Shown in pieces: positions 1 through 64,000 of a stretch of 64,000 nt of DNA. The notes beneath the pieces were generated by a model. That model worked only from the letters and a program-made list of their open reading frames with translations, was not told where the DNA came from and searched no databases. The position numbers and the translations under genes were made by a program. This DNA comes from Hoplostethus atlanticus (taxonomy: Eukaryota; Chordata; Actinopteri; Trachichthyiformes; Trachichthyidae), in contig JAXDDX010000013.1 of assembly GCA_034670405.1 (NCBI GenBank), positions 3,577,001 to 3,641,000 on the forward strand, given 5' to 3'. Every line of letters begins with the position of its first letter. Position 1 is the stretch's first letter.

Positions 1-11
1 TAGGAAACAGG

Positions 12-14
<3 letters not shown>

Positions 15-66
<52 letters not shown>
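15..66. repeat. (TG)n microsatellite
   Basis: An uninterrupted TG dinucleotide run of about 26 units at the window edge. It is simple sequence with no coding meaning. Confidence 0.97.
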
Positions 67-68
<2 letters not shown>

Positions 69-632
69 TCTATCAGTCTATCTATCTGTCCATATGCTCA
101 TAAAGTGAATCCATAAAGTGGATTTAGTTCTGGCAGAGACCAGGCCAGATCAGTTTGGACAGATTTACTGCTGAACTGAACAGCCCAGCAGACTAACCTC
201 CATCAGCCTCTTAGCACACAAAGCCAATATCACATCTGGCAGTCAAACACACCGCCGTGGTGCAGGAACATCAACACAAACACAGGCTTGGTCCATACAC
301 ACAAATATACACGCACACACATGCTGATCGTTTTCACCCTAACTCACAGATACACTTCACAGACATCATACAGCCCCTCCGTCACACCACATACCAATAC
401 CCATAATGATACATAATGCTGGCGGCTCAGAATGGGGCTCCCATGCAATAAACAAAGATATGTATATGTAAACACAATTTAGTCTCCTGAGTTAAGGATC
501 AGTGAAACAACCCGCATCATGTAGTCAGGGCAAAATAGCCTCAGTCAGTCAGTCCATATGCTGAGATGAATGCAAAGAAAATGTATGCAGACACTGAAAC
601 GTGCTGCTTAATGTCACTTTTCTGCACTCAAG

Positions 633-749
633 TAAAGCGAAAATTTCAAGAGGTACTTGAAGAGATACTCGGAGAACCCCGCCCCCCCCGTCAGTTTGAG
701 ATACAAGCATCAGCAAGCGGCAGCGGTGGGGGATCAAATCCCACCATAG
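633..749 (+). CDS. Possible internal exon of an unidentified gene
   Basis: An open stretch bounded by an AG at 631-632 and a GT at 750-751 would give a 117-bp exon, phase 1 in and phase 1 out. It encodes a charged, probably helical segment (KRKFQEVLEEILGEP) followed by a Gly/Ser-rich tail. I do not recognise the protein. The acceptor lacks a strong polypyrimidine tract, the frame runs through a C homopolymer, and no partner exon was found. It may be chance, or part of a decayed gene or transposon. Confidence 0.2.
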
Positions 750-3592
750 GTACTCCAAGTTTACGTAATATGTGTAAATATTGTATGCACATAAAATAAA
801 TAACTCATTTAACATTTGCGTGCAATGTTTTAGGACAAGAGTCATAGAAATGTAGTGCTAAAAGGTCAACCGATAATATACTTCATGAGTATGGATTCAG
901 GGACTCAGCGGCTCAGCGGCTCAGCGGGACACAACTGATTTTGATTGCACTCATCTAAAAAATTACACCTTGTCCAACATAATTTAACCTCAACCATGAC
1001 TTGCTCATCAACCTAAATGGGCTTTCCGGTGTGAAACTCCTGCCACATAATTATCCAATCAGACGGGCAGAGTCCTGCAGCCTATAAAAAGTTTAGTTCC
1101 ATGCCTTACATCAACATGGCAGAAGATACAAAGAGAAGAGCAATTGTAGATTTAAATAGAAAAGACATATAGCAATTCAAATTATTCTTTTGGTTGATTA
1201 TGGCACCTCATTTTAGTCCGGTCCTGATGCATTTGAAACTTGTGAAACATGCCACTGACGATACCGTGTTCTAGTAAATGTACGTGTATGTAGTGATAAT
1301 GTCTTTGATTCCCCACAGACTCCCTGGACTGGTTAACACAGCAACACTAGAAATACAAACAATTAAACACAACCTTATTCAGTGACATTTCAAGTGTTTT
1401 ATAAATAGAATTAATAAATGCCATGCTGAGGGCAGCAAAAAGTACAATAAACAAACCACATTGTGTGTGTGCATATGTGTATGTGTGCGTAAATGTGTGG
1501 GAGACAGTGTCCACACTGTCAGTGGTCAGTCACAGGTCAGTGCATCCATATCTAGGCCAGGGCGGCGTGTGTGTGTGTGTGCATTGTGTCAAACTTAACC
1601 AAAGTGGAAGTCTGCTGAGATATTTCCAAAATATGATAAGTCTCACACGTGAACCTGGAAACAGCGGGGAGGGAGGGTACAACGGCTGTTGCTGCAACAC
1701 ACAGACCGGAGGTCTGGGGAGTGTGTCGGTCACACGTACAGTTAAGATCAGAAAAGATTTATTGAGCCCTGTGGGGAAACCGGGTCGCAGGAAAACAGTG
1801 ACATGATACAGCAAAGGAAAATAGAATATAAATACAAATATAGCAAATACTGGGTATTAAAGGGGCCCTATTGTCGAAATTATAAATGTTTCTATACATA
1901 TGGTCAAAGATGTTTAATGAAGAAGAAGTTTGATTTAGTTTCAGTGGTTAAATTTCAAGTTAAACAATCCATCCTTTGGAAAGCCTCCACTGGTGTCAGC
2001 CAATCAGGGTCCAGTATTGGGACGGTTCTACCGGGGAAGACTTACTCTTGAAAGTAATTCAACTTGTTGCAGGCACTTTTAAAGTTAATGTAACCAACAG
2101 TCTCAAGTTTCAAGAATGTTAAGTGGAAACCCATGAATGAAAAGTATGAAAACAAATAACACACCGGTTACAGCAGTGGTCCCAAAAGTGGGGTCCAGGG
2201 ACGACCCTGGGGTCCCTGAAGGCTGTCCGGTTACCCAGTTCTGTGCTAAATCATATCCAGCATCAGTTCTTTTAAATAAATAGTGGTCTGGGAATTTCTG
2301 GGTTACAGCAGCAAAATAACAGCAGAAGAACATACTAAGACAAAACATGGATGTAAATACGTTCGTTATGAGAATATACAAAAAATTAAATATATTCAGT
2401 ATTAAGTGAGAAATAATGCAAAATGTTAAGATATATGAAATATACACAAATGATAAAGAATATGGGAATGTGAGGAAAACAAATATACAGGATGTGCAAA
2501 ATGTATTCCACGTATCAAATATATTGAATATATTGAATTTCCACATATAGATAACATGATGTACATGAGGTGCAGCTTTGGGCATGTGTAGACAAGACAG
2601 TGCCCCAGCAAAAAGGCTACACTGTTCCCCAATCTCAACATATCATCCTTTTCCTCCGTCTCACTTTCTACTTCCTGACTGTCTCTCTTTGTGTTTACCT
2701 TCTGTCTCTCCCTCCACCTCCTCCTCCTCTCTCGCTCTCTCCCTTCTGCCTTCAGTCCTATCTGTCAGAAAGGGGATATTTCACAGCCCTGACTCATTGG
2801 GGGATTGTTGTTTTGTCTCTTCAGTTACTCCAATCAGACTGAAAGACTATGTTCTCAATTTTACTTGTAAAGGAATGCCCCTACTTTGTAGACAATGTTA
2901 AAGTGGTAATCTGTGTTTGAGTTTCTGTAGGTGGCGCTCTTTTCTTTGTCTGTTCATCCACGGTGGCAATCGCCGCTCATGCTAACTACCCAGTATGAAA
3001 TGCTTTCTGAGAGATTTGGAAGGAGTTTAAAGAAATATTCAACACTAAATCACGCGTTGCACATTTTACATTAACACATTTGAGTTCTATATGGCAAAAC
3101 CTAATAATACTGAACAGAAATTCAACATTGCCGATATAATTTCAAAAAAATGTATTTGTCTCGCCGGTCGCCAATCAGTGACGAAATGCCAAAGATTTAG
3201 GGATAGGATGAGAAATTAGATTAAAAAAAATGTTGACACCCCTAACTGCAGCTGGGTTTGAGGAAAGCAATCCTGAGTCTCGGCGTCACTCTGCATTGTG
3301 TAATCTTAGCTAGCTAGCGCGCTAATCGCCAATAAGTTGTCAAATGGACATCAGAGGTGTGATGAAATGTGTACTCGTTCATAGTGAAAGAATGAAAAAT
3401 ACTGCATTATCAGAAATCAAAACCGTTTGAGGATTTCCTTTGGTGTTATTGTTGGGCTGAGGTTCTATTTATGTCAACAGCCTATTCCTGGTCAAAGTCA
3501 ACTGAGATCAGTTTTAAATACGGCATTTAATCGCTCTGAGGCTCAAGGATTTTGGGATTGAATAATGGTCTGAGATAAGCTTTGTAAATACA

Positions 3593-3653
3593 CACACACA
3601 CACACACCCAAATGCATATATTTGAATACACACATTCCCATGCTTCATATATG

Positions 3654-3702
<49 letters not shown>
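3593..3702. repeat. (CA)n microsatellite pair
   Basis: Two CA runs, 3593-3612 and 3660-3702, are separated by a short unique stretch ending in GCGCGC. They are simple repeats; the His/Thr-rich and Cys/Val-rich open frames over them are artefacts. Confidence 0.9.
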
Positions 3703-3704
<2 letters not shown>

Positions 3705-4412
3705 CACAGTGTATACTAAATGCCTACTAAATCAGCTCAACACTAAATATAGCCATTCCACTGGGCAGTATTCCTTAGTGCTGTGCTCGCTCAAACCAAG
3801 CTGCTAATTCCTTTGACACAGTTGGCCTCTCGGTGAGAAATGTGGCAAAGCAGAGCCAACACCTCAAAACGTTGTTACCAGTATATCAAACATGGACACA
3901 CAACTATAAACCTGTTACCACACATCATTATGGTTCTCCCATCATTCTCATCTTTCCTCTTGCTCTCCCCTGTGAGCTATCTAGTACAAACAGGGGTAGA
4001 TAGAGTTGTTGAATAATACCAATGACTCAACATCGACTTGGCCAGGTGATGAGATTTCTGTCTTTTGAAACTCATTTTCTAGCCAGTACTCTGGCTTGGA
4101 ACAAAAATTCCCCACCCACTACGAAGGTTCATTCTTAAGTCAAACAAAGCAAATGATAGTACCATTATCATTCCATTTTTTTTCATGGTGATATATTACC
4201 TTTTAACTAGACATTTCTGTTGGATCTCTGCTGTAATTGGTCGCCCATAGAGGTCAATAGGGGTCATAGATTACTTTAAGCTATTCCTCCTTTGGCTGGG
4301 GACCCCCTCCAGGGCCTCTGGATGGGCTCCAGACCACTATAACAGAGCGGGAATGTCACTAAAAATATTTAAAAATAGAAAAAAAAGAAAAGCATGTTTA
4401 TGTATGTGTGCC

Positions 4413-4444
<32 letters not shown>

Positions 4445-5249
4445 CCCTTACACATGTGCGTGGCTTTTCCCTGTGTCTGGGGTCTTATCAGGGGAGTGCA
4501 CAAGCCCGGGTTATGTTTCATTACGGTGGGGAATCCGGCAGGTTTCATAATCACAGCATAATAAATCTATAACTCCTGACAGCCCCAACCATTACCCACC
4601 ATTGTTCCAACACAACACATTATGTAACGCTCTGCATCGGCATCTGGCTCTTTTACTGCCTGAGTACTTGACATGAAAAACGCATTCGGCCTCCTTGACT
4701 CACTCCACTTGTGCTCCGTGCATATAGATTGAACATTAAGATACTACGTTTGTAAGGGCCTTGTAAGGCAACGAGAACTGGTGTTATGCTTTTACCCTCG
4801 CATCAGGGGACAGAATATACCTTAACTCGGCTATAAGGTGAAGGACACCATAAGATTTGTGGAACCAATTTAGCACAATAGATGTCCTTTCCACTTAGCA
4901 GACAAATGCTTTCAGAAAGCATTTGCAAAGATTATGACTGATTTTTTTCCACCCCAGTCTTCTGAATTTAATTTCTGGATTCACTGACTACAGCACCACT
5001 ATAGAGCATCTAAAAAGTTTCTACTGATTTTTTTTTTTTTTTTGGCCAGATGGCCCATCTCAACACAGTTGATGAAATTTTGGCTGCGGTTACATCTTTG
5101 TGCAGCCTCATCCAATCAGCCGAATCTGACTCAAAACCAAACTTTTCTTTTCATTGGCTCTTCCGTTCCTTACGCTCCATTGCTTTTATTTCATGCTTGC
5201 AACCGCGCCATTATTTTCCTTTTCTCTTCATTTTGCTTTGCCTCCTTTT

Positions 5250-5550
5250 TCCCGTTTTCTAATCCTATTTTGTAAAGCACTTTGGTACAAATTTGCGCTA
5301 TATAAATAATAAAACAAATGAACGGCTATCTCTGAGGTTATCGGGTCATCCCCACATACACACTTTTCTGTACTCACTCACCTCCCATCCACACGCAGTG
5401 GGAGTTTTTCCTTGTCCTCTGTGAGGGTCTAAGGCTGGGGGATGTCGTGTACTAATCATTTATTATTTTCACATTTTGGGCACTGTGAAGCCCTTAGAGA
5501 CTGTAACGGTGATTAAGGGCTATACAAATAATGTGATTTGATTTAGACGA
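5250..5550 (+). repeat. LINE-type 3' tails
   Basis: Two adjacent sequences carry 3' ends typical of fish LINEs. The first has 'gtaaagcactttgg' followed by 'gcgctatataaataat' (5272-5312). The second has 'gggagtttttccttgtc' through 'gggctatacaaataatgtg' (5400-5543). No reverse transcriptase reading frame remains, so these are old truncated copies. Confidence 0.5.
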
Positions 5551-6311
5551 GCGTTCTGTCATCATCAGAATAAATGGAAAGTAAATCTATATGCAGGAGG
5601 AGGAAGGGAGGTGGGAGTCAGCCGGTATGATTGAAGTTTTAATGACACTTATTAGACGCTGCAGAGCACACATCCTCTATTTTTGACCCCAGTGTAAGAA
5701 CAGATGCTCCTCTATTACTCCGAATTGCCTTTACATTTATCGTATGCATTTTAGTTGAAGTATGTTATTTTGTTATTATTATTTCTTATATTATTATATT
5801 ATTATTTTATTTGTTATTATTAACGCTATTTTGCTTTGTAAAGGAGGTGTGCTGCACCTCCAAAGTAACTGATATCAATGTGTGGCCCTATTGGTCTGTT
5901 GGCACCGGTTCTGCCACTTTTCAATTGTATTAAATGAACTACGTATATGAAATAACTCATGTCACGTTTACCGGACAGGAGTCAATTAACTAAACCCTCA
6001 TCTTATTTGCCACCAAAAACGTCCAATTTCTAATTTGCCCCTGCGGTGTTTAATAAAACATATCAAAATTGGTCAGTGTGATGAATTATTAGACACAAAC
6101 CACCAAATTATCAGCTTGCTGTGATTTATTTTGTTTTATTTTATTACTTAGATGTTGCTTCATCTTTGCCTTCCATTGTGATGAAAAAAAAACACAGGAA
6201 GGCTGGTCCAATATACAATTGACACCCAGGTTTTCTGTCAAGGCTGAGATTTTTTTGCATGCACCACTTTTTCTTGTGTTTCTTGTTTTGTGGTGTCCAA
6301 GGCTTTGGGGC

Positions 6312-6315
<4 letters not shown>

Positions 6316-6406
<91 letters not shown>
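6316..6406. repeat. Long (GT)n microsatellite upstream of avpr1a
   Basis: About 45 GT units end some 200 bp before the receptor start codon, so the run lies in the proximal promoter or 5' UTR. Long GT tracts are length-polymorphic and can adopt Z-DNA. Whether this one affects expression cannot be told from sequence. Confidence 0.97.
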
Positions 6407-6407
<1 letters not shown>

Positions 6408-6613
6408 TGGGGAGGGAGGGCTACGAGCCTTTAAAAAGGGGCTGGAACCCACTGCAGTGTGGTTCGGATTCACACCGTGGCCGTGTTGCTGTCCGCCACG
6501 CATGGACTTCTAAAACACGGCGGATGTTAACCGGCACACTGTTACTGTCCATGCATCCGCGCGCACCCCTGGTGAGCGCCCCATAAACACTGGAATACAC
6601 TGGAACCGGCACC

Positions 6614-7569
6614 ATGTGCTTCTCCGGGTGCGTCTCCACGGAGAGCGCCTGCAACTCCACGGGTAAAAACTGGACGGAAGGTTTCAATTTAACGGAAACG
6701 TGCACACTCGGGTACGCGCGAAAACGACAGCGACCCGTTTGGACGGAACGAGGAGGTCGCCAAGATCGAGATCACGGTTCTGAGTGTCACTTTTCTGGTG
6801 GCCGTGGTGGGGAACCTGAGCGTGCTTCTGGCCATGTACCAAACCCGCCGGAAGCCGTCCCGCATGCACCTGTTCATGAAGCACCTCAGCCTGGCGGACC
6901 TGGTGGTGGCCTTCTTCCAGGTGCTCCCCCAGCTCTGCTGGGAGATCACCTTCCGTTTCTACGGGCCGGACTTTCTGTGCCGCATAGTGAAGCACCTGCA
7001 GGTCCTGGGCATGTTCGCCTCCGCGTACATGATGGTGATGATGACTCTTGACCGGTACATCGCCATCTGCCACCCGCTGCAGACTCTCCACCAGCCCACG
7101 CAACGCGCTTACGTGATGATCGTGTCCACCTGGGTGTGCAGCCTGGTCCTCAGCACCCCGCAGTACTTCATCTTCTCCCTGAGCGAGGTGCACCCCGGCT
7201 CGGCGGTCTACGACTGCTGGGGGCACTTCATCCAGCCCTGGGGCGTGCGCGCTTACATCACCTGGATCACGGCGGGGATCTTCCTCGTGCCCGTGGCCGT
7301 CCTTGTGGTCTGCTACGGCTTCATCTGCCGTGCCATCTGGAGGAATCTCAAATGCAAAACCAAAAGGAAGGGTGTCGGCGCGGTGGCCGAGGCCACCAAA
7401 ACCGGGCTGCTGGGGAGGAATTCGGTCAGCAGCGTCAGCACCATATCCCGGGCCAAATTACGCACGGTGAAGATGACTTTCGTGATCGTCCTGGCGTACG
7501 TGTTGTGCTGGGCTCCGTTCTTCACCGTGCAGATGTGGTCAGTGTGGGATAAGACCTTCTCATGGGACG
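6614..7569 (+). CDS. avpr1a: Vasotocin V1a-type receptor, exon 1 (N-terminus to TM6), with apparent frameshift
   Basis: A class A GPCR of the vasopressin/oxytocin receptor family: a plasma-membrane receptor for arginine vasotocin that normally couples to Gq and calcium release. From about 6738 the frame reads NEEVAKIEI, then TM1 ([11 protein letters not shown]), TM2 ([17 protein letters not shown]), the TM3 DRY motif ([11 protein letters not shown]), the ECL2 Cys with FIQPWG, a basic ICL3, and TM6 with [19 protein letters not shown] and [10 protein letters not shown] fit V1a better than oxytocin or V2 receptors. The exon ends at WD + G before GTAAGT (7570), phase 1, the usual family intron position between TM6 and TM7. 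The only plausible ATG (6614) opens a glycosylation-rich N-terminus (NST, NWT, NLT) in another frame. The receptor frame has TAA at 6690-6692 and no ATG after it, so one extra base near GGG at 6710-6712 is implied. The aa/ab paralogue is undecided. Confidence 0.93.
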
Positions 7570-8770
7570 GTAAGTTACTCTGCTTTGGCTCTAACTCTGA
7601 AGTCGCCCATCCAGACAACTATTACGCACACCTGTATAAAGTATTACCAGGCTGCCACCATTTCACTAACATTTACACAATGTTATTTATTAAAAAAAAG
7701 TATCATTTAGGTCCATTTAGCAGTTCAATTATTTCATCCACTGCAAGCCGAGCGCATAGAACTACATACTGGTCAGTTTTGTCTGATACAGCGCAGTGCT
7801 GCTTTATTAGTTAAACACTGTTAATGATATGATAGCAAACCAAAATAATCACCACTGAAGTTCATGCAGAGGTGTTATGACTTTTAAATAGTGAATAATT
7901 TGCCAATGGTCATATCATATGACTATAATTTTATAAATTCCACTAAGCCATAATGAACTTGTGAGGGGTATTATGCAGGGATGATGAGAAAATGACACAA
8001 CTCAATTTTTTTGTGCTTCAAATGATTCTGATTATTCAGTGTAGGATTAGACCAAAATGTTATTAGGTTATTAATTAGTGTCTTCCACCTCTGATAAGAT
8101 GGAGGTTCCTCCCTCACCACAGCTTCACTAAACGGTCTGTAAAACCTGCAATGACATTTTGTTTTCTCCTCACATTTTATTTATTTATTTAAATATAATG
8201 TCAAATTCAATAATGTGTGAAATTACCTCTTGATTTAAAGGGGATGCATCCCAGTTTCCCCTACTATTGAATAGATGGGGTGGGCCAACCTGCCTTAATT
8301 TCATTAGTCTGGGTTTCAATGGAGAGATTTATTGTCCCATGATGATCTAACTGCTGTTTCAGAGGCTTTTTCACCGTAACAAGAAAACACTCTGGGGAAA
8401 CACTGACTGCTTGTCTTTTTTTGGCATGAAAATAGTCAAATTTAATCATGTTGAATATCGGTATAAGCTATCAATTGTTTCAATCCAAAAATATCAAAAA
8501 CCCATATCAGTCAAACCCTAATTCAGAGTGTGGGGCACAGGTTAGATCTCTGCATTTCATGAAACAGTCCAAGTTTGACAGTTTGCCTAGTGGTGAAAGA
8601 TTAGTTACAACAAACTGCAGGGCGAGAATTTGGCTGGTAGGTCAGTGACTCAGAGAACTAGGATGGCACAACTCCCTTGAGAGAATGTGTAAACACCTAA
8701 AATAAAATGTAGAAATCAGTGTGCCTCATAAATCTCCACTGTTTTTCCTCCCTTTTCTGTTTCCCTCCAG

Positions 8771-9042
8771 ACTCAGAGAACACAGTCGTCACCCTCTCCG
8801 CGCTGCTCGCCAGTCTGAACAGCTGCTGTAACCCCTGGATCTACATGATCTTCAGCGGTCACCTCCTCTCCGACTTCGTCCACTACCTCCCATGTTGCCG
8901 CGGGCTACGCAAGAGGTTTGGCCACCAGGATTCTGACAGCAGCATCCGCAGAACAACGCTCTTGTCCCGCCTCCAGGGCCCACGCTTGTCTGACCTCAAC
9001 CCCGCCCAAAGGAACTGTCCGTCAATCCCATCGTCGTCCTGA
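8771..9042 (+). CDS. avpr1a: Vasotocin V1a-type receptor, exon 2 (TM7 and C-tail)
   Basis: The second coding exon follows a 1,201-bp intron (7570-8770) with a long pyrimidine tract and CAG acceptor. Its first two bases complete the Asp codon begun in exon 1, giving WDDSEN, and the frame then runs to TGA at 9040-9042. TM7 contains NSCCNPWIYM, the NPxxY-type motif in the family's NPWIY form. FSGHLL and a double Cys (probable palmitoylation site) follow, then a Ser/Thr-rich tail with DSDSSIRRTTLL, typical of V1a receptors. Allowing for the exon 1 frame correction, the receptor would be about 408 residues, normal for the family. The exon itself is intact. Confidence 0.95.
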
Positions 9043-9183
9043 CCCGATGTCACTGGTTAGATACCATCGCAGCTACTGTATGTTGCTACCGGGAGATAAT
9101 GGGTTGGTCTGAATGAGAATGACCGGCTCTGCTTGTTCGCTTATGGAACATTTGTAGCATTGAGGGAAGGCGTGGTCCCATCT

Positions 9184-9611
9184 AAGGGTGCGATCACACC
9201 TGTCATTTGCTTTGGTCCAAACTATAGCATAAAAGTTTACTTTCTTGTATTTGTGTATTTGGTTCATTTAGGTTCACACTGCAAGTACAAGCGACCCAGG
9301 GCTTGTAAACAAAAGTCACAAGGACTTGCAAGTTGCTCGTTTAGAGTTTTGGTAACCATTTTGGTGGCAAAACAAATCTGATTCCAGTCCCTGTAACTTT
9401 GTGCTAAGCATGATGTACTTGTCTGTGCTCTTTAGTTGTAATTTACCATCTCCGGTGTTCATATCAGTTGAGAACACCTGAAGAAATATCTGAATATGAG
9501 CGATGTGGTTCGCCCCTCGAGATCAAACGGCCAAACGAACCGAACTAAAGGAGTTAAGGCCCCAGGGTTCTATGAAACCACTCCAAACATGCTTGCTGTG
9601 AACGCACCCTA
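9184..9611. mobile_element. Inverted-repeat DNA element (non-autonomous)
   Basis: The stretch begins with AGGGTGCGatcacac and ends with gtgaaCGCACCCT, so the ends are inverted copies. No transposase frame lies between them. A related partial copy sits at about 12660-12853, sharing the 'atgcttgctgtgaacgcaccct' end and internal sequence around 'agcatgatg' and 'acttgtctgtgctctt'. This fits a miniature inverted-repeat element family. Target duplications are not clear. Confidence 0.6.
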
Positions 9612-10726
9612 ACATAGCAAGGTTGCAAACAAACAAGGTTTACATTTTGACTTGTATGTGCACAAGTGTAGCGTAACGGAAACAGAAGTATGAGTATTGG
9701 GTCTTCTGTGCTACGAACAGTACACAGAAGACCTGTGTGTCCATTGGCTTGGAGAGATGGCATGGTTATCTTCAATGTTTCCGACAAGTTTACAAGTTAG
9801 AGATTTTAAACCTAAACTCATGTTAATAAACCGACAATGGTATGGTGAGGGCACGCTAATTCTCAGTCATGGCACACATAAAGGTACAATCCTTAATTTA
9901 GCACAGTTGGTACTCTTGCAGCAGTGCCATCACATCGTTTTGGTGGCCTTAGGGAGTTGAATATCAGGAAATGTAATTATTTTTATTAGTCATATTAAAG
10001 CTAATGGTGCAAACAGCTTATTTACCACCACAAATGGAAGTGATCATTAATTACATTGGACATTAATTGGTGGAAAGTAATAAGGATTGCACATTCAAGA
10101 TGGCAGTCATGTTTATGGTAATTGCAATTGCACTTTGTTTAATATTGGATGACTGTAGTTGTGTACCACCCGCCCCCCCCCCCCCCCCGTGTGCAGTGAG
10201 TCTATTATCCCTCTGGGTTGTTCGCTTGTATATGGACTCAGACCTGCGTATTGCTGTTGTAAACATGTTTTATCCCAATTATGAAACTCAGTGTGTATAT
10301 GATCATTTGAAAAGTTTCTGTCATGTGTATATTGTTCTACTTGTACAAAATAGAAAACAGTACTTCATTGTATCCTCGTATGATGCGTGACTGTTTTGTT
10401 CCAAATTTGTGTTTGCATGTCCAGAAACACATCTTATATAATAGAGGGCTTTCAGGTGACATAACATGTTGGAGGTTCTCAGCTCTTGGGCAGCTGATTG
10501 TGTTTCTAAACTTACAATTGGGCTTAACAGAACTGAATAGACATGATTAACTTCTGTGCTGTTTTTGACTGGGTGCTGATAATTTCATCACTGATACATC
10601 TGATTGATTTTGTGTTTAAATAATGTCAGTTTGTTAGCTAGCTGGTCAGCTAACCATCACTGTCTTGATCTGATTAGCACACGAGCTAACGTATCTCGTA
10701 GAAGGGGAGCGTATCCATCTTGCCAG

Positions 10727-11030
10727 GGCCCTTTGTTCCCAGGGTCCTTTGTTCCCACAGTCCTATGTTCTCAGGGCCCTTTGTTCCCAGGGTCTATGTT
10801 CCCAGGGTCCTATGTTCTCAGGGCCCTTTGTTCCCAGGGTCTATGTTCCCAGGGTCCTATGTTCTCAGGGCCCTTTGTTCCCAGGGTCTATGTTCCCAGG
10901 GTCCTATGTTCTCAGGGCCCTTTGTTCCCAGGGTCTATGTTCCCAGGGTCCTATGTTCTCAGGGCCCTTTGTTCCCAGGATTCTATGTACCGAGGGTTCT
11001 ATGTTCCCTGGTCTATGTTCCCACAGCCCT
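10727..11030. repeat. 47-bp minisatellite
   Basis: The unit begins GGGCCCTTTGTTCCCAGGGT and continues with two TATGTTC-type blocks. It starts at 10774, 10821, 10868, 10915 and 10962, exactly 47 bp apart, with degenerate half-units on both sides. Sub-repeats of about 15 bp (TATGTTCCCAGGGTC-like) build the unit. All three plus-strand frames are open here because the unit lacks stops and 47 is not a multiple of three. The Val/Pro/Ser-rich translations are therefore artefacts. Confidence 0.95.
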
Positions 11031-13772
11031 CCACATCCCATTGGGGTCATACAGGCACCAAAGGTTATACCTCCAACATACATGTTCTTAAATCTAATTT
11101 AAAAGAAACTTTTAAAATGTGTCTTTCCTCGGTACAGCATGAGTGAATCCTGTGTGTCTCTCTCAGAGACTATTTTCTCACAGTAGAGTAATTGAACTCT
11201 TTGTATCTTAGCTTAACCGACCTCATAGTAAAACCACATCCATATGGGGATTTTCCCTTTTACTTACACTGGGAAACAAGAGAAAAAGATCCCTGTTCAG
11301 GGAAGTACACAATGGCATATCTGGGATGCAAAACGCATAGTAGTCTCATCTCCGGTTGAGGAGCTGGAGACTTCAAATGGCCCATCCTGATCTGGCTCAT
11401 ATGGAAATAAAAAGCGGCCAGAGCGGCAATCAGAAAGTAATGTGTGGGATAGAGCAGAGATAGCAGAGAGGTTGACGGGTGCAGGAATCTCAATTTGGCG
11501 ATGCAGTGATGTGCTATAAAGACCACTGCAATAATCAGACACTGGGAAATGTGCATGGTGGACGCTTTTATGTAACCCACACACACACTAATGTGTTTGA
11601 CTGCTCTATAGGGAAGCGGAGGGTCTGGAGAGTCATTCGAAACCCAGACTGAGCTAGAAGTGTGTGATGTTTGGTGATGAAGAACTTGATTAGTTTCAAA
11701 GTGCCTCCAAGCCACCAACCCAAAGTTCACCAAGTTCCCAGTGGCCTTGCTTAACCCTGTAACACTAGGTGGATGTTTAGTGAGTGTGTGTGTGAGATCA
11801 GGACCACATTCCCTTGACATGTGTTTTCTCTGCTTCCTTTGGTGTGAATCTAAACAGAAAAACACATGGCTCTGTTGCGGACACACAGCAGATGTTCATC
11901 ATCACTTCAACAACCTGGAGGTTCCCCATACAACCTGGATTTGACTCAGGTATCTTATGAGTTGATGTAAAACAGCTGAGACAGGAAGCATTACACAGTG
12001 ACACTACACCCACACCATGAACATACTAACAACTGTCAACAGTAACCCAAAATCTCTGCGTAATATAATTCCCAGGTGGAAAGTGGGAAAGTGAAAGGAA
12101 TCGGCGATGTTGCATTTGATAAAAAGGGAGAAAAAACTGCACTGTGGACGTCGTTTTTAACTTTAAATTATGACTACCCAAATTGAATAAAGGCTTTTAA
12201 ACTGATTTATGGAGCGCCTTGGATCTCCCCATTATCCACATGATTTCCAGAGCACCTTCTGTTTTATCTGAGCGCACCGAATTCCCACAATCTTTAACAC
12301 ACATAGGACGCATTCCAGCATCGGTTGTAATGCTATTTGAATTTTGGAGATTTTGGCAAAGAGCTGAATGAACCCCCTCGTCTCAAATGAGGCAGATCAG
12401 GAAGAGGAAGGTTATTGTTTAAGACAGGAAGTGTAGATGAATGCGGTAATGGGGAAGCCCACATCTTTAAAATGGAAAAGCTTTCATCATAAAGACCTTG
12501 GGCGGTGGCCCATCCTGTGCCAAAGATTTAAGTGGCTGATATCTTATATCATTATATGACTAACTCCTTTTCCCTTCATTTGCATTGAGTCTGTCTACCC
12601 ACCCACTGCCCGCCCCCTCCTTCCTCCAATTCACTTGTTTTGGCTTGCAGCACAAATACCTTAGTGAGGGCTCAAACCAAATCCAATTCCAGTCCTTGTA
12701 ACTTTAGCAAAGCATGATGGACTTGTCTGTGCTCTTTGCCACCCAAGTTCGAAAGGCACTGTTGTCACCTGGCCAAACCAACCGAATAAGACGAGTAAAT
12801 GCTCCAGAATTCAAATAAAATGCTCCAAACATGCTTGCTGTGAACGCACCCTTGATATTATGGCTACCCCACGTTTTGGCATAGGTGCCTTCATCAGGAG
12901 ATATGTAGAGACATCCAGAGGAGCCACTGAAAAATAAAAGCGTTCTTGACTTTTGCACACAAAAGAAGAGTGCCTCGGCTTCCTTTTTCCTTTCCCCTGA
13001 CTCCAATAAGAAGCTTTTTTTTTTGCCAAGGCACAATCAGGGTCACGATACTGCAAGAATAATATTCTCAAAATGTCACGTATGTGCAAATCAAGCATTT
13101 CCAGTGTTTATCCGCAGTGTGCTTGTTAATGCAGGAAGCGGTTTCCCTATCTCAGCGCTCAGGCACTGGGGTTAAACATCCAAAGCTTAGGAAGTATCCT
13201 CCCACCTTAAAAAAAACCCAAAACATTAAAAGCATTGCTCATCATTCCTACTCTAAATAATGTACATGTAATCTAAACACACACGGGCAATTAGAGTGAT
13301 AGTGCTGCATTTATGTTACATAGATAAAGTAAGATATATGAGATGCGATCATATACCGTAAAGGCACCGATATCAAGGATAAAAAAAAAAAGTGTTATGC
13401 CTGACGTGCAAACAGAACTGAGATTGAGTAAGAGTCTCACATCTGGCAGACATATTGACGAATGTGATTGGATTGGTGTGAGCGTACATTTGTGCGTCAG
13501 TGTGAGTTTATATGACGAATGTGTGAGTTTCTTGTAAACCAATGACTGGCAGGGGGCCAGATAATAGGAACCAGTGTTGCAATGTCTCTTGAATGCCCTT
13601 TAAGTTTCCACCTCAGTATTCCACAACTGTTTTCGGATAGATCACACCGAGGGTTAGGATTTGGGCTCGACCGCAATGGGTCGTGTTTTTGGATTAAAAG
13701 GTGCTGATAGCTGATATTTCATGCCAATTCAATATCTTTAAATTTGTATCCAGTATTTCTTTTTGACTGAGG

Positions 13773-13880
13773 GCGTGTAGGTTGTATGTAATGAGCACTG
13801 CTCTGATTGGCCGCCTCACGCCGTGAGTGAGGCATGAGGCGGCCAATCAGAGCAGTGCTCATTACATACAACCTACACGC
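13773..13880. repeat. Perfect 46-bp inverted repeat (hairpin)
   Basis: The left arm 13773-13818 and right arm 13835-13880 are exact reverse complements over 46 bp, with a 16-nt spacer; after one mismatch three more base pairs follow. The arm includes CTGCTCTGATTGGCCGCCTC, containing a CCAAT-box core on each strand. CpG-rich sequence with a short ATG frame (13924) lies just downstream. It is probably a fold-back or terminal-inverted-repeat element end. Confidence 0.95.
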
Positions 13881-15864
13881 GATCGCCTGGCGGAGGCGGA
13901 GAGCAGAGCGCTCATGCTAACCATGGCGGCCGCTCCAGAACCAACACTGAGACACTGAGTACATGTTTGAGCCGGAGTCTGACCCAGAATGGGAAGAGGC
14001 AGCTGAGGCGGTTCCACTTAGTTTCTCAATGATAACAATTCTGTGTAATATTGTACTTTCGTGCCTTGTGTTTGTGTATGTGGATGTGTGAGCGACACTC
14101 TCTGCTGTAGCCGGTCTATTTATGGCTCATGTCCATAAGCTTATTGAATACAACTTGCAGACAAGCTAGGATTGACAATTTTGTTGAGCCAGTTAATAAT
14201 TTGGTAAATTAAATCAAAACATGGTGACACTTACAGATTCCAATTTTGCAGATGGGTCACGTACCTTATGAATTGCTCCATCTTTAAGCTTCAATTTAGA
14301 TGCTAATCCTGCCGTTGCTCAAGCAGTCTGAGGACTGATCATCACACACAGAAAAAACTGTAGCCGTTGCAGTTAAAAATAAAATTAATCCACTCTGTCC
14401 TGGCATTTTCGCGTGTTGGGAGACTGTGCAGGGACCTATGTTGCTGCCTGCATCCTACAAAATAATAACTGGAGAGTTGATATATCTCCTGTGTACTCGG
14501 AAAAAACGGTGTCCGAATGTGATATGCGCCGATTCTCTTCACTAATGGCGCTGTAGTAGTTGATGTTGAGTTTAGATGCTTGTAACATTCTGAGACTTAC
14601 CATACAAACATGAGTTTGCTGCGGGCGATTATGTTTTCCCGAGCAGATGCACTGGAACACATTTAGATTGGAAGTTAGGAATACCGACTCGGAATTATCG
14701 ATTTCCGAGTACAATGGAATGCACCATAAGCAACGGCTTGCGGCACTGCCGTGAGCTGCATTTTTGCGTGACGTAAATGGGATTGGTTGTTCAACTGGGC
14801 GTGGGCATGCTCTGAGAGGGGCTGGATTTGCACCTTATGACGTCCAAAGGAACCATTTTCTGAAACGGGCTGTTTTTCTCCTATCTTTGGCACCGTTTTG
14901 GGAAAAAGGAAAATACAGAAAAACGGGTTGACTTCCAGATTTCAAATTTTCTCAGCTGCTTAGGGAAGTAATTTCCTGTGGAACATGTATAAGCGCCAGG
15001 AATAAACCGTTTTCCATAATATGGGACCTTTAACTGAAGTCTTCTCTACAGCGCTGAATCAGCTGAGTGCCTGCTATGCACAGACATGGCAGTGTGCCCC
15101 TGCAGTCATCGTGACATACAGTGTATAACTGGAATGCTGTAGATGAACACAAATAAATAAATATTAAGAATATGTAAGGATGCATTTACTTTAATTGAGT
15201 TCAGAGGAGAACCCTTACCAAATGGTTAGTACTGCATGTTTCTGCTGTGGTCAGATACTATAGTATTGCATGTTTCAGGATATGTGAAATATTACAGCTC
15301 CCTCTGGTGGCTGAAGCAATGTACTGGCGTTAGTTTACTTTTGATGACCCACATTCGGGACAGTGGCTACACTGGCTAACTGTATCCCCAAATTTGTGCC
15401 CAATAGTCGGGGGTAAAGAGCATGGGCCTCACCAAGGAAAATCCAGATCGGTGACTTTACTGTCCAAACTGCAGTCCACTGGAGTTTCAGGTAAGTCAAT
15501 AACATAACTACAATGGTTGTTGGTCCGTGGTCACAACAATGACAAGTAATTGGAAGTACTAGTATGTAATAACGTGAATCCAAAAAGTGTAAACTACTTT
15601 GAGACTGGACTGCACAGGCAGGAGAGATCTGCCACCACCTTTTCTGAACCGGTAAGGTCCGGTATGTCTGGAGGCCTTGAATAATGCACACCACAATTTA
15701 TATACAGTCAAAGCACTTTGTGGTACAATACAACTCATAAGGTATGGAGATGCAGGGGGAACTTAAGGCTAGTGAGGCACAATCACCGCCCCTAAGGCGT
15801 TAGGACTGGGTTCACACCACAAATACCACTACAATTTGGGGCTAGACAGACTAGCTTAAACACA

Positions 15865-15940
15865 GCACTTTTCATTTCACTACACACCCCGTGTGTGTAT
15901 GTGACAAATAAAGTTATTGAATCTTGAATCTTGAATCATA
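15865..15940 (+). mobile_element. LINE 3' end
   Basis: The stretch reads 'cacttttcatttcactacac', '...gtgtatgtgacaaataaag', then a terminal short repeat TTGAATCTTGAATCTTGAATC. This is the usual 3' end of fish LINEs whose tail is reiterated instead of being poly(A). No reverse transcriptase reading frame precedes it. Confidence 0.6.
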
Positions 15941-16094
15941 AACATTAACCCTACACTAACCCTAACCCAAAACAACAATTAAAAATTAAAAACAATTAAA
16001 CATTAAAAATAATAAAAAGATAATTTATATTGAAAAATTGATTGATTGTTGATTAAAAATAAACAAATAAACTGAATCAGAAAATGGAAATATA

Positions 16095-16283
16095 TACGGA
16101 AGCCGAGAACGGCCATGCTTGCACTTTTTTTTTAATGCCGTTATATCGAGATCACGAGTTAATTAACCCGTTATCACGAGAAAACGGGCTTTGTTATCTC
16201 GAGATCACGGCATAATTAACTCGTGATCTCGATATAAAGGCATTAAAAAAAATGTGCAAGCATGGCCGTTCTCGGCTTCCGTA
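16095..16283. repeat. Long imperfect palindrome
   Basis: TACGGAAGCCGAGAACGGCC at 16095 is mirrored by its complement ending at 16283. Pairing continues inward through an oligo-T/oligo-A stretch, AATGCC/GGCATT and the 'atatcgagatcacgagttaatt' block, giving arms of roughly 70 bp. The centre carries further ATCTCGAGATCACG-type half-sites. The structure suggests a fold-back miniature transposon. Confidence 0.9.
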
Positions 16284-16427
16284 AATATAGATAAAATACA
16301 TAATAGTTAAATATTTTAAATGAATTAAAATGTAACGATTACTTTCTTTTATATTTTAGCACAGACCGCAGAATCGCGTTTGACATCCCCAAAGATAGTA
16401 CATAATGCTGTGTGATAAGGAGCCATA

Positions 16428-16990
16428 GGTTCAAGGTTCAAGGTTTTTATTATCATATGCACAAACATTCACAAAAAAGCAAAAGTTGGCAATGAAATTC
16501 TTATGCCTCTCTGGCACCCTACGCTAGTGCTAAGAACAAATATAAAAGTACAAAGTTATATAAGTACAAAGTTACAAAAGTACAAAAGTTATAAATTATA
16601 AAGTGTAGCAGAGTGTAAGGTGTCCTCGAAGTAAAGTGGCCTGTTGTGCGGGGGGGGGCTCAGGTGTGTTTGTTCAGGAGCCTGATGGCCTGTGGGAAAA
16701 AACTGTCTTTGAATCTGGTGGTGCGAGTCCGGATGCTACGGAACCGTCTGCCTGAGGGCAGCAGGCAGAACAGCTTGTGGCTGGGGTGGAAAGGATCCTT
16801 AAGGATCTTGCTGGCCTTCTTCCTGCTACGCTGGTGATAGAGGACCTCCATGGAGGGCAGCTCCGACCTGGTGATGCGTCGTGCAGCGTTCACCACCCTC
16901 TGCAGCGCCTTCCGTTTGAGGGCGGTGCAGCTGCCATACCAGGCCGAGGATGTGGCACAAGTATGTGCAAAGGGCATGGCCTGGAAAGTG
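16428..16990 (-). mobile_element. LINE reverse-transcriptase C-terminus and 3' UTR (truncated)
   Basis: On the minus strand a frame from 16977 down to about 16660 reads LKRKALQRVVNAARRI, then HPSHKLFCLLPSGRRFRSIR and RTTRFKDSFFPQAIRLLN. This is the conserved C-terminal end of fish LINE polyproteins, downstream of the polymerase domain. It is followed by a short 3' UTR ending at 16428-16444 in tandem TTGAACC units. The element is 5'-truncated, so the polymerase and endonuclease are missing. Confidence 0.8.
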
Positions 16991-18317
16991 TGTGAAAGGT
17001 TAATCCACGTAATACTAAACTGTGTGAGCGATACAGTGTGGTTCGCTCACACTAGACTACTTCAATAAAAGTTTTACTACTTTACACGAAAAGTAACTTT
17101 GTAGTCTTCGAATGCTGCATTCATGTGAAATAGGAATCGCCATCCACACGCTGTTCAGAGGGTACAAAGTCAGAGAAAGTCAGAGAAGTCAGAGAAACGG
17201 TTCCCTCATCGATGCTGCATTCACGTAATAACGGATTTATTGGAACTCCGACCTGATACGAGCTGGGATAAACATAGAAACGAAATGTTTCCCGTCTTTC
17301 CCATGGGACTTGAATGCACCGGCCCAAATTACACAGACGTCATCACTACGCTGACTTTCCAGCTCTTGCAGTTTTCCATCTACCATCCCCTCTGCATATT
17401 GGGATTTTGAATGTGTATTTATTGAGTTTATTGGATTTAATATAATATTGGATTTGATGTTTAGAATTGTTGGTGCACACTCCGGAGCAGTAGGTGGCGG
17501 TAATGCTGTGTATGCCCACCGCCGTAAAAACTCATGAAGATGGAATGCTGAGAAACAAGTTAGAGATAAAAAAACAGGGTTTTCTGTTTTTTTGACAGTT
17601 TGAACAAAATTAACCAATTACCTTTTTGCCCGTTATCTGTCGTCGCCCAGTCTCGAGACACATAACAGGGTTGAAGGTTGAAACATTACGGGAGTATGTA
17701 TAAGGAGAATCAGTGCTGCTCCTTCTTGTACTATGAGGCTGAATAGTTGCTGCAACTTTATCGGAGCTGCCACGCGGACCTTGTACTTTCCTGCGCAACC
17801 CAAAGGTATAGACTCGTACCTACATCAGGTAACTTAACAATTCAAACAAATTGTTTTAAGCGGCAACGTTCCACCTTTTGTTGAGCATTAACGGCGAGGG
17901 AAGCTGTGTAGTCGAACCTGTACCGCTGAACTTATTCCAACAGAATTGCCACTATTAGAGTTGGGTCACATTGCTCGCCGTCGCCCTTATAAGCGAACTA
18001 ATTGTTAAAAGTGTCAATTTTATTTAAATAAGTGTTGGTGTATTAGATGTATGCCGAAATTACCTGTAGACCCGAATGAGTTCAAAAATGTCTTAAGTCA
18101 TGCCCTACCTTTCCCCATAAGCAAGGCGGTTTTATCGCCAGATTTCTGATTGGGTTTTAGCGTGACACTCTCCATGTAAGAGAAATCACCTGCTGTAGTG
18201 TTTGGTTGGAATGAAAACCTGGATACTCTCGGCTCTCCATGGCACATGCTTTGACCCCCCCCCCATGAATTTGCTACTACCAGCCTAATATTATATACCA
18301 ATAATTATATACCTGCC

Positions 18318-18828
18318 TCGAGGCGACTGGTTGCCCCGTCGCTCAGAGGTCCCTGCGGCCGATCTACACGGTCACGGCTCTTCTCTGTCCTGGCCCCGCA
18401 GTGGTGGAATGAACTCCCCACTGATGTCAGGACAGCAGAGTCGCTGCCCATCTTTCGCCGCAGGCTGAAAACCCACCTCTTCAGGAAACACTACCCTGAC
18501 TCTTCCCCTTAGCCATGCCTATTTGTCGTCAATTATGTGTCTGAGCTCTTGTTTATTGGCTCTTGTTCATTTGATACACTTATTTGTCTTAGCTCTTGCT
18601 TATTTGGTTCACTTATTTGTCTTCATTTGTTTAAGATATAGTAGGTTGCTAACTTATTGCACTCTTACCTTAACACTAGTTATGCTCTTAGTTGCTTGTT
18701 TAGGAAGGAAATGCACTTACGATTTCTGGTGACTAGTAGTTTTCTTGCCTACCTATGTTGAATGCACTTATTGTAAGTCGCTTTGGATAAAAGCGTCTGC
18801 TAAATGACTGTAATGTAATACCAGTGCT
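18318..18828 (+). mobile_element. L2-like LINE 3' fragment
   Basis: The stretch encodes a decayed RT C-terminus (WWNELPTDVRTAESLPIFRR, then LKTHLFRKHYPDSSP and a stop). It ends in the characteristic tail 'gtaagtcgctttggataaaa' plus 'gcgtctgctaaatgactgta'. Oriented plus. It interrupts the upstream part of duplication unit A and has no counterpart in unit B. The same LINE family recurs on the minus strand at 21.88-23.39 kb. Confidence 0.8.
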
Positions 18829-18950
18829 ATTCATGTGCCACGGAGGCCGTTAGTAAGCAGGTGATTTCACTGATTTAGTTCCTTCTCTGTGGTTGAAGGT
18901 GTGCTAATCAGTGAAATCACCTGCTGCACATGGTTGAAGAGCCCTGCTAC

Positions 18951-19128
18951 ATACCAGTGGTCCTCGGGGTCCAGAGTCCTGCTGGTTTTCTATCCTACCA
19001 GGTGATTAACTGTATCAGTCAGACATTCATAATCAATCATTAGCTAGAATAGAACCATATCTACCTGGCAGGATACAAAACCAGCAGGACTCTGGACCCA
19101 CAGGTCCAGATTTGAGGACCACTGGTAT
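18951..19128. mobile_element. Miniature inverted-repeat element, copy 1
   Basis: The left end ATACCAGTGGTCCTC and inner GGTCCAGAGTCCTGCTGG pair with their complements at the right end (…CCAGCAGGACTCTGGACC… and GAGGACCACTGGTAT). There is no open reading frame. A second, more diverged copy lies at the equivalent position of unit B (about 31208-31365). Confidence 0.8.
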
Positions 19129-19281
19129 ATACAGTGTAAAAAAGAAATGTACTGAAAGCTGCATGCTCCTTTCTGTCCATTATATGATTCTCTACTATAT
19201 ATTGTGACTTTGATTTTATTGAGTTACAGTCACTTAAGGTTGTCAACCCGCATATAGGATGGATGCAATAACCTACACCCT

Positions 19282-19318
<37 letters not shown>

Positions 19319-19514
19319 CATGAATATATCAAACAATTTTAGCAGCTTTGGGGGAAAAAACAATAATAATAATAACAATAATCCATCTTGAATGCAAGAA
19401 ATGTATTCATAAATCAAAGGATCAGTACAAGTGGTGGGTGTTTGCATCAGTGAATGTAAGTGATCAATGCTCAGTCTGTAGAAACGAAAACCCCCAAAAA
19501 CAATTGGTCACCCT

Positions 19515-19546
<32 letters not shown>

Positions 19547-20497
19547 AGGGTCATAAATAAGCAAGCCCATTTGATCCTCCTAATTAATTTGTATATAATG
19601 GTGTTAACTAACATATTTAATGAATACCAAATCATTATGTACAAAGGTATTAATTCACTACCATTAACTAATGGTGACAAAGGTATGACTCATTCATTTG
19701 TCATTGTCCAGCTTTGTGAAATCCCGATAGTTCATTTATTAATTCATGTTGATTCATACATTAGTTAATGCATTAATTAATGCTTACTATTATAACGTGT
19801 TACAAAAGAATTAAGTTCAAAATATAGTCTGTGCAACTCAAAATATTTCCACAGTTCAAACATAGTCCATAACCAAAATAAAGTTTCTACAATTCAAGCG
19901 GGATAAAAGGCTGTTTAAATAATCACAAAGTCAATCACTCACGGTACAGTGACCCTGGTCATTCAGGCTGTCAGTCAGTCGGACAATAATCCAGTGCGGA
20001 CACCACCACCAAGTAATACAATTCCCAATACGATTGTCTCCTCTGTCTCCTCCACCAATTGATCGCGGATTCTGTTATCCTTAATGGAGACCCAGCAAAC
20101 GGCACAGCACTGGCCCCATGCGGGCTGCATGTGGGCTGTTAGGGCCTGGGCAGCCCACAGTGTGCCGTGCCCCTGCCCCAAATGGGCAGCCCACTCCACA
20201 CCCATTGTGATGGCAGCCCACACAAAACCAACATGGACCTATTGCCATGGCAGGTTAGCAGACAGCTGGAACAGGTCCATTAAACTTCTTGAAATTAAAC
20301 TTCTTGAAAGAAAGGAGATAATGGGGAAGTGCAAGCTATGACTGCCTAAATATGTGAAGAAATCCATTTTATTATAAGTGCAACATTGACTTAGTCTAGG
20401 TTGTCACAATATGTCTATCTATTCCCTACTCAACTATCTAATCAAACTCTATCCCATACAAATTTGTTTGATATTTCTCCACAGACCATCATCGACT

Positions 20498-23400
20498 ATG
20501 GCTGTCCCTCCAGTTCTCTCTGTTCTCCCCATACGGGGACTTGTGGATGAGAAGTTTAAGGTGATGGTGGAGAATCTGCCTCCAAGACATCAAGTAACTC
20601 TGCACTCCCTTCACCAATCAGAGGACAAGGACTACTGGGAGGCCTATAGCCACTATGTCAGTGATGATAGTGGCACAGTGACTGGTGGGTTTGGTTCTTA
20701 TTCAACAAGTAGTCTGATGGAAATGTGTCTTTGATGTGTGAAGCCAGCTTGAAAATTGACCATGCACTCCAAAGTCTACTTCGTTTGTCTTTTTGTAGGC
20801 GCAAGTCTACATGTTACCAAACTATACAAACAACTATTGTTCTAAGTCAGCATTTTATTTCTTTTGTAGTTTCGGAGGATACAAGTATTGGGGGAACGTA
20901 CACAGGAAAAGAACCCATGGGTTTGCTATGGAGTCTGCGTCCTATCCCAGGCAGCCGGACAGGCCTGAGGTAACTCATTAACAGTAATATAACACAATAG
21001 AAGACTTCCAAATTCTAGCCAAGTTTGAAGACACATTGCACACACACAACAATCGTTTTCATATTTTTATTGTCTCAAATGTAAATAAGCTCACACGAGA
21101 TGGTTAGGCAAGGACAAGGTATCTCACACTTAATGATAGAACCGAGATTATCCTGTTGCATCCAGAAACGTCACTAACAGGAACGATCTAACATGCATTA
21201 TACTAAATCATATTGTTACATATTAGATAGTTCAGACTTTTACTATGGAGAAACTTTGGGTGACTGGACCTCCGGGAATTTAATTGAATACCCCTGCTCT
21301 AGTGTGTCCCAGCCTCAACCTACTTAAAACTTCTGCGACCAGAGGGAGAAAATCAGCTGCTGTAGTGATTGGTGGGAATGAAAACCTGCAGGTTCTTCCA
21401 TGGCACAGGACTGGAGGGAACATTGTTGAACAGTAATTTGGATTGTCCTATGTCCAAGCTTGCATGCTGTGATGGTTACCTTCTTTGCCTGTTTGTCCCT
21501 CAGATTGAGGAAGAAGGATATCTGCAGCCCCATGGTGGTGTTCATCTCTGTGTATAGCGGACATGTTGTTGAAGGCTTCAAGGAGCAGCCTGCCATGGCC
21601 TCAGTAGTCACAGAGAGATGGTACATGGCACCAGGCGTTCAGAGGATAGACATCAGAGAGAGAGGAGTCAGAGGGACCTTCTTTTTACCCCCAGGTACAC
21701 ATTTCCACTCTTTCTCCCACTTATTTCAGAGAGTGTTACAGGGTTCCCACTGGTCATGGAAGTTCTGGAATAGCATTGAATTTTAGAGGTGTATTCCAGA
21801 CAGGGAAGTTTGATTGTAATGCCCCTATAAGATAACTAATTGTTAAAAGTGAGTATTGAGGCTACAGAACAGTTTCTCTACATTACATTACAGTCATTTA
21901 GCAGACGCTTTTATATAAAGCGACTTACAAAGGTAATTACATCAGGGGTGTTAAACCATGTGCCATGGAGTGTAGAGAGTCTGCCGGTTTTCCATAGCCA
22001 GGGAATGTCAGGGAGTTTTCAATTTACAGGAATATAGCAGAATGAATTTTACAACTTGTTTCACACATTGATTGCATTAGATGGTGGTTTTCAGCTGTTT
22101 TTATCCACAGCAAGCCCAACTGTAGTGGAAAGCAGATTGTTAAGCCCTTTAGAACTTTTCTGAGCTGAGAGACAACATTAACAGGGAATTAAGTAATCTG
22201 TGACCTCTATTCTCGATTGGCAACCAGCAGGACGTTGGTAGAAGGTTAGAGTACAGACCAGAACGAATCACATTTTTTTTAGGTCATGCAAGTCCTCTGA
22301 CTTAAGCCTGTGTTTTTGGTCGTAAGACAAGTGCCTTTTGAAAAATGACAGGACAACACAGGCATTTATTCTCAACCAAAGTGTTGGAAGACATCTGTGG
22401 CACAAGCTGTCAGGGTAGTGTTTCTTGAAAAGGTGGGTTGTCAGCGACTCTGCTGTCCTGACCTTAATGAGGAGTTCATTCCACCACTGTGGGGTCAGGA
22501 CAGAAAAGAGCTGTGACCGCAGGGGCCTCGAGGCAGTGGAGCGAAGAGGTCTGGCGGGGTGTAGGGCTTGACCATTGCCTGGAGGTAGGAAGGAGCTGTT
22601 CCTTCACTGCCCTATAGGCTAGCACCAGTGTCTTAAACTGGATGCAAGCTGCTACAGGGAGCCAGTGGAGACAACGGAGAAGGGAGGCTGTGTGGGGCGG
22701 TTGAACACCAGACGAGCTGCAGCTTTCTGAACAAGCTCCAGAGGTCTGCTGTCAGACACCGGGGCACCAGCAAGGAGGGAGTTGCAGTAGTCCAGGCGGG
22801 AGATGACGGGATCCTCCTGATGTTGTAGAGTAGGAATCTACAGGAGCAGGTCACTACTGCAATGTTTGCTGAGAACAACAGTTGGTCGTCCAGGGTCACA
22901 CCCAGATTCCTCGCAGTCCGAGTTGATGTCACCACAGCATTGTCAATGGTGATGGACCGGTCTCTGTGTGGGCAACCCTTGCCCAGGAAGAACACCAGCT
23001 CACTATTGTCAAGGTTGAGCTTCAGGTGGTGCATCGACATCCACTCAGAGATGTCTGCCAGGCATGCAGCAATGTGTGCCTCCACTTGTGTGTCAGAAGG
23101 GGGGGAATGAGTTTGGTGTCGTCGGCATGGCAGTGGTAGCAGAAGTCATGAGAATAACAACCAAGAGACATTGTGTAAAGGGGGAAAAAGAAGAGGACTC
23201 ACAACTGAACCTTGCGAAACCCCTGTAGTCAGCCGGCGTGGTTCCGACACAGACCCTCTCCATGTCACCTGGTAGGTCAGGTAGGAGAGAGAGTTCGTCA
23301 TTTGAATCAAGTGCGCAGATTAGGATGATGTGTGCCTCCAGTCTTGGAGAGAAGTTGAGCGTGGAGAATGCTAGACATAGAGGCCGTCTTATATGGGGCA

Positions 23401-26400
23401 CCAAATGTAACCCACTGAATTTCGTCCACAAAATCCATCCATCCTTTTAAGTCCACAGTGTTTTACGAAATAAATTTTGTACTGCACGAAATCAACGAAA
23501 TGTGGACAAAATCGTCAAAATGATTTGGTACCGGAAATCGACAAAATGGATTTGGTGCCGTACGAAACATTAGGCACCCATATGCATTCTGTGGACAAAA
23601 TCAAACGAGGTGTTTTTGGATTTTGTGTGACGAAAATGAATTCCGTGGCACAAAATGGATTTTGTGGACGAAATTCAGGGGGTTACATTTGGCGCCCCAT
23701 AGTCTCACCCAGATTAATAGTAGAACCAGGTGTGTCGTTCCTCAAAACAACACCAAGGTACGGAGCAACACGGGTGACCAAAACAGACCCCTTGCCCTCT
23801 CAATCGAACCTGCGCTCCCTCTCTTTTGCCTCGCTTTCTGGATCTCGGCAAGGGACTCTGAAGATGCTGGGGAGGAGTGAGTGAAACAACGTCTCCAAGT
23901 TACGGATATTCAGGAGGGTATGACTATCATAAATAATTCTAGCAGCATTCACATTTTGGACAAACATGGACGCAAACAACACAATGACAGACAATAGAGG
24001 TAGCACCGCACGGGTGGCAATGCTGAACACAGGCGGTGGGGAACCCTGGCTTTATTTGTATGAGAAGTCTTCATATGATGGCGTTTATTCAGAGTTGGCT
24101 AATCTCTTTCACCTTGCCTCAGGTCCAGGACCCTTCCCTGGGGTGTTGGATATGTGGGGAGGGGGTGGAGGGCTGGTGGAGTATCGCGCTGCCTTGCTGG
24201 CATCCCATGGTTTTGTCGCTATGGCACTGGAGTATCTCTCCCCCGGTCAACTCAAGATAGAAGATATAACGTTGAACTATTTTGAGGTGTGTGTTGGTAT
24301 TTACCTCTTACTTTTCCACATTGTCAGTCTTACTCTGTGTGTCCACATACCAATTCACTTAAAATACCTGATACACTACACAGAGTCCAAGTGTGTGAAC
24401 TATTACTCAGTACTACTGGAGATGAATGACCTTCACCCCCTGTGTTTGTGATATGCTGGGTATCCACAGGTGCATACAAACCCTGAAGAAGTCTTGAATT
24501 AGTTTAATTTTGCTGTGGCTTTCTGAAAGCTGCAGATCCCATGCTATGTTTTGCTTCCTTCCCTTTCATGTCACTATTATCTACCTCCATACAGACAGCA
24601 TTTAATGTTATCCAGGAGCATCCTCTAGTGATCAAGGACAGAGTTGGGATTTGTGGTCTTTCCTTGGGTGCAACAGTGGCCTTCACTATGGCAACTTGCA
24701 AGTCTGTCAGCGTAAGTAAAAAATATTTTTATCTTTGGCCTTATACCATTGGTTCTCCACCTTGTGTCATGGAGGACTGAGAGTCTGCAGGTTTTCATTC
24801 CAACCAATCACCGCAGCAGCTGATTTCACTGATTAACACACAACAACAAGCGATGAGGAGCTAACAAGTGAAATCAGTTGCCTGGAATGTAAACCTGCAA
24901 GCTTTCGGGCCTCAAGGTGGAGAGCCAGAACCTCATAGTGTAATCATTGTGTCGTGTTCCAGCCTCGTTGTATTGTTTGTATCAGTGGAAGCCACGTCGT
25001 TCCAATCCAACAGTCCCTCTCTGGAATGTTTCAGCAGATGAACAAGTAGGTGTCCTGCTTCACGGTAAATACCGACACAACATTTTACAGTAGCAGTGAA
25101 CAGATCATGTCTCTTGTCTCATCAGGGATAAGCACAAGGCACGTCTGGATAAGAACCGTGTGGTATGGAGAGACATTGTTCTACCGATCTCCACTGACCC
25201 CAAGAATAAAATGCCTGTAAGTACATGTACTCTAATACACACTATGGTTAGACTGATATATTGGTTTGCCAGTTAGTGTTATCCACCTCCAACATGATAT
25301 GATGCATCTTGATTATGTTTATTGTAGAATTGATTATTCAGGTCCAGCTTGAGAAGTGGTTTGCACAGGGAAGAGCCCGCTACTGTATATCCCCAAAATG
25401 ACCAAATCAGAATGCCAAGCTGTTGACTGTGTTCAGTGGATGGAAAGCTGCCTAATGGTGCTCTAAATAAAACCACTTTGTGCCTGTCATGGTCATGCAC
25501 ATGTAAATTATATGGAAACTACAAATATTTATTTGTAATTGAGGCCATGCAAATCAAGATTGCGTCCAATACACTGACATTTTGCATCACCAATTCCCCC
25601 AAAGTATTGTAGTGCACGTAAGATACTTTGAGAGGTGGCATAAAGACTTTGCACAAAAAGTTTGAGGATTCACAATGGATGCTATCACTGCATGGAAGAG
25701 CATTTTCCATCCTAGAATGTCAGATCAGAGAACTCTCCAATTATTAAGGGGCTTTAAGGCACAAGGGTGCCAGGCATATGTATATGTTTCTTTGTGAATA
25801 AGATGAAAACTCTGCTCTCTTAGCTCAAGCAAAAAAATGTCCTTGCAACACAATCTCACTGAGTCTGGCGCACAATAATTTTGAGTGTGAAAATGGTCAA
25901 ATTTAAAGATTTTGAATATTGGCACAAAATAGCGGCAGCTTCAATCCAAGAATATCAGTATAGGTGTTCAATAACCCGTATTGATTGAACACTAAAGCAC
26001 ATTAAGATTGTTCCTCATGATTAATGCTCTGCTAGATGGGGAGGATAAAGTGTCCACTGCTGTTGGTCAATGGTGATGATGATCAGAACTTGGCCACAGT
26101 GGAGTCTGCTGAGGATGTGAGTACTCAAACCACACAGCCACTCACATACCTGATTATGAGAGGCATGGGGAGCTTGCACTCACAAATTTGAGAAAAAATC
26201 ATCCACCTGTTTTAGAAGATGTTGGTGCACCGTTTTTCAGGTGAGAAATCAGCATGGTCAGGCAGATCTATATTCTAAGGGCTTTCAGGAACTGGCTATA
26301 GGTAGTATCACTATGGTGTTATATAAATCAGCGGTAGATAAAAGCAAAACGTATTTTAATTCATGAAAACTTGATTTTGCATGTGTTCATTGCGTTGTGG

Positions 26401-28034
26401 TGTGATGGTGGAGTAAGACTGAGCTGAGACTGACCACTGACCGTTGACCCTCAGATAGCCAAGATGATGCGTGCAGCGGGCAATGATCACCTGCTGACCA
26501 CTCTCACTTACCACAATGCTGGACATCTGATTGAGCCGCCCTATACACCCCTCTTCAGAGCCAGCAATTTCATAGTGCAACAAACACAACAGAAAGGTAA
26601 ATGGTTCACTCATGTCACCTCCAACATACATCTAAATTCTAAATTCTGACAACTAAATTCTGACAAAACTGAGCTTCTTATTATTGGCCCTGAAAATACT
26701 ACTATTCTTCAGTGTATTGGCCCACTTGCCCCCAATGTCAAACCAAACACTAGGAATCTTGGCATTATATTTGACCCACGATTGAAATTTCGAACACCAT
26801 GTCAACAAATTGGTTCAGTCCTGTTTCTTTCAACTCAGAAACATTTCAAAAATCAGACCATTATTATCGGCCTCTGACTTAGAACGTATTATCCACGCCT
26901 TCATTTTGTTCCTGTCTCGATTACTGCAATGCCCTTTTCACTTGCCATAGTCAAGCTGCCCCGGCACGTCTTCAGCTTGTACAAAATGCAGCAGCTAGGC
27001 TATTAACTAGGACTGGCCCTAGATCTCACATCACTCCTATTTTAGCCTCACTACATTTGCTGCCAGTAAAGTTCAGGATCGATAATAACTTTTAAGGCAC
27101 TACATGGCTTAGCACCTGCCTACATTTCCGAGCTACTAAGCCCTTACACCAGCAAGCGGTCACTTAGGTCATCCAACCAAAACCTGTTGGCTATACCGTG
27201 TGCCAAACTAAAAACCAAAGGCGAAAGTGCTTTTGCTGTTCTGGCACCCAGACTCTTTTGACATGAAAATGGTCAACTTTAAAGATTGAGTATCAGCACA
27301 AAATATTGGCTATCAGCAGCTTTAACAGAAAACTGGAAGGCAGAGTGCAAACCTCTGCCAATTTGCTCTTATACCAAAAGACATCATTCTTATCACTTAA
27401 GTTTTGAGTTAAATTGATTTCTTGGATCTGCAAATATACCTTTTAGGATTCAGGAAAAAACAATAATTGCCGGAAATCGGAAATCCCAGATCCAGATCAG
27501 CACCAAAGTCTAATCAATTGTTCTTTGGCCCAAGTCCTATCTATCCACCAAATTTCTTGGAAATGTTTTAGTTTTTAGGGATCCTTGTGACAGACAGACT
27601 AACCAACAGTGGTGAAAACATAAAACATCACCTCCTTGGTGGAGGTAAATCTGTATTAAATCTGTATTAGCCTTCAAAAATCTGTTGAACCCTGGTATGC
27701 ACGTCTGTGTGCACTTGTGTTCTTGCGCCACTGAGAGAACCGCCTTACTCAACTTCCTCACATGTCCTACAAAACCCTACAAACCGGGGGTATTCCATTG
27801 GTCCTAACAGGAAAAGAAGCCATGTTGGGGGCCATGGGGCTTATATTTAAGGGTAGGGTGTAAAATGTGCTTTCAAATATAGCCATGTATGTATGTGTTG
27901 CAGTTATTATGCTGTGGGGAGGAAAGCCCAAACCCCATGCAGATGCTCAGGAAGACTCTTGGGAGAAGATCTTGGCGTTTCTGCAGCAGCATCTGTACGC
28001 CCATCCCGACGGCACTCCCCAGGCCAAGCTATGA
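20498..28034 (+). CDS. Acyl-CoA thioesterase / BAAT-family protein, copy 1 (ten exons, intact)
   Basis: Coding exons: 20498-20684, 20870-20969, 21504-21694, 24123-24286, 24595-24711, 24963-25045, 25126-25216, 26036-26116, 26455-26596, 27904-28034. All junctions are GT/AG and keep frame: 1,287 bp, 428 residues, the usual family length. An acceptor-like CAG at 20482-20484 implies a spliced 5' leader. Exons 1-3 form the N-terminal beta domain (VLSVLPIRGLVDE; EPMGLLWSLRP; RGTFFLPPG). Exons 4-10 form the alpha/beta hydrolase (PFPGVLDMWGGGGGLVEYRA). The triad is Ser in GLSLG (exon 5), Asp in NGDDDQN (exon 8) and His in NAGHLIEPPY (exon 9). Serine at the nucleophile points to acyl-CoA hydrolysis; bile-acid conjugating BAAT typically has Cys. 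The protein ends in Ala-Lys-Leu, a peroxisomal PTS1. Mammalian relatives have about three coding exons, so this structure is unusually split. The exact fish orthologue (acot or baat series) is undecided. Confidence 0.9.
21880..23390 (-). mobile_element. L2-like LINE fragment in copy 1 intron 3
   Basis: A minus-strand LINE lies in the exon 3-exon 4 intron. Reading leftward from about 23.4 kb it encodes RT C-terminal sequence (ISEWMSMHHLKLNLD, then TARNLGVTLDDQL), then the 'tcaggacagcagagtcgct' block, and ends at about 21880 in the complement of the 'gtaagtcgctttatataaaa' tail. The frames are broken. A homologous RT segment in copy 2 (33.48-34.13 kb) indicates it was present before the gene duplication. 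Confidence 0.8.
23391..23702. mobile_element. Terminal-inverted-repeat element rich in TTTCGTCC / AAATCCATTTTG
   Basis: The ends are mirror images: ATGGGGCACCAAATGTAACC… at 23392 and the complement of CTATGGGGCGCCAAATGTAA… at 23702, about 38 bp with few mismatches. The interior is built from reiterated 'acgaaat', 'aaaatggattttg' and 'gtggac' blocks on both strands. No transposase is present. A partial relative occurs at 32350-32668, in a different intron of the second thioesterase copy. Confidence 0.8.
24750..24932. mobile_element. Small inverted-repeat element in intron 5
   Basis: The ends GGTTCTCCACCTT and AAGGTGGAGAGCCAGAACC are imperfect inverted copies. The interior has 'gcaggttttcattccaacca' and a mirrored 'tgatttcactgatt' / 'agtgaaatca' pair. 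The same element sits at the matching place in copy 2 (about 35202-35370), so it predates the duplication. Confidence 0.65.
26640..27265 (+). mobile_element. Decayed L2-like LINE fragment in copy 1 intron 9
   Basis: Plus-strand remnants of a LINE reverse transcriptase C-terminus: SDKTELLIIGP, then NTRNLGIIFD, and further broken blocks over tracts such as 'cagcttgtacaaaatgcagc' and 'ttgctgccagtaaagttcag'. Several stops and frame changes are present. Copy 2 lacks this insertion at the matching site. Confidence 0.75.
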
Positions 28035-29780
28035 AGTCGTACACAAACTCAGAGTCCAGGGGCCTGTACTATCTATATATAGATTGATAGATTGATTGGT
28101 TGGTAGGTAGGTAGGTAGGTAGGTAGGTAGGTGTGTGTGTGTGTGTGTGTATGTATGTGTGTATAGATGTGTATATATATATCAAAGTTCATTATATATA
28201 TATCAAAGTCCATTTTATATATCAAAGTTTGATAAATATTTCCTCTTTGGCCTATATATATATAAATAAATAAACAATATATAACTTAAGTGTTATAATT
28301 TGTGTTGTAATATTTTGAATTGAGTTTTGTCATAATACTTGACTTTGTGTCATCCATTATCATTAGATTTGTGCAGGAAAATGTCTTCTTACTGGAGTGT
28401 CCTCTTGTGTAGTTTTTAATGATCATCAAATGAATAAATTAATTCATGACTAAATGTATTGTTATAGTTTTAGATATATTTTAGATATAGAACAGTTTGA
28501 ATTGGTCCCAAACAGCAGTTCATATGGATACAAGAATCACTTTGGTGCTGTGCGGACCTCTTCAACCGAATCCTTAAAATGGACTTTAATTAAAACACAA
28601 ACAATGATCGTATAATTGTTGATAGAATTTTATATAGAATATAAAATAATATAAAATTGTGCAGTCCCATAAGACACCATTGGATGGTGATGTACACAAT
28701 ATTATGGGCTGTACACATATTATTATTGAAGGACAAATGGATCTAATAGCTAGTGTTTTGGTCCCCGTGTATTTTAAAAATGCTAAAAACCACTTCTGAA
28801 AAACAACAGACCAATTTCCAAACTTCCTTATCTGGCCAAGGTTTTAGAAAACATACTAGCTGACAAATTGATTGCTTCTATGAATGAGAATGGACTCAAC
28901 CCTGCTTTTGGCACCGTTGTTCATTTGATTTTAATTCAACAACGGGTGGGCATCTCTGCTTCTGTTTTAAATAGGTTTTACTCTTACCTTAAGACAGGAC
29001 ATTTAATGTAGCTATTGGTGAATCCAGGTCATCTCGCTCACGCTTGACTTGTGGTGTACCCCAGGGGTCCGTCCTTGGCCCAATATTCTCCAATTATATG
29101 CAGTGGGGGAAGGAATAGTTTATGGTTTTGTTTTAGTTTATTTTGTTTTCTCCCTTATCTAGGTGAACACTCTGTTCTCACTTATGAGGGTCAGTGTGAG
29201 GTGAGTTGGGAACTAGGGCTAAGTCCCAAATTTGTGGAGCAATTTAGTTACTGATTTGTGGCCTTTGACGTCTAGCCCCCCCATACATTTGGCTGTCTGG
29301 ATTTGCGTAATGGGGAGGATGGTTTTGGATTTTTTTTTTTTTACTGGGCTGTGAGAAACCTTGATGCTACCATTACATCTGAGTTAGTTGCTGGATATTT
29401 CGTTGAAGAGCTCTGGCTTTTATTTGGTTTGGACTGATGCTGCCTTTTTGATCCACCACTCTACACGCACCCCAGAACTGCTCCTGATTGTAAGTGTCCA
29501 CCATCAATGCCTTACAGTGCTACATAAATAAAGTTATTATTATTATCTCCATATTTACAACCATGCAAGTCAAATTTCACTATTAACTTACATCAAGTGA
29601 ACTAAAGCTGAGCTAACTCACCATTCGTGTTCCACAGACATCATAAAAATGGACACCAAAGCTAATTTGTGTATTATGCACATTCCAAATGGCACCCCAT
29701 GGCAGTTACCTAACGACACCATAAAATAGTTCAACATAGCCAAGTTCAGCAAGTATCAATTTTTGATTTAGCTACCTATT
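28035..29780. other. Spacer between duplication units
   Basis: Homology between the two thioesterase units stops about 15 bp after the stop codon. The spacer then has a (TAGG)n/(GT)n microsatellite (28105-28150), AT-rich sequence with possible AATAAA signals near 28265, a decayed LINE RT piece (28.79-29.10 kb), a T run (29331-29342) and a LINE-like tail near 29515-29550. No host gene is visible. Confidence 0.6.
28790..29100 (+). mobile_element. LINE reverse-transcriptase fragment
   Basis: Conserved RT blocks survive: NNRPISKLPYLAKVLEN (28.80-28.86 kb) and LTCGVPQGSVLGPILFS (29.04-29.09 kb), the latter from the palm region that precedes the catalytic aspartates. The intervening frame is broken, and the endonuclease and catalytic motif are absent. 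Confidence 0.8.
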
Positions 29781-29784
29781 TCAG

Positions 29785-30885
29785 TCAGTGCCCTGTTATT
29801 TAGACAAAGCATTTTTTTAAATCCATAAACAAATTGATATGCTCTTTTATTTGGAAGAACTCCTCACCCAGAATAGCTTTTAAAACTTTAACTAAGTCCA
29901 AAGAGAAAGGTGGACTGGGACTCCCAGAGCTTCAGTTGTACTACTGGGCCACCCAGGCAAAAGGTCTGATTAGTTGGGTACAAAAGCGCAGAACTGCTCA
30001 CTGGACAGATATGGAAGAAGAACTTTGCTTTCCTACCTCTCTAACCTCTTTACTATTTATTAATAACATAAATGCACTACCCTCAGCATCAAGAACCTAT
30101 GTAATTCACAACACTCTTCGGGCTTGGCAAGATGTAAAGAAGTTTTGTGGGTCGTCTGTCAGAATCTCTATGCTAGCTCCTCGATCCACCAATCCAGACC
30201 TGCCACCCTCAATTGGAAAGTCCCTGCTCACAAAGTGGAAAAAATATGATATACATCAGTTTCAACACTTGTTTACTGAAGATTCAATTAAATGTTTCTC
30301 GGATTTAAGATCAGAGTTTGAAATTCCAAAACAGGATTTTTATAAATACCTGCAAATTTGTCACTTAATTACCACTCTGAAAGGGGCAGGACGATTATCT
30401 CTGGGGTTGTCAAGGATGGAGGAGATTCTGGAGAGCTCCACAGCATTGGAAGGGAAAATCTATAGTGCTCTGTTAGACCATCATAGTTCCTCCTTGACCC
30501 CACTTAAGAATGTATGGCAAAAAGATCTGGGATGTGATTGTAGTGATGACCAGTGGGACATTATGTGTCAGAATGTCTTTACTTCATTGTCTTGTAAATA
30601 AGGGGGATATCTTTCTGAGAACTTGGGAACCTCTTATGGACCTCTGACCATCCGCCCAGCCTGGTTAGATGTGCTCTGATTCTATGTAGAAAAGAGATAT
30701 ATGTACTGTGACCATAGAGGAATTTAATTGTTATAGTTGTTTTTATTTATTTATTTCCAATCATTTTGTATTTTATTTCACCTTAGTCGCTATTACTGTT
30801 ATTTTATCTTACCCTTATTTTCTCTGTATTCTGTCTTTTGATTCTGTTTGTTAAATGATGAAAATAAATAAATAATTGGAAAAAA
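29785..30885 (+). mobile_element. 5'-truncated L1/Tx1-like LINE (ORF2 C-terminus)
   Basis: An uninterrupted frame from 29834 (open from at least 29810) to TAA at 30599-30601 encodes the C-terminal region of an L1-type ORF2: ICSFIWKNSSPRIAFKTL, then SKEKGGLGLPELQLYYWATQ, and near the end LKNVWQKDLGCDCSDDQW. These match the post-polymerase domain of vertebrate L1/Tx1 elements. A roughly 280-bp 3' UTR ends in 'aaataaataaataattgg' plus a short A run. The open frame in this fragment suggests a fairly young insertion. It abuts the start of duplication unit B. Confidence 0.88.
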
Positions 30886-31207
30886 AGTGTTGGTGTATTA
30901 GATTTATGCCGAATTTACCAGTAGACCCGAATGAGTCAGAAAATGCCTTCATGCTCTATCTTTCCCCATAAGCAAGGCAGTTATATCGCCAGATTTCTGA
31001 TTGGGTTTTCTTCATGTAAGAGAATGGTGAATATCGAGGCTACAGAACAGTTTGCTGTACATGGAGTGAATTTGCAACTACCAGCCTGCCACAAATTTGC
31101 ATGGGATAGAGTTTGATTAGATAGTTGAGTAGGGAATAGATAGACATATAATATAATAGACAAAAAGGAGCATGCAGCTTTCGGTACATTTCTTTTTTAC
31201 ACTGTAT

Positions 31208-31365
31208 ATACCAGTGGTCCTCAAATCTGGACATCGGGGTCCAGAGTCCTGCTGGCTTTCTGTCCTACCAGGTAGTTAACTGCATCAGTCAGACATTCAT
31301 AATCAATCGTTAGACTGCAAGAGTGGAAACTACCAGAATAGAAAACTCTGGACCCACAGGTCCCA
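31208..31365. mobile_element. Miniature inverted-repeat element, copy 2
   Basis: This is the counterpart of the element at 18951-19128. It shares 'ataccagtggtcctc', 'ggtccagagtcctgctgg' and 'gtcagacattcataatcaat', but the right arm is shortened. It lies upstream of exon 1 in unit B, as in unit A. Confidence 0.7.
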
Positions 31366-31438
31366 CAGGAGTTTGACACACATCAGACTCTATCCCATAC
31401 AAATTTGTTTGATATTTCTCCACAGACCATCATCGACT

Positions 31439-34400
31439 ATGGCTGTCCCTCCAGTTCTCTCTGTTCTCCCCATACGGGGACTTGTGGATGAGAAGTTTAA
31501 GGTGATGGTGGAGAATCTGCCTCCAAGACATCAAGTAACTCTGCACTCCCTTCACCAATCAGAGGACAAGGACTACTGGGAGGCCTATGGCCACTATGTC
31601 AGTGATGATAGTGGCACAGTGACTGGTGGGTTTGGTTCTTATTCAACAAGTAGTCTGATGGAAATCTTTATGTGGGGATTTTTTCCCCCTCGGGACACTT
31701 TGGTGACTGTGGTTAAAGGACATGTCTGCAGGATATTTGGCAAGTTTTAAGTTTATCTTTGATGTGAGAGGCCAGCTTGAAAATTGACCATGCACTCCAA
31801 AATCTACTTTTGTTTGTCTTGGTGTAGGCAAGTCTACATGTTACCAAACTATACAAACAATTGTTGTTGTAAGTCAGCATTTTATTTCTTTTGTAGTTTC
31901 GGAGGATACGAGTATTGGGGGAACGTACACAGGAAAAGAACCCATGGGTTTGCTATGGAGTCTGCGTCCTATCCCAGGCAGCCGGACAGGCCTGAGGTAA
32001 CTCATTAACAGTAATATAACACAATAGAAGACTTCCAAAATCCAGCCAAGCTTGAAGACACATTGCACACACACAACAATCGTTTTCATATTTTATTGTC
32101 TCAAATGTAAATAAGCTCACACGAGATGGTTATGCAAGGACAAGGTATCGCACACTTAATGATAGAACCGAGATTATCCTGTTGCATCCAGAAACGTCAC
32201 TTACGTCCCTTACGTCAGGACCCCTAACAGGAACAATCTAACATGCATTAATATGCACCCTAATGCAACATGCTTAAATATGCTCAGAACCCCCCCCCCA
32301 GCAGCATCTTGTCCACTCAGGTGCGTTATTTAAATCACTTTGTGCAGCACTATGGGGCGGCAAATGTAACCCCCTGAAATTCGTCCACGAAATCCATTTT
32401 GTGCCACGAAATTCATTTTCGTGACACAAAATCCAAAAACACCTTGATTGATTTTGTCCACGAAATGCATATGTGCGCCTAATGTTACCCTGTGGATTTC
32501 GTCCATACTGTGATACACGGTATGCATTTCGCCTGCCACCAAATCCATTTTGTCCATTTCGTCCGGTACCAAATAAATTTCGGCAAATTCGTCTGTATTT
32601 TGTGCGGTATGAAGTGCATTCAGAAATGCATTCTGTGGACTTAAAGGTTTCCATATGCATATGCTTTCACTCACAAGTGGGCGTGTCAGTTTTCATTCCA
32701 ACCAAACACTACAACAGCTGACTGCAACCAGAGGGAGAAAATCAGCTGCTGTAGTGATTGGTGGGAATGAAAACCTGCAGGTTCTTCCATGGCACAGGAC
32801 TGGAGGGAACATTGTTGAACAGTAATTTTGGCATTTTGCATGCTGTGATGGTTACAAAGAACCTTATTTGCCTGTTTGTCCCTCAGATTGAGGAAGAAGG
32901 ATATCTGCAGCCCCATGGTGGTGTTCATCTCTGTGTATAGCGGACATGTTGTTGAAGGCTTCAGGAGCAGCCTGCCATGGCCTCAGTAGTCACAGAGAGA
33001 TGGTACATGGCACCAGGCGTTCAGAGGATAGACATCAGAGAGAGAGGAGTCACAGGGACCCTCTTTTTACCCCCAGGTACACATTTCCACACACACACTA
33101 GGAAACAGTGGCAAAGACTGGCCCAGCTATGACAGCACGTACATCCTGCGCCTGCGTGAGAGGACATAACTCTCCATACCAGGAGGTGGCGGTACCTGGA
33201 AGACCCAGGATCGCGGAAATACAAACAAGCAAAGTAACGTTCGCTCACCACTCTCGGTCACCACTTAAACGGTTTTGTTATACTAATCGAGAATATGTCT
33301 GATAAAAAGTTGCAACTGGCACAGGCATTGTCAGTTGCCTTCTGTCACATCGCAAACATTAACATTAACAGGGCATTAAGTAATCTGTGACCTATTCTCG
33401 AATTGGCAACCAGCAGGATATTGATAGGTACAGGCCAGAAAGTGAGCTTTGCAAACCAGAAATCTCAGCAGCTCGTTGAGTCAGTGGCATTGATCACCTG
33501 TGCCATCTCGTTAGTGAGGAAGGCGCGAATCCTCCTGATGTTGTACAGTAGGAATCTACAGGAGTGGGTCACCGCTGCGATGTTTGCCGAGAACAACAGT
33601 TGGTCGTCCAGGGTCACACCCAGATTCCTCGCAGTCCGAGTTGATGTCACCACAGCATTATCAATGGTGATTGACAGGTGTCACACCAGCTCAGTCTTGT
33701 CAAGGTTGAGCTTCAGGTGGTGCATCGACATCCACTCATAGATGTCTGCCAGGCATGCAGCAATGCATGCCTCCACTTGTGTGTCAGAGGGGGGGAATAA
33801 TAAGATCAGTTGGATGTCGTCGGCATAGGAGTGGTAGGGGAAGTCGTGAGAATAACAGAACCAAGAGACATTGTGTAAAGGGAAAAAAGAAGAGGACCCA
33901 GAACTGAACCTTGCAGAGCCCCTGTAGTCAGACTGCATGGTTCCAACATAGACCCTCTCTATATCATCTGGTAGGCGCGACCCGTCAGGTAGGATGCAAA
34001 CAGGGAGAGTGCTGAGTCTGAGACACCCCTCGAGGGTGGAGAGGAGGTGGTTCACTGTGTCAAACGCTGCAGACACATCCAAGAGTATCAGGACACGGTG
34101 TACTGACTAAGTGCCCGGTGTGTCATAGGTCAGGATACATATAAACCACACTGGAGAGCCCTTGCCCAAGACACTTTCATACAGCACACATTGTTCAGAC
34201 TAAACCAACAGAATAACATTGCAGATGTTTAGAAACTACCCCCCCCCCCCCCCCCCCCATTTCGCCCTAGCTTCATAATCTCTGTTCAGCGGTCTCTCTG
34301 GCAGAGATCTGCATACCCTATCTTGTGTGTGTACCTCTCCTGAGCGCTCAGTATTTTGTGTGAATAAATCTACTCAAGTAATTCATGACTCGAAGACTCT

Positions 34401-37400
34401 TTGTCAATTGATGAATTTATTCAACAGTTATTAATCTCTTTCACCTTGCCTCAGGTCCGGGACCCTTCCCTGGGGTGTTGGATATGTGGGGAGGGGGTGG
34501 AGGGCTGTTGGAGTATCGCGCTGCCTTGCTGGCATCCCATGGTTTTGTCACTATGACACTGGAGTATCTCTCCCCCAATCACCCCGGGGCAGTAGATATG
34601 AAGCTCTATTTTGAGGTGTGTGTCAGTTTTTACCTCTTACTTTTCCACCTTGTGATTCTCTGTCTTACTCTGTGTGAGTGAATTGGTATGTGGACACAGA
34701 ATCCAAAGTGTGTGAACTATTACTCAGTACTACTGGAGATGAATGACCTTCACCCCTTGTGTTTGTGATATGCAGTGTATGCACAGGTCCATATAAACCC
34801 TGAAGAATTCATAAAATTATCAAGGGTTAAGGTCTTAAACATTAAAATGTCAAAATGTCAATACAGTTAGCAGAGGTCTTTAGTTTTTATCTCCATGTTA
34901 TGCAAGTTGATTTTAATTTTTCGAAGGTACCATTAAAAACATTTTTAAAAGCCTTATGTGGCTTTCTGAAAGCTGCAGATCCCATGCTATGTTTTGCTTC
35001 CTTCCCTTTCATGTCACTATTATCTACCTCCATACAGACAGTATTTAATGTTATCCAGGAGCATCCTCTAGTGATCAAGGACAGAGTTGGGATTTGTGGT
35101 CTTTCCTTCGGTGCATCAATGGCCTTCACTATGGCAGCTGACATCATGTCTGTCAGTGTAAGTAATTTTGGCGATATTATTTTCTCTGGCCTTATAGCAT
35201 CGGTTCTCCACCTTGTGTCATGGAGTGCTGAGAGTCTGCAGGTTTTCATTCCAACCAATCACCTGCAGCAGCTGATTTCACTGATTAACACACAACTACA
35301 AGTGATGAGGAATTAACAAGTGAAATCAGTTGCCTGCAATGTGGAGAAAGGTGGAGAGCCAGAACCTCATAGTGTAATCATTGTGTCGTGTTCCAGCCTC
35401 GTTGTATTGTTTGTATCAGTGGAAGCCACGTCGTTCCAATCCAACAAGAACAGACCCTCGCTGGAGTGTTTCAGCAGATGAACAAGTAGGTGTCCTGCTT
35501 CACGGTAACATAAATACAGACACAGTATTTTACAGTAGCAGTGATCAGATCAACCTCTTGTCTCATCAGGGATCTGCACAAAACACGTCTGGATGAGAAG
35601 AACCGTGTGATAGGGCGAGACATGTGTCTACCGATCTCCACTGACCCCAACAATAAAGTGCCTGTAAGTACATGTACTCTAATACACACTATGGTTAGAC
35701 TGATATATTGGTTTGCCAGTTAGTGTTGTCCACCTCCAACATGATATGATGCATCTTGATTATGTTTATTGTAGAATTGATTATTCAGGTCCAGCTTGAG
35801 AAGTGGTTTGCACAGGGAAGAGCCCGCTACTGTATATCACCAAAATGACCAAATCAGAATGCCAAGCTGTTGACTGTGTTCAGTGGATGGAAAGCTGCCT
35901 AATGGTGCTCTAAATAAAACCACTTTGTGCCTGTCATGGTCATGCACATGTAAATTATATGAAAATCTCAAACTTTTGCCCACAAATATTTATTTGTAGT
36001 TGAGGCCATGCAAATCAAGATTGTGCTGAACATACTGACATTTCGCAACACCAATTCCCCCAGAAGTATTGTAGTGCACGTAAGATACTTTGAGAGGCGG
36101 CATAAAGACTTTGCACAAAATGTCCTTGCAAAGCAATCTCAGTGAATCTGGCCCACAATACTTGGAATTTTGAGCATGAAAATGTAAAGATTTTGAATAT
36201 TGGCACAAAATAGCGGCAGCTTCAATCCAAGAATATCAGTATAGGTGTTCAATAACCCGTATTGGTTGAACTCTAAAACACATTAAGATTGTTCCTCATG
36301 ATTAATGCTCTGCTAGATGGGGAGGATAAAGTGTCCACTGCTGTTGGTTAATGGTGATGATGATCAGAACTTGGCCACAGTGGAGTCTGCTGAGGATGTG
36401 AGTACTCAAACCACACAGCCACTCACATACCTGATTATGAGAGGCATGGGGAGCTTGCACTCACAAATTTGAGAAAAAAATCATCCACCTGTTTTAGAAG
36501 ATGTTGGTGCACCGTTTTTCAGGTGAGAAGTCAGCATGGTCAGGCAGATCTATATTCTAACAGGTCTATGTTTTGTTTTTGTTTTTTCATGTTTATTTCA
36601 ATTGTAAAATTGTTCTTAGATTATACTCTAACAGAGATCACATGTCAGTCAATCAAACTATCTCCAGTACTGTGGATTTTCATTTATATGAAAACCTCAG
36701 ATTATTACTTGGTTTTGCGTGCGTTCACTCTAGCACGTCACTTTATTGGTCAGATGGAGAATGAAATGGATACTTTGCATTTAGACAGACGATTGAGTTT
36801 GGATGCTATTTGGATTCTGAGAGGGAGCTTGCATTGTGGTGTGATGGTGGACTGAGCTGAGACTGACCACTGACCGTTGACCCTCAGATAGCCAAGATGA
36901 TGCGTGCAGCGGGCAATGATCACCTGCTGACCACTCTCACTTACCACAATGCTGGACATCTGATTGAGCCGCCCTATACACCCCTCTCCAGAACCAGCAA
37001 TTTCAGATTGCACAAAGAATTTAAAGGTAAATGGTTCACACACTCATGTCACCTCCAACATAGATATAAGTAGTGTGATGGTGAAAGAGCTGAAATATCC
37101 AGTGACTCCAGACTAATGACACAGCTGAAATAATTTACCAACAGATGTGTGCATGTGTGTATTAGGGTTTGACCGATATTGGCCTTTAGGGCTCTTTTCG
37201 TGAATCAAGGTGCAGGTCTAAAGTCTATGGCGCATGGAGCAAATGGGCATGTCCAATCTATTTTGGTAACGAGAGGTGCAAAGGTGCACTGGCACGAAAA
37301 TAGAGCTGTTAGTGTCCCATGATGGTCTAAATGCTGTTTCCTGGGCTTTTCCACCCTGACAGGAATACATTTAGAGGAGAAACACTTTTTGCCCTGAAAA

Positions 37401-38142
37401 TGGTCAACTTTAAAGATTGAGTATCAGCACAAAATATTGGCTATCAGCAGCTTTAACAGAAAACTCGAAGGCAGAGTGCAAACCTCTGCCAATTTGCTCT
37501 TATACCAAAAGACATCATTCTTATCACTTGAGTTTTGAGTTAAATTGATTTCTTGGATCTGCAAATATACCTTTTAGGATTCAGGAAAAAACAATAATTG
37601 CCTAATGGCGGAAATCCCAGATCCAGATCAGCACCAAAGTCTATTGTTCTTTGGCCCAAGTCCTATCTATCCACCAAATTTCTTGGAAATGTTTTAGTTT
37701 TTAGGGATCCTTGTGACAGACAGACTAACCAACAGTGGTGAAAACATAAAACATCACCTCCTTGGTGGAGGTAAATCTGTATTAAATCTGTATTAGCCTT
37801 CAAAAACCTGTTGAACCCTGGTATGCACGTCTGTGTGCACTTAGAGAACCGCCTTACTCAACTTCCTTACATGTCCTACAAAACCCTACAAACCGGGGGT
37901 ATTCCATTGGTCCTAACAGGAAAAGAAGCCATGTTGGGGCTTATATTTAAGGGTAGGGTGTAAAATGTGCTTTCAAATATAGCCATGCATGCATGTATGT
38001 ATGTGTTGCAGTTGTTGTGCTGTGGGGAGGAAAGCCCAAACCCCATGCAGATGCTCAGGAAGAGTCTTGGGAGAAGATCTTGGCGTTTCTGCAGCAACAT
38101 CTGTACTCCCATCCCGACGGCACTCCCCAGGCCAAGCTATGA
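31439..38142 (+). CDS. Acyl-CoA thioesterase / BAAT-family protein, copy 2 (ten exons, one frameshift)
   Basis: Coding exons: 31439-31625, 31897-31996, 32887-33076, 34455-34615, 35038-35157, 35397-35485, 35570-35663, 36317-36397, 36888-37026, 38012-38142. All splice sites match copy 1. Nine exons keep frame; exon 3 is 190 bp instead of 191 because one A is missing near 32962 ('ggcttcaggagc' against 'ggcttcaaggagc' in copy 1). Translation would hit TAG about nine codons later. The total is 1,292 bp, one short of a 431-codon frame. Elsewhere it looks functional: nucleophile Ser in GLSFG, Asp in NGDDDQN, His in NAGHLIEPPY, PTS1 Ala-Lys-Leu. In-frame differences from copy 1 include two extra residues in exon 6 and a rewritten end of exon 9. 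It is either a very young pseudogene or carries an assembly error. A possible AATAAA lies at 38386. Confidence 0.85.
32350..32668. mobile_element. Partial copy of the TTTCGTCC-rich inverted-repeat element
   Basis: It begins CTATGGGGCGGCAAATGTAA and is filled with the same 'cgtccacgaaat' and 'aaatccattttg' blocks as the element at 23391-23702, but the second terminal repeat is missing. It lies in intron 2 of the second thioesterase copy, whereas the first element lies in intron 3 of copy 1, so the insertions are independent. Confidence 0.7.
33480..34130 (-). mobile_element. L2-like LINE RT fragment in copy 2 intron 3
   Basis: The minus-strand frame from about 34082 reads MDVSAAFDTVNH (RT motif A, with the first catalytic Asp), then YADDIQLILLFPP (the YADD motif C), then IYEWMSMHHLKLNLDKTELV and TARNLGVTLDDQL. 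It corresponds to the LINE at 21.88-23.39 kb in copy 1 but has lost the 3' part. Frames are interrupted between the blocks. Confidence 0.82.
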
Positions 38143-38156
38143 AGTCGTACACAAAG

Positions 38157-38736
38157 AGAGTCCTGGAGTCGCTGCAGGCAAAAACTACTTCATGCTGCGA
38201 TCACGAGTTACATCGAGGCCATGGGATGCTATTGCTTGCACCCTAGATAGATCTTGTGCCTTTGTTTTGATAGAGTGCACAAGATGCATATCATTCCCTT
38301 GTTCTGTTGAATTCTTGTCCTATTTTTTATTATTTTGTGCGTACAATATCATAAATTGCAACAATTAGACATGGGCCCACAAATTAATAAAATGTGCTTA
38401 ATGTCTAAAGCCTAAATGTTTAAAGCCTAAATAAAATGACTTCAGAGCAATGGTAAGGTTTCAAATAAATAGTTCAATTAAAAGTTGGAGAGAACTGGGA
38501 AGCTTTGAATGTCTGTAATCAACTTTTCATCTATTTTGCACTTTCTATGCAGAACAATTGTTAATGAAACAAAATCACATCAGTACAGATACAAGGAAGC
38601 ATGCAGATCTGGCTGCTGACGGATGATGACCGGGAAAATTTCAAGTGTAATAATTTAATATGCTGGTACTGGTATTTGCCTTTTAATAAAACAAGTAATA
38701 AAAAGAATACAAATATTCAGTAAATCTTACATTTTG

Positions 38737-38777
<41 letters not shown>

Positions 38778-40109
38778 TTCCAATGTTACTCAGCCAATCA
38801 GAACCGAGGTTTGCAACTTTCCATTTTATAATGTTCAATGACTCCTTTTATTATTAATCAAAACAAGTAAAAGTAAAAATAATTAAATGCTTGTTGTTGG
38901 TGGTGTAAAACCCACTTGATCTGTTTTTCTGGGCAGTTTCATTTCTGGCCACTAAATACACAGTACGTTATGGCCCATACTATATTCTGTCCTGTCATTT
39001 ATTTCACACCTAGCCATCCTGGTGGGAGGACTCTATTCTAGAGTCTATACTCGACTCTTTTCCAATTTGGCCTTATTATTAAAAACAAACATGATTTAGA
39101 ATAAACGGTATCTTTAATCAAGGGCACTACAACTCAAACACAGTTCCACAAACATTTGTTGAAGCTACAATGGTTGGACCCTAATAATGCAGTCTAAAAT
39201 GCGAGTGGAAAAGAGGTGCATCACACAGATGTGTCGGCGTATTAGCACCAAGTAGCAATAAGGTGCAACACTTGCTTGAATCGATTTCTGGGATGTGATG
39301 ACGGCTGGCGACACTTTTAGCATAGTCAGACGTGCAGTAGTTCTAATTTATCTTACAATTCGTGGATATAACAAACACTCACTGGCCCTTGGGGCACCAG
39401 ATGTGAAAGGGATCCAGTCCTTTTCTCCTCTCTGAAGGGTAAGACACAAATACAAAAACAATTCAACCAGTTTTCTCACTTCCTGAAAAGTTAATCTTAT
39501 GGAGATATGAGATCCGGCTACATTTACACGCAGAGAACTGTGTTCTTGATCTGGTTACTCTGGTTTAGGGTCTAAGCATGTAAACATAACTTGGTTAGAA
39601 TAACCCAGGTCAGATCACACTCCCATTATGGGAAACCTGGTTAAACCTGGAGTACGATATTAAGTGGTATGGAAACAACTTACTGCTTTCACTTTTTTGC
39701 TCTGTCAAACTCTGACTCAGCATTACGGGTACAGTTTGATGTCAACAAAAAATACAACACAACCAGTACTTAGATAATTTCTTTCCCCAGTATTAATCTG
39801 TTGGTGGACTGTTATATTTCATGGCAACAGGGAGACTTAGTTGCAGGGTATCAAAGGTTCACGTAAACAGATTAACCTGAATAACACGTTAAGTATGAAC
39901 AATAGCCGGGTTCCTGTGTGCATGTAAACATAGCCACTGACATAGTATTAGGTTGTACAGCGGTGATATGCCAAATTACATTTGGACAAAGGCACACAAA
40001 CTCCCAGCTCTGTGTTTGTACCTGTGTTGGTTGTTATAATATCGCTATAATAAAGGACAACTTCAGCATTATTTGCGATATAGGTGAAAATGTAAAAATG
40101 TGTGGGTGA
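38157..40109. other. Intergenic region between thioesterase copy 2 and C12orf56
   Basis: No gene is visible. A (TA)n run lies at 38741-38771. An inverted-repeat element of about 430 bp (39513-39945) has ends 'ggctacatttacacgcag' and 'gtgcatgtaaacatagcc'. The rest is AT-rich unique sequence that would hold the 3' UTRs of the two convergent genes. Confidence 0.6.
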
Positions 40110-43100
40110 TCATCTGTGCAGGATAAGAGCCAGCAGCTGCTTGACCAGTCCTAGAGCTGGCTGGCTGATGGGGTAGTGAGATGGCAGCTTCTCCTCAGCA
40201 CATGACAGCTTCACATAGTACCTGTAGGGAGGGGACGACAGGATTTCTGTTAAAGTGATGTAGAAAGATCTGGGCGAAAACTTTCTACAGTTGTTCAGTT
40301 GTCCAAAACATGACTTAATAGTATTCTTCAATGGGCCCAATTCACACACCTCATTTAGGACTGGACCATATCTGATTTTTAATAACAGACAAATATCAGC
40401 TATCAGCAGTTTCCATCCAAATATATCAGTACTGGTCTTCAAACACCCATATCGGTCAAACAATGTCTCACACTTCTACCAAACAAACCAATCAGGGTTC
40501 CTACATAATTTCAAAATTCCAGACTTTTTCCAGACCTTAATTTCTTGATTTGATTTGGAGATTTTAGTGTTGAGTATGATTTACACAGTCGCCTTGCTCC
40601 TACTAACTATGCCGTATGAGGCTGATGAAGAAGAAGGTTATTCTTCGAAGCAACAAATGAGAATATGTGAGTTCACAGGGGTCTAAAACCATATGTACAT
40701 AAGCATTAGGTCTAAAGGAGTGAAGTGGCATAAGGGTTAGGGTTAATATTTGTAATCTTTGGCATATCAGGACGATACAACAATATTTTTCCATACCAAG
40801 ACCTGGAAATTACCAAATTCTTTTCCCACACATTCCCAGACGTGTGCAGGAACCCTGACCTATAGAGAGAGGAGCACCCTAACCAACCTGAACTCCTCTC
40901 TGAAGTGGGATCGTAAGTGCTGTCCCAGATGATGGCTGTACTGCAGGCAGGCCAGCAGGAGGCGACAGCGCTGGAACAGCAGAACAGACTGGACTGGACT
41001 CAAAACCAACCGCTGGATGCGTGACAAAACCAGCACTACCTGCTGGGCCTGGTAGCCAATGAAGGACAACTAGAGACAGAGACAAGGCTTAGGTTAGAGC
41101 CTGGCTTGTTACACTATGGGAGAAAGAAATAAACTGCTGGGGAAACAGAAATAAATGATGTGGGTATAGTTAAGTAAAACAAAAAGAAAGCAAGGAAGAA
41201 AAAAGAAAAGTATGGATTCTGTACAGTCCTGCGCCACCTTCATGGTGATAATGTATAGTTATTTTTGAGTACGAGAAGAGGATTGTGGGAGTTAGTGCTT
41301 CATAGTTAATGTTCAATTTTCACATTGCAACTTTTACTTTCTTTTATTAAATAAACAACAGACATTATTTGTAGAAAATGCTGTAAAGTCAAGTGCTGAC
41401 TGAGTTTACCTTTCCCTGACAATGGCACTGTGGCACATAGAGTTAAGTGTACAAATCCACAGTGCAGGTTTTAACTTAATCAAGCAAAAAATGGAAGTTA
41501 TCATGTGTTTGTTTGAGCAGATTATGTATAACTGTGAGCAATCCCACAAGGATTAAGAAGCCGTGAGTATGGAACTGCAACCTGGTTAGATCAGAGCCAG
41601 ACAGAGTTTGACTGCTGACATTGTATGGAGTAGCCATGTTAACAGTCGCTCTCCACCAGTTGGTTTTTATTTTAGCACAATGAGCATTGCACCATGGGAA
41701 TGTTAAGTAGGAGCGTTCTTTTATTTGTTATTTAACCTTTATTTAACCCGTTGGTCCCATTGAGATTATGAGTCTCTTCCTCAAGGGAGACCTGGTCAAA
41801 CATAAAGACCAACAACATACAACAATGTATGAAGTCAGACAAAAGTAAGAGCGAGGTAAAACTATCTAAAAAAATCAAAATCAAACCATAGTATAAGCTG
41901 TCCAGAATCTCAACGGCTCTATACTGAAGTGAGCTGAACTGAACAGAGAGTAACAGTGAGTAACTTTACCAGGTGAGGATGAGGCTGCAGTACTCTGAGG
42001 ATCCAGCCCACAGTCAGGAAGCTCTCCACAGAGGAACACCTACTGGCCTGAAGCACACACACACAGCAGTACAACAGTTTTTTGGATCATGTTTTTAGTA
42101 GTATTAAGTTTTTGAGGTTTTTGAGGCGTGACTACTGCAACTACCAACTACTTTTTGGCTATAAAAGAAAGGAAGGGGACTGCATTTTCTTTTACCCTCC
42201 CTCCATCCAGCAGTAGTAGCTGTGATAGAAACTATTTCAGCACTCACCTCCTGGCCTAAAAGAACAAGCTCAAACAGCAGAGAGCAGGCAGTATCCAGGT
42301 ACTCCGCTAGTAAGGCCTGAAGCTGAGACACAGTGGGAGACAGAGATAGATTATGAATGCATAAAAACAGATCATGTAAAATAAAAAAAATGAATAGCGT
42401 CAGTAGAGATCCACTCACCTCAGAGTGAATGGGAGATCCCTGGTTGTGTGTGTGTAGCTCTGGATCACACACCAAGGCTAGCAGCATTCTGGCTGTCAGG
42501 GCACCTCTGCAAGGAGAAAAGCACTTGAGGCATTCTGGGCATCACTCATCATCATTCCTGCTTTTTCTGCTGGGTTTTGTACATTGGAGAGGGACAGGAA
42601 ACATGGGAGAGAGAATTGATAGGGACAAAGGTCAGGAGCCACTTAATTTGTCGCCTTTCAAACTTTATCGTCACGTCCATGTCTTCTTAATTAGGGCATC
42701 TTTGTCAGCTGGGACAGCAGTTAATGTCAAGCTAGGTTTGACACCATAAAGAAGAGCTAGGTTTAGAGGTTTAGTGTTTCATTCCAACCAAACACTTTTG
42801 ATTTGCTTACCTCTTCACAATGGTGTCAAACCTAGCTTGAAATGAACTGCTGTCCCAGCTGACAAAGATGCCTTTGCATTGCAATACGATTGGGGGAAAT
42901 TAGACGCAATACTACCAGAGTAGACTAAACTAGAGGCAGACAGCAGTAAATGGGCTATAGCTCGAAGCGACACCGGTATTCTCCTGTGGCTGAAATAGAG
43001 GCAATGCCACCAGAACGACTGGGCTTGCGGTGTTCGTTGCCAATGTGGGCAGCTTCATTGAAACTAACTAACTAACTAACTGGCTGCTATTTTTTGCTGC

Positions 43101-46100
43101 TATTTTCTGCTGTTCACTTGCGTGCAACTCTGTATGCGGTTAAAAGACATTTGCCTAAAAAAAAGAAAGACAAGCAGGCAGCCCAGCATTCAAGCAGACA
43201 GACAGGCAGGCCGACAGCTAGACAGGTAGTCAGACAGACAAATAGAGGAAAGGTGGGTTCTTTACTTTTTGGCGGTCAGCAGGCTGAGTCTGGCTGGCTC
43301 TACCTCCGTCTCTCTGAACATGACAGCCAAGGTTTGGGCAATCAGAGTGCTCAGCCTGGGGAGGGGGGATTAGGGTACAGCCTTCATCAAACAAGACAAC
43401 AGACAAGATGAAGACGAGCCCTAACTCAGTGGACCCGACCTTGAGAAATGTACCTGACTAACTGGTTCTTAAACCTTTTAATTTTTACCTGTAATTGTAG
43501 CGCTCTCATACAGTGTCATTTTTTACATTTAACAGTGTTGGACCAACTATGCAAGCCCCCAATACATTGTCCAAATAAAGAGTTTACCCCCACCTGAAGA
43601 ATGCTAATATTGTCATTTATGATGAGGGTGGATGACGGCAGCCTTTCACCAAACAGGCACAATCAATAAATGTGGACAGCACCTGGTGCTGAAAGTGACA
43701 GTCAAGTAGCCTTCACAGAACAAAAAAAACTATTCACTACTGTAAACTAATCTACTCAATGTGAAAAATACCAAATATTGAGAATTTTTTTTGGACTTCT
43801 ATTAGTGAAACATTATGTAACATTATGTTTGAGAAATATCATTTGACTAAAAATGTGTAGTCGTTTTTGATAAATGATGAAACAAAACTGACCCCACAGT
43901 GTTTCTTGTCTGTAACATGTAATGTGTACCCTGCATACAGGTAAAAACAGACAGACAGACAATACAATGAGAGCACACACTCACACTTAAAGCAAGCCTC
44001 ACTAACAGTGGTAAGCCTTGAGTTAAAACAAAGCAGCTTAAAACCCAACCGACTGATGTTTCTCATTGTGTTAGGGAGGTAAGATGTTAGAGCAGGTCAC
44101 ACACACACACACACACAGGCTTACAGTAGTTGATCTGCTGTGTGGACTCCTTTGGGGCTCTGACAACCATGGAGGGAATCCTCTAGTGACTGAACCAGGA
44201 ACACACACATCTCACTGGACTGGAAAGATGGATGTAGAACCAGATATATGTAATAGATTCATTTTTTAGGCAGTGGAGATAAACTCAGGGTCACTGGAAC
44301 GACCTACCTGAGGAGCGTAGGCTAGCTAAAACAGTATCCTCTTTTAAGAAATCACATCTTAAAACACACTTTTAGAGTGTGATCACATCTGCAGTTTGTT
44401 TTTTGTGGTCTGAACCATGATTGAAAATGTGGTCCCAATTTTGAGAAACACTAGCACCAACAATACCACCCTAGTGTGACATTGAGGCTACCAATCGCCT
44501 CGACCATGATCTCATTTGTTTACGGCTACTTATACCAAGGTATCACAATTAATTTGTCAGCGATATGAAACCCTTTTGATGAACTCAAAAATGCACAGCG
44601 GTCAGGCTAAAATCAGCATGTGTTTTTAAATCTCACCTTCCAGAATAGTTTGCGTAGTGTTACATTGCGATGGGCGGCAGTACTCAGTTCCTGCAGTAAC
44701 AGGTAGAGGCTCTCCAGGCTGATTCCCTCCTGGAGGAGCTCAGCACTCAGCTGCCAAAATAGGAGGGCTGTCCGCTCCCAGCTACGCACAGACACGCAAA
44801 TCATAAAAAAAACATTTCTTATTCTATTTGTTTGTTTTATCTACATGCAAAAAAAAAAAGATACACCGCTATAGAGAAACATGTCGGACAAAGCCTGAAA
44901 ACCCTTTAAGGGCGTGAAGAGTGGCAAACCCCAGAGAAATAATACATCGTAAAAGACAGTAAGAATGAAAATATATATATTATATGAAATTCTGAAATTT
45001 TGAATTATTTACGTGACAAGTGGATAAAATGTGGGTGGGAGTGAATTCCACATCCTGGAGCCTCAATAAATAATACCAAACTGAGATCATGATGTGCGAG
45101 GTTAACTAGTAACATGTTGCAGCTCCTTACATGTGTAATGCTTTTCGATCTGAGCGAAGAAAGTTTGTGTACCTGATGGCAGGAGGTCGCTTGTGGGGGG
45201 AGGAGTTGGACGAAGCACCGCACCTCTTTCTATAGAGCGGATCTAACAACAGGGTGGATCTCTGGACACACACACACACATTCAAAATGGATTTAAAAGC
45301 TTCCAGACAAATGAAATATGCAATAAGTAAAGTTTTCCTTTACTAAAAAACGTTCTCAAGTTAGTAAAGCATAACGCAAATCAGTATTATTGTTCCAATA
45401 GTTTGAATGGTGATATATTACCTCTCCACTATTGGAGCTCTGCTGTAATTAGCTACCTTACTCCTCTACAATTTGAAAATGTGTCAATTACAGGCCACCG
45501 TAGCTCAAGGGGACAGGAGGGGTGGGGGTGTAGGAGGAGATAAGTTGTATCAGTTATGTTGCAATTCCTACTACCCGCCGATAGAGGTCAATAGGGGTCA
45601 TAGATTACTTAATGTCTCTTTAAGTCAGTGACAAGCTGAACAATGAAATGAAAGAAAGCAAGAAAGACAGACAGAGAAACACTCACAATAACGTAGCTGT
45701 TCCACGCACTCTGTAGATGCAGGTAGATTCGAGACATCTGTGACACGGCATAGAGATGCAGCTCCGCCTCTCTCTCACTCTCCCCTCTGTCCCTCTCTCC
45801 CCCAGTCGCCCTCTCTCTCCTCAGCAGGCGAGCCAGGACAGAGCCTCTCCTCCGGGATACCTGGGTCATCACATCAGGACAGAATGGGTTGCGATCGCTT
45901 GTGCCATTTTGTAACCACAAATGAATTAAAACAAAAGTTTACTGTCTCACAGTAATCGACAATTGGAAGCAAATCTACCTTATCACACTATTTACTTTTA
46001 CTTAGGACGTTACTGAATTGACCTACATCCACACCACAACTATCTTTTTCAGGTATCTGTTTTTTTAGCCTGGCTGCTATATATTTAGCTGTCATTTGTG

Positions 46101-48706
46101 CAATTCTCTACTTGACATCCATGAAGGTGCCAGACGTGGTTGTCATTTTTAAGAGAAGAAGTAGAGGGACATAATGTAATTGTTTGGAGAAAGACTGAGG
46201 GTTTGATTCACCTTTGTAAAAATGACATTTTTGTAGCCAACAGCACTTTGGGTTCTATGATTAACCTGGTAATGTCTGATGTGCTGACGAACTGGCTGAA
46301 ACAAACCAACATCCCACTTAACATTGCCTTGATCTCAGTTAGTTATCCATCCATCCATCCATACCTGGCCGGGCTCAGGGGTCTGAGGGCTTCGGTCTGA
46401 GGGCGACAGAGGGGAGGCAGGAGAGAGGACGGGCCAGAGGGAGGGTGCTGGGGAGGGAGGCTGGGCAGGAGGCCGGGGGAGGCGCAAGAGACCCAGAGTC
46501 TCCGGGTTGGGACAGGAGGCGGAGCGCACAGGTCTTAACAGGTGCAACTCCTGTTCCCCTCCTACTCTTTGGTCCCTGATAGACAGAGGAGAGAGGGGGG
46601 GTGGGTTGGTTAGGAGAAGTGGGATAAAGAAGGGAGAGAGAGAGAAAAACAGAGAGAGAAAAAGATAAGATGCGACGTTTGATCACTGTGGGGAAATTGG
46701 GTTGTTGCAATACAAATAGGATACAGCAAGAAAAATACGTTATAAATAAGAGTATAGAAAATTGGTGTGTATTTAAACACAAATGCCAATGCCAACACTA
46801 GAGCGTGTTAAGTAGAAAAATAACAGTAGAACATACTGAGACAGGAAAAATGGAAAATATGTACGACATGCATATAATATGAAGGTACACTCTCAAAAGA
46901 AGTTAGCTTGCCATGGTAGCAAGACACCAGCAACAACAGAAAACCAACAAAATCCAAATGTAGACAAAATACCAAGACGATGATCCCTGGCAAAGCTGTA
47001 TTAATGAACTCAGTAACACTTACAGACTGCAAGAGTCTGCACACAAGACAAGGGGGGAGGCTTTGAGAAAGCGAGGAGCAGGCAACATTCTTGTTTAACC
47101 TTAATTTCACCTTTTAACCAGGTCACTTAAAAACAAATTGTAATTGACTAGGACGGCTTGGCAGGAGGAGGAGGAGTGGTTGTTTCCATCAGACACTGTA
47201 GTGCCCCGATCATCTGTGTAAATCCTATTAAACAATCATCCGGAAACCTCAAATCTCCTAAATCTCTGACTGACTTCAATGCCCTTGGAGAGTTTGGTAA
47301 CACTTTACTGTGTGTGCTGTGAGGCAAGTGTATTGTAAGTGTATTATCTGATATGACTGATGTTGCACCAGAAAGAATCCATACATGTTATTATAGGTAT
47401 TATTATTATATCATGTTCTGGTTCTAAGGATTATAATCAGGGATGAAGTGGAGGGTAAAACCTCTTAAAATCTATTTACCCACATTTGTATTTGTGGAGA
47501 TTACCACCTTTCTAGTCTGATATGTGATGAATCTTTATGTCATAAATTCATGGTAAACGTCATAGTAATGAAGGAAGAAAAAGCTTAAATTAATGTTTTT
47601 TACAAAATATAACTGATTTTTGCCCAAATTGGTCATAGGTCATAGTTGTATTTACCACTACATCACTGATTACAATGCACTCATAATGTGCTGAAAGTAT
47701 TCTTACGATGCCTTATTGGCAACAATCCAAGTCATGTTTGAAGATTAAACTATCCGAATGTTATTGAATAAACCTATGATGACACTTTCATTCATTCAGT
47801 AAAGTGCAATCCAAAAGTGCAGTCCAATTTGGCCAGCGATTCAGTGTGTTGACGGCCCCTCTCACAAAAGTAGAGGCTTCTCTCTCTCTCTATATATATA
47901 TATACAGTATATCTGTTATGGAAAAATGTGGGGAAAATAGTAAATGTACACATTTACAACCAGAAGACTGAGGGACATAACTTTAGTGCCACAATATTTA
48001 TATTCAGTTCTTTGTGTTTCAGAAAGAATATGCTGCATTGGCCACTGCACTACTCATGGAAGATAGATGCAGGATAGATTGTCACACAACAACAGTCACT
48101 GAGATGCTTTGCCAAGTTACTGTGTTAGTACATTGAATTGGACAGCTTTGTAGCAACTTTTCAACAGAGGTTTTGATGTCAGTTGGGTGTCTGTCAGCTC
48201 TCTAAGTGGAATAGTTCCATGTTTGGCTCCTGGCGCCAGTTTTGTCAACCAGTTTAGGCAAACTGGGATCCAGTTCAAGATGTGGTGGGCTCTGAATGCT
48301 GCAGTACCCTGTCAAGAGCCAGACTGCAGCTCTGTCTGATGAAAGGCCATCTGGGCATATGCCATCTCATGCCCTCTGGAGGAGATGCTGATGAATGGAG
48401 TTTCAGCTCACAGCAACACATTTGGGGAAAGTATCAAACATTTATAAAACTCAATATTGAATTCAATCTTTCCCTATCGGAAAAAAAAGTAAACTGCAAA
48501 CAGTGATCATTTTCCAGAATTGATATGTCTCTGCTCTGTTTCTGAGGATCTAAAAACAGCTGATTTTTTTCTGGCCTGCCTTGTGGAACAACAGTAGCAG
48601 CCATTTTTAGAGTGAACCAGCAGGCTGCTCAGTAATTTGAACATAATGACTTGATGGTTGTAAGCTGCTCTCATGTCCCCAAAGACCACTACCTTTCCTT
48701 CTGTGT

Positions 48707-48743
<37 letters not shown>

Positions 48744-51417
48744 TAATGACCTCCCAAGAGTGAACTACACTTGAGTACTGAAACACAAGCATAAGACAGC
48801 ATTCAGCCTCCGGGGTGTTTACATCACTCACACACATGTGCACACACAATAGGTATTTTATGGCAGCGGGGCCCTTTTTGTACCCTAGCAACCATCCAAT
48901 GATGGAAACCATCCAGTCCCACTTCCTCTTGTCTCTTCATACTTAAGACATGCACACAAACAAACACACACACAGGAGACTTCTTTAAACACACAACACA
49001 GAGGACAGGAAGGAGGAGTCTAATCCCAGTAGAGTCTACAGGAGATGGACCTGCTTACCTTTTCATACTATGTCTGTAAGTATGTATGATATATGGTGAG
49101 GTGAGGGGATGAGGTCACTGTTCATATACTATGGTTCCAACATCCAATTTATTTGAATGTTGTTGTTATTAGGCTGATAGGTGAGAGTCCACTAAGTTTT
49201 AAGTCTAGTCAACCTATAGGAGATATGGAGTATGTGATTGCGAAACGCAGAAGGAGATACCGGGAGTGCATAAACACCCGGCGGATATCTTGTATTGCGT
49301 TGTCTGAGGAGGAGGGCTGTGCAGGGTTGTGCGATGTAGCAGCTCCCACTGTAAATGTGTTGATCTGTACTAATCTGAAGCAGGGAGTTGTACAGCGACC
49401 TGCACAATGAGCAACACGTAAGCTGATCTGACACTCTCTCCTGATTAAATAAGTCATGAGCTACCTTAGACACTGACGTTCCCAGATATCAACCCCAATA
49501 GCCAGACAGACTGATGCTGGTAAATACTACTAGGGAACTCTTATTTCTCCAACTTCCTGAATTCTGATGTCACCAACAAATGACTGTAATCACGTGTAGG
49601 TAATTCACTTCAAATAAAACAAACAAAAGGAACTCACATCACATCAAGTCATTTTGTGACCATAACTTTAGAATTGCCATGGCAGGACACAATTACTTGC
49701 TGAATGCTTTCTGTAAAATATCAATAAATACTGACACCCTCCAGCAACTACTTTTTGTTGTTGGAAATCTAAATGTCACACCTCAGCAACTCAGTTATCA
49801 TAGAAAATCCTGACTATCGAGTCAAAAGGAACTAGCTAGTGGCTAGACGGCTAATGCTGTCTGTTCACAGTATATCTTCTCTTGCTGGCGCTTGTGGAAA
49901 ACACAAGGTCGCAAGGTCCAGGTCGCATAATTTCAATTTTGCACGCATTTGCGACCAAAATGGTTGCACTTTAGAGTCCTGCTCATTGATCACTATATTT
50001 ATATTATTATAAAGTAATATCAGAATTTTTTTTTGAGATTTCAAACTTTGAAATGCCCTGCATGGTGCAGGTTTACATGTTTAAAAAGTCCTCTTCTCCT
50101 GCCTGTCCAAAGTCTGCCCTTGACATTCTCTGTCCGTGGGAGTCACGGAGACAGACAAACTCTTTTCTCTATAAAACCTTTACAGCTGAGAGGGTCTGGA
50201 GGGTTAGGAGCTTATATACCTGCCATGTATGTTTGCTCTTGTGTGGGTCCGCTTTGACATGTATGAGTCACATTGAAGTGATGATGAATTGACTTAAAGG
50301 TTCAACACTGATTTTTACTTTGTGTGCCACAGTAATTATACCAAGGTATCACATTTAATATGACAAAGATGCTATTTAAAAATGATACACATAGCGAGAG
50401 AGATAGTTAGGAGGTTTGGATTCATATGGAAAGAGAGTGAGGTATGTGCAGTATAATGAGCACATGTTATGGCACGGTAAAGACGTTATTTATGACTAGT
50501 GACCATGTTTATCTCCCTTATACTGTAAATCCCTATCTGATACAGATATGGGCAAGGTTACATGGACTTGGCGTAGATGCAGAAACATTTAGTACACAGT
50601 ACATCATGATAATGTTTCTAAGCTACACACTGGCTAAATGGACACATGGTCACACTGTAGATCAGCAGTATATGTATATGCTGCTATAATGACATTACAG
50701 CAATACCGCCATAAAAGTGGAAGACAGCATGCTTGGGTTTATGTATCACCATACAGTCTCGAATTATGGGCCGTCCTGGCAGCTCACTGAGGTCTGAGGT
50801 ACTTCCCATGTGGCCGTGGTGTCCTGGGTTCGGGTCCCAATATTTCAGGTCTATTACAAATAGCTGTTAACTTTTCGATTCTACATTGACAGTGACTGTG
50901 GTCATACTTTTAAGTTTGTCAGTAAGTACAATTACTGTACTTTTACACTATTTTTGAACTTAATCTGTAACATTTTCATATACACACATCTGTTTTGCTA
51001 CTCTATCTGGCTGACTTAACACATTAGTGATCTCTGGGAAGTGCAGTGCAGAAACACCACAGCGATGAGGCTGAGCACCAAAGACAGAAAAACAGGCTGC
51101 AGATACTACTTCCCTCCCTGCACTGGAAAAGCTGTCATGTGGACACATAATGGAGCGTGGTGTAAGCTCTGGGTAGATACTCACACTGTGTCTGACATGG
51201 CCTCCTATAGAAACCAGTTTCACTGTGTTTAATAGCATCATACTGGCCTGTCTGGCACACAGAGATAAGGCCTCAATGAATGAATGGTACTGGGCTGAAA
51301 GGATCTCTGGATAGGAGGACTGATGCTTCCTTAACATAAATCTAGAGGTCAGAAAGACCTTCACTGTGCACCAACCCTGTATCTACTAGTACTGCAGCAG
51401 ATATTGCAATCTTTGTG

Positions 51418-51467
<50 letters not shown>

Positions 51468-51543
51468 TGTGTGTGTAATGCTCACCACTGTGGGGGTTCA
51501 GGAGATATCCACCTGTTCTCGGAAAACAGAGAACCAATCTCTG

Positions 51544-51593
<50 letters not shown>

Positions 51594-51600
51594 AAGAGAC

Positions 51601-51655
<55 letters not shown>

Positions 51656-52707
51656 AAGAAAGATATATAGAGGAAGATCCAGCCAATTAGAGTACGCCAA
51701 ACTGTGAAAATGGAGTCTGTTTCAATTATGCAAGGTGGTCATTTATTTTTAACTACAGGAAACTGGAGAGACATCAAAGAAAGAAAGAAAGAAGTGGATG
51801 AAATAAAAAGCAAAGAGAAGACAGAAGGAAATTGAAGAACTAAACACATACACACACGCAGTTGTTTTACCATACTTGCAAGGACCTTGACTCATTCCTT
51901 TGCCATAACTTTAACCTAATCCTAATTCTAATCTTATCCCTAAACACAAGCCTTAACTTTATACTAGCCTCTTGTTGAAGTGAGGACTGGCACCTTGGAG
52001 GATTGTCCTCATTCTTCTATCCTTGTTAGGACATTTGGTTGGTAGAGGTACTACACACACGTACGTACCATGTACCTCACTGCAGTGGAATGTCTCCTGT
52101 CAGTAGCTTTTGGTGGGAACTGTACACACACATGTATCTGTCACCGTGCCGAGGAATCTGTATGTGTGCATACAGTCGGTAAGATCCAAGTCCTAACCTG
52201 TTTAGACTAGTAACCAGAAGGTGGGCGGTTTGAATCCCTGGACCGACGGGGAAAATGTGGGTGAGGAAAATGAATGAGTAACACTCTCCCCTCCTTCAGC
52301 AACTACTGGAGGGGACCAGTAGAAGGCAAGGCACCAGTAGAAGACTGTGGTTGTACTGGGCAGCTGCCAGTGTGACTGTGTGGAGCTGTATGGATGTGAA
52401 GAGGGGTGATGAAATTAACAAGCATGCTCAGTTAACTTTCCCTGGATAAATAAAGGTTTTTACATGGCATTTTTACATGCCAATAGACATTTTTCCTATG
52501 GGTACCTGGACAGTTTCATTTGCCAATCCGAATACAAGCACTTGGGAGCGGGATTGTTAATGATCCCCTATTACAGATAGTATGGGTGCATCTGTACAGA
52601 GGTAGTGATGGGATTTCCCAGCAGACGACGGTACAGATGGAGGGTGAGGAACACTCTTGCTAGCCAGGAGGTGATAAGCCTGTCTCACACTTACACACTC
52701 ATTACTG

Positions 52708-52798
<91 letters not shown>

Positions 52799-54689
52799 TT
52801 CACCAATAAGCACCTTTTACAAGGTATTTTATTGAACAGGGGTTTGTAACCTAGCAACAGGCAAATGACACAAAAGACAAGAAAGCTGAGGAAATGGAAA
52901 AGAAAGGGTTCCCACTCAAACACACAAAGACACACAAAGGTTACTACACTGCCTGTTATGCACTACTGCCTTTTGCATGACTTGTATAACATATGGTCTA
53001 AATTTTGGAACTGTTAGACGTTAATATAGATATAGGTGAGTATGCATTATTGTTCAGTTCAGGTTTTCAAACCAAATAATTTATCATCTTAACATGGCCT
53101 GAATGTATAAACTGTTTTGGGGGTTTTGAAAATTCACATCTTACCTTCACACCCACCAAGAGATAATACTATAAGCAATCTTTACCTTCTAAGGTGGGTG
53201 GGACTGTCAGTTGGGGGTTTCTGGACGTGGGTGGGGCTGGAGCAGGAAGTCCCTCCTTCTCGTCTCTCGCCTGCCAATCATCTCCCTTCCCAGCAGGCTT
53301 CGAGGCGCTGTAGACGATTCGTATGTGCTGGGAGCGTTCCCTGTCTTTCCCACTGAGGAAATCTGGGAGGTCATTGACCTGCATAGGCAGAGGTAGATTG
53401 GAAGTGGAACACAGCGCTGTTACATACAGTATGTAACTGTGTTTGTTTGATGTACAGTTGATGTTGTTCAGTATTTATGGAATTTAAGATAAGGTAAGAT
53501 GACATTTAAATGATCCCTGCAGGTAAATTGGGTTTTTGGAGCAGCAAATATTCAAAGGATACAGCAAAAAAAATGAATATAACAGTTATAATGCAACAGA
53601 CTACCTCTGATGGATATCAGAATCAGAATCAGTTTTATTGACAAATATGTTTTCACATACAAGGAATTTGACTTGGTGTTTGGTGCATAACAATAAACAT
53701 AGCAAGAGAAGAATGAAAAAAAAACAAGAATAAAAGCAAGTACTGTAAAAGGCAAAGGTCAAGAATACAATAGAAAATAGAAATATTCACACTAAAATAT
53801 ATGAAAAGATATATAAGAAATAAGAAAATAATAATAACAATAAAATAAAAAGAATATGTGCCATATATATGTGCAAGTTTGTGCGTTAATGTAAGGTATG
53901 ATGTATGATGCAGTTTGTTTGATGACATATTCATGTTCAGTTGATCAATACTACAGTGGTTGCCTATGGGAAGCCCTTAACCTGAACTGACTCTAATGTG
54001 ACATTTAAATCAGATTCCACAAGTATGCGTGATTTATTCCATTATTTTTATCATCCGGGGTTTCAATGGAGAGTTTTAGTGTCCCATGGTCTAAATGCTG
54101 TTTCAGAGGTTTTTTCCATCCTGACAAGAACAATATTCTGGGGAAAACACTGAATCCTTGTAATTTCTTGCATACATCTTCTACGCAAAAGCGGATTAGG
54201 TAGAAACACTTGCTGTAACCAAGGCAGAATTAAACAGAACCCGAGTAGGATCAACATTGTGCCAGTAATCTGATGGTATAACGCAGATTAACTCAAAAAC
54301 CTGTGACCTCTGGCCTAGCTAGAGACTGACGCTGCTACACACAACCCCGACAGATCTAGTTGACATGGGTTTACCTGAATACTACTAGTGTTATGTAGAC
54401 CTCAAGGTTGAATCTATTTTTATGCCCCAGTAGTCCAGGGTTATTCTGGATAAATACTATTCTGGGGATAATGGTTTCCTATTTAGTAAAGAAATGCATT
54501 GATTTGGCATTTTTTTCTTTTTGTTTGCAAAAACTCGTGGGGGTTAAATACTTAATACTTACTTAAATACTTAAATAAATCTTCATCCACTTTTTAGCCC
54601 CATGGGTCATTCTCTGTAAGTGTTGCGGAAATAAAGAGTTTCCTGTTGAGTTTCCGCAACGATTAGGCAGGAGAAAATTATCTTGTTTA

Positions 54690-54724
<35 letters not shown>

Positions 54725-55212
54725 GAAAAGGAAAAGCAGTTTGTTTGCAGTTTGTTTGATGACATATTCATGTTGAGTTGATCAATACTACAGTGGTTGC
54801 CTATGGGAAGCCCTTAACCTGAACAAGGAAAAGCAGACTGAATACCAAAGTAAAAAGAGATAAGAGATGGAAAGAGAGAAAGAAAGAGGGAGAGAGAGGA
54901 AGAGAGAGTCACCTCAGAATCAGCACACTTAACGGAATCCAACTCTTGCCGTTAACTCACCAGCTCAATGTCCCTCACGTGGCTGAAGTTGACAGCGGCG
55001 GTGAGCGTGCGCGGCGGGTACTCGGTCAGGTACACGCACTCGTCGCTCAGCACAACGTGCATGTACACCTTGTGGATGGTGTCCGATATCACTATGCACG
55101 GCTCGTAGGCTCGAATCCGTTCATACACGGCCCGGTCCGTGTTCCTCTTCAGGAAGGAGTCCAGTTTGCTGTTTCGGTGGCAGAGGAGGTTCCCGCAGCC
55201 TGTCCGAGCCAT
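40110..55212 (-). CDS. Orthologue of human C12orf56 (uncharacterised conserved protein), multi-exon
   Basis: Function unknown. Exons read leftward: 54961-55212 (ATG 55212; SKLDSFLKRN, RAYEPCIVISD, VVLSDECVYLTEYPP); 53186-53378 (LPDFLSGKDRERSQHIRIVYS); 46365-46575 (Pro/Ser-rich); 45687-45860 (ELHLYAVSQ, SRIYLHLQSAWNSYVI); 45173-45261 (RSTLLLDPLY); 44637-44781 (LQELSTAAHRNVTLRKLFWK); 43266-43355 (LAVMFRETE); 42419-42506; 42248-42322 (LLAEYLDTACSLLFELVL); 41970-42047; 40888-41069 (SPVQSVLLFQRCRLLLACLQYS, HFREEF); 40110-40221 (LPSHYPISQPALGLVKQLL, stop). These blocks follow the human protein, recalled from memory, in order, with GT/AG junctions. Two problems remain. Exon 2 ends in phase 1 but the Pro/Ser exon needs phase 2, so an exon between 46.6 and 53.2 kb was missed or the acceptor is the TAG near 46564. 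An exon before 43355 is also missing, since phase 0 meets phase 2. The N-terminus resembles the start of the human protein. Confidence 0.9.
41722..41840. repeat. Common teleost interspersed repeat
   Basis: The sequence 'taacctttatttaacccgtt', then 'cccattgagattatgagtct' and 'ctcaagggagacctggtca', is a frequent interspersed fish repeat of uncertain class. A weaker relative is at 59335-59530. It lies in an intron of C12orf56. Confidence 0.5.
42694..42873. repeat. Intronic inverted repeat
   Basis: 'gcatctttgtcagctgggac' followed by 'agcagttaatgtcaagctag' at 42694-42745 is matched in reverse complement by 42817-42873 ('tggtgtcaaacctagcttga' … 'agctgacaaagatgcc'). Arms are about 52 bp around a roughly 70-bp centre. 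It is a probable miniature fold-back element in an intron of C12orf56. Confidence 0.85.
44285..44400 (+). mobile_element. LINE RT C-terminal fragment
   Basis: Plus-strand translation gives WNDLPEERRLAKTVSSFKK then SHLKTHF, the terminal block of L2-type polyproteins, followed by a stop. It is inserted antisense in an intron of C12orf56. Confidence 0.75.
50770..50852 (+). mobile_element. tRNA-derived SINE fragment
   Basis: 'tggcagctcactgagg' resembles an RNA polymerase III A box and 'gggttcgggtccc' a B box, spaced about 55 bp apart as in tRNA-derived SINE heads. The cloverleaf is not intact, so this is not a tRNA gene. Confidence 0.5.
51421..51663. repeat. (GT)n and (GA)n microsatellites
   Basis: A GT run (51421-51476) is followed by about 115 bp of GA with GAAA/GACA interruptions (51546-51663). 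The Arg/Glu and Ser/Leu open frames across it are simple-sequence artefacts. Confidence 0.95.
52150..52475 (+). mobile_element. tRNA-derived SINE
   Basis: A B-box-like 'ggtttgaatccctgg' (52228-52242) is followed by a SINE body ('gcagctgccagtgtgactgt', 'tggatgtgaagaggggtgat') and ends in 'ccctggataaataaaggttt'. It fits a tRNA-headed fish SINE with a LINE-like tail. Located in an intron of C12orf56. Confidence 0.6.
52714..52797. repeat. (CA)n microsatellite
   Basis: About 42 uninterrupted CA units, within the large third-to-second exon interval of C12orf56. Confidence 0.97.
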
Positions 55213-56231
55213 ACCGGCAGAGCAGTTTGTATTAACCGCCACTTTCACCGGCGAAATAACGGACAGGCAAGGCACTTGGTGCTGATTCTGTTAATTCTGT
55301 AGTTACAAACCGACCGGCTTTCCATTGTCATTAACTAAAGTGTGGCCGTTACCAGCCCCGTGCGCTCCGAGCAGGTAGACTGACTCCAGCTCCTTGTCCC
55401 GAGCGGCCAGATCCCTTTCATTGGTTAGCTTAGTGATCAGGAACGCTGCAGATTGGCCAGGAGAGTTTAGAGGCAGATCTGAGATCAGGGTCTTGGAGTC
55501 ACTTAATATTGGAATATGCCAGGTTACCTCACCGGAGAGAGAGAGAGACCGGGTCGGTACACGAATACACAACAAAAACAAATGTCAAACCACTCAGAAA
55601 TATATGTCTGACATCACATGTTTGAAAGACATTCAATAAAAATGTAAACTGGCTTATCTAACAACACTTGTGAATAAGCGTGTTTATATTTTAATTAGGC
55701 TAACATATACACCATGCAGGGTGATCTGTATCTGTAACCCACCATTTGAAAAAAATTGTGCATTGGAATGGCGTTCAGCCTTCAAACTAAAAGAACGTTT
55801 AAAATCTATTTTTTAAATCATCAAACCCATCACAGCAGCCCTACCGGACACATGCTAAATTAGACACTGATTCACCTTTCATTGTTGCTGCATGAAAGTG
55901 AATATGTGCTCCACAGCAGGTTAAATGTTTCATACATTTATACATACATGTTTTGCCCACTGACTCCCACCATTGATGAACTTAACATCTAGTCTGAATT
56001 CGATTTGACCTAAGACTGGTAACCAACCATTAAATTGTCTATGCACAGTCAATATGAGCTGCATAACTGAATAAGTTGCCCAAGATTTTCCTTCTAACAC
56101 ATAAATTGAGGGTACATTTTTAAAGGATTATGTGACATTCTGAGGTAATTGTGGTTATGAAAATCACAAAGACCAAACTGACCTAAATTGGATGAACTTG
56201 GAAGATTGTAAGCACATTAAAGTGAGACACT
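55213..56231. other. 5' flank of C12orf56
   Basis: The first ~350 bp contain the open extension upstream of the chosen ATG (a further in-frame ATG at 55275) and moderately GC-rich sequence that may hold the promoter and 5' UTR. The minus-strand 92-codon frame at 55303-55581 has no recognisable domain. The rest is AT-rich with nothing identifiable. Confidence 0.5.
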
Positions 56232-56362
56232 CAGCGCGCACAACTATCATTGCTCTCCTGCTCGCGAAACTTTCACCTGCTCGCTCGCGAGTGTTTTTTC
56301 TTTTTGGCAGTAAGTGGGCGGACCCAGTCACAATGGTATCCCTAAATCTAATTGGTTACAGT
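56232..56362 (+). repeat. 131-bp inverted repeat, left arm
   Basis: 'cagcgcgcacaactatcatt' through 'aatctaattggttacagt' is matched in reverse complement by 58778-58908, with identical length and apparently one mismatch. It contains 'cacctgctcgctcgcgag' and 'ggcagtaagtgggcggaccc'. No homology extends outward from the arms. Confidence 0.95.
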
Positions 56363-57074
56363 CCTCGTCTTCAGTCCTCTCGCAACCAGAGACAGCTCGC
56401 CTTCAAAGTAAAAGTTGCGCGTTTTGAAGGGTGTTGGTTGCAGCAGCGGTCAATTTAAGGAGAGCTAAACTAAATAAATAAACAAATAGCCTAAAGAATG
56501 AACATAATTCATAACTGTTATACAGTAATATTTCTGCCACTTTCCCATAACTGATTGTGAATAAATTGCCAAAGGGCGCGAACACTGGAATTATTATAGT
56601 GATTCATGTAGGGTGGAGTCAGCTAAAATGGGCCACTTTTTGGTAAATGATTTATAAGACCATCAAATAATAAGCTATGCAGGAGATCTGATATTTTTAT
56701 AAATTGGCATGGGTCTCTAAAATATTTATTTGTTAAAAAAATGTGAGTATAATTGTAAAAGTATAATTGTTTTGGATTTATGAGAGTTTGAGTATCAGCA
56801 GGTTCCCTCTTGAGCTACAACACAATGTTCAGGTAAAATGGGCCAGCTGTTCAGTTAAAATGGGCCAATATAAAGAGAGAACACAGTAATTTCAGCTGAA
56901 ATCATTTTAATTTTAACAGTAAATTGACACTAACTATTGTCTTTGGTGTACGATAGTAACAACACCATAAATACATTTCATGCAATAAAAAGTTGAACAA
57001 ATATTTAATTGAAAAATGCATTTAAAAATTAACTGATCATGTTGTATGGGTGTGTGTTTCTGCGCATTAGTGTC

Positions 57075-57108
<34 letters not shown>

Positions 57109-57196
57109 TTTCTGGGACTGTGTGTAGCTGTGTGTGTGTGTAGGTGCATGCTTGTGTCAACATTTGTCAAACATTATGTTAAAAAGTAGAACATCT

Positions 57197-57529
57197 TCAA
57201 ACACAGTCTTTGCAGATGTAACCATCATCATCATAGATGCCATTATCCTCTCCACAGCTCTCGTGGTACCATGAGTCGCACTGACAACAGCACACCCAGT
57301 CCTCCGTGGCCTTTGGGTCATTCACGTCACCATACACTCTCTGGCAGGCTGTGCAGGGGGGTTTGCCACTCTTGCTTTGTGCTGTTTTCTTATTTTGCTT
57401 TTTTCCCTTTGGTTGTTTTTTGTTAAGATTGTTAAGATTTCGCTTGGATACATCTAGACCAATGAACCTGTTTTGCGCCCTCAATTTCTGTGTAACTTCT
57501 GTGTAAGAGTGTGTGTGTATGTGGCCCAT
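57197..57529 (-). CDS. PHD-type (C4HC3) zinc-finger ORF inside a transposon
   Basis: The frame encodes 110 residues ending at a stop at 57197. After a basic, Asn/Lys-rich N-terminus (KKQPKGKKQNKK, possible nuclear signal) comes CTACQRVYGDVN, then DWVCCCQCDSWYHESC and YICKDC. The spacing Cys-x2-Cys … Cys-x2-Cys-x4-His-x2-Cys … Cys-x2-Cys is a complete PHD-like zinc finger. I associate such C-terminal fingers with pogo/Tigger-like DDE transposases; this is inference. The ATG lies within the motif/tandem-repeat junction and may not be the original start, so the ORF is probably the last part of a longer transposase whose catalytic region has been lost. Confidence 0.7.
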   Translation of the reverse strand: MGHIHTHSYTEVTQKLRAQNRFIGLDVSKRNLNNLNKKQPKGKKQNKKTAQSKSGKPPCTACQRVYGDVNDPKATEDWVCCCQCDSWYHESCGEDNGIYDDDGYICKDCV

Positions 57530-57915
57530 TTTAGCTGAAAATCGTGGCCCATTTTAGCTAGCTGGTTAAGCTAAAATGGGCCAATACCTAAAATTACTTG
57601 TTTACCAATGAACCTGTTTTGCACCCTCAATTTCTGTGTAACTTCTGTGTAAGAGTGTGTGTGTATGTGACCCATTTTAGCTGAAAATCGTGGCCCATTT
57701 TAGCTAGCTGGTTAAGCTAAAATGGGCCAATACCTAAAATTACTTGTTTACCAATGAACCTGTTTTGCGCCCTCAATTTCTGTGTAACTTCTGTGTAAGA
57801 GTGTGTGTGTATGTGGCCCATTTTAGCTGAAAATCGTGGCCCATTTTAGCTGAAAATCATGGCCCATTTTAGCTAGCTGGTTAAGCTAAAATGGGCCAAT
57901 ACCTAAAATTACTTT
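57459..57915. repeat. 146-bp tandem array in the transposon
   Basis: 'ccaatgaacctgttttgc' recurs at 57459, 57605 and 57751, exactly 146 bp apart. Each unit contains two 'gtggcccattttagct'-type motifs (one degraded in unit 2, three in unit 3), a GCTAGC centre, the inverted motif and 'acctaaaattactt'. The first unit overlaps the N-terminal codons of the zinc-finger ORF. Confidence 0.93.
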
Positions 57916-58777
57916 TTTCACAAAAATCACAAAGTTTTTTTAAATTTCAACTTTTTTATTTGAAAGAGCCTGTCAAAGCATTATTCATAAACATTTTGCT
58001 TTGTTGGTAAGCTTACTTATAAATGCTTTATCACCCTTATTAGTGATGAGTGAAATTTGCTATGTCATGCTCACTTACCATACAATTTCTCTTATGTACT
58101 TAATGTAACACTCTGCCCTGTCCACCTTAACAACCTCAGACTAATCAAAACTATTGTTACATGTCAACTAGTGTTGCAGCAACAATGCAAGATTAGTTAT
58201 TGTGATTGGCTGTAAAATTTTAAAGGGCTATGAAGCTCCAACCTTATCTGGCCCATTTTACATGATGGCCCATTTTAGCTGAGTCCACCCTATGTATGCA
58301 ATGATTCATGTATATATATTCATCAACGTATTTATTTGATTAAGGCTACTTAGGCCGAATCCCATTTCTCATTTTCACCCCTACCCCTCGTTTTCGAGTG
58401 CCCCTCGCCCTTCGGCTTGGCCCTCGGAACAGAGTCACAAGGGGTAGTGGTTGAAATCTCCCTCTATGAAATGGGACAACCCTTCAAGACCCTGATAAGT
58501 CATCGATGACGTTTACGTAAACAGACGCGACGAGTTTGTTATCGGACATTACACACATCACAGTGACATTTGCCATTCATCTGATGGAGATAGAGAAGCA
58601 TGGACGCTCGCGATTCGTTCACAACCTATACGTTTCACGCTATCAATCGATCAAACAAGTCATTAAATAAAAGAGTGGACATAACTCTTTTTTTTCTTCC
58701 ATCAACCACTTCATAGAACATAAAGCTTTATTGTTTCTCCTTCCTTGTTTACTTGCGCCGATACAAAAAGGCCAATC

Positions 58778-58908
58778 ACTGTAACCAATTAGATTTAGGG
58801 ATACAATTGTGACTGGGTCCGCCCACTTACTGCCAAAAAGAAAAAACACTCGCGAGCGAGCAGGTGAAAGTTTCGCGAGCAGGAGAGCAATGATAGTTGT
58901 GCGCGCTG
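58778..58908 (-). repeat. 131-bp inverted repeat, right arm
   Basis: Reverse complement of 56232-56362. CpG-rich sequence continues immediately to the right (58909-59095) and is not shared with the left arm's flank. Confidence 0.95.
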
Positions 58909-59095
58909 CTTCGGATTCTGCGCGCGCGCTCAAAGCATGGATTTCTCCTCTCAGGTTACAATATTGCTCGCGCGAGCAGATATATTCTGCGCGCGAGTGC
59001 TGTGAAAGCGCTCTCAAAAATAATATGTGTGCGCGGCTGTTTGAATTACGCGCGCGGTGATCTCAATTGCGCTCGCGGATTTTGTCACTCATATG
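58840..59095. repeat. Clustered CGCGAG / GCGCGC motif region
   Basis: Within about 250 bp there are many degenerate units such as 'cactcgcgagcgagcag', 'ttctgcgcgcgcgctc', 'ttgctcgcgcgagcag', 'ttctgcgcgcgagtgc', 'ttacgcgcgcggtg' and 'ttgcgctcgcggat', spaced roughly 20-35 bp. CpG density far exceeds the surroundings. No reading frame is convincing. Confidence 0.7.
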
Positions 59096-59730
59096 CCGCC
59101 ATAATGCTGCCCTAACTGGAATACTGTTTAGTACCTTCCAGGGTCACTTCAGTTTAATATGCTACCTGTTAGCCTGCTAGCTTGCTCACTGGGTCAATAT
59201 AATGAGATAGCAACAGGAGAGGGAAAAAAGTCAGTGGATCTAGCTTAGAAAAAGGATTCTGGAGAAACTTTTCTCTTAAGTCAATATATTGAGATCTAGT
59301 TTTGGAAATGCCAATTATTTTTATTTATTTCAGCTATATTTAAACAAGTTAGTCCTATTAAGATCAAGAATCTCTTTTTCACGGGATACCTAGTCAAGAA
59401 AGCAGCATCAAAACAAACATCAAGAAACGTTGCAGGCCAACAACATAAAGGATTGTATGAAGTCAGAATCCAGTCAAAGTCATGGAGAGCATGGTAAAAC
59501 AATGTATGAAATCGCATAAAAAAAGAGAGAACAAAGTAAAATCATCTGTAGAAACTAAATGTAACCTATCAAACTAAATGCATCATGATATTCTAAAACA
59601 ACAGAGAGAGCGGTTGACATTTTGGGTTGCTGTAAACCAGGAAAAATGTCTGTTATTTCTGTGTGGTGGCTGAGAATGTGATGCCATCTCCTTCCTCCTC
59701 TGCCTCATCCCCTTCTTGATGACCCTGTCT

Positions 59731-59775
<45 letters not shown>

Positions 59776-59850
59776 AGGCGGTGGCTAGAACTTTGAAGGG
59801 GGGCTTTGTAAGGGGTGCAGAAATGAACACTGACTTGTTTTGGAGAGCAA

Positions 59851-59888
<38 letters not shown>

Positions 59889-60522
59889 ATGAAGGAGTGC
59901 AGAGATGAAGGCAGTGTTGTTTCAGAGAGGAACACACACAGTCTTTCATCCCAACCCTGCCAGATCAGACAGATAGACAGACAAACTAGGATTCGACTGA
60001 TATGGCTTTTTGAAGGCCAATACCGATATTTTTGGAATGAACTTGCCGGTAGTTGATATTTTAATCTTCACAATATGCACTCAACCGTTTTATTGGTTGC
60101 CAGACATGTCACTCAAACTAGTTGGGCAGCATCGTTGAGCAGGCTGTCTGTTTTACTTTTTAAAAGATCTTTAGCATGTTGTTATTCATGTTGTTGTCAA
60201 CATAAACTTTTACAAATTGAATCAGCTGTAACATTTGGACCTGTTGACATTTTCTGTCTCTCAACAATGGCTAGAAAATGCACCCAAACACAATAACACC
60301 TACCGGCCTTAATAGTGTCTCTATCGCTGTAGGCAACATCATTGGGTCAAAAAGTCAATAAATATACAATCAATCAAACTGCATCATATCCATCACATTA
60401 AGTGAACCACGCAGAATGGACCAGATCTGATTTTTAATTAAAGGATAATATCAGCTCCATAATATTGCCATGGCTATGTTTCTCTCTGGTCAGTTGGGTC
60501 ATACTGTACTACCTCATCATCA

Positions 60523-60611
<89 letters not shown>

Positions 60612-60715
60612 CTGCAAACAAAAGTAGTGGGCTGACCGGTCACACTGATGTCTTTGTTCTACAGAAGAAAACAGAGTCACATTCCCACCAAAGAGAAAGA
60701 GTGAGCGAGCGCGCG

Positions 60716-60769
<54 letters not shown>

Positions 60770-61590
60770 AACTTGACCTTAGGCCAAAAGCCAGTAAAAC
60801 ATATGTGTCAAATGTTTTTCTTTTAGCAGTGTGACCAACACACATATATGCAGACACACATGCATACTCACACACACATGCACATACACACACGCATAAA
60901 TACTCATTAGAGTCAATTCAGGTTAAGGGCTTCCCGTAGACAACCAGTATTGATCAATTCTACAATAAATATGTAATCGATCAAACTGCAGCCAGAGGTG
61001 GACGTCAGTGACTGGACCATGTCTAATCATCAAAGTCTAATATTGGCCCCATATATCAGTGTAGCTCATGGTGTGTTTGCTGTGGCCAACCCAGACTGAC
61101 AGAGAGTTGTGTTGTGGCAATGACTGACCAGTACGGATCCCAGTATGTAGGAGCTTTATCAGCTGTCAACAGCCATCCGCCTCAGTGAACAGAAACCCTA
61201 TTCTCTTCCCTCTGCTTTACTCATTTGACCTCTTACAGATACACAACATGGCCATCAACTGGGTATGGCAAGGTGTCCAAACCATCCAAACCACATTTTA
61301 AAGATTGACAGGGAATCAAACCTGAAAATCTATTTGGTATTTTTCATAGCCTCCCATAATGTCATCCATGTTGACTCTTCCCCCACCAGATATAGTTATC
61401 ATTATTGATTTATTTGTACATATTGCTATATTATCAAGAATATATAGTCTGTACATACAGGTTGAAAATGTTATATTAACAAATTATTTAGTGTCATATG
61501 CATCTTAACATGTTATTTTTCTTAGAACAAGTGAAAAATCCCGTCAAAGGGGTGAGATAATTTCACTTGTTCTAGGAATTTTCTAGAAAC
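59096..61590. other. Intergenic region with microsatellites upstream of the tetraspanin
   Basis: CA runs (about 59735-59770 and 59853-59886), a long GT run (60525-60608), GATA/GA runs (60716-60767) and interspersed-repeat fragments ('tcagctatatttaaacaagt' near 59330; 'gactgatatggctttttgaa' near 59995). A short inverted repeat TTAGAACAAGTGAAA / TTTCACTTGTTCTA lies at 61525-61574. No gene seen. Confidence 0.6.
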
Positions 61591-61645
<55 letters not shown>

Positions 61646-61652
61646 GAAAGAA
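61591..61652. repeat. (GAAA)n microsatellite
   Basis: About 15 AAAG units some 240 bp upstream of the tetraspanin start codon, so probably in its promoter or 5' UTR. Confidence 0.95.
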
Positions 61653-61888
61653 AAATCTCTCTATTTCTATCTCCTCTTCTGTGGGTGTAGTTGACCGTTG
61701 AGCGCCGCTATTTCCGCCCAGCTGAAGCGCGCAGCAACAGAGCTGCATCTGTCCAGCGCGCTCTGCATAACCGCCCACTGAGCTCGAGACAAATTCAAAT
61801 TGTGCAAAAATAAAACTGAAAGGGGAAAGGACATTTAAATATTTGACAGCTAAATCTAACGACAAATACGTTAAAACCCACAGCAGGA

Positions 61889-61957
61889 ATGGCCGCTCTA
61901 ACCGGTGGAGAGATGTGCGTCAAGTACGCCCTATTCATCTTTAATTTCGTCTTCTGG
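61889..61957 (+). CDS. Tetraspanin (CD9/CD81/TSPAN8 group), first coding exon
   Basis: The ATG at 61889 opens 23 codons: MAALTGGEMCVKY, then ALFIFNFVFW, followed by GTAAGT at 61958. Tetraspanins share this start: a short cytosolic N-terminus with a membrane-proximal Cys (palmitoylated in the family), Lys-Tyr, and the first half of TM1 ending FNFxFW, with the first intron falling exactly after that Trp (phase 0). The GGEMC start recalls fish CD9-like proteins, but one exon cannot fix the subfamily. Tetraspanins organise integrins and other partners in plasma-membrane microdomains. The 5' flank (61680-61888) is relatively GC-rich. The gene is divergent from C12orf56, 6.7 kb away, and continues beyond the window. 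Confidence 0.82.
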
Positions 61958-64000
61958 GTAAGTCACAACATTCAGAATTTGTAGACTTTTGTCACAGTCT
62001 TGCAGCTAGCATGTATCTTGAAAGTTGTCACATTTGAACTGAGAATTGTGGCAATTTAATGTGGTCTTGCATAATCGACAGGATATATTAGCAAGGAATA
62101 TACCTCATAAAATGTCATTCAATACTTTTTCTGAATCGTCAGGAGTCACTCTTCATATCGGCATACACATAATCCAAAAACCAGCTCTTATTTCAATTCA
62201 ATTTCAACTTTTAGAACTGGCTCACACTGCTCGCAAGCGCACTGCCACGGAGTATTTTGGTGGCAATAACAGGAGAACCAATTTTTATAATGTTATTGAA
62301 ATACGTGCTGCTTGGTGTATTGGATGTATGCCGAATTGAAGAGTGGCTCCTAGCGACTCAGAATATATTTTGAGTTATATGTCATGAAATAGCAAGGCAC
62401 CATTAAACTTCCAGATTTTTGGATGGAGTTTGGCAGTGTTCCCTCCATACGAGAGAAACGGCACCCGTCGGAGCTTCCGTTTAATTTGGACCAAGTCAGT
62501 GTGATATTAGCCTCACAGAATCAAGGGAGGTTTAAAGGAGGTGCAATTTTCAACACATCCCAGAAAATATGTTAATAACAACACAGACTGACATATGCCA
62601 TAATTAACATGTTGTGTTGAAAGGTCACACAAAACAGCATTGATATGTTCAAAATGACAAACCCTTCAGGCAGCGTGGTTTCATGAAAGGAAATTTCAGA
62701 CCAAATTAGTGTGATGTATTAGCTTTAATACTAGGAAATTGACCTATGAGGTAACCACCCCATGTGCATTTTTAATTCTGACCAAAAAGCTCACAAAAGC
62801 ACAAGTCGGGCATCTGGCTTCACAAGTCGGAGAAAACTACATCTAATGTGCACATGAATGACACAAGGCAACCCTCAAAAATGACCCTAGTCAAGTGACC
62901 CTAGATGATTCTCATGGTCTCCCATCCATGTGTCCTAATTCCACTTGAAACAGCAAACAAACTTGACTAACCACCCATAGAATAGTCAAACCAAGTAACT
63001 GCATGGTATCTGGTTGTGTCATTTTAGTAAAAGGAATCAATACAAAGCACAATGCAGTAAGGCATGAAAGTCATGAAAAAAAACTGCACAAGGAGGAAGT
63101 GGAGGTGGGGTTCTCAGCCGAGCCCAGCTTAAGCCTTGAGTGCCTGCCGCTCTTCACAACACCCGAAACCAGTTCACACCTTTGTCTGCACTCCCTGCAT
63201 CTTCATTACCCTGCAAAGCCAGCTCTTTCGTTGGAATCGTCATTTCATTAGCTACAAAGCCTGTCAGTCGATATACTGAGGGACTGTTTGGCAAATACTG
63301 ATCGGAGAATCATGGGGCTGGTCTCATTCTCTTCCAAAGATCATATTCTACACAAAGAGACCACATTCCATAGGTAAAGACTACTCACAAGACACAGGCA
63401 AGCGAGAAACGCCAGACCTCTGGAAAAATTATTTGTCAAAAATTATTGGACATGGACATTTATCGACATTTTTTCCAATGCTGGAAATTTTGTGGGACTA
63501 CAAAGTAATTTGTTTTGTCTTCAGACTGCTAGGATAAACAAAATGTAAGGAGTCACCATTGTGAGTTTGCCTGTTTTGTCAGCAGTCCTGTTACAAAAGA
63601 GGGGATCGGTTTTGCTGTAATATAGGTAGCAAAAAAAGGTTTCAGGTTGTGTATTGCATTGTCAGCTTGATTTAAAATTTCACACTACAAACGTGACGAA
63701 GGTGAAAAAAGCAGTTGGTGTGCCGCGGGTGTGCCGTTGCTTTTTAAGTGGTTAAAGACTACATACATGCAGGTCCATCCTGGTTCTGGATTAGTAATAC
63801 CATAATATTCCCAGGTCAAGAGGAAAGAGGTATTAGTGCTACACTGTACCCATTCTGTGTAGCACAGGGAGTGGAACCCATAAGCCTGGCAGTGTTAGCA
63901 CAATCAAGCTACACAAAGCTGCCTATTGCGCTACATAGAGTATCATATTTATTTTCAATTATGTCTAAATGGCAGATTTGCCAATGTACTTTGGAGACCT
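61958..64000 (+). other. Tetraspanin intron 1 (partial)
   Basis: No second exon (expected to begin with LAG-type TM1 sequence) was found up to the window end. The stretch is AT-rich unique sequence; 'cttggtgtattggatgtatgccgaatt' near 62311 repeats a motif also seen at 18.03 and 30.89 kb. Confidence 0.6.

Follow-up and report, generated by a model that had tools for sequence, protein, structure and literature searches.

Transposons of the Sleeping Beauty type have IR/DR ends, with doubled binding sites near each end that are oriented like that end, and Spm/CACTA elements carry reiterated 12-bp sites in both orientations in their subterminal DNA. The target duplication of piggyBac is TTAA. Elements of the pogo superfamily duplicate a TA target and have, in most families, terminal inverted repeats (TIRs) of up to 40 bp (PMC7386202). 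A PHD finger beside the C-terminal domains of the transposase has been described for Ginger1-9_HM (PMC2836005), and IS3EU/GingerRoot elements are reported with TA..TA termini and 6-bp target duplications (PMC10045372).

The element described here was identified in a window, that is, the whole 64-kb stretch of DNA that was analysed (C13:3577001-3641000), of a fish genome of 632.8 Mb in 1,161 contigs. It is a copy of a common and young fish DNA transposon, ordinary in kind and instructive in its anatomy. We consider it quite probable that this is a non-autonomous cut-and-paste element which arose, most likely, by internal deletion from a pogo-type element (IS630-Tc1-mariner group) with a transposase that ended in a PHD-type finger. 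With pogo elements (Tigger, Passer and relatives) it shares the TA duplication and a TIR, here of 25 bp; it differs from them in ends that start with GGGTGGA, in the lack of a DDE_1 or helix-turn-helix domain in the copies read, and in its reiterated sites, of which the copy L035 has as many as 18 exact ones. As in Sleeping Beauty, the sites near each end follow the orientation of that end, but they are more numerous and amplified in an array, and long inverted repeats are not present. The short two-orientation motif in subterminal DNA recalls Spm/CACTA, whereas the element has a TA duplication and no CACTA end.

Assignment to CACTA/EnSpm was rejected on the ends, which read GGGTGGA and are not of CACTA type. 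Ginger1, with its CCGG/CCGT target duplications and TGTNR ends, was likewise dismissed for an element with TA and GGGTGG, and piggyBac on flanks that contain TA only, e.g. GATTCATGTA/TATGTATGCA. Literature searches with the end sequence returned no 14-mer match, and the 12- or 13-mer matches, in four papers, concern, by title, other subjects.

Ends, target site and genomic family

The element, 1,680 bp long, is complete between two TA dinucleotides, and the coordinates that the first-pass annotation had given for a complete TA-flanked transposon proved exact. Its limits, drawn from the sequence and from genome copies, are as follows:

56611..58290, minus strand (that of its PHD ORF), non-autonomous transposon
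56609..56610, no strand, left TA target site (the unoccupied site has one TA)
58291..58292, no strand, right TA target site (the unoccupied site has one TA)
56611..56635, plus strand, left TIR, with G at the 8th base (left-end form)
58266..58290, minus strand, right TIR, with C at the 8th base from the end (right-end form)

The left border reads TA (56609-56610) followed by GGGTGGAGTCAGCTAAAATGGGCCA, and the right border TGGCCCATTTTAGCTGAGTCCACCC followed by TA (58291-58292). The two match at 26 of 27 bases including the TA, the one mismatched base of the 25-bp TIRs being G on the left and C on the right, and the terminal sequence takes the form GGGTGGA[G/C]TCAGCTAAAATGGGCCA. When the flanks of the window copy were joined through a single TA and searched for in the genome, 200 of 200 bases were identical at six other loci. 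All 40 scored sequences, out of 817 first-look candidates for this query (the joined interior of an outer repeat, see below), matched across the joint. The unoccupied target with its single TA thus shows that TA was duplicated on insertion, which bears out the duplication that had earlier been put forward for checking.

Searches of the host genome with the end pattern, allowing up to two mismatches, gave 112 + 108 matches as compared to 0 + 0 for the control pattern read backwards, and the window element is therefore one copy of a mobile family with these ends. Among the 100 listed of the 220 TIR places, 42 adjacent inward-facing end pairs were recognised; every one of the 42 paired a G-form with a C-form end (22 + 20), and 40 were 967-1,940 bp long. 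The finger sequence yielded 116 matches from 127 candidates, all of them scored, with the longest open frame among these matches at 156 aa. The right-hand 366 bp, used as a further query against the genome (40 scored of 125 candidates), added nothing.

Thirty-nine copies were fetched and, together with the window copy, formed a set of 40 in which 20 flank groups were distinguished, with 17 copies in the largest, five in another and 18 copies standing alone. According to the script used, TA was present on both sides in 32 of the 39 fetched copies, which are not all independent. As for the other seven, the script had misplaced L026, whose alignment extends from one TA to the other; in L022 a C is missing ahead of the TA, L031 has a truncated left side, and L028, L045, L046 and L047 have lost most of the left end. 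The last four bear a similar scar, with GGGTG kept, about 140 bp lost and a short filler; it possibly resulted from failed excision.

The mean divergence outside the array was only 1.5 percent (0.3-3.4) in the 18 independent copies, so that the spread of the family looks recent. In a tree of 37 of the 40 copies (L021, L035 and L031 omitted), neither of the shared-flank groups formed a single clade, which may reflect exchange between copies or noise. The smaller of the two groups (L014, L016, L025, L026 and L036) has the flanks ATAAAAGATA/TAATTATTAT and probably represents another repeat or a duplicated segment that carries the element.

Nesting in an IS3EU-like repeat

The window copy shares its flanks with 16 other loci. 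This 17-member group owes its common flanks to a repeat with 326-bp inverted repeats in which the element sits, a nesting inside another transposon that the first-pass annotation had missed:

56232..59103, no strand, outer IS3EU-like repeat with the element inside; its left arm is cut short at 56232 and on the right it ends near 59103, ...CCGCCATA
58778..59103, no strand, right-hand inverted repeat (326 bp) belonging to the outer repeat; its left partner, 56232-56362, is truncated

The termini TATGGCGG...CCGCCATA were found in all eight copies that were read over wider flanks (L048-L055), and each of the eight outer repeats had a 6-bp target duplication, all eight of which were different as read by eye. 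Given eight distinct duplications around common termini, the outer repeat has moved with its passenger element, at least at those eight loci; for the other members of the group, common flanks alone were seen. The four copies with the left-end scar, which belong to this group, sit at separate loci, as expected of passengers. Both the TA..TA termini and the 6-bp target duplications resemble those of IS3EU/GingerRoot elements, and on these two features the outer repeat is judged to be IS3EU-like. The locus is a clear instance of a transposon that was amplified within a second one. It should be added that the outer repeat contains, at 58330-58490 of the window, the sequence CCGAATCCCATTTC...GAAATGGGAC with inverted halves.

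Reiterated motif and the 146-bp array

The 12-bp core TGGCCCATTTTA occurs in the element as 14 exact copies, in agreement with the about fourteen sites counted earlier, or 15 if a copy with one mismatch (57668) is included; no exact copy was found in the rest of the 64-kb window. In 200 order-1 resamples of the element, 12-mers with at least three different letters never exceeded two copies, and across 69 other tiles of 1,680 bp in the window the commonest 12-mer reached a maximum of nine copies, located in another repeat. The sites outside the TIRs, and the array with its own sites, are located as follows:

56834..56867, minus strand, two subterminal sites, 22 bp apart, oriented like the left end
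58249..58260, plus strand, subterminal site beside the right end
57458..57918, no strand, 146-bp array of three units (the last 169 bp) with sites R-R-F; the unit overlaps the 5' portion of the finger frame
57522..57898, no strand, ten array sites, nine exact and one with a mismatch at 57668

The earlier description of a motif repeated in both orientations and amplified in a 146-bp tandem array was therefore accurate, the array comprising two units of 146 bp and one of 169 bp. In total, three sites on the left are oriented like the left end, two on the right like the right end, and ten lie in the array. We infer that the reiterated motif is a probable transposase-binding site: a transposase supplied in trans would probably have bound TCAGNTAAAATGGGCCA-type sites at both ends, and would have cut at TA and duplicated TA on insertion.

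The number of array units ranged from one to seven among the copies, which means that the array grows and shrinks and behaves as a minisatellite. One may hence ask if the whole reiteration is a mere minisatellite that happened to include the end sequence, a reading compatible with the above explanation of the ends. That ten of the 15 sites are located in the array of variable unit number would suit it, as would the conservation of the core, which did not differ significantly from that of the remaining sequence. In the 18 independent copies (L021 and L035 of 20 were left out, as the anchor was not found in them), the five core sites outside the array showed 2 differences in 1,006 cells versus 104 in 14,602 elsewhere (Fisher p = 0.07), and the comparison by columns gave p = 0.22. 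We see in these values a marginal trend towards stronger conservation of the core sites and no proof of constraint, and selection on the motif sites was set aside. However, the five non-array sites stand in different contexts and are all oriented like the nearer end, and a DDE_1 relic of the same genome (L068, see below) has a reiterated subterminal motif of its own; we thus hold the purely minisatellite origin to be rather unlikely and retain the putative binding sites.

The array, whose conservation the first-pass annotation had proposed to test, is variable in unit number. The concept, in the same annotation, of a deletion derivative with multiplied binding sites agrees with a non-autonomous family and with the lack of a transposase in the copies read; the multiplication within the array, on the other hand, is that of a minisatellite. 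With one to seven array units and fixed left and right end forms, the family represents a natural series suited to testing the effect of extra sites on transposition. A hyperparasitic element, in which a chromatin-reading finger was combined with an expandable array whose length would tune the competition for, or titration of, the trans-supplied transposase, appears very doubtful.

The PHD-type finger and its probable link to pogo elements

The PHD zinc-finger ORF reported by the first-pass annotation corresponds to the following frame:

57197..57553, minus strand, stop-to-stop frame (118 aa) with a C4HC3 PHD-type finger at its end; the last codon is the stop, coding 57200-57553

The C4HC3 finger is present, with the spacing C-x2-C-x18-C-x2-C-x4-H-x2-C-x13-C-x2-C on the minus strand (counted on the pattern match), and it matched Pfam PHD with an E value of 5.7e-4 and 20.3 bits, which is below the curated cut-off of 24. 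As a correction to the earlier description, the 5' part of the frame falls inside an array unit. An NCBIfam scan gave a chance match only, and AlphaFold produced a poor model of the finger alone (mean pLDDT 57.8). No relative of the finger or of the ends was revealed in viral contigs or in a bacterial and archaeal genome collection, and a phage search found none either.

The finger protein might have been kept for its function, as a chromatin-reading or site-binding product that regulates transposition in trans. Among 98 near-full-length finger matches (at least 88 percent identity, table count), 96 were without an internal stop, and the finger diverged slightly less than the 3' noncoding part (1.21 versus 1.64 percent in 40 non-independent copies, the latter value becoming 2.01 percent when the TG-rich part is excluded), both of which would be in line with such a role. 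Open finger frames are, however, expected without selection because the copies are young. Moreover, in the 18 independent copies the finger diverged by 1.25 percent as compared to 0.71 percent in other non-simple sequence. The kept functional module proposed earlier was not borne out, since the finger has similar divergence at its three codon positions (0.90, 1.25 and 0.99 percent in the 40 non-independent copies), and we regard it as highly improbable; the frame is most likely a leftover.

Profile scans of ten of the 19 other ORFs of at least 35 aa in the element detected no transposase domain, and two weak matches under the cut-off (SapB_2, 0.011; VtrA_C, 0.088) both fell in one 54-aa ORF. 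The lack of a DDE domain, already noted in the first-pass annotation, was thus seen in the scanned ORFs of the window element and in the copies read; in the copies with one array unit (L061 and L063), too, no transposase of this element was seen. A longer, DDE-bearing relative with the same ends, which had been suggested as a check, was not found among the 100 listed of the 220 TIR places, the two longest TIR pairs of which (3,727 and 4,496 bp) contain no transposase of the element. None of the 15 DDE_1 matches in the genome (14 loci; 22 candidates scored) adjoins a finger match.

Two loci were considered as autonomous parents and rejected: L075 (C12) is devoid of the finger region and has a different 3-kb interior, and L076 (C24) has a finger copy together with reverse-transcriptase-like ORFs, as read from their translations. 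The interior of L075 (positions 558-3600 of this locus) is bounded by an inverted pair starting with TACACTGTAAATTC and is probably a further nested transposon.

Eleven of the 14 DDE_1 loci were read (L064-L074). A finger was located downstream of the DDE region in at least four of the eleven, one complete and three as remnants, and is taken as a link to pogo elements and not as a defining feature; four is a minimum, as the six remaining loci were checked by pattern only, and L071 has a different C-terminus. The complete C4HC3 finger, in L068 (C60:823800-828800), shares its frame with part of the DDE region, with stops between, and those of L069, L072 and L073 are incomplete (a C4HC part, or broken by frameshift) and follow a lysine-rich stretch. 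In a single comparison, the L068 finger matched that of the window with an E value of 1e-6 and 19 of 67 residues identical; Pfam gave it an E value of 0.7 only. Shuffles in which C and H were fixed reached the score of L068 in 0 of 500 cases, of L069 in 12 of 500 and of L072 in 4 of 500, a control to be read with the compared residues in mind, which are common to PHD fingers at large.

The inverted ends of L068 are G-rich, 25 nt long and 80 percent complementary (GGGGAGACC), and the locus is flanked by TA on the right and GA on the left. The motif GTTGTAAC occurs in it five times, towards both ends and in both orientations; simulations gave a mean of 0.07 and a maximum of 3 in 1,000 for this motif, which was picked after looking. 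By combining G-rich ends, a reiterated subterminal motif and a C-terminal finger, this DDE_1 relic has the same plan as the element, although its end and motif sequences are unlike those of the element. Clusters of the TGGCCCATTTTA motif were not found in the 11 DDE_1 loci, with one 1-mismatch site in L067. The broken pogo-type element occupies positions 1052-3999 of L068, and its DDE region is separated from the C-terminal finger by a 30-bp minisatellite.

The finger could also be captured cargo, because no transposase survives in the copies read: the element would then be MITE-like, would belong to a different lineage that targets TA (Tc1/mariner proper or some other member of the IS630 group), and would have acquired a host PHD exon. 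The weak resemblance of the finger to host PHD proteins (MTF2, E 0.073) points in the same direction. Yet in the DDE_1 relics a similar finger follows the DDE region and a lysine-rich linker; the frame in the window likewise contains such a linker, and its stop comes one residue past the final cysteine. In our opinion, this makes capture unlikely. The preferred origin is an internal deletion of a pogo-type element with a PHD-tailed transposase, by which the element would have arisen; the finger would then be what remains of the C-terminus of that transposase. The pogo/Tigger lineage proposed by the first-pass annotation gains support from the DDE_1 relics with a C-terminal finger, and we consider pogo membership of the element, as judged from sequence comparison, to be likely rather than proven, because its true full-length parent was not found in these searches. 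In a fish genome, pogo-type elements are linked by these data with a PHD-type finger at the C-terminus; such a link between pogo/Tigger elements and PHD fingers was not found described among the papers listed, as judged by titles and abstract openings, and may be in print.

Apart from the transposons, an ORF at 6693-7814 of the window looks, from its translation, like a seven-transmembrane receptor resembling the GnRH receptor.
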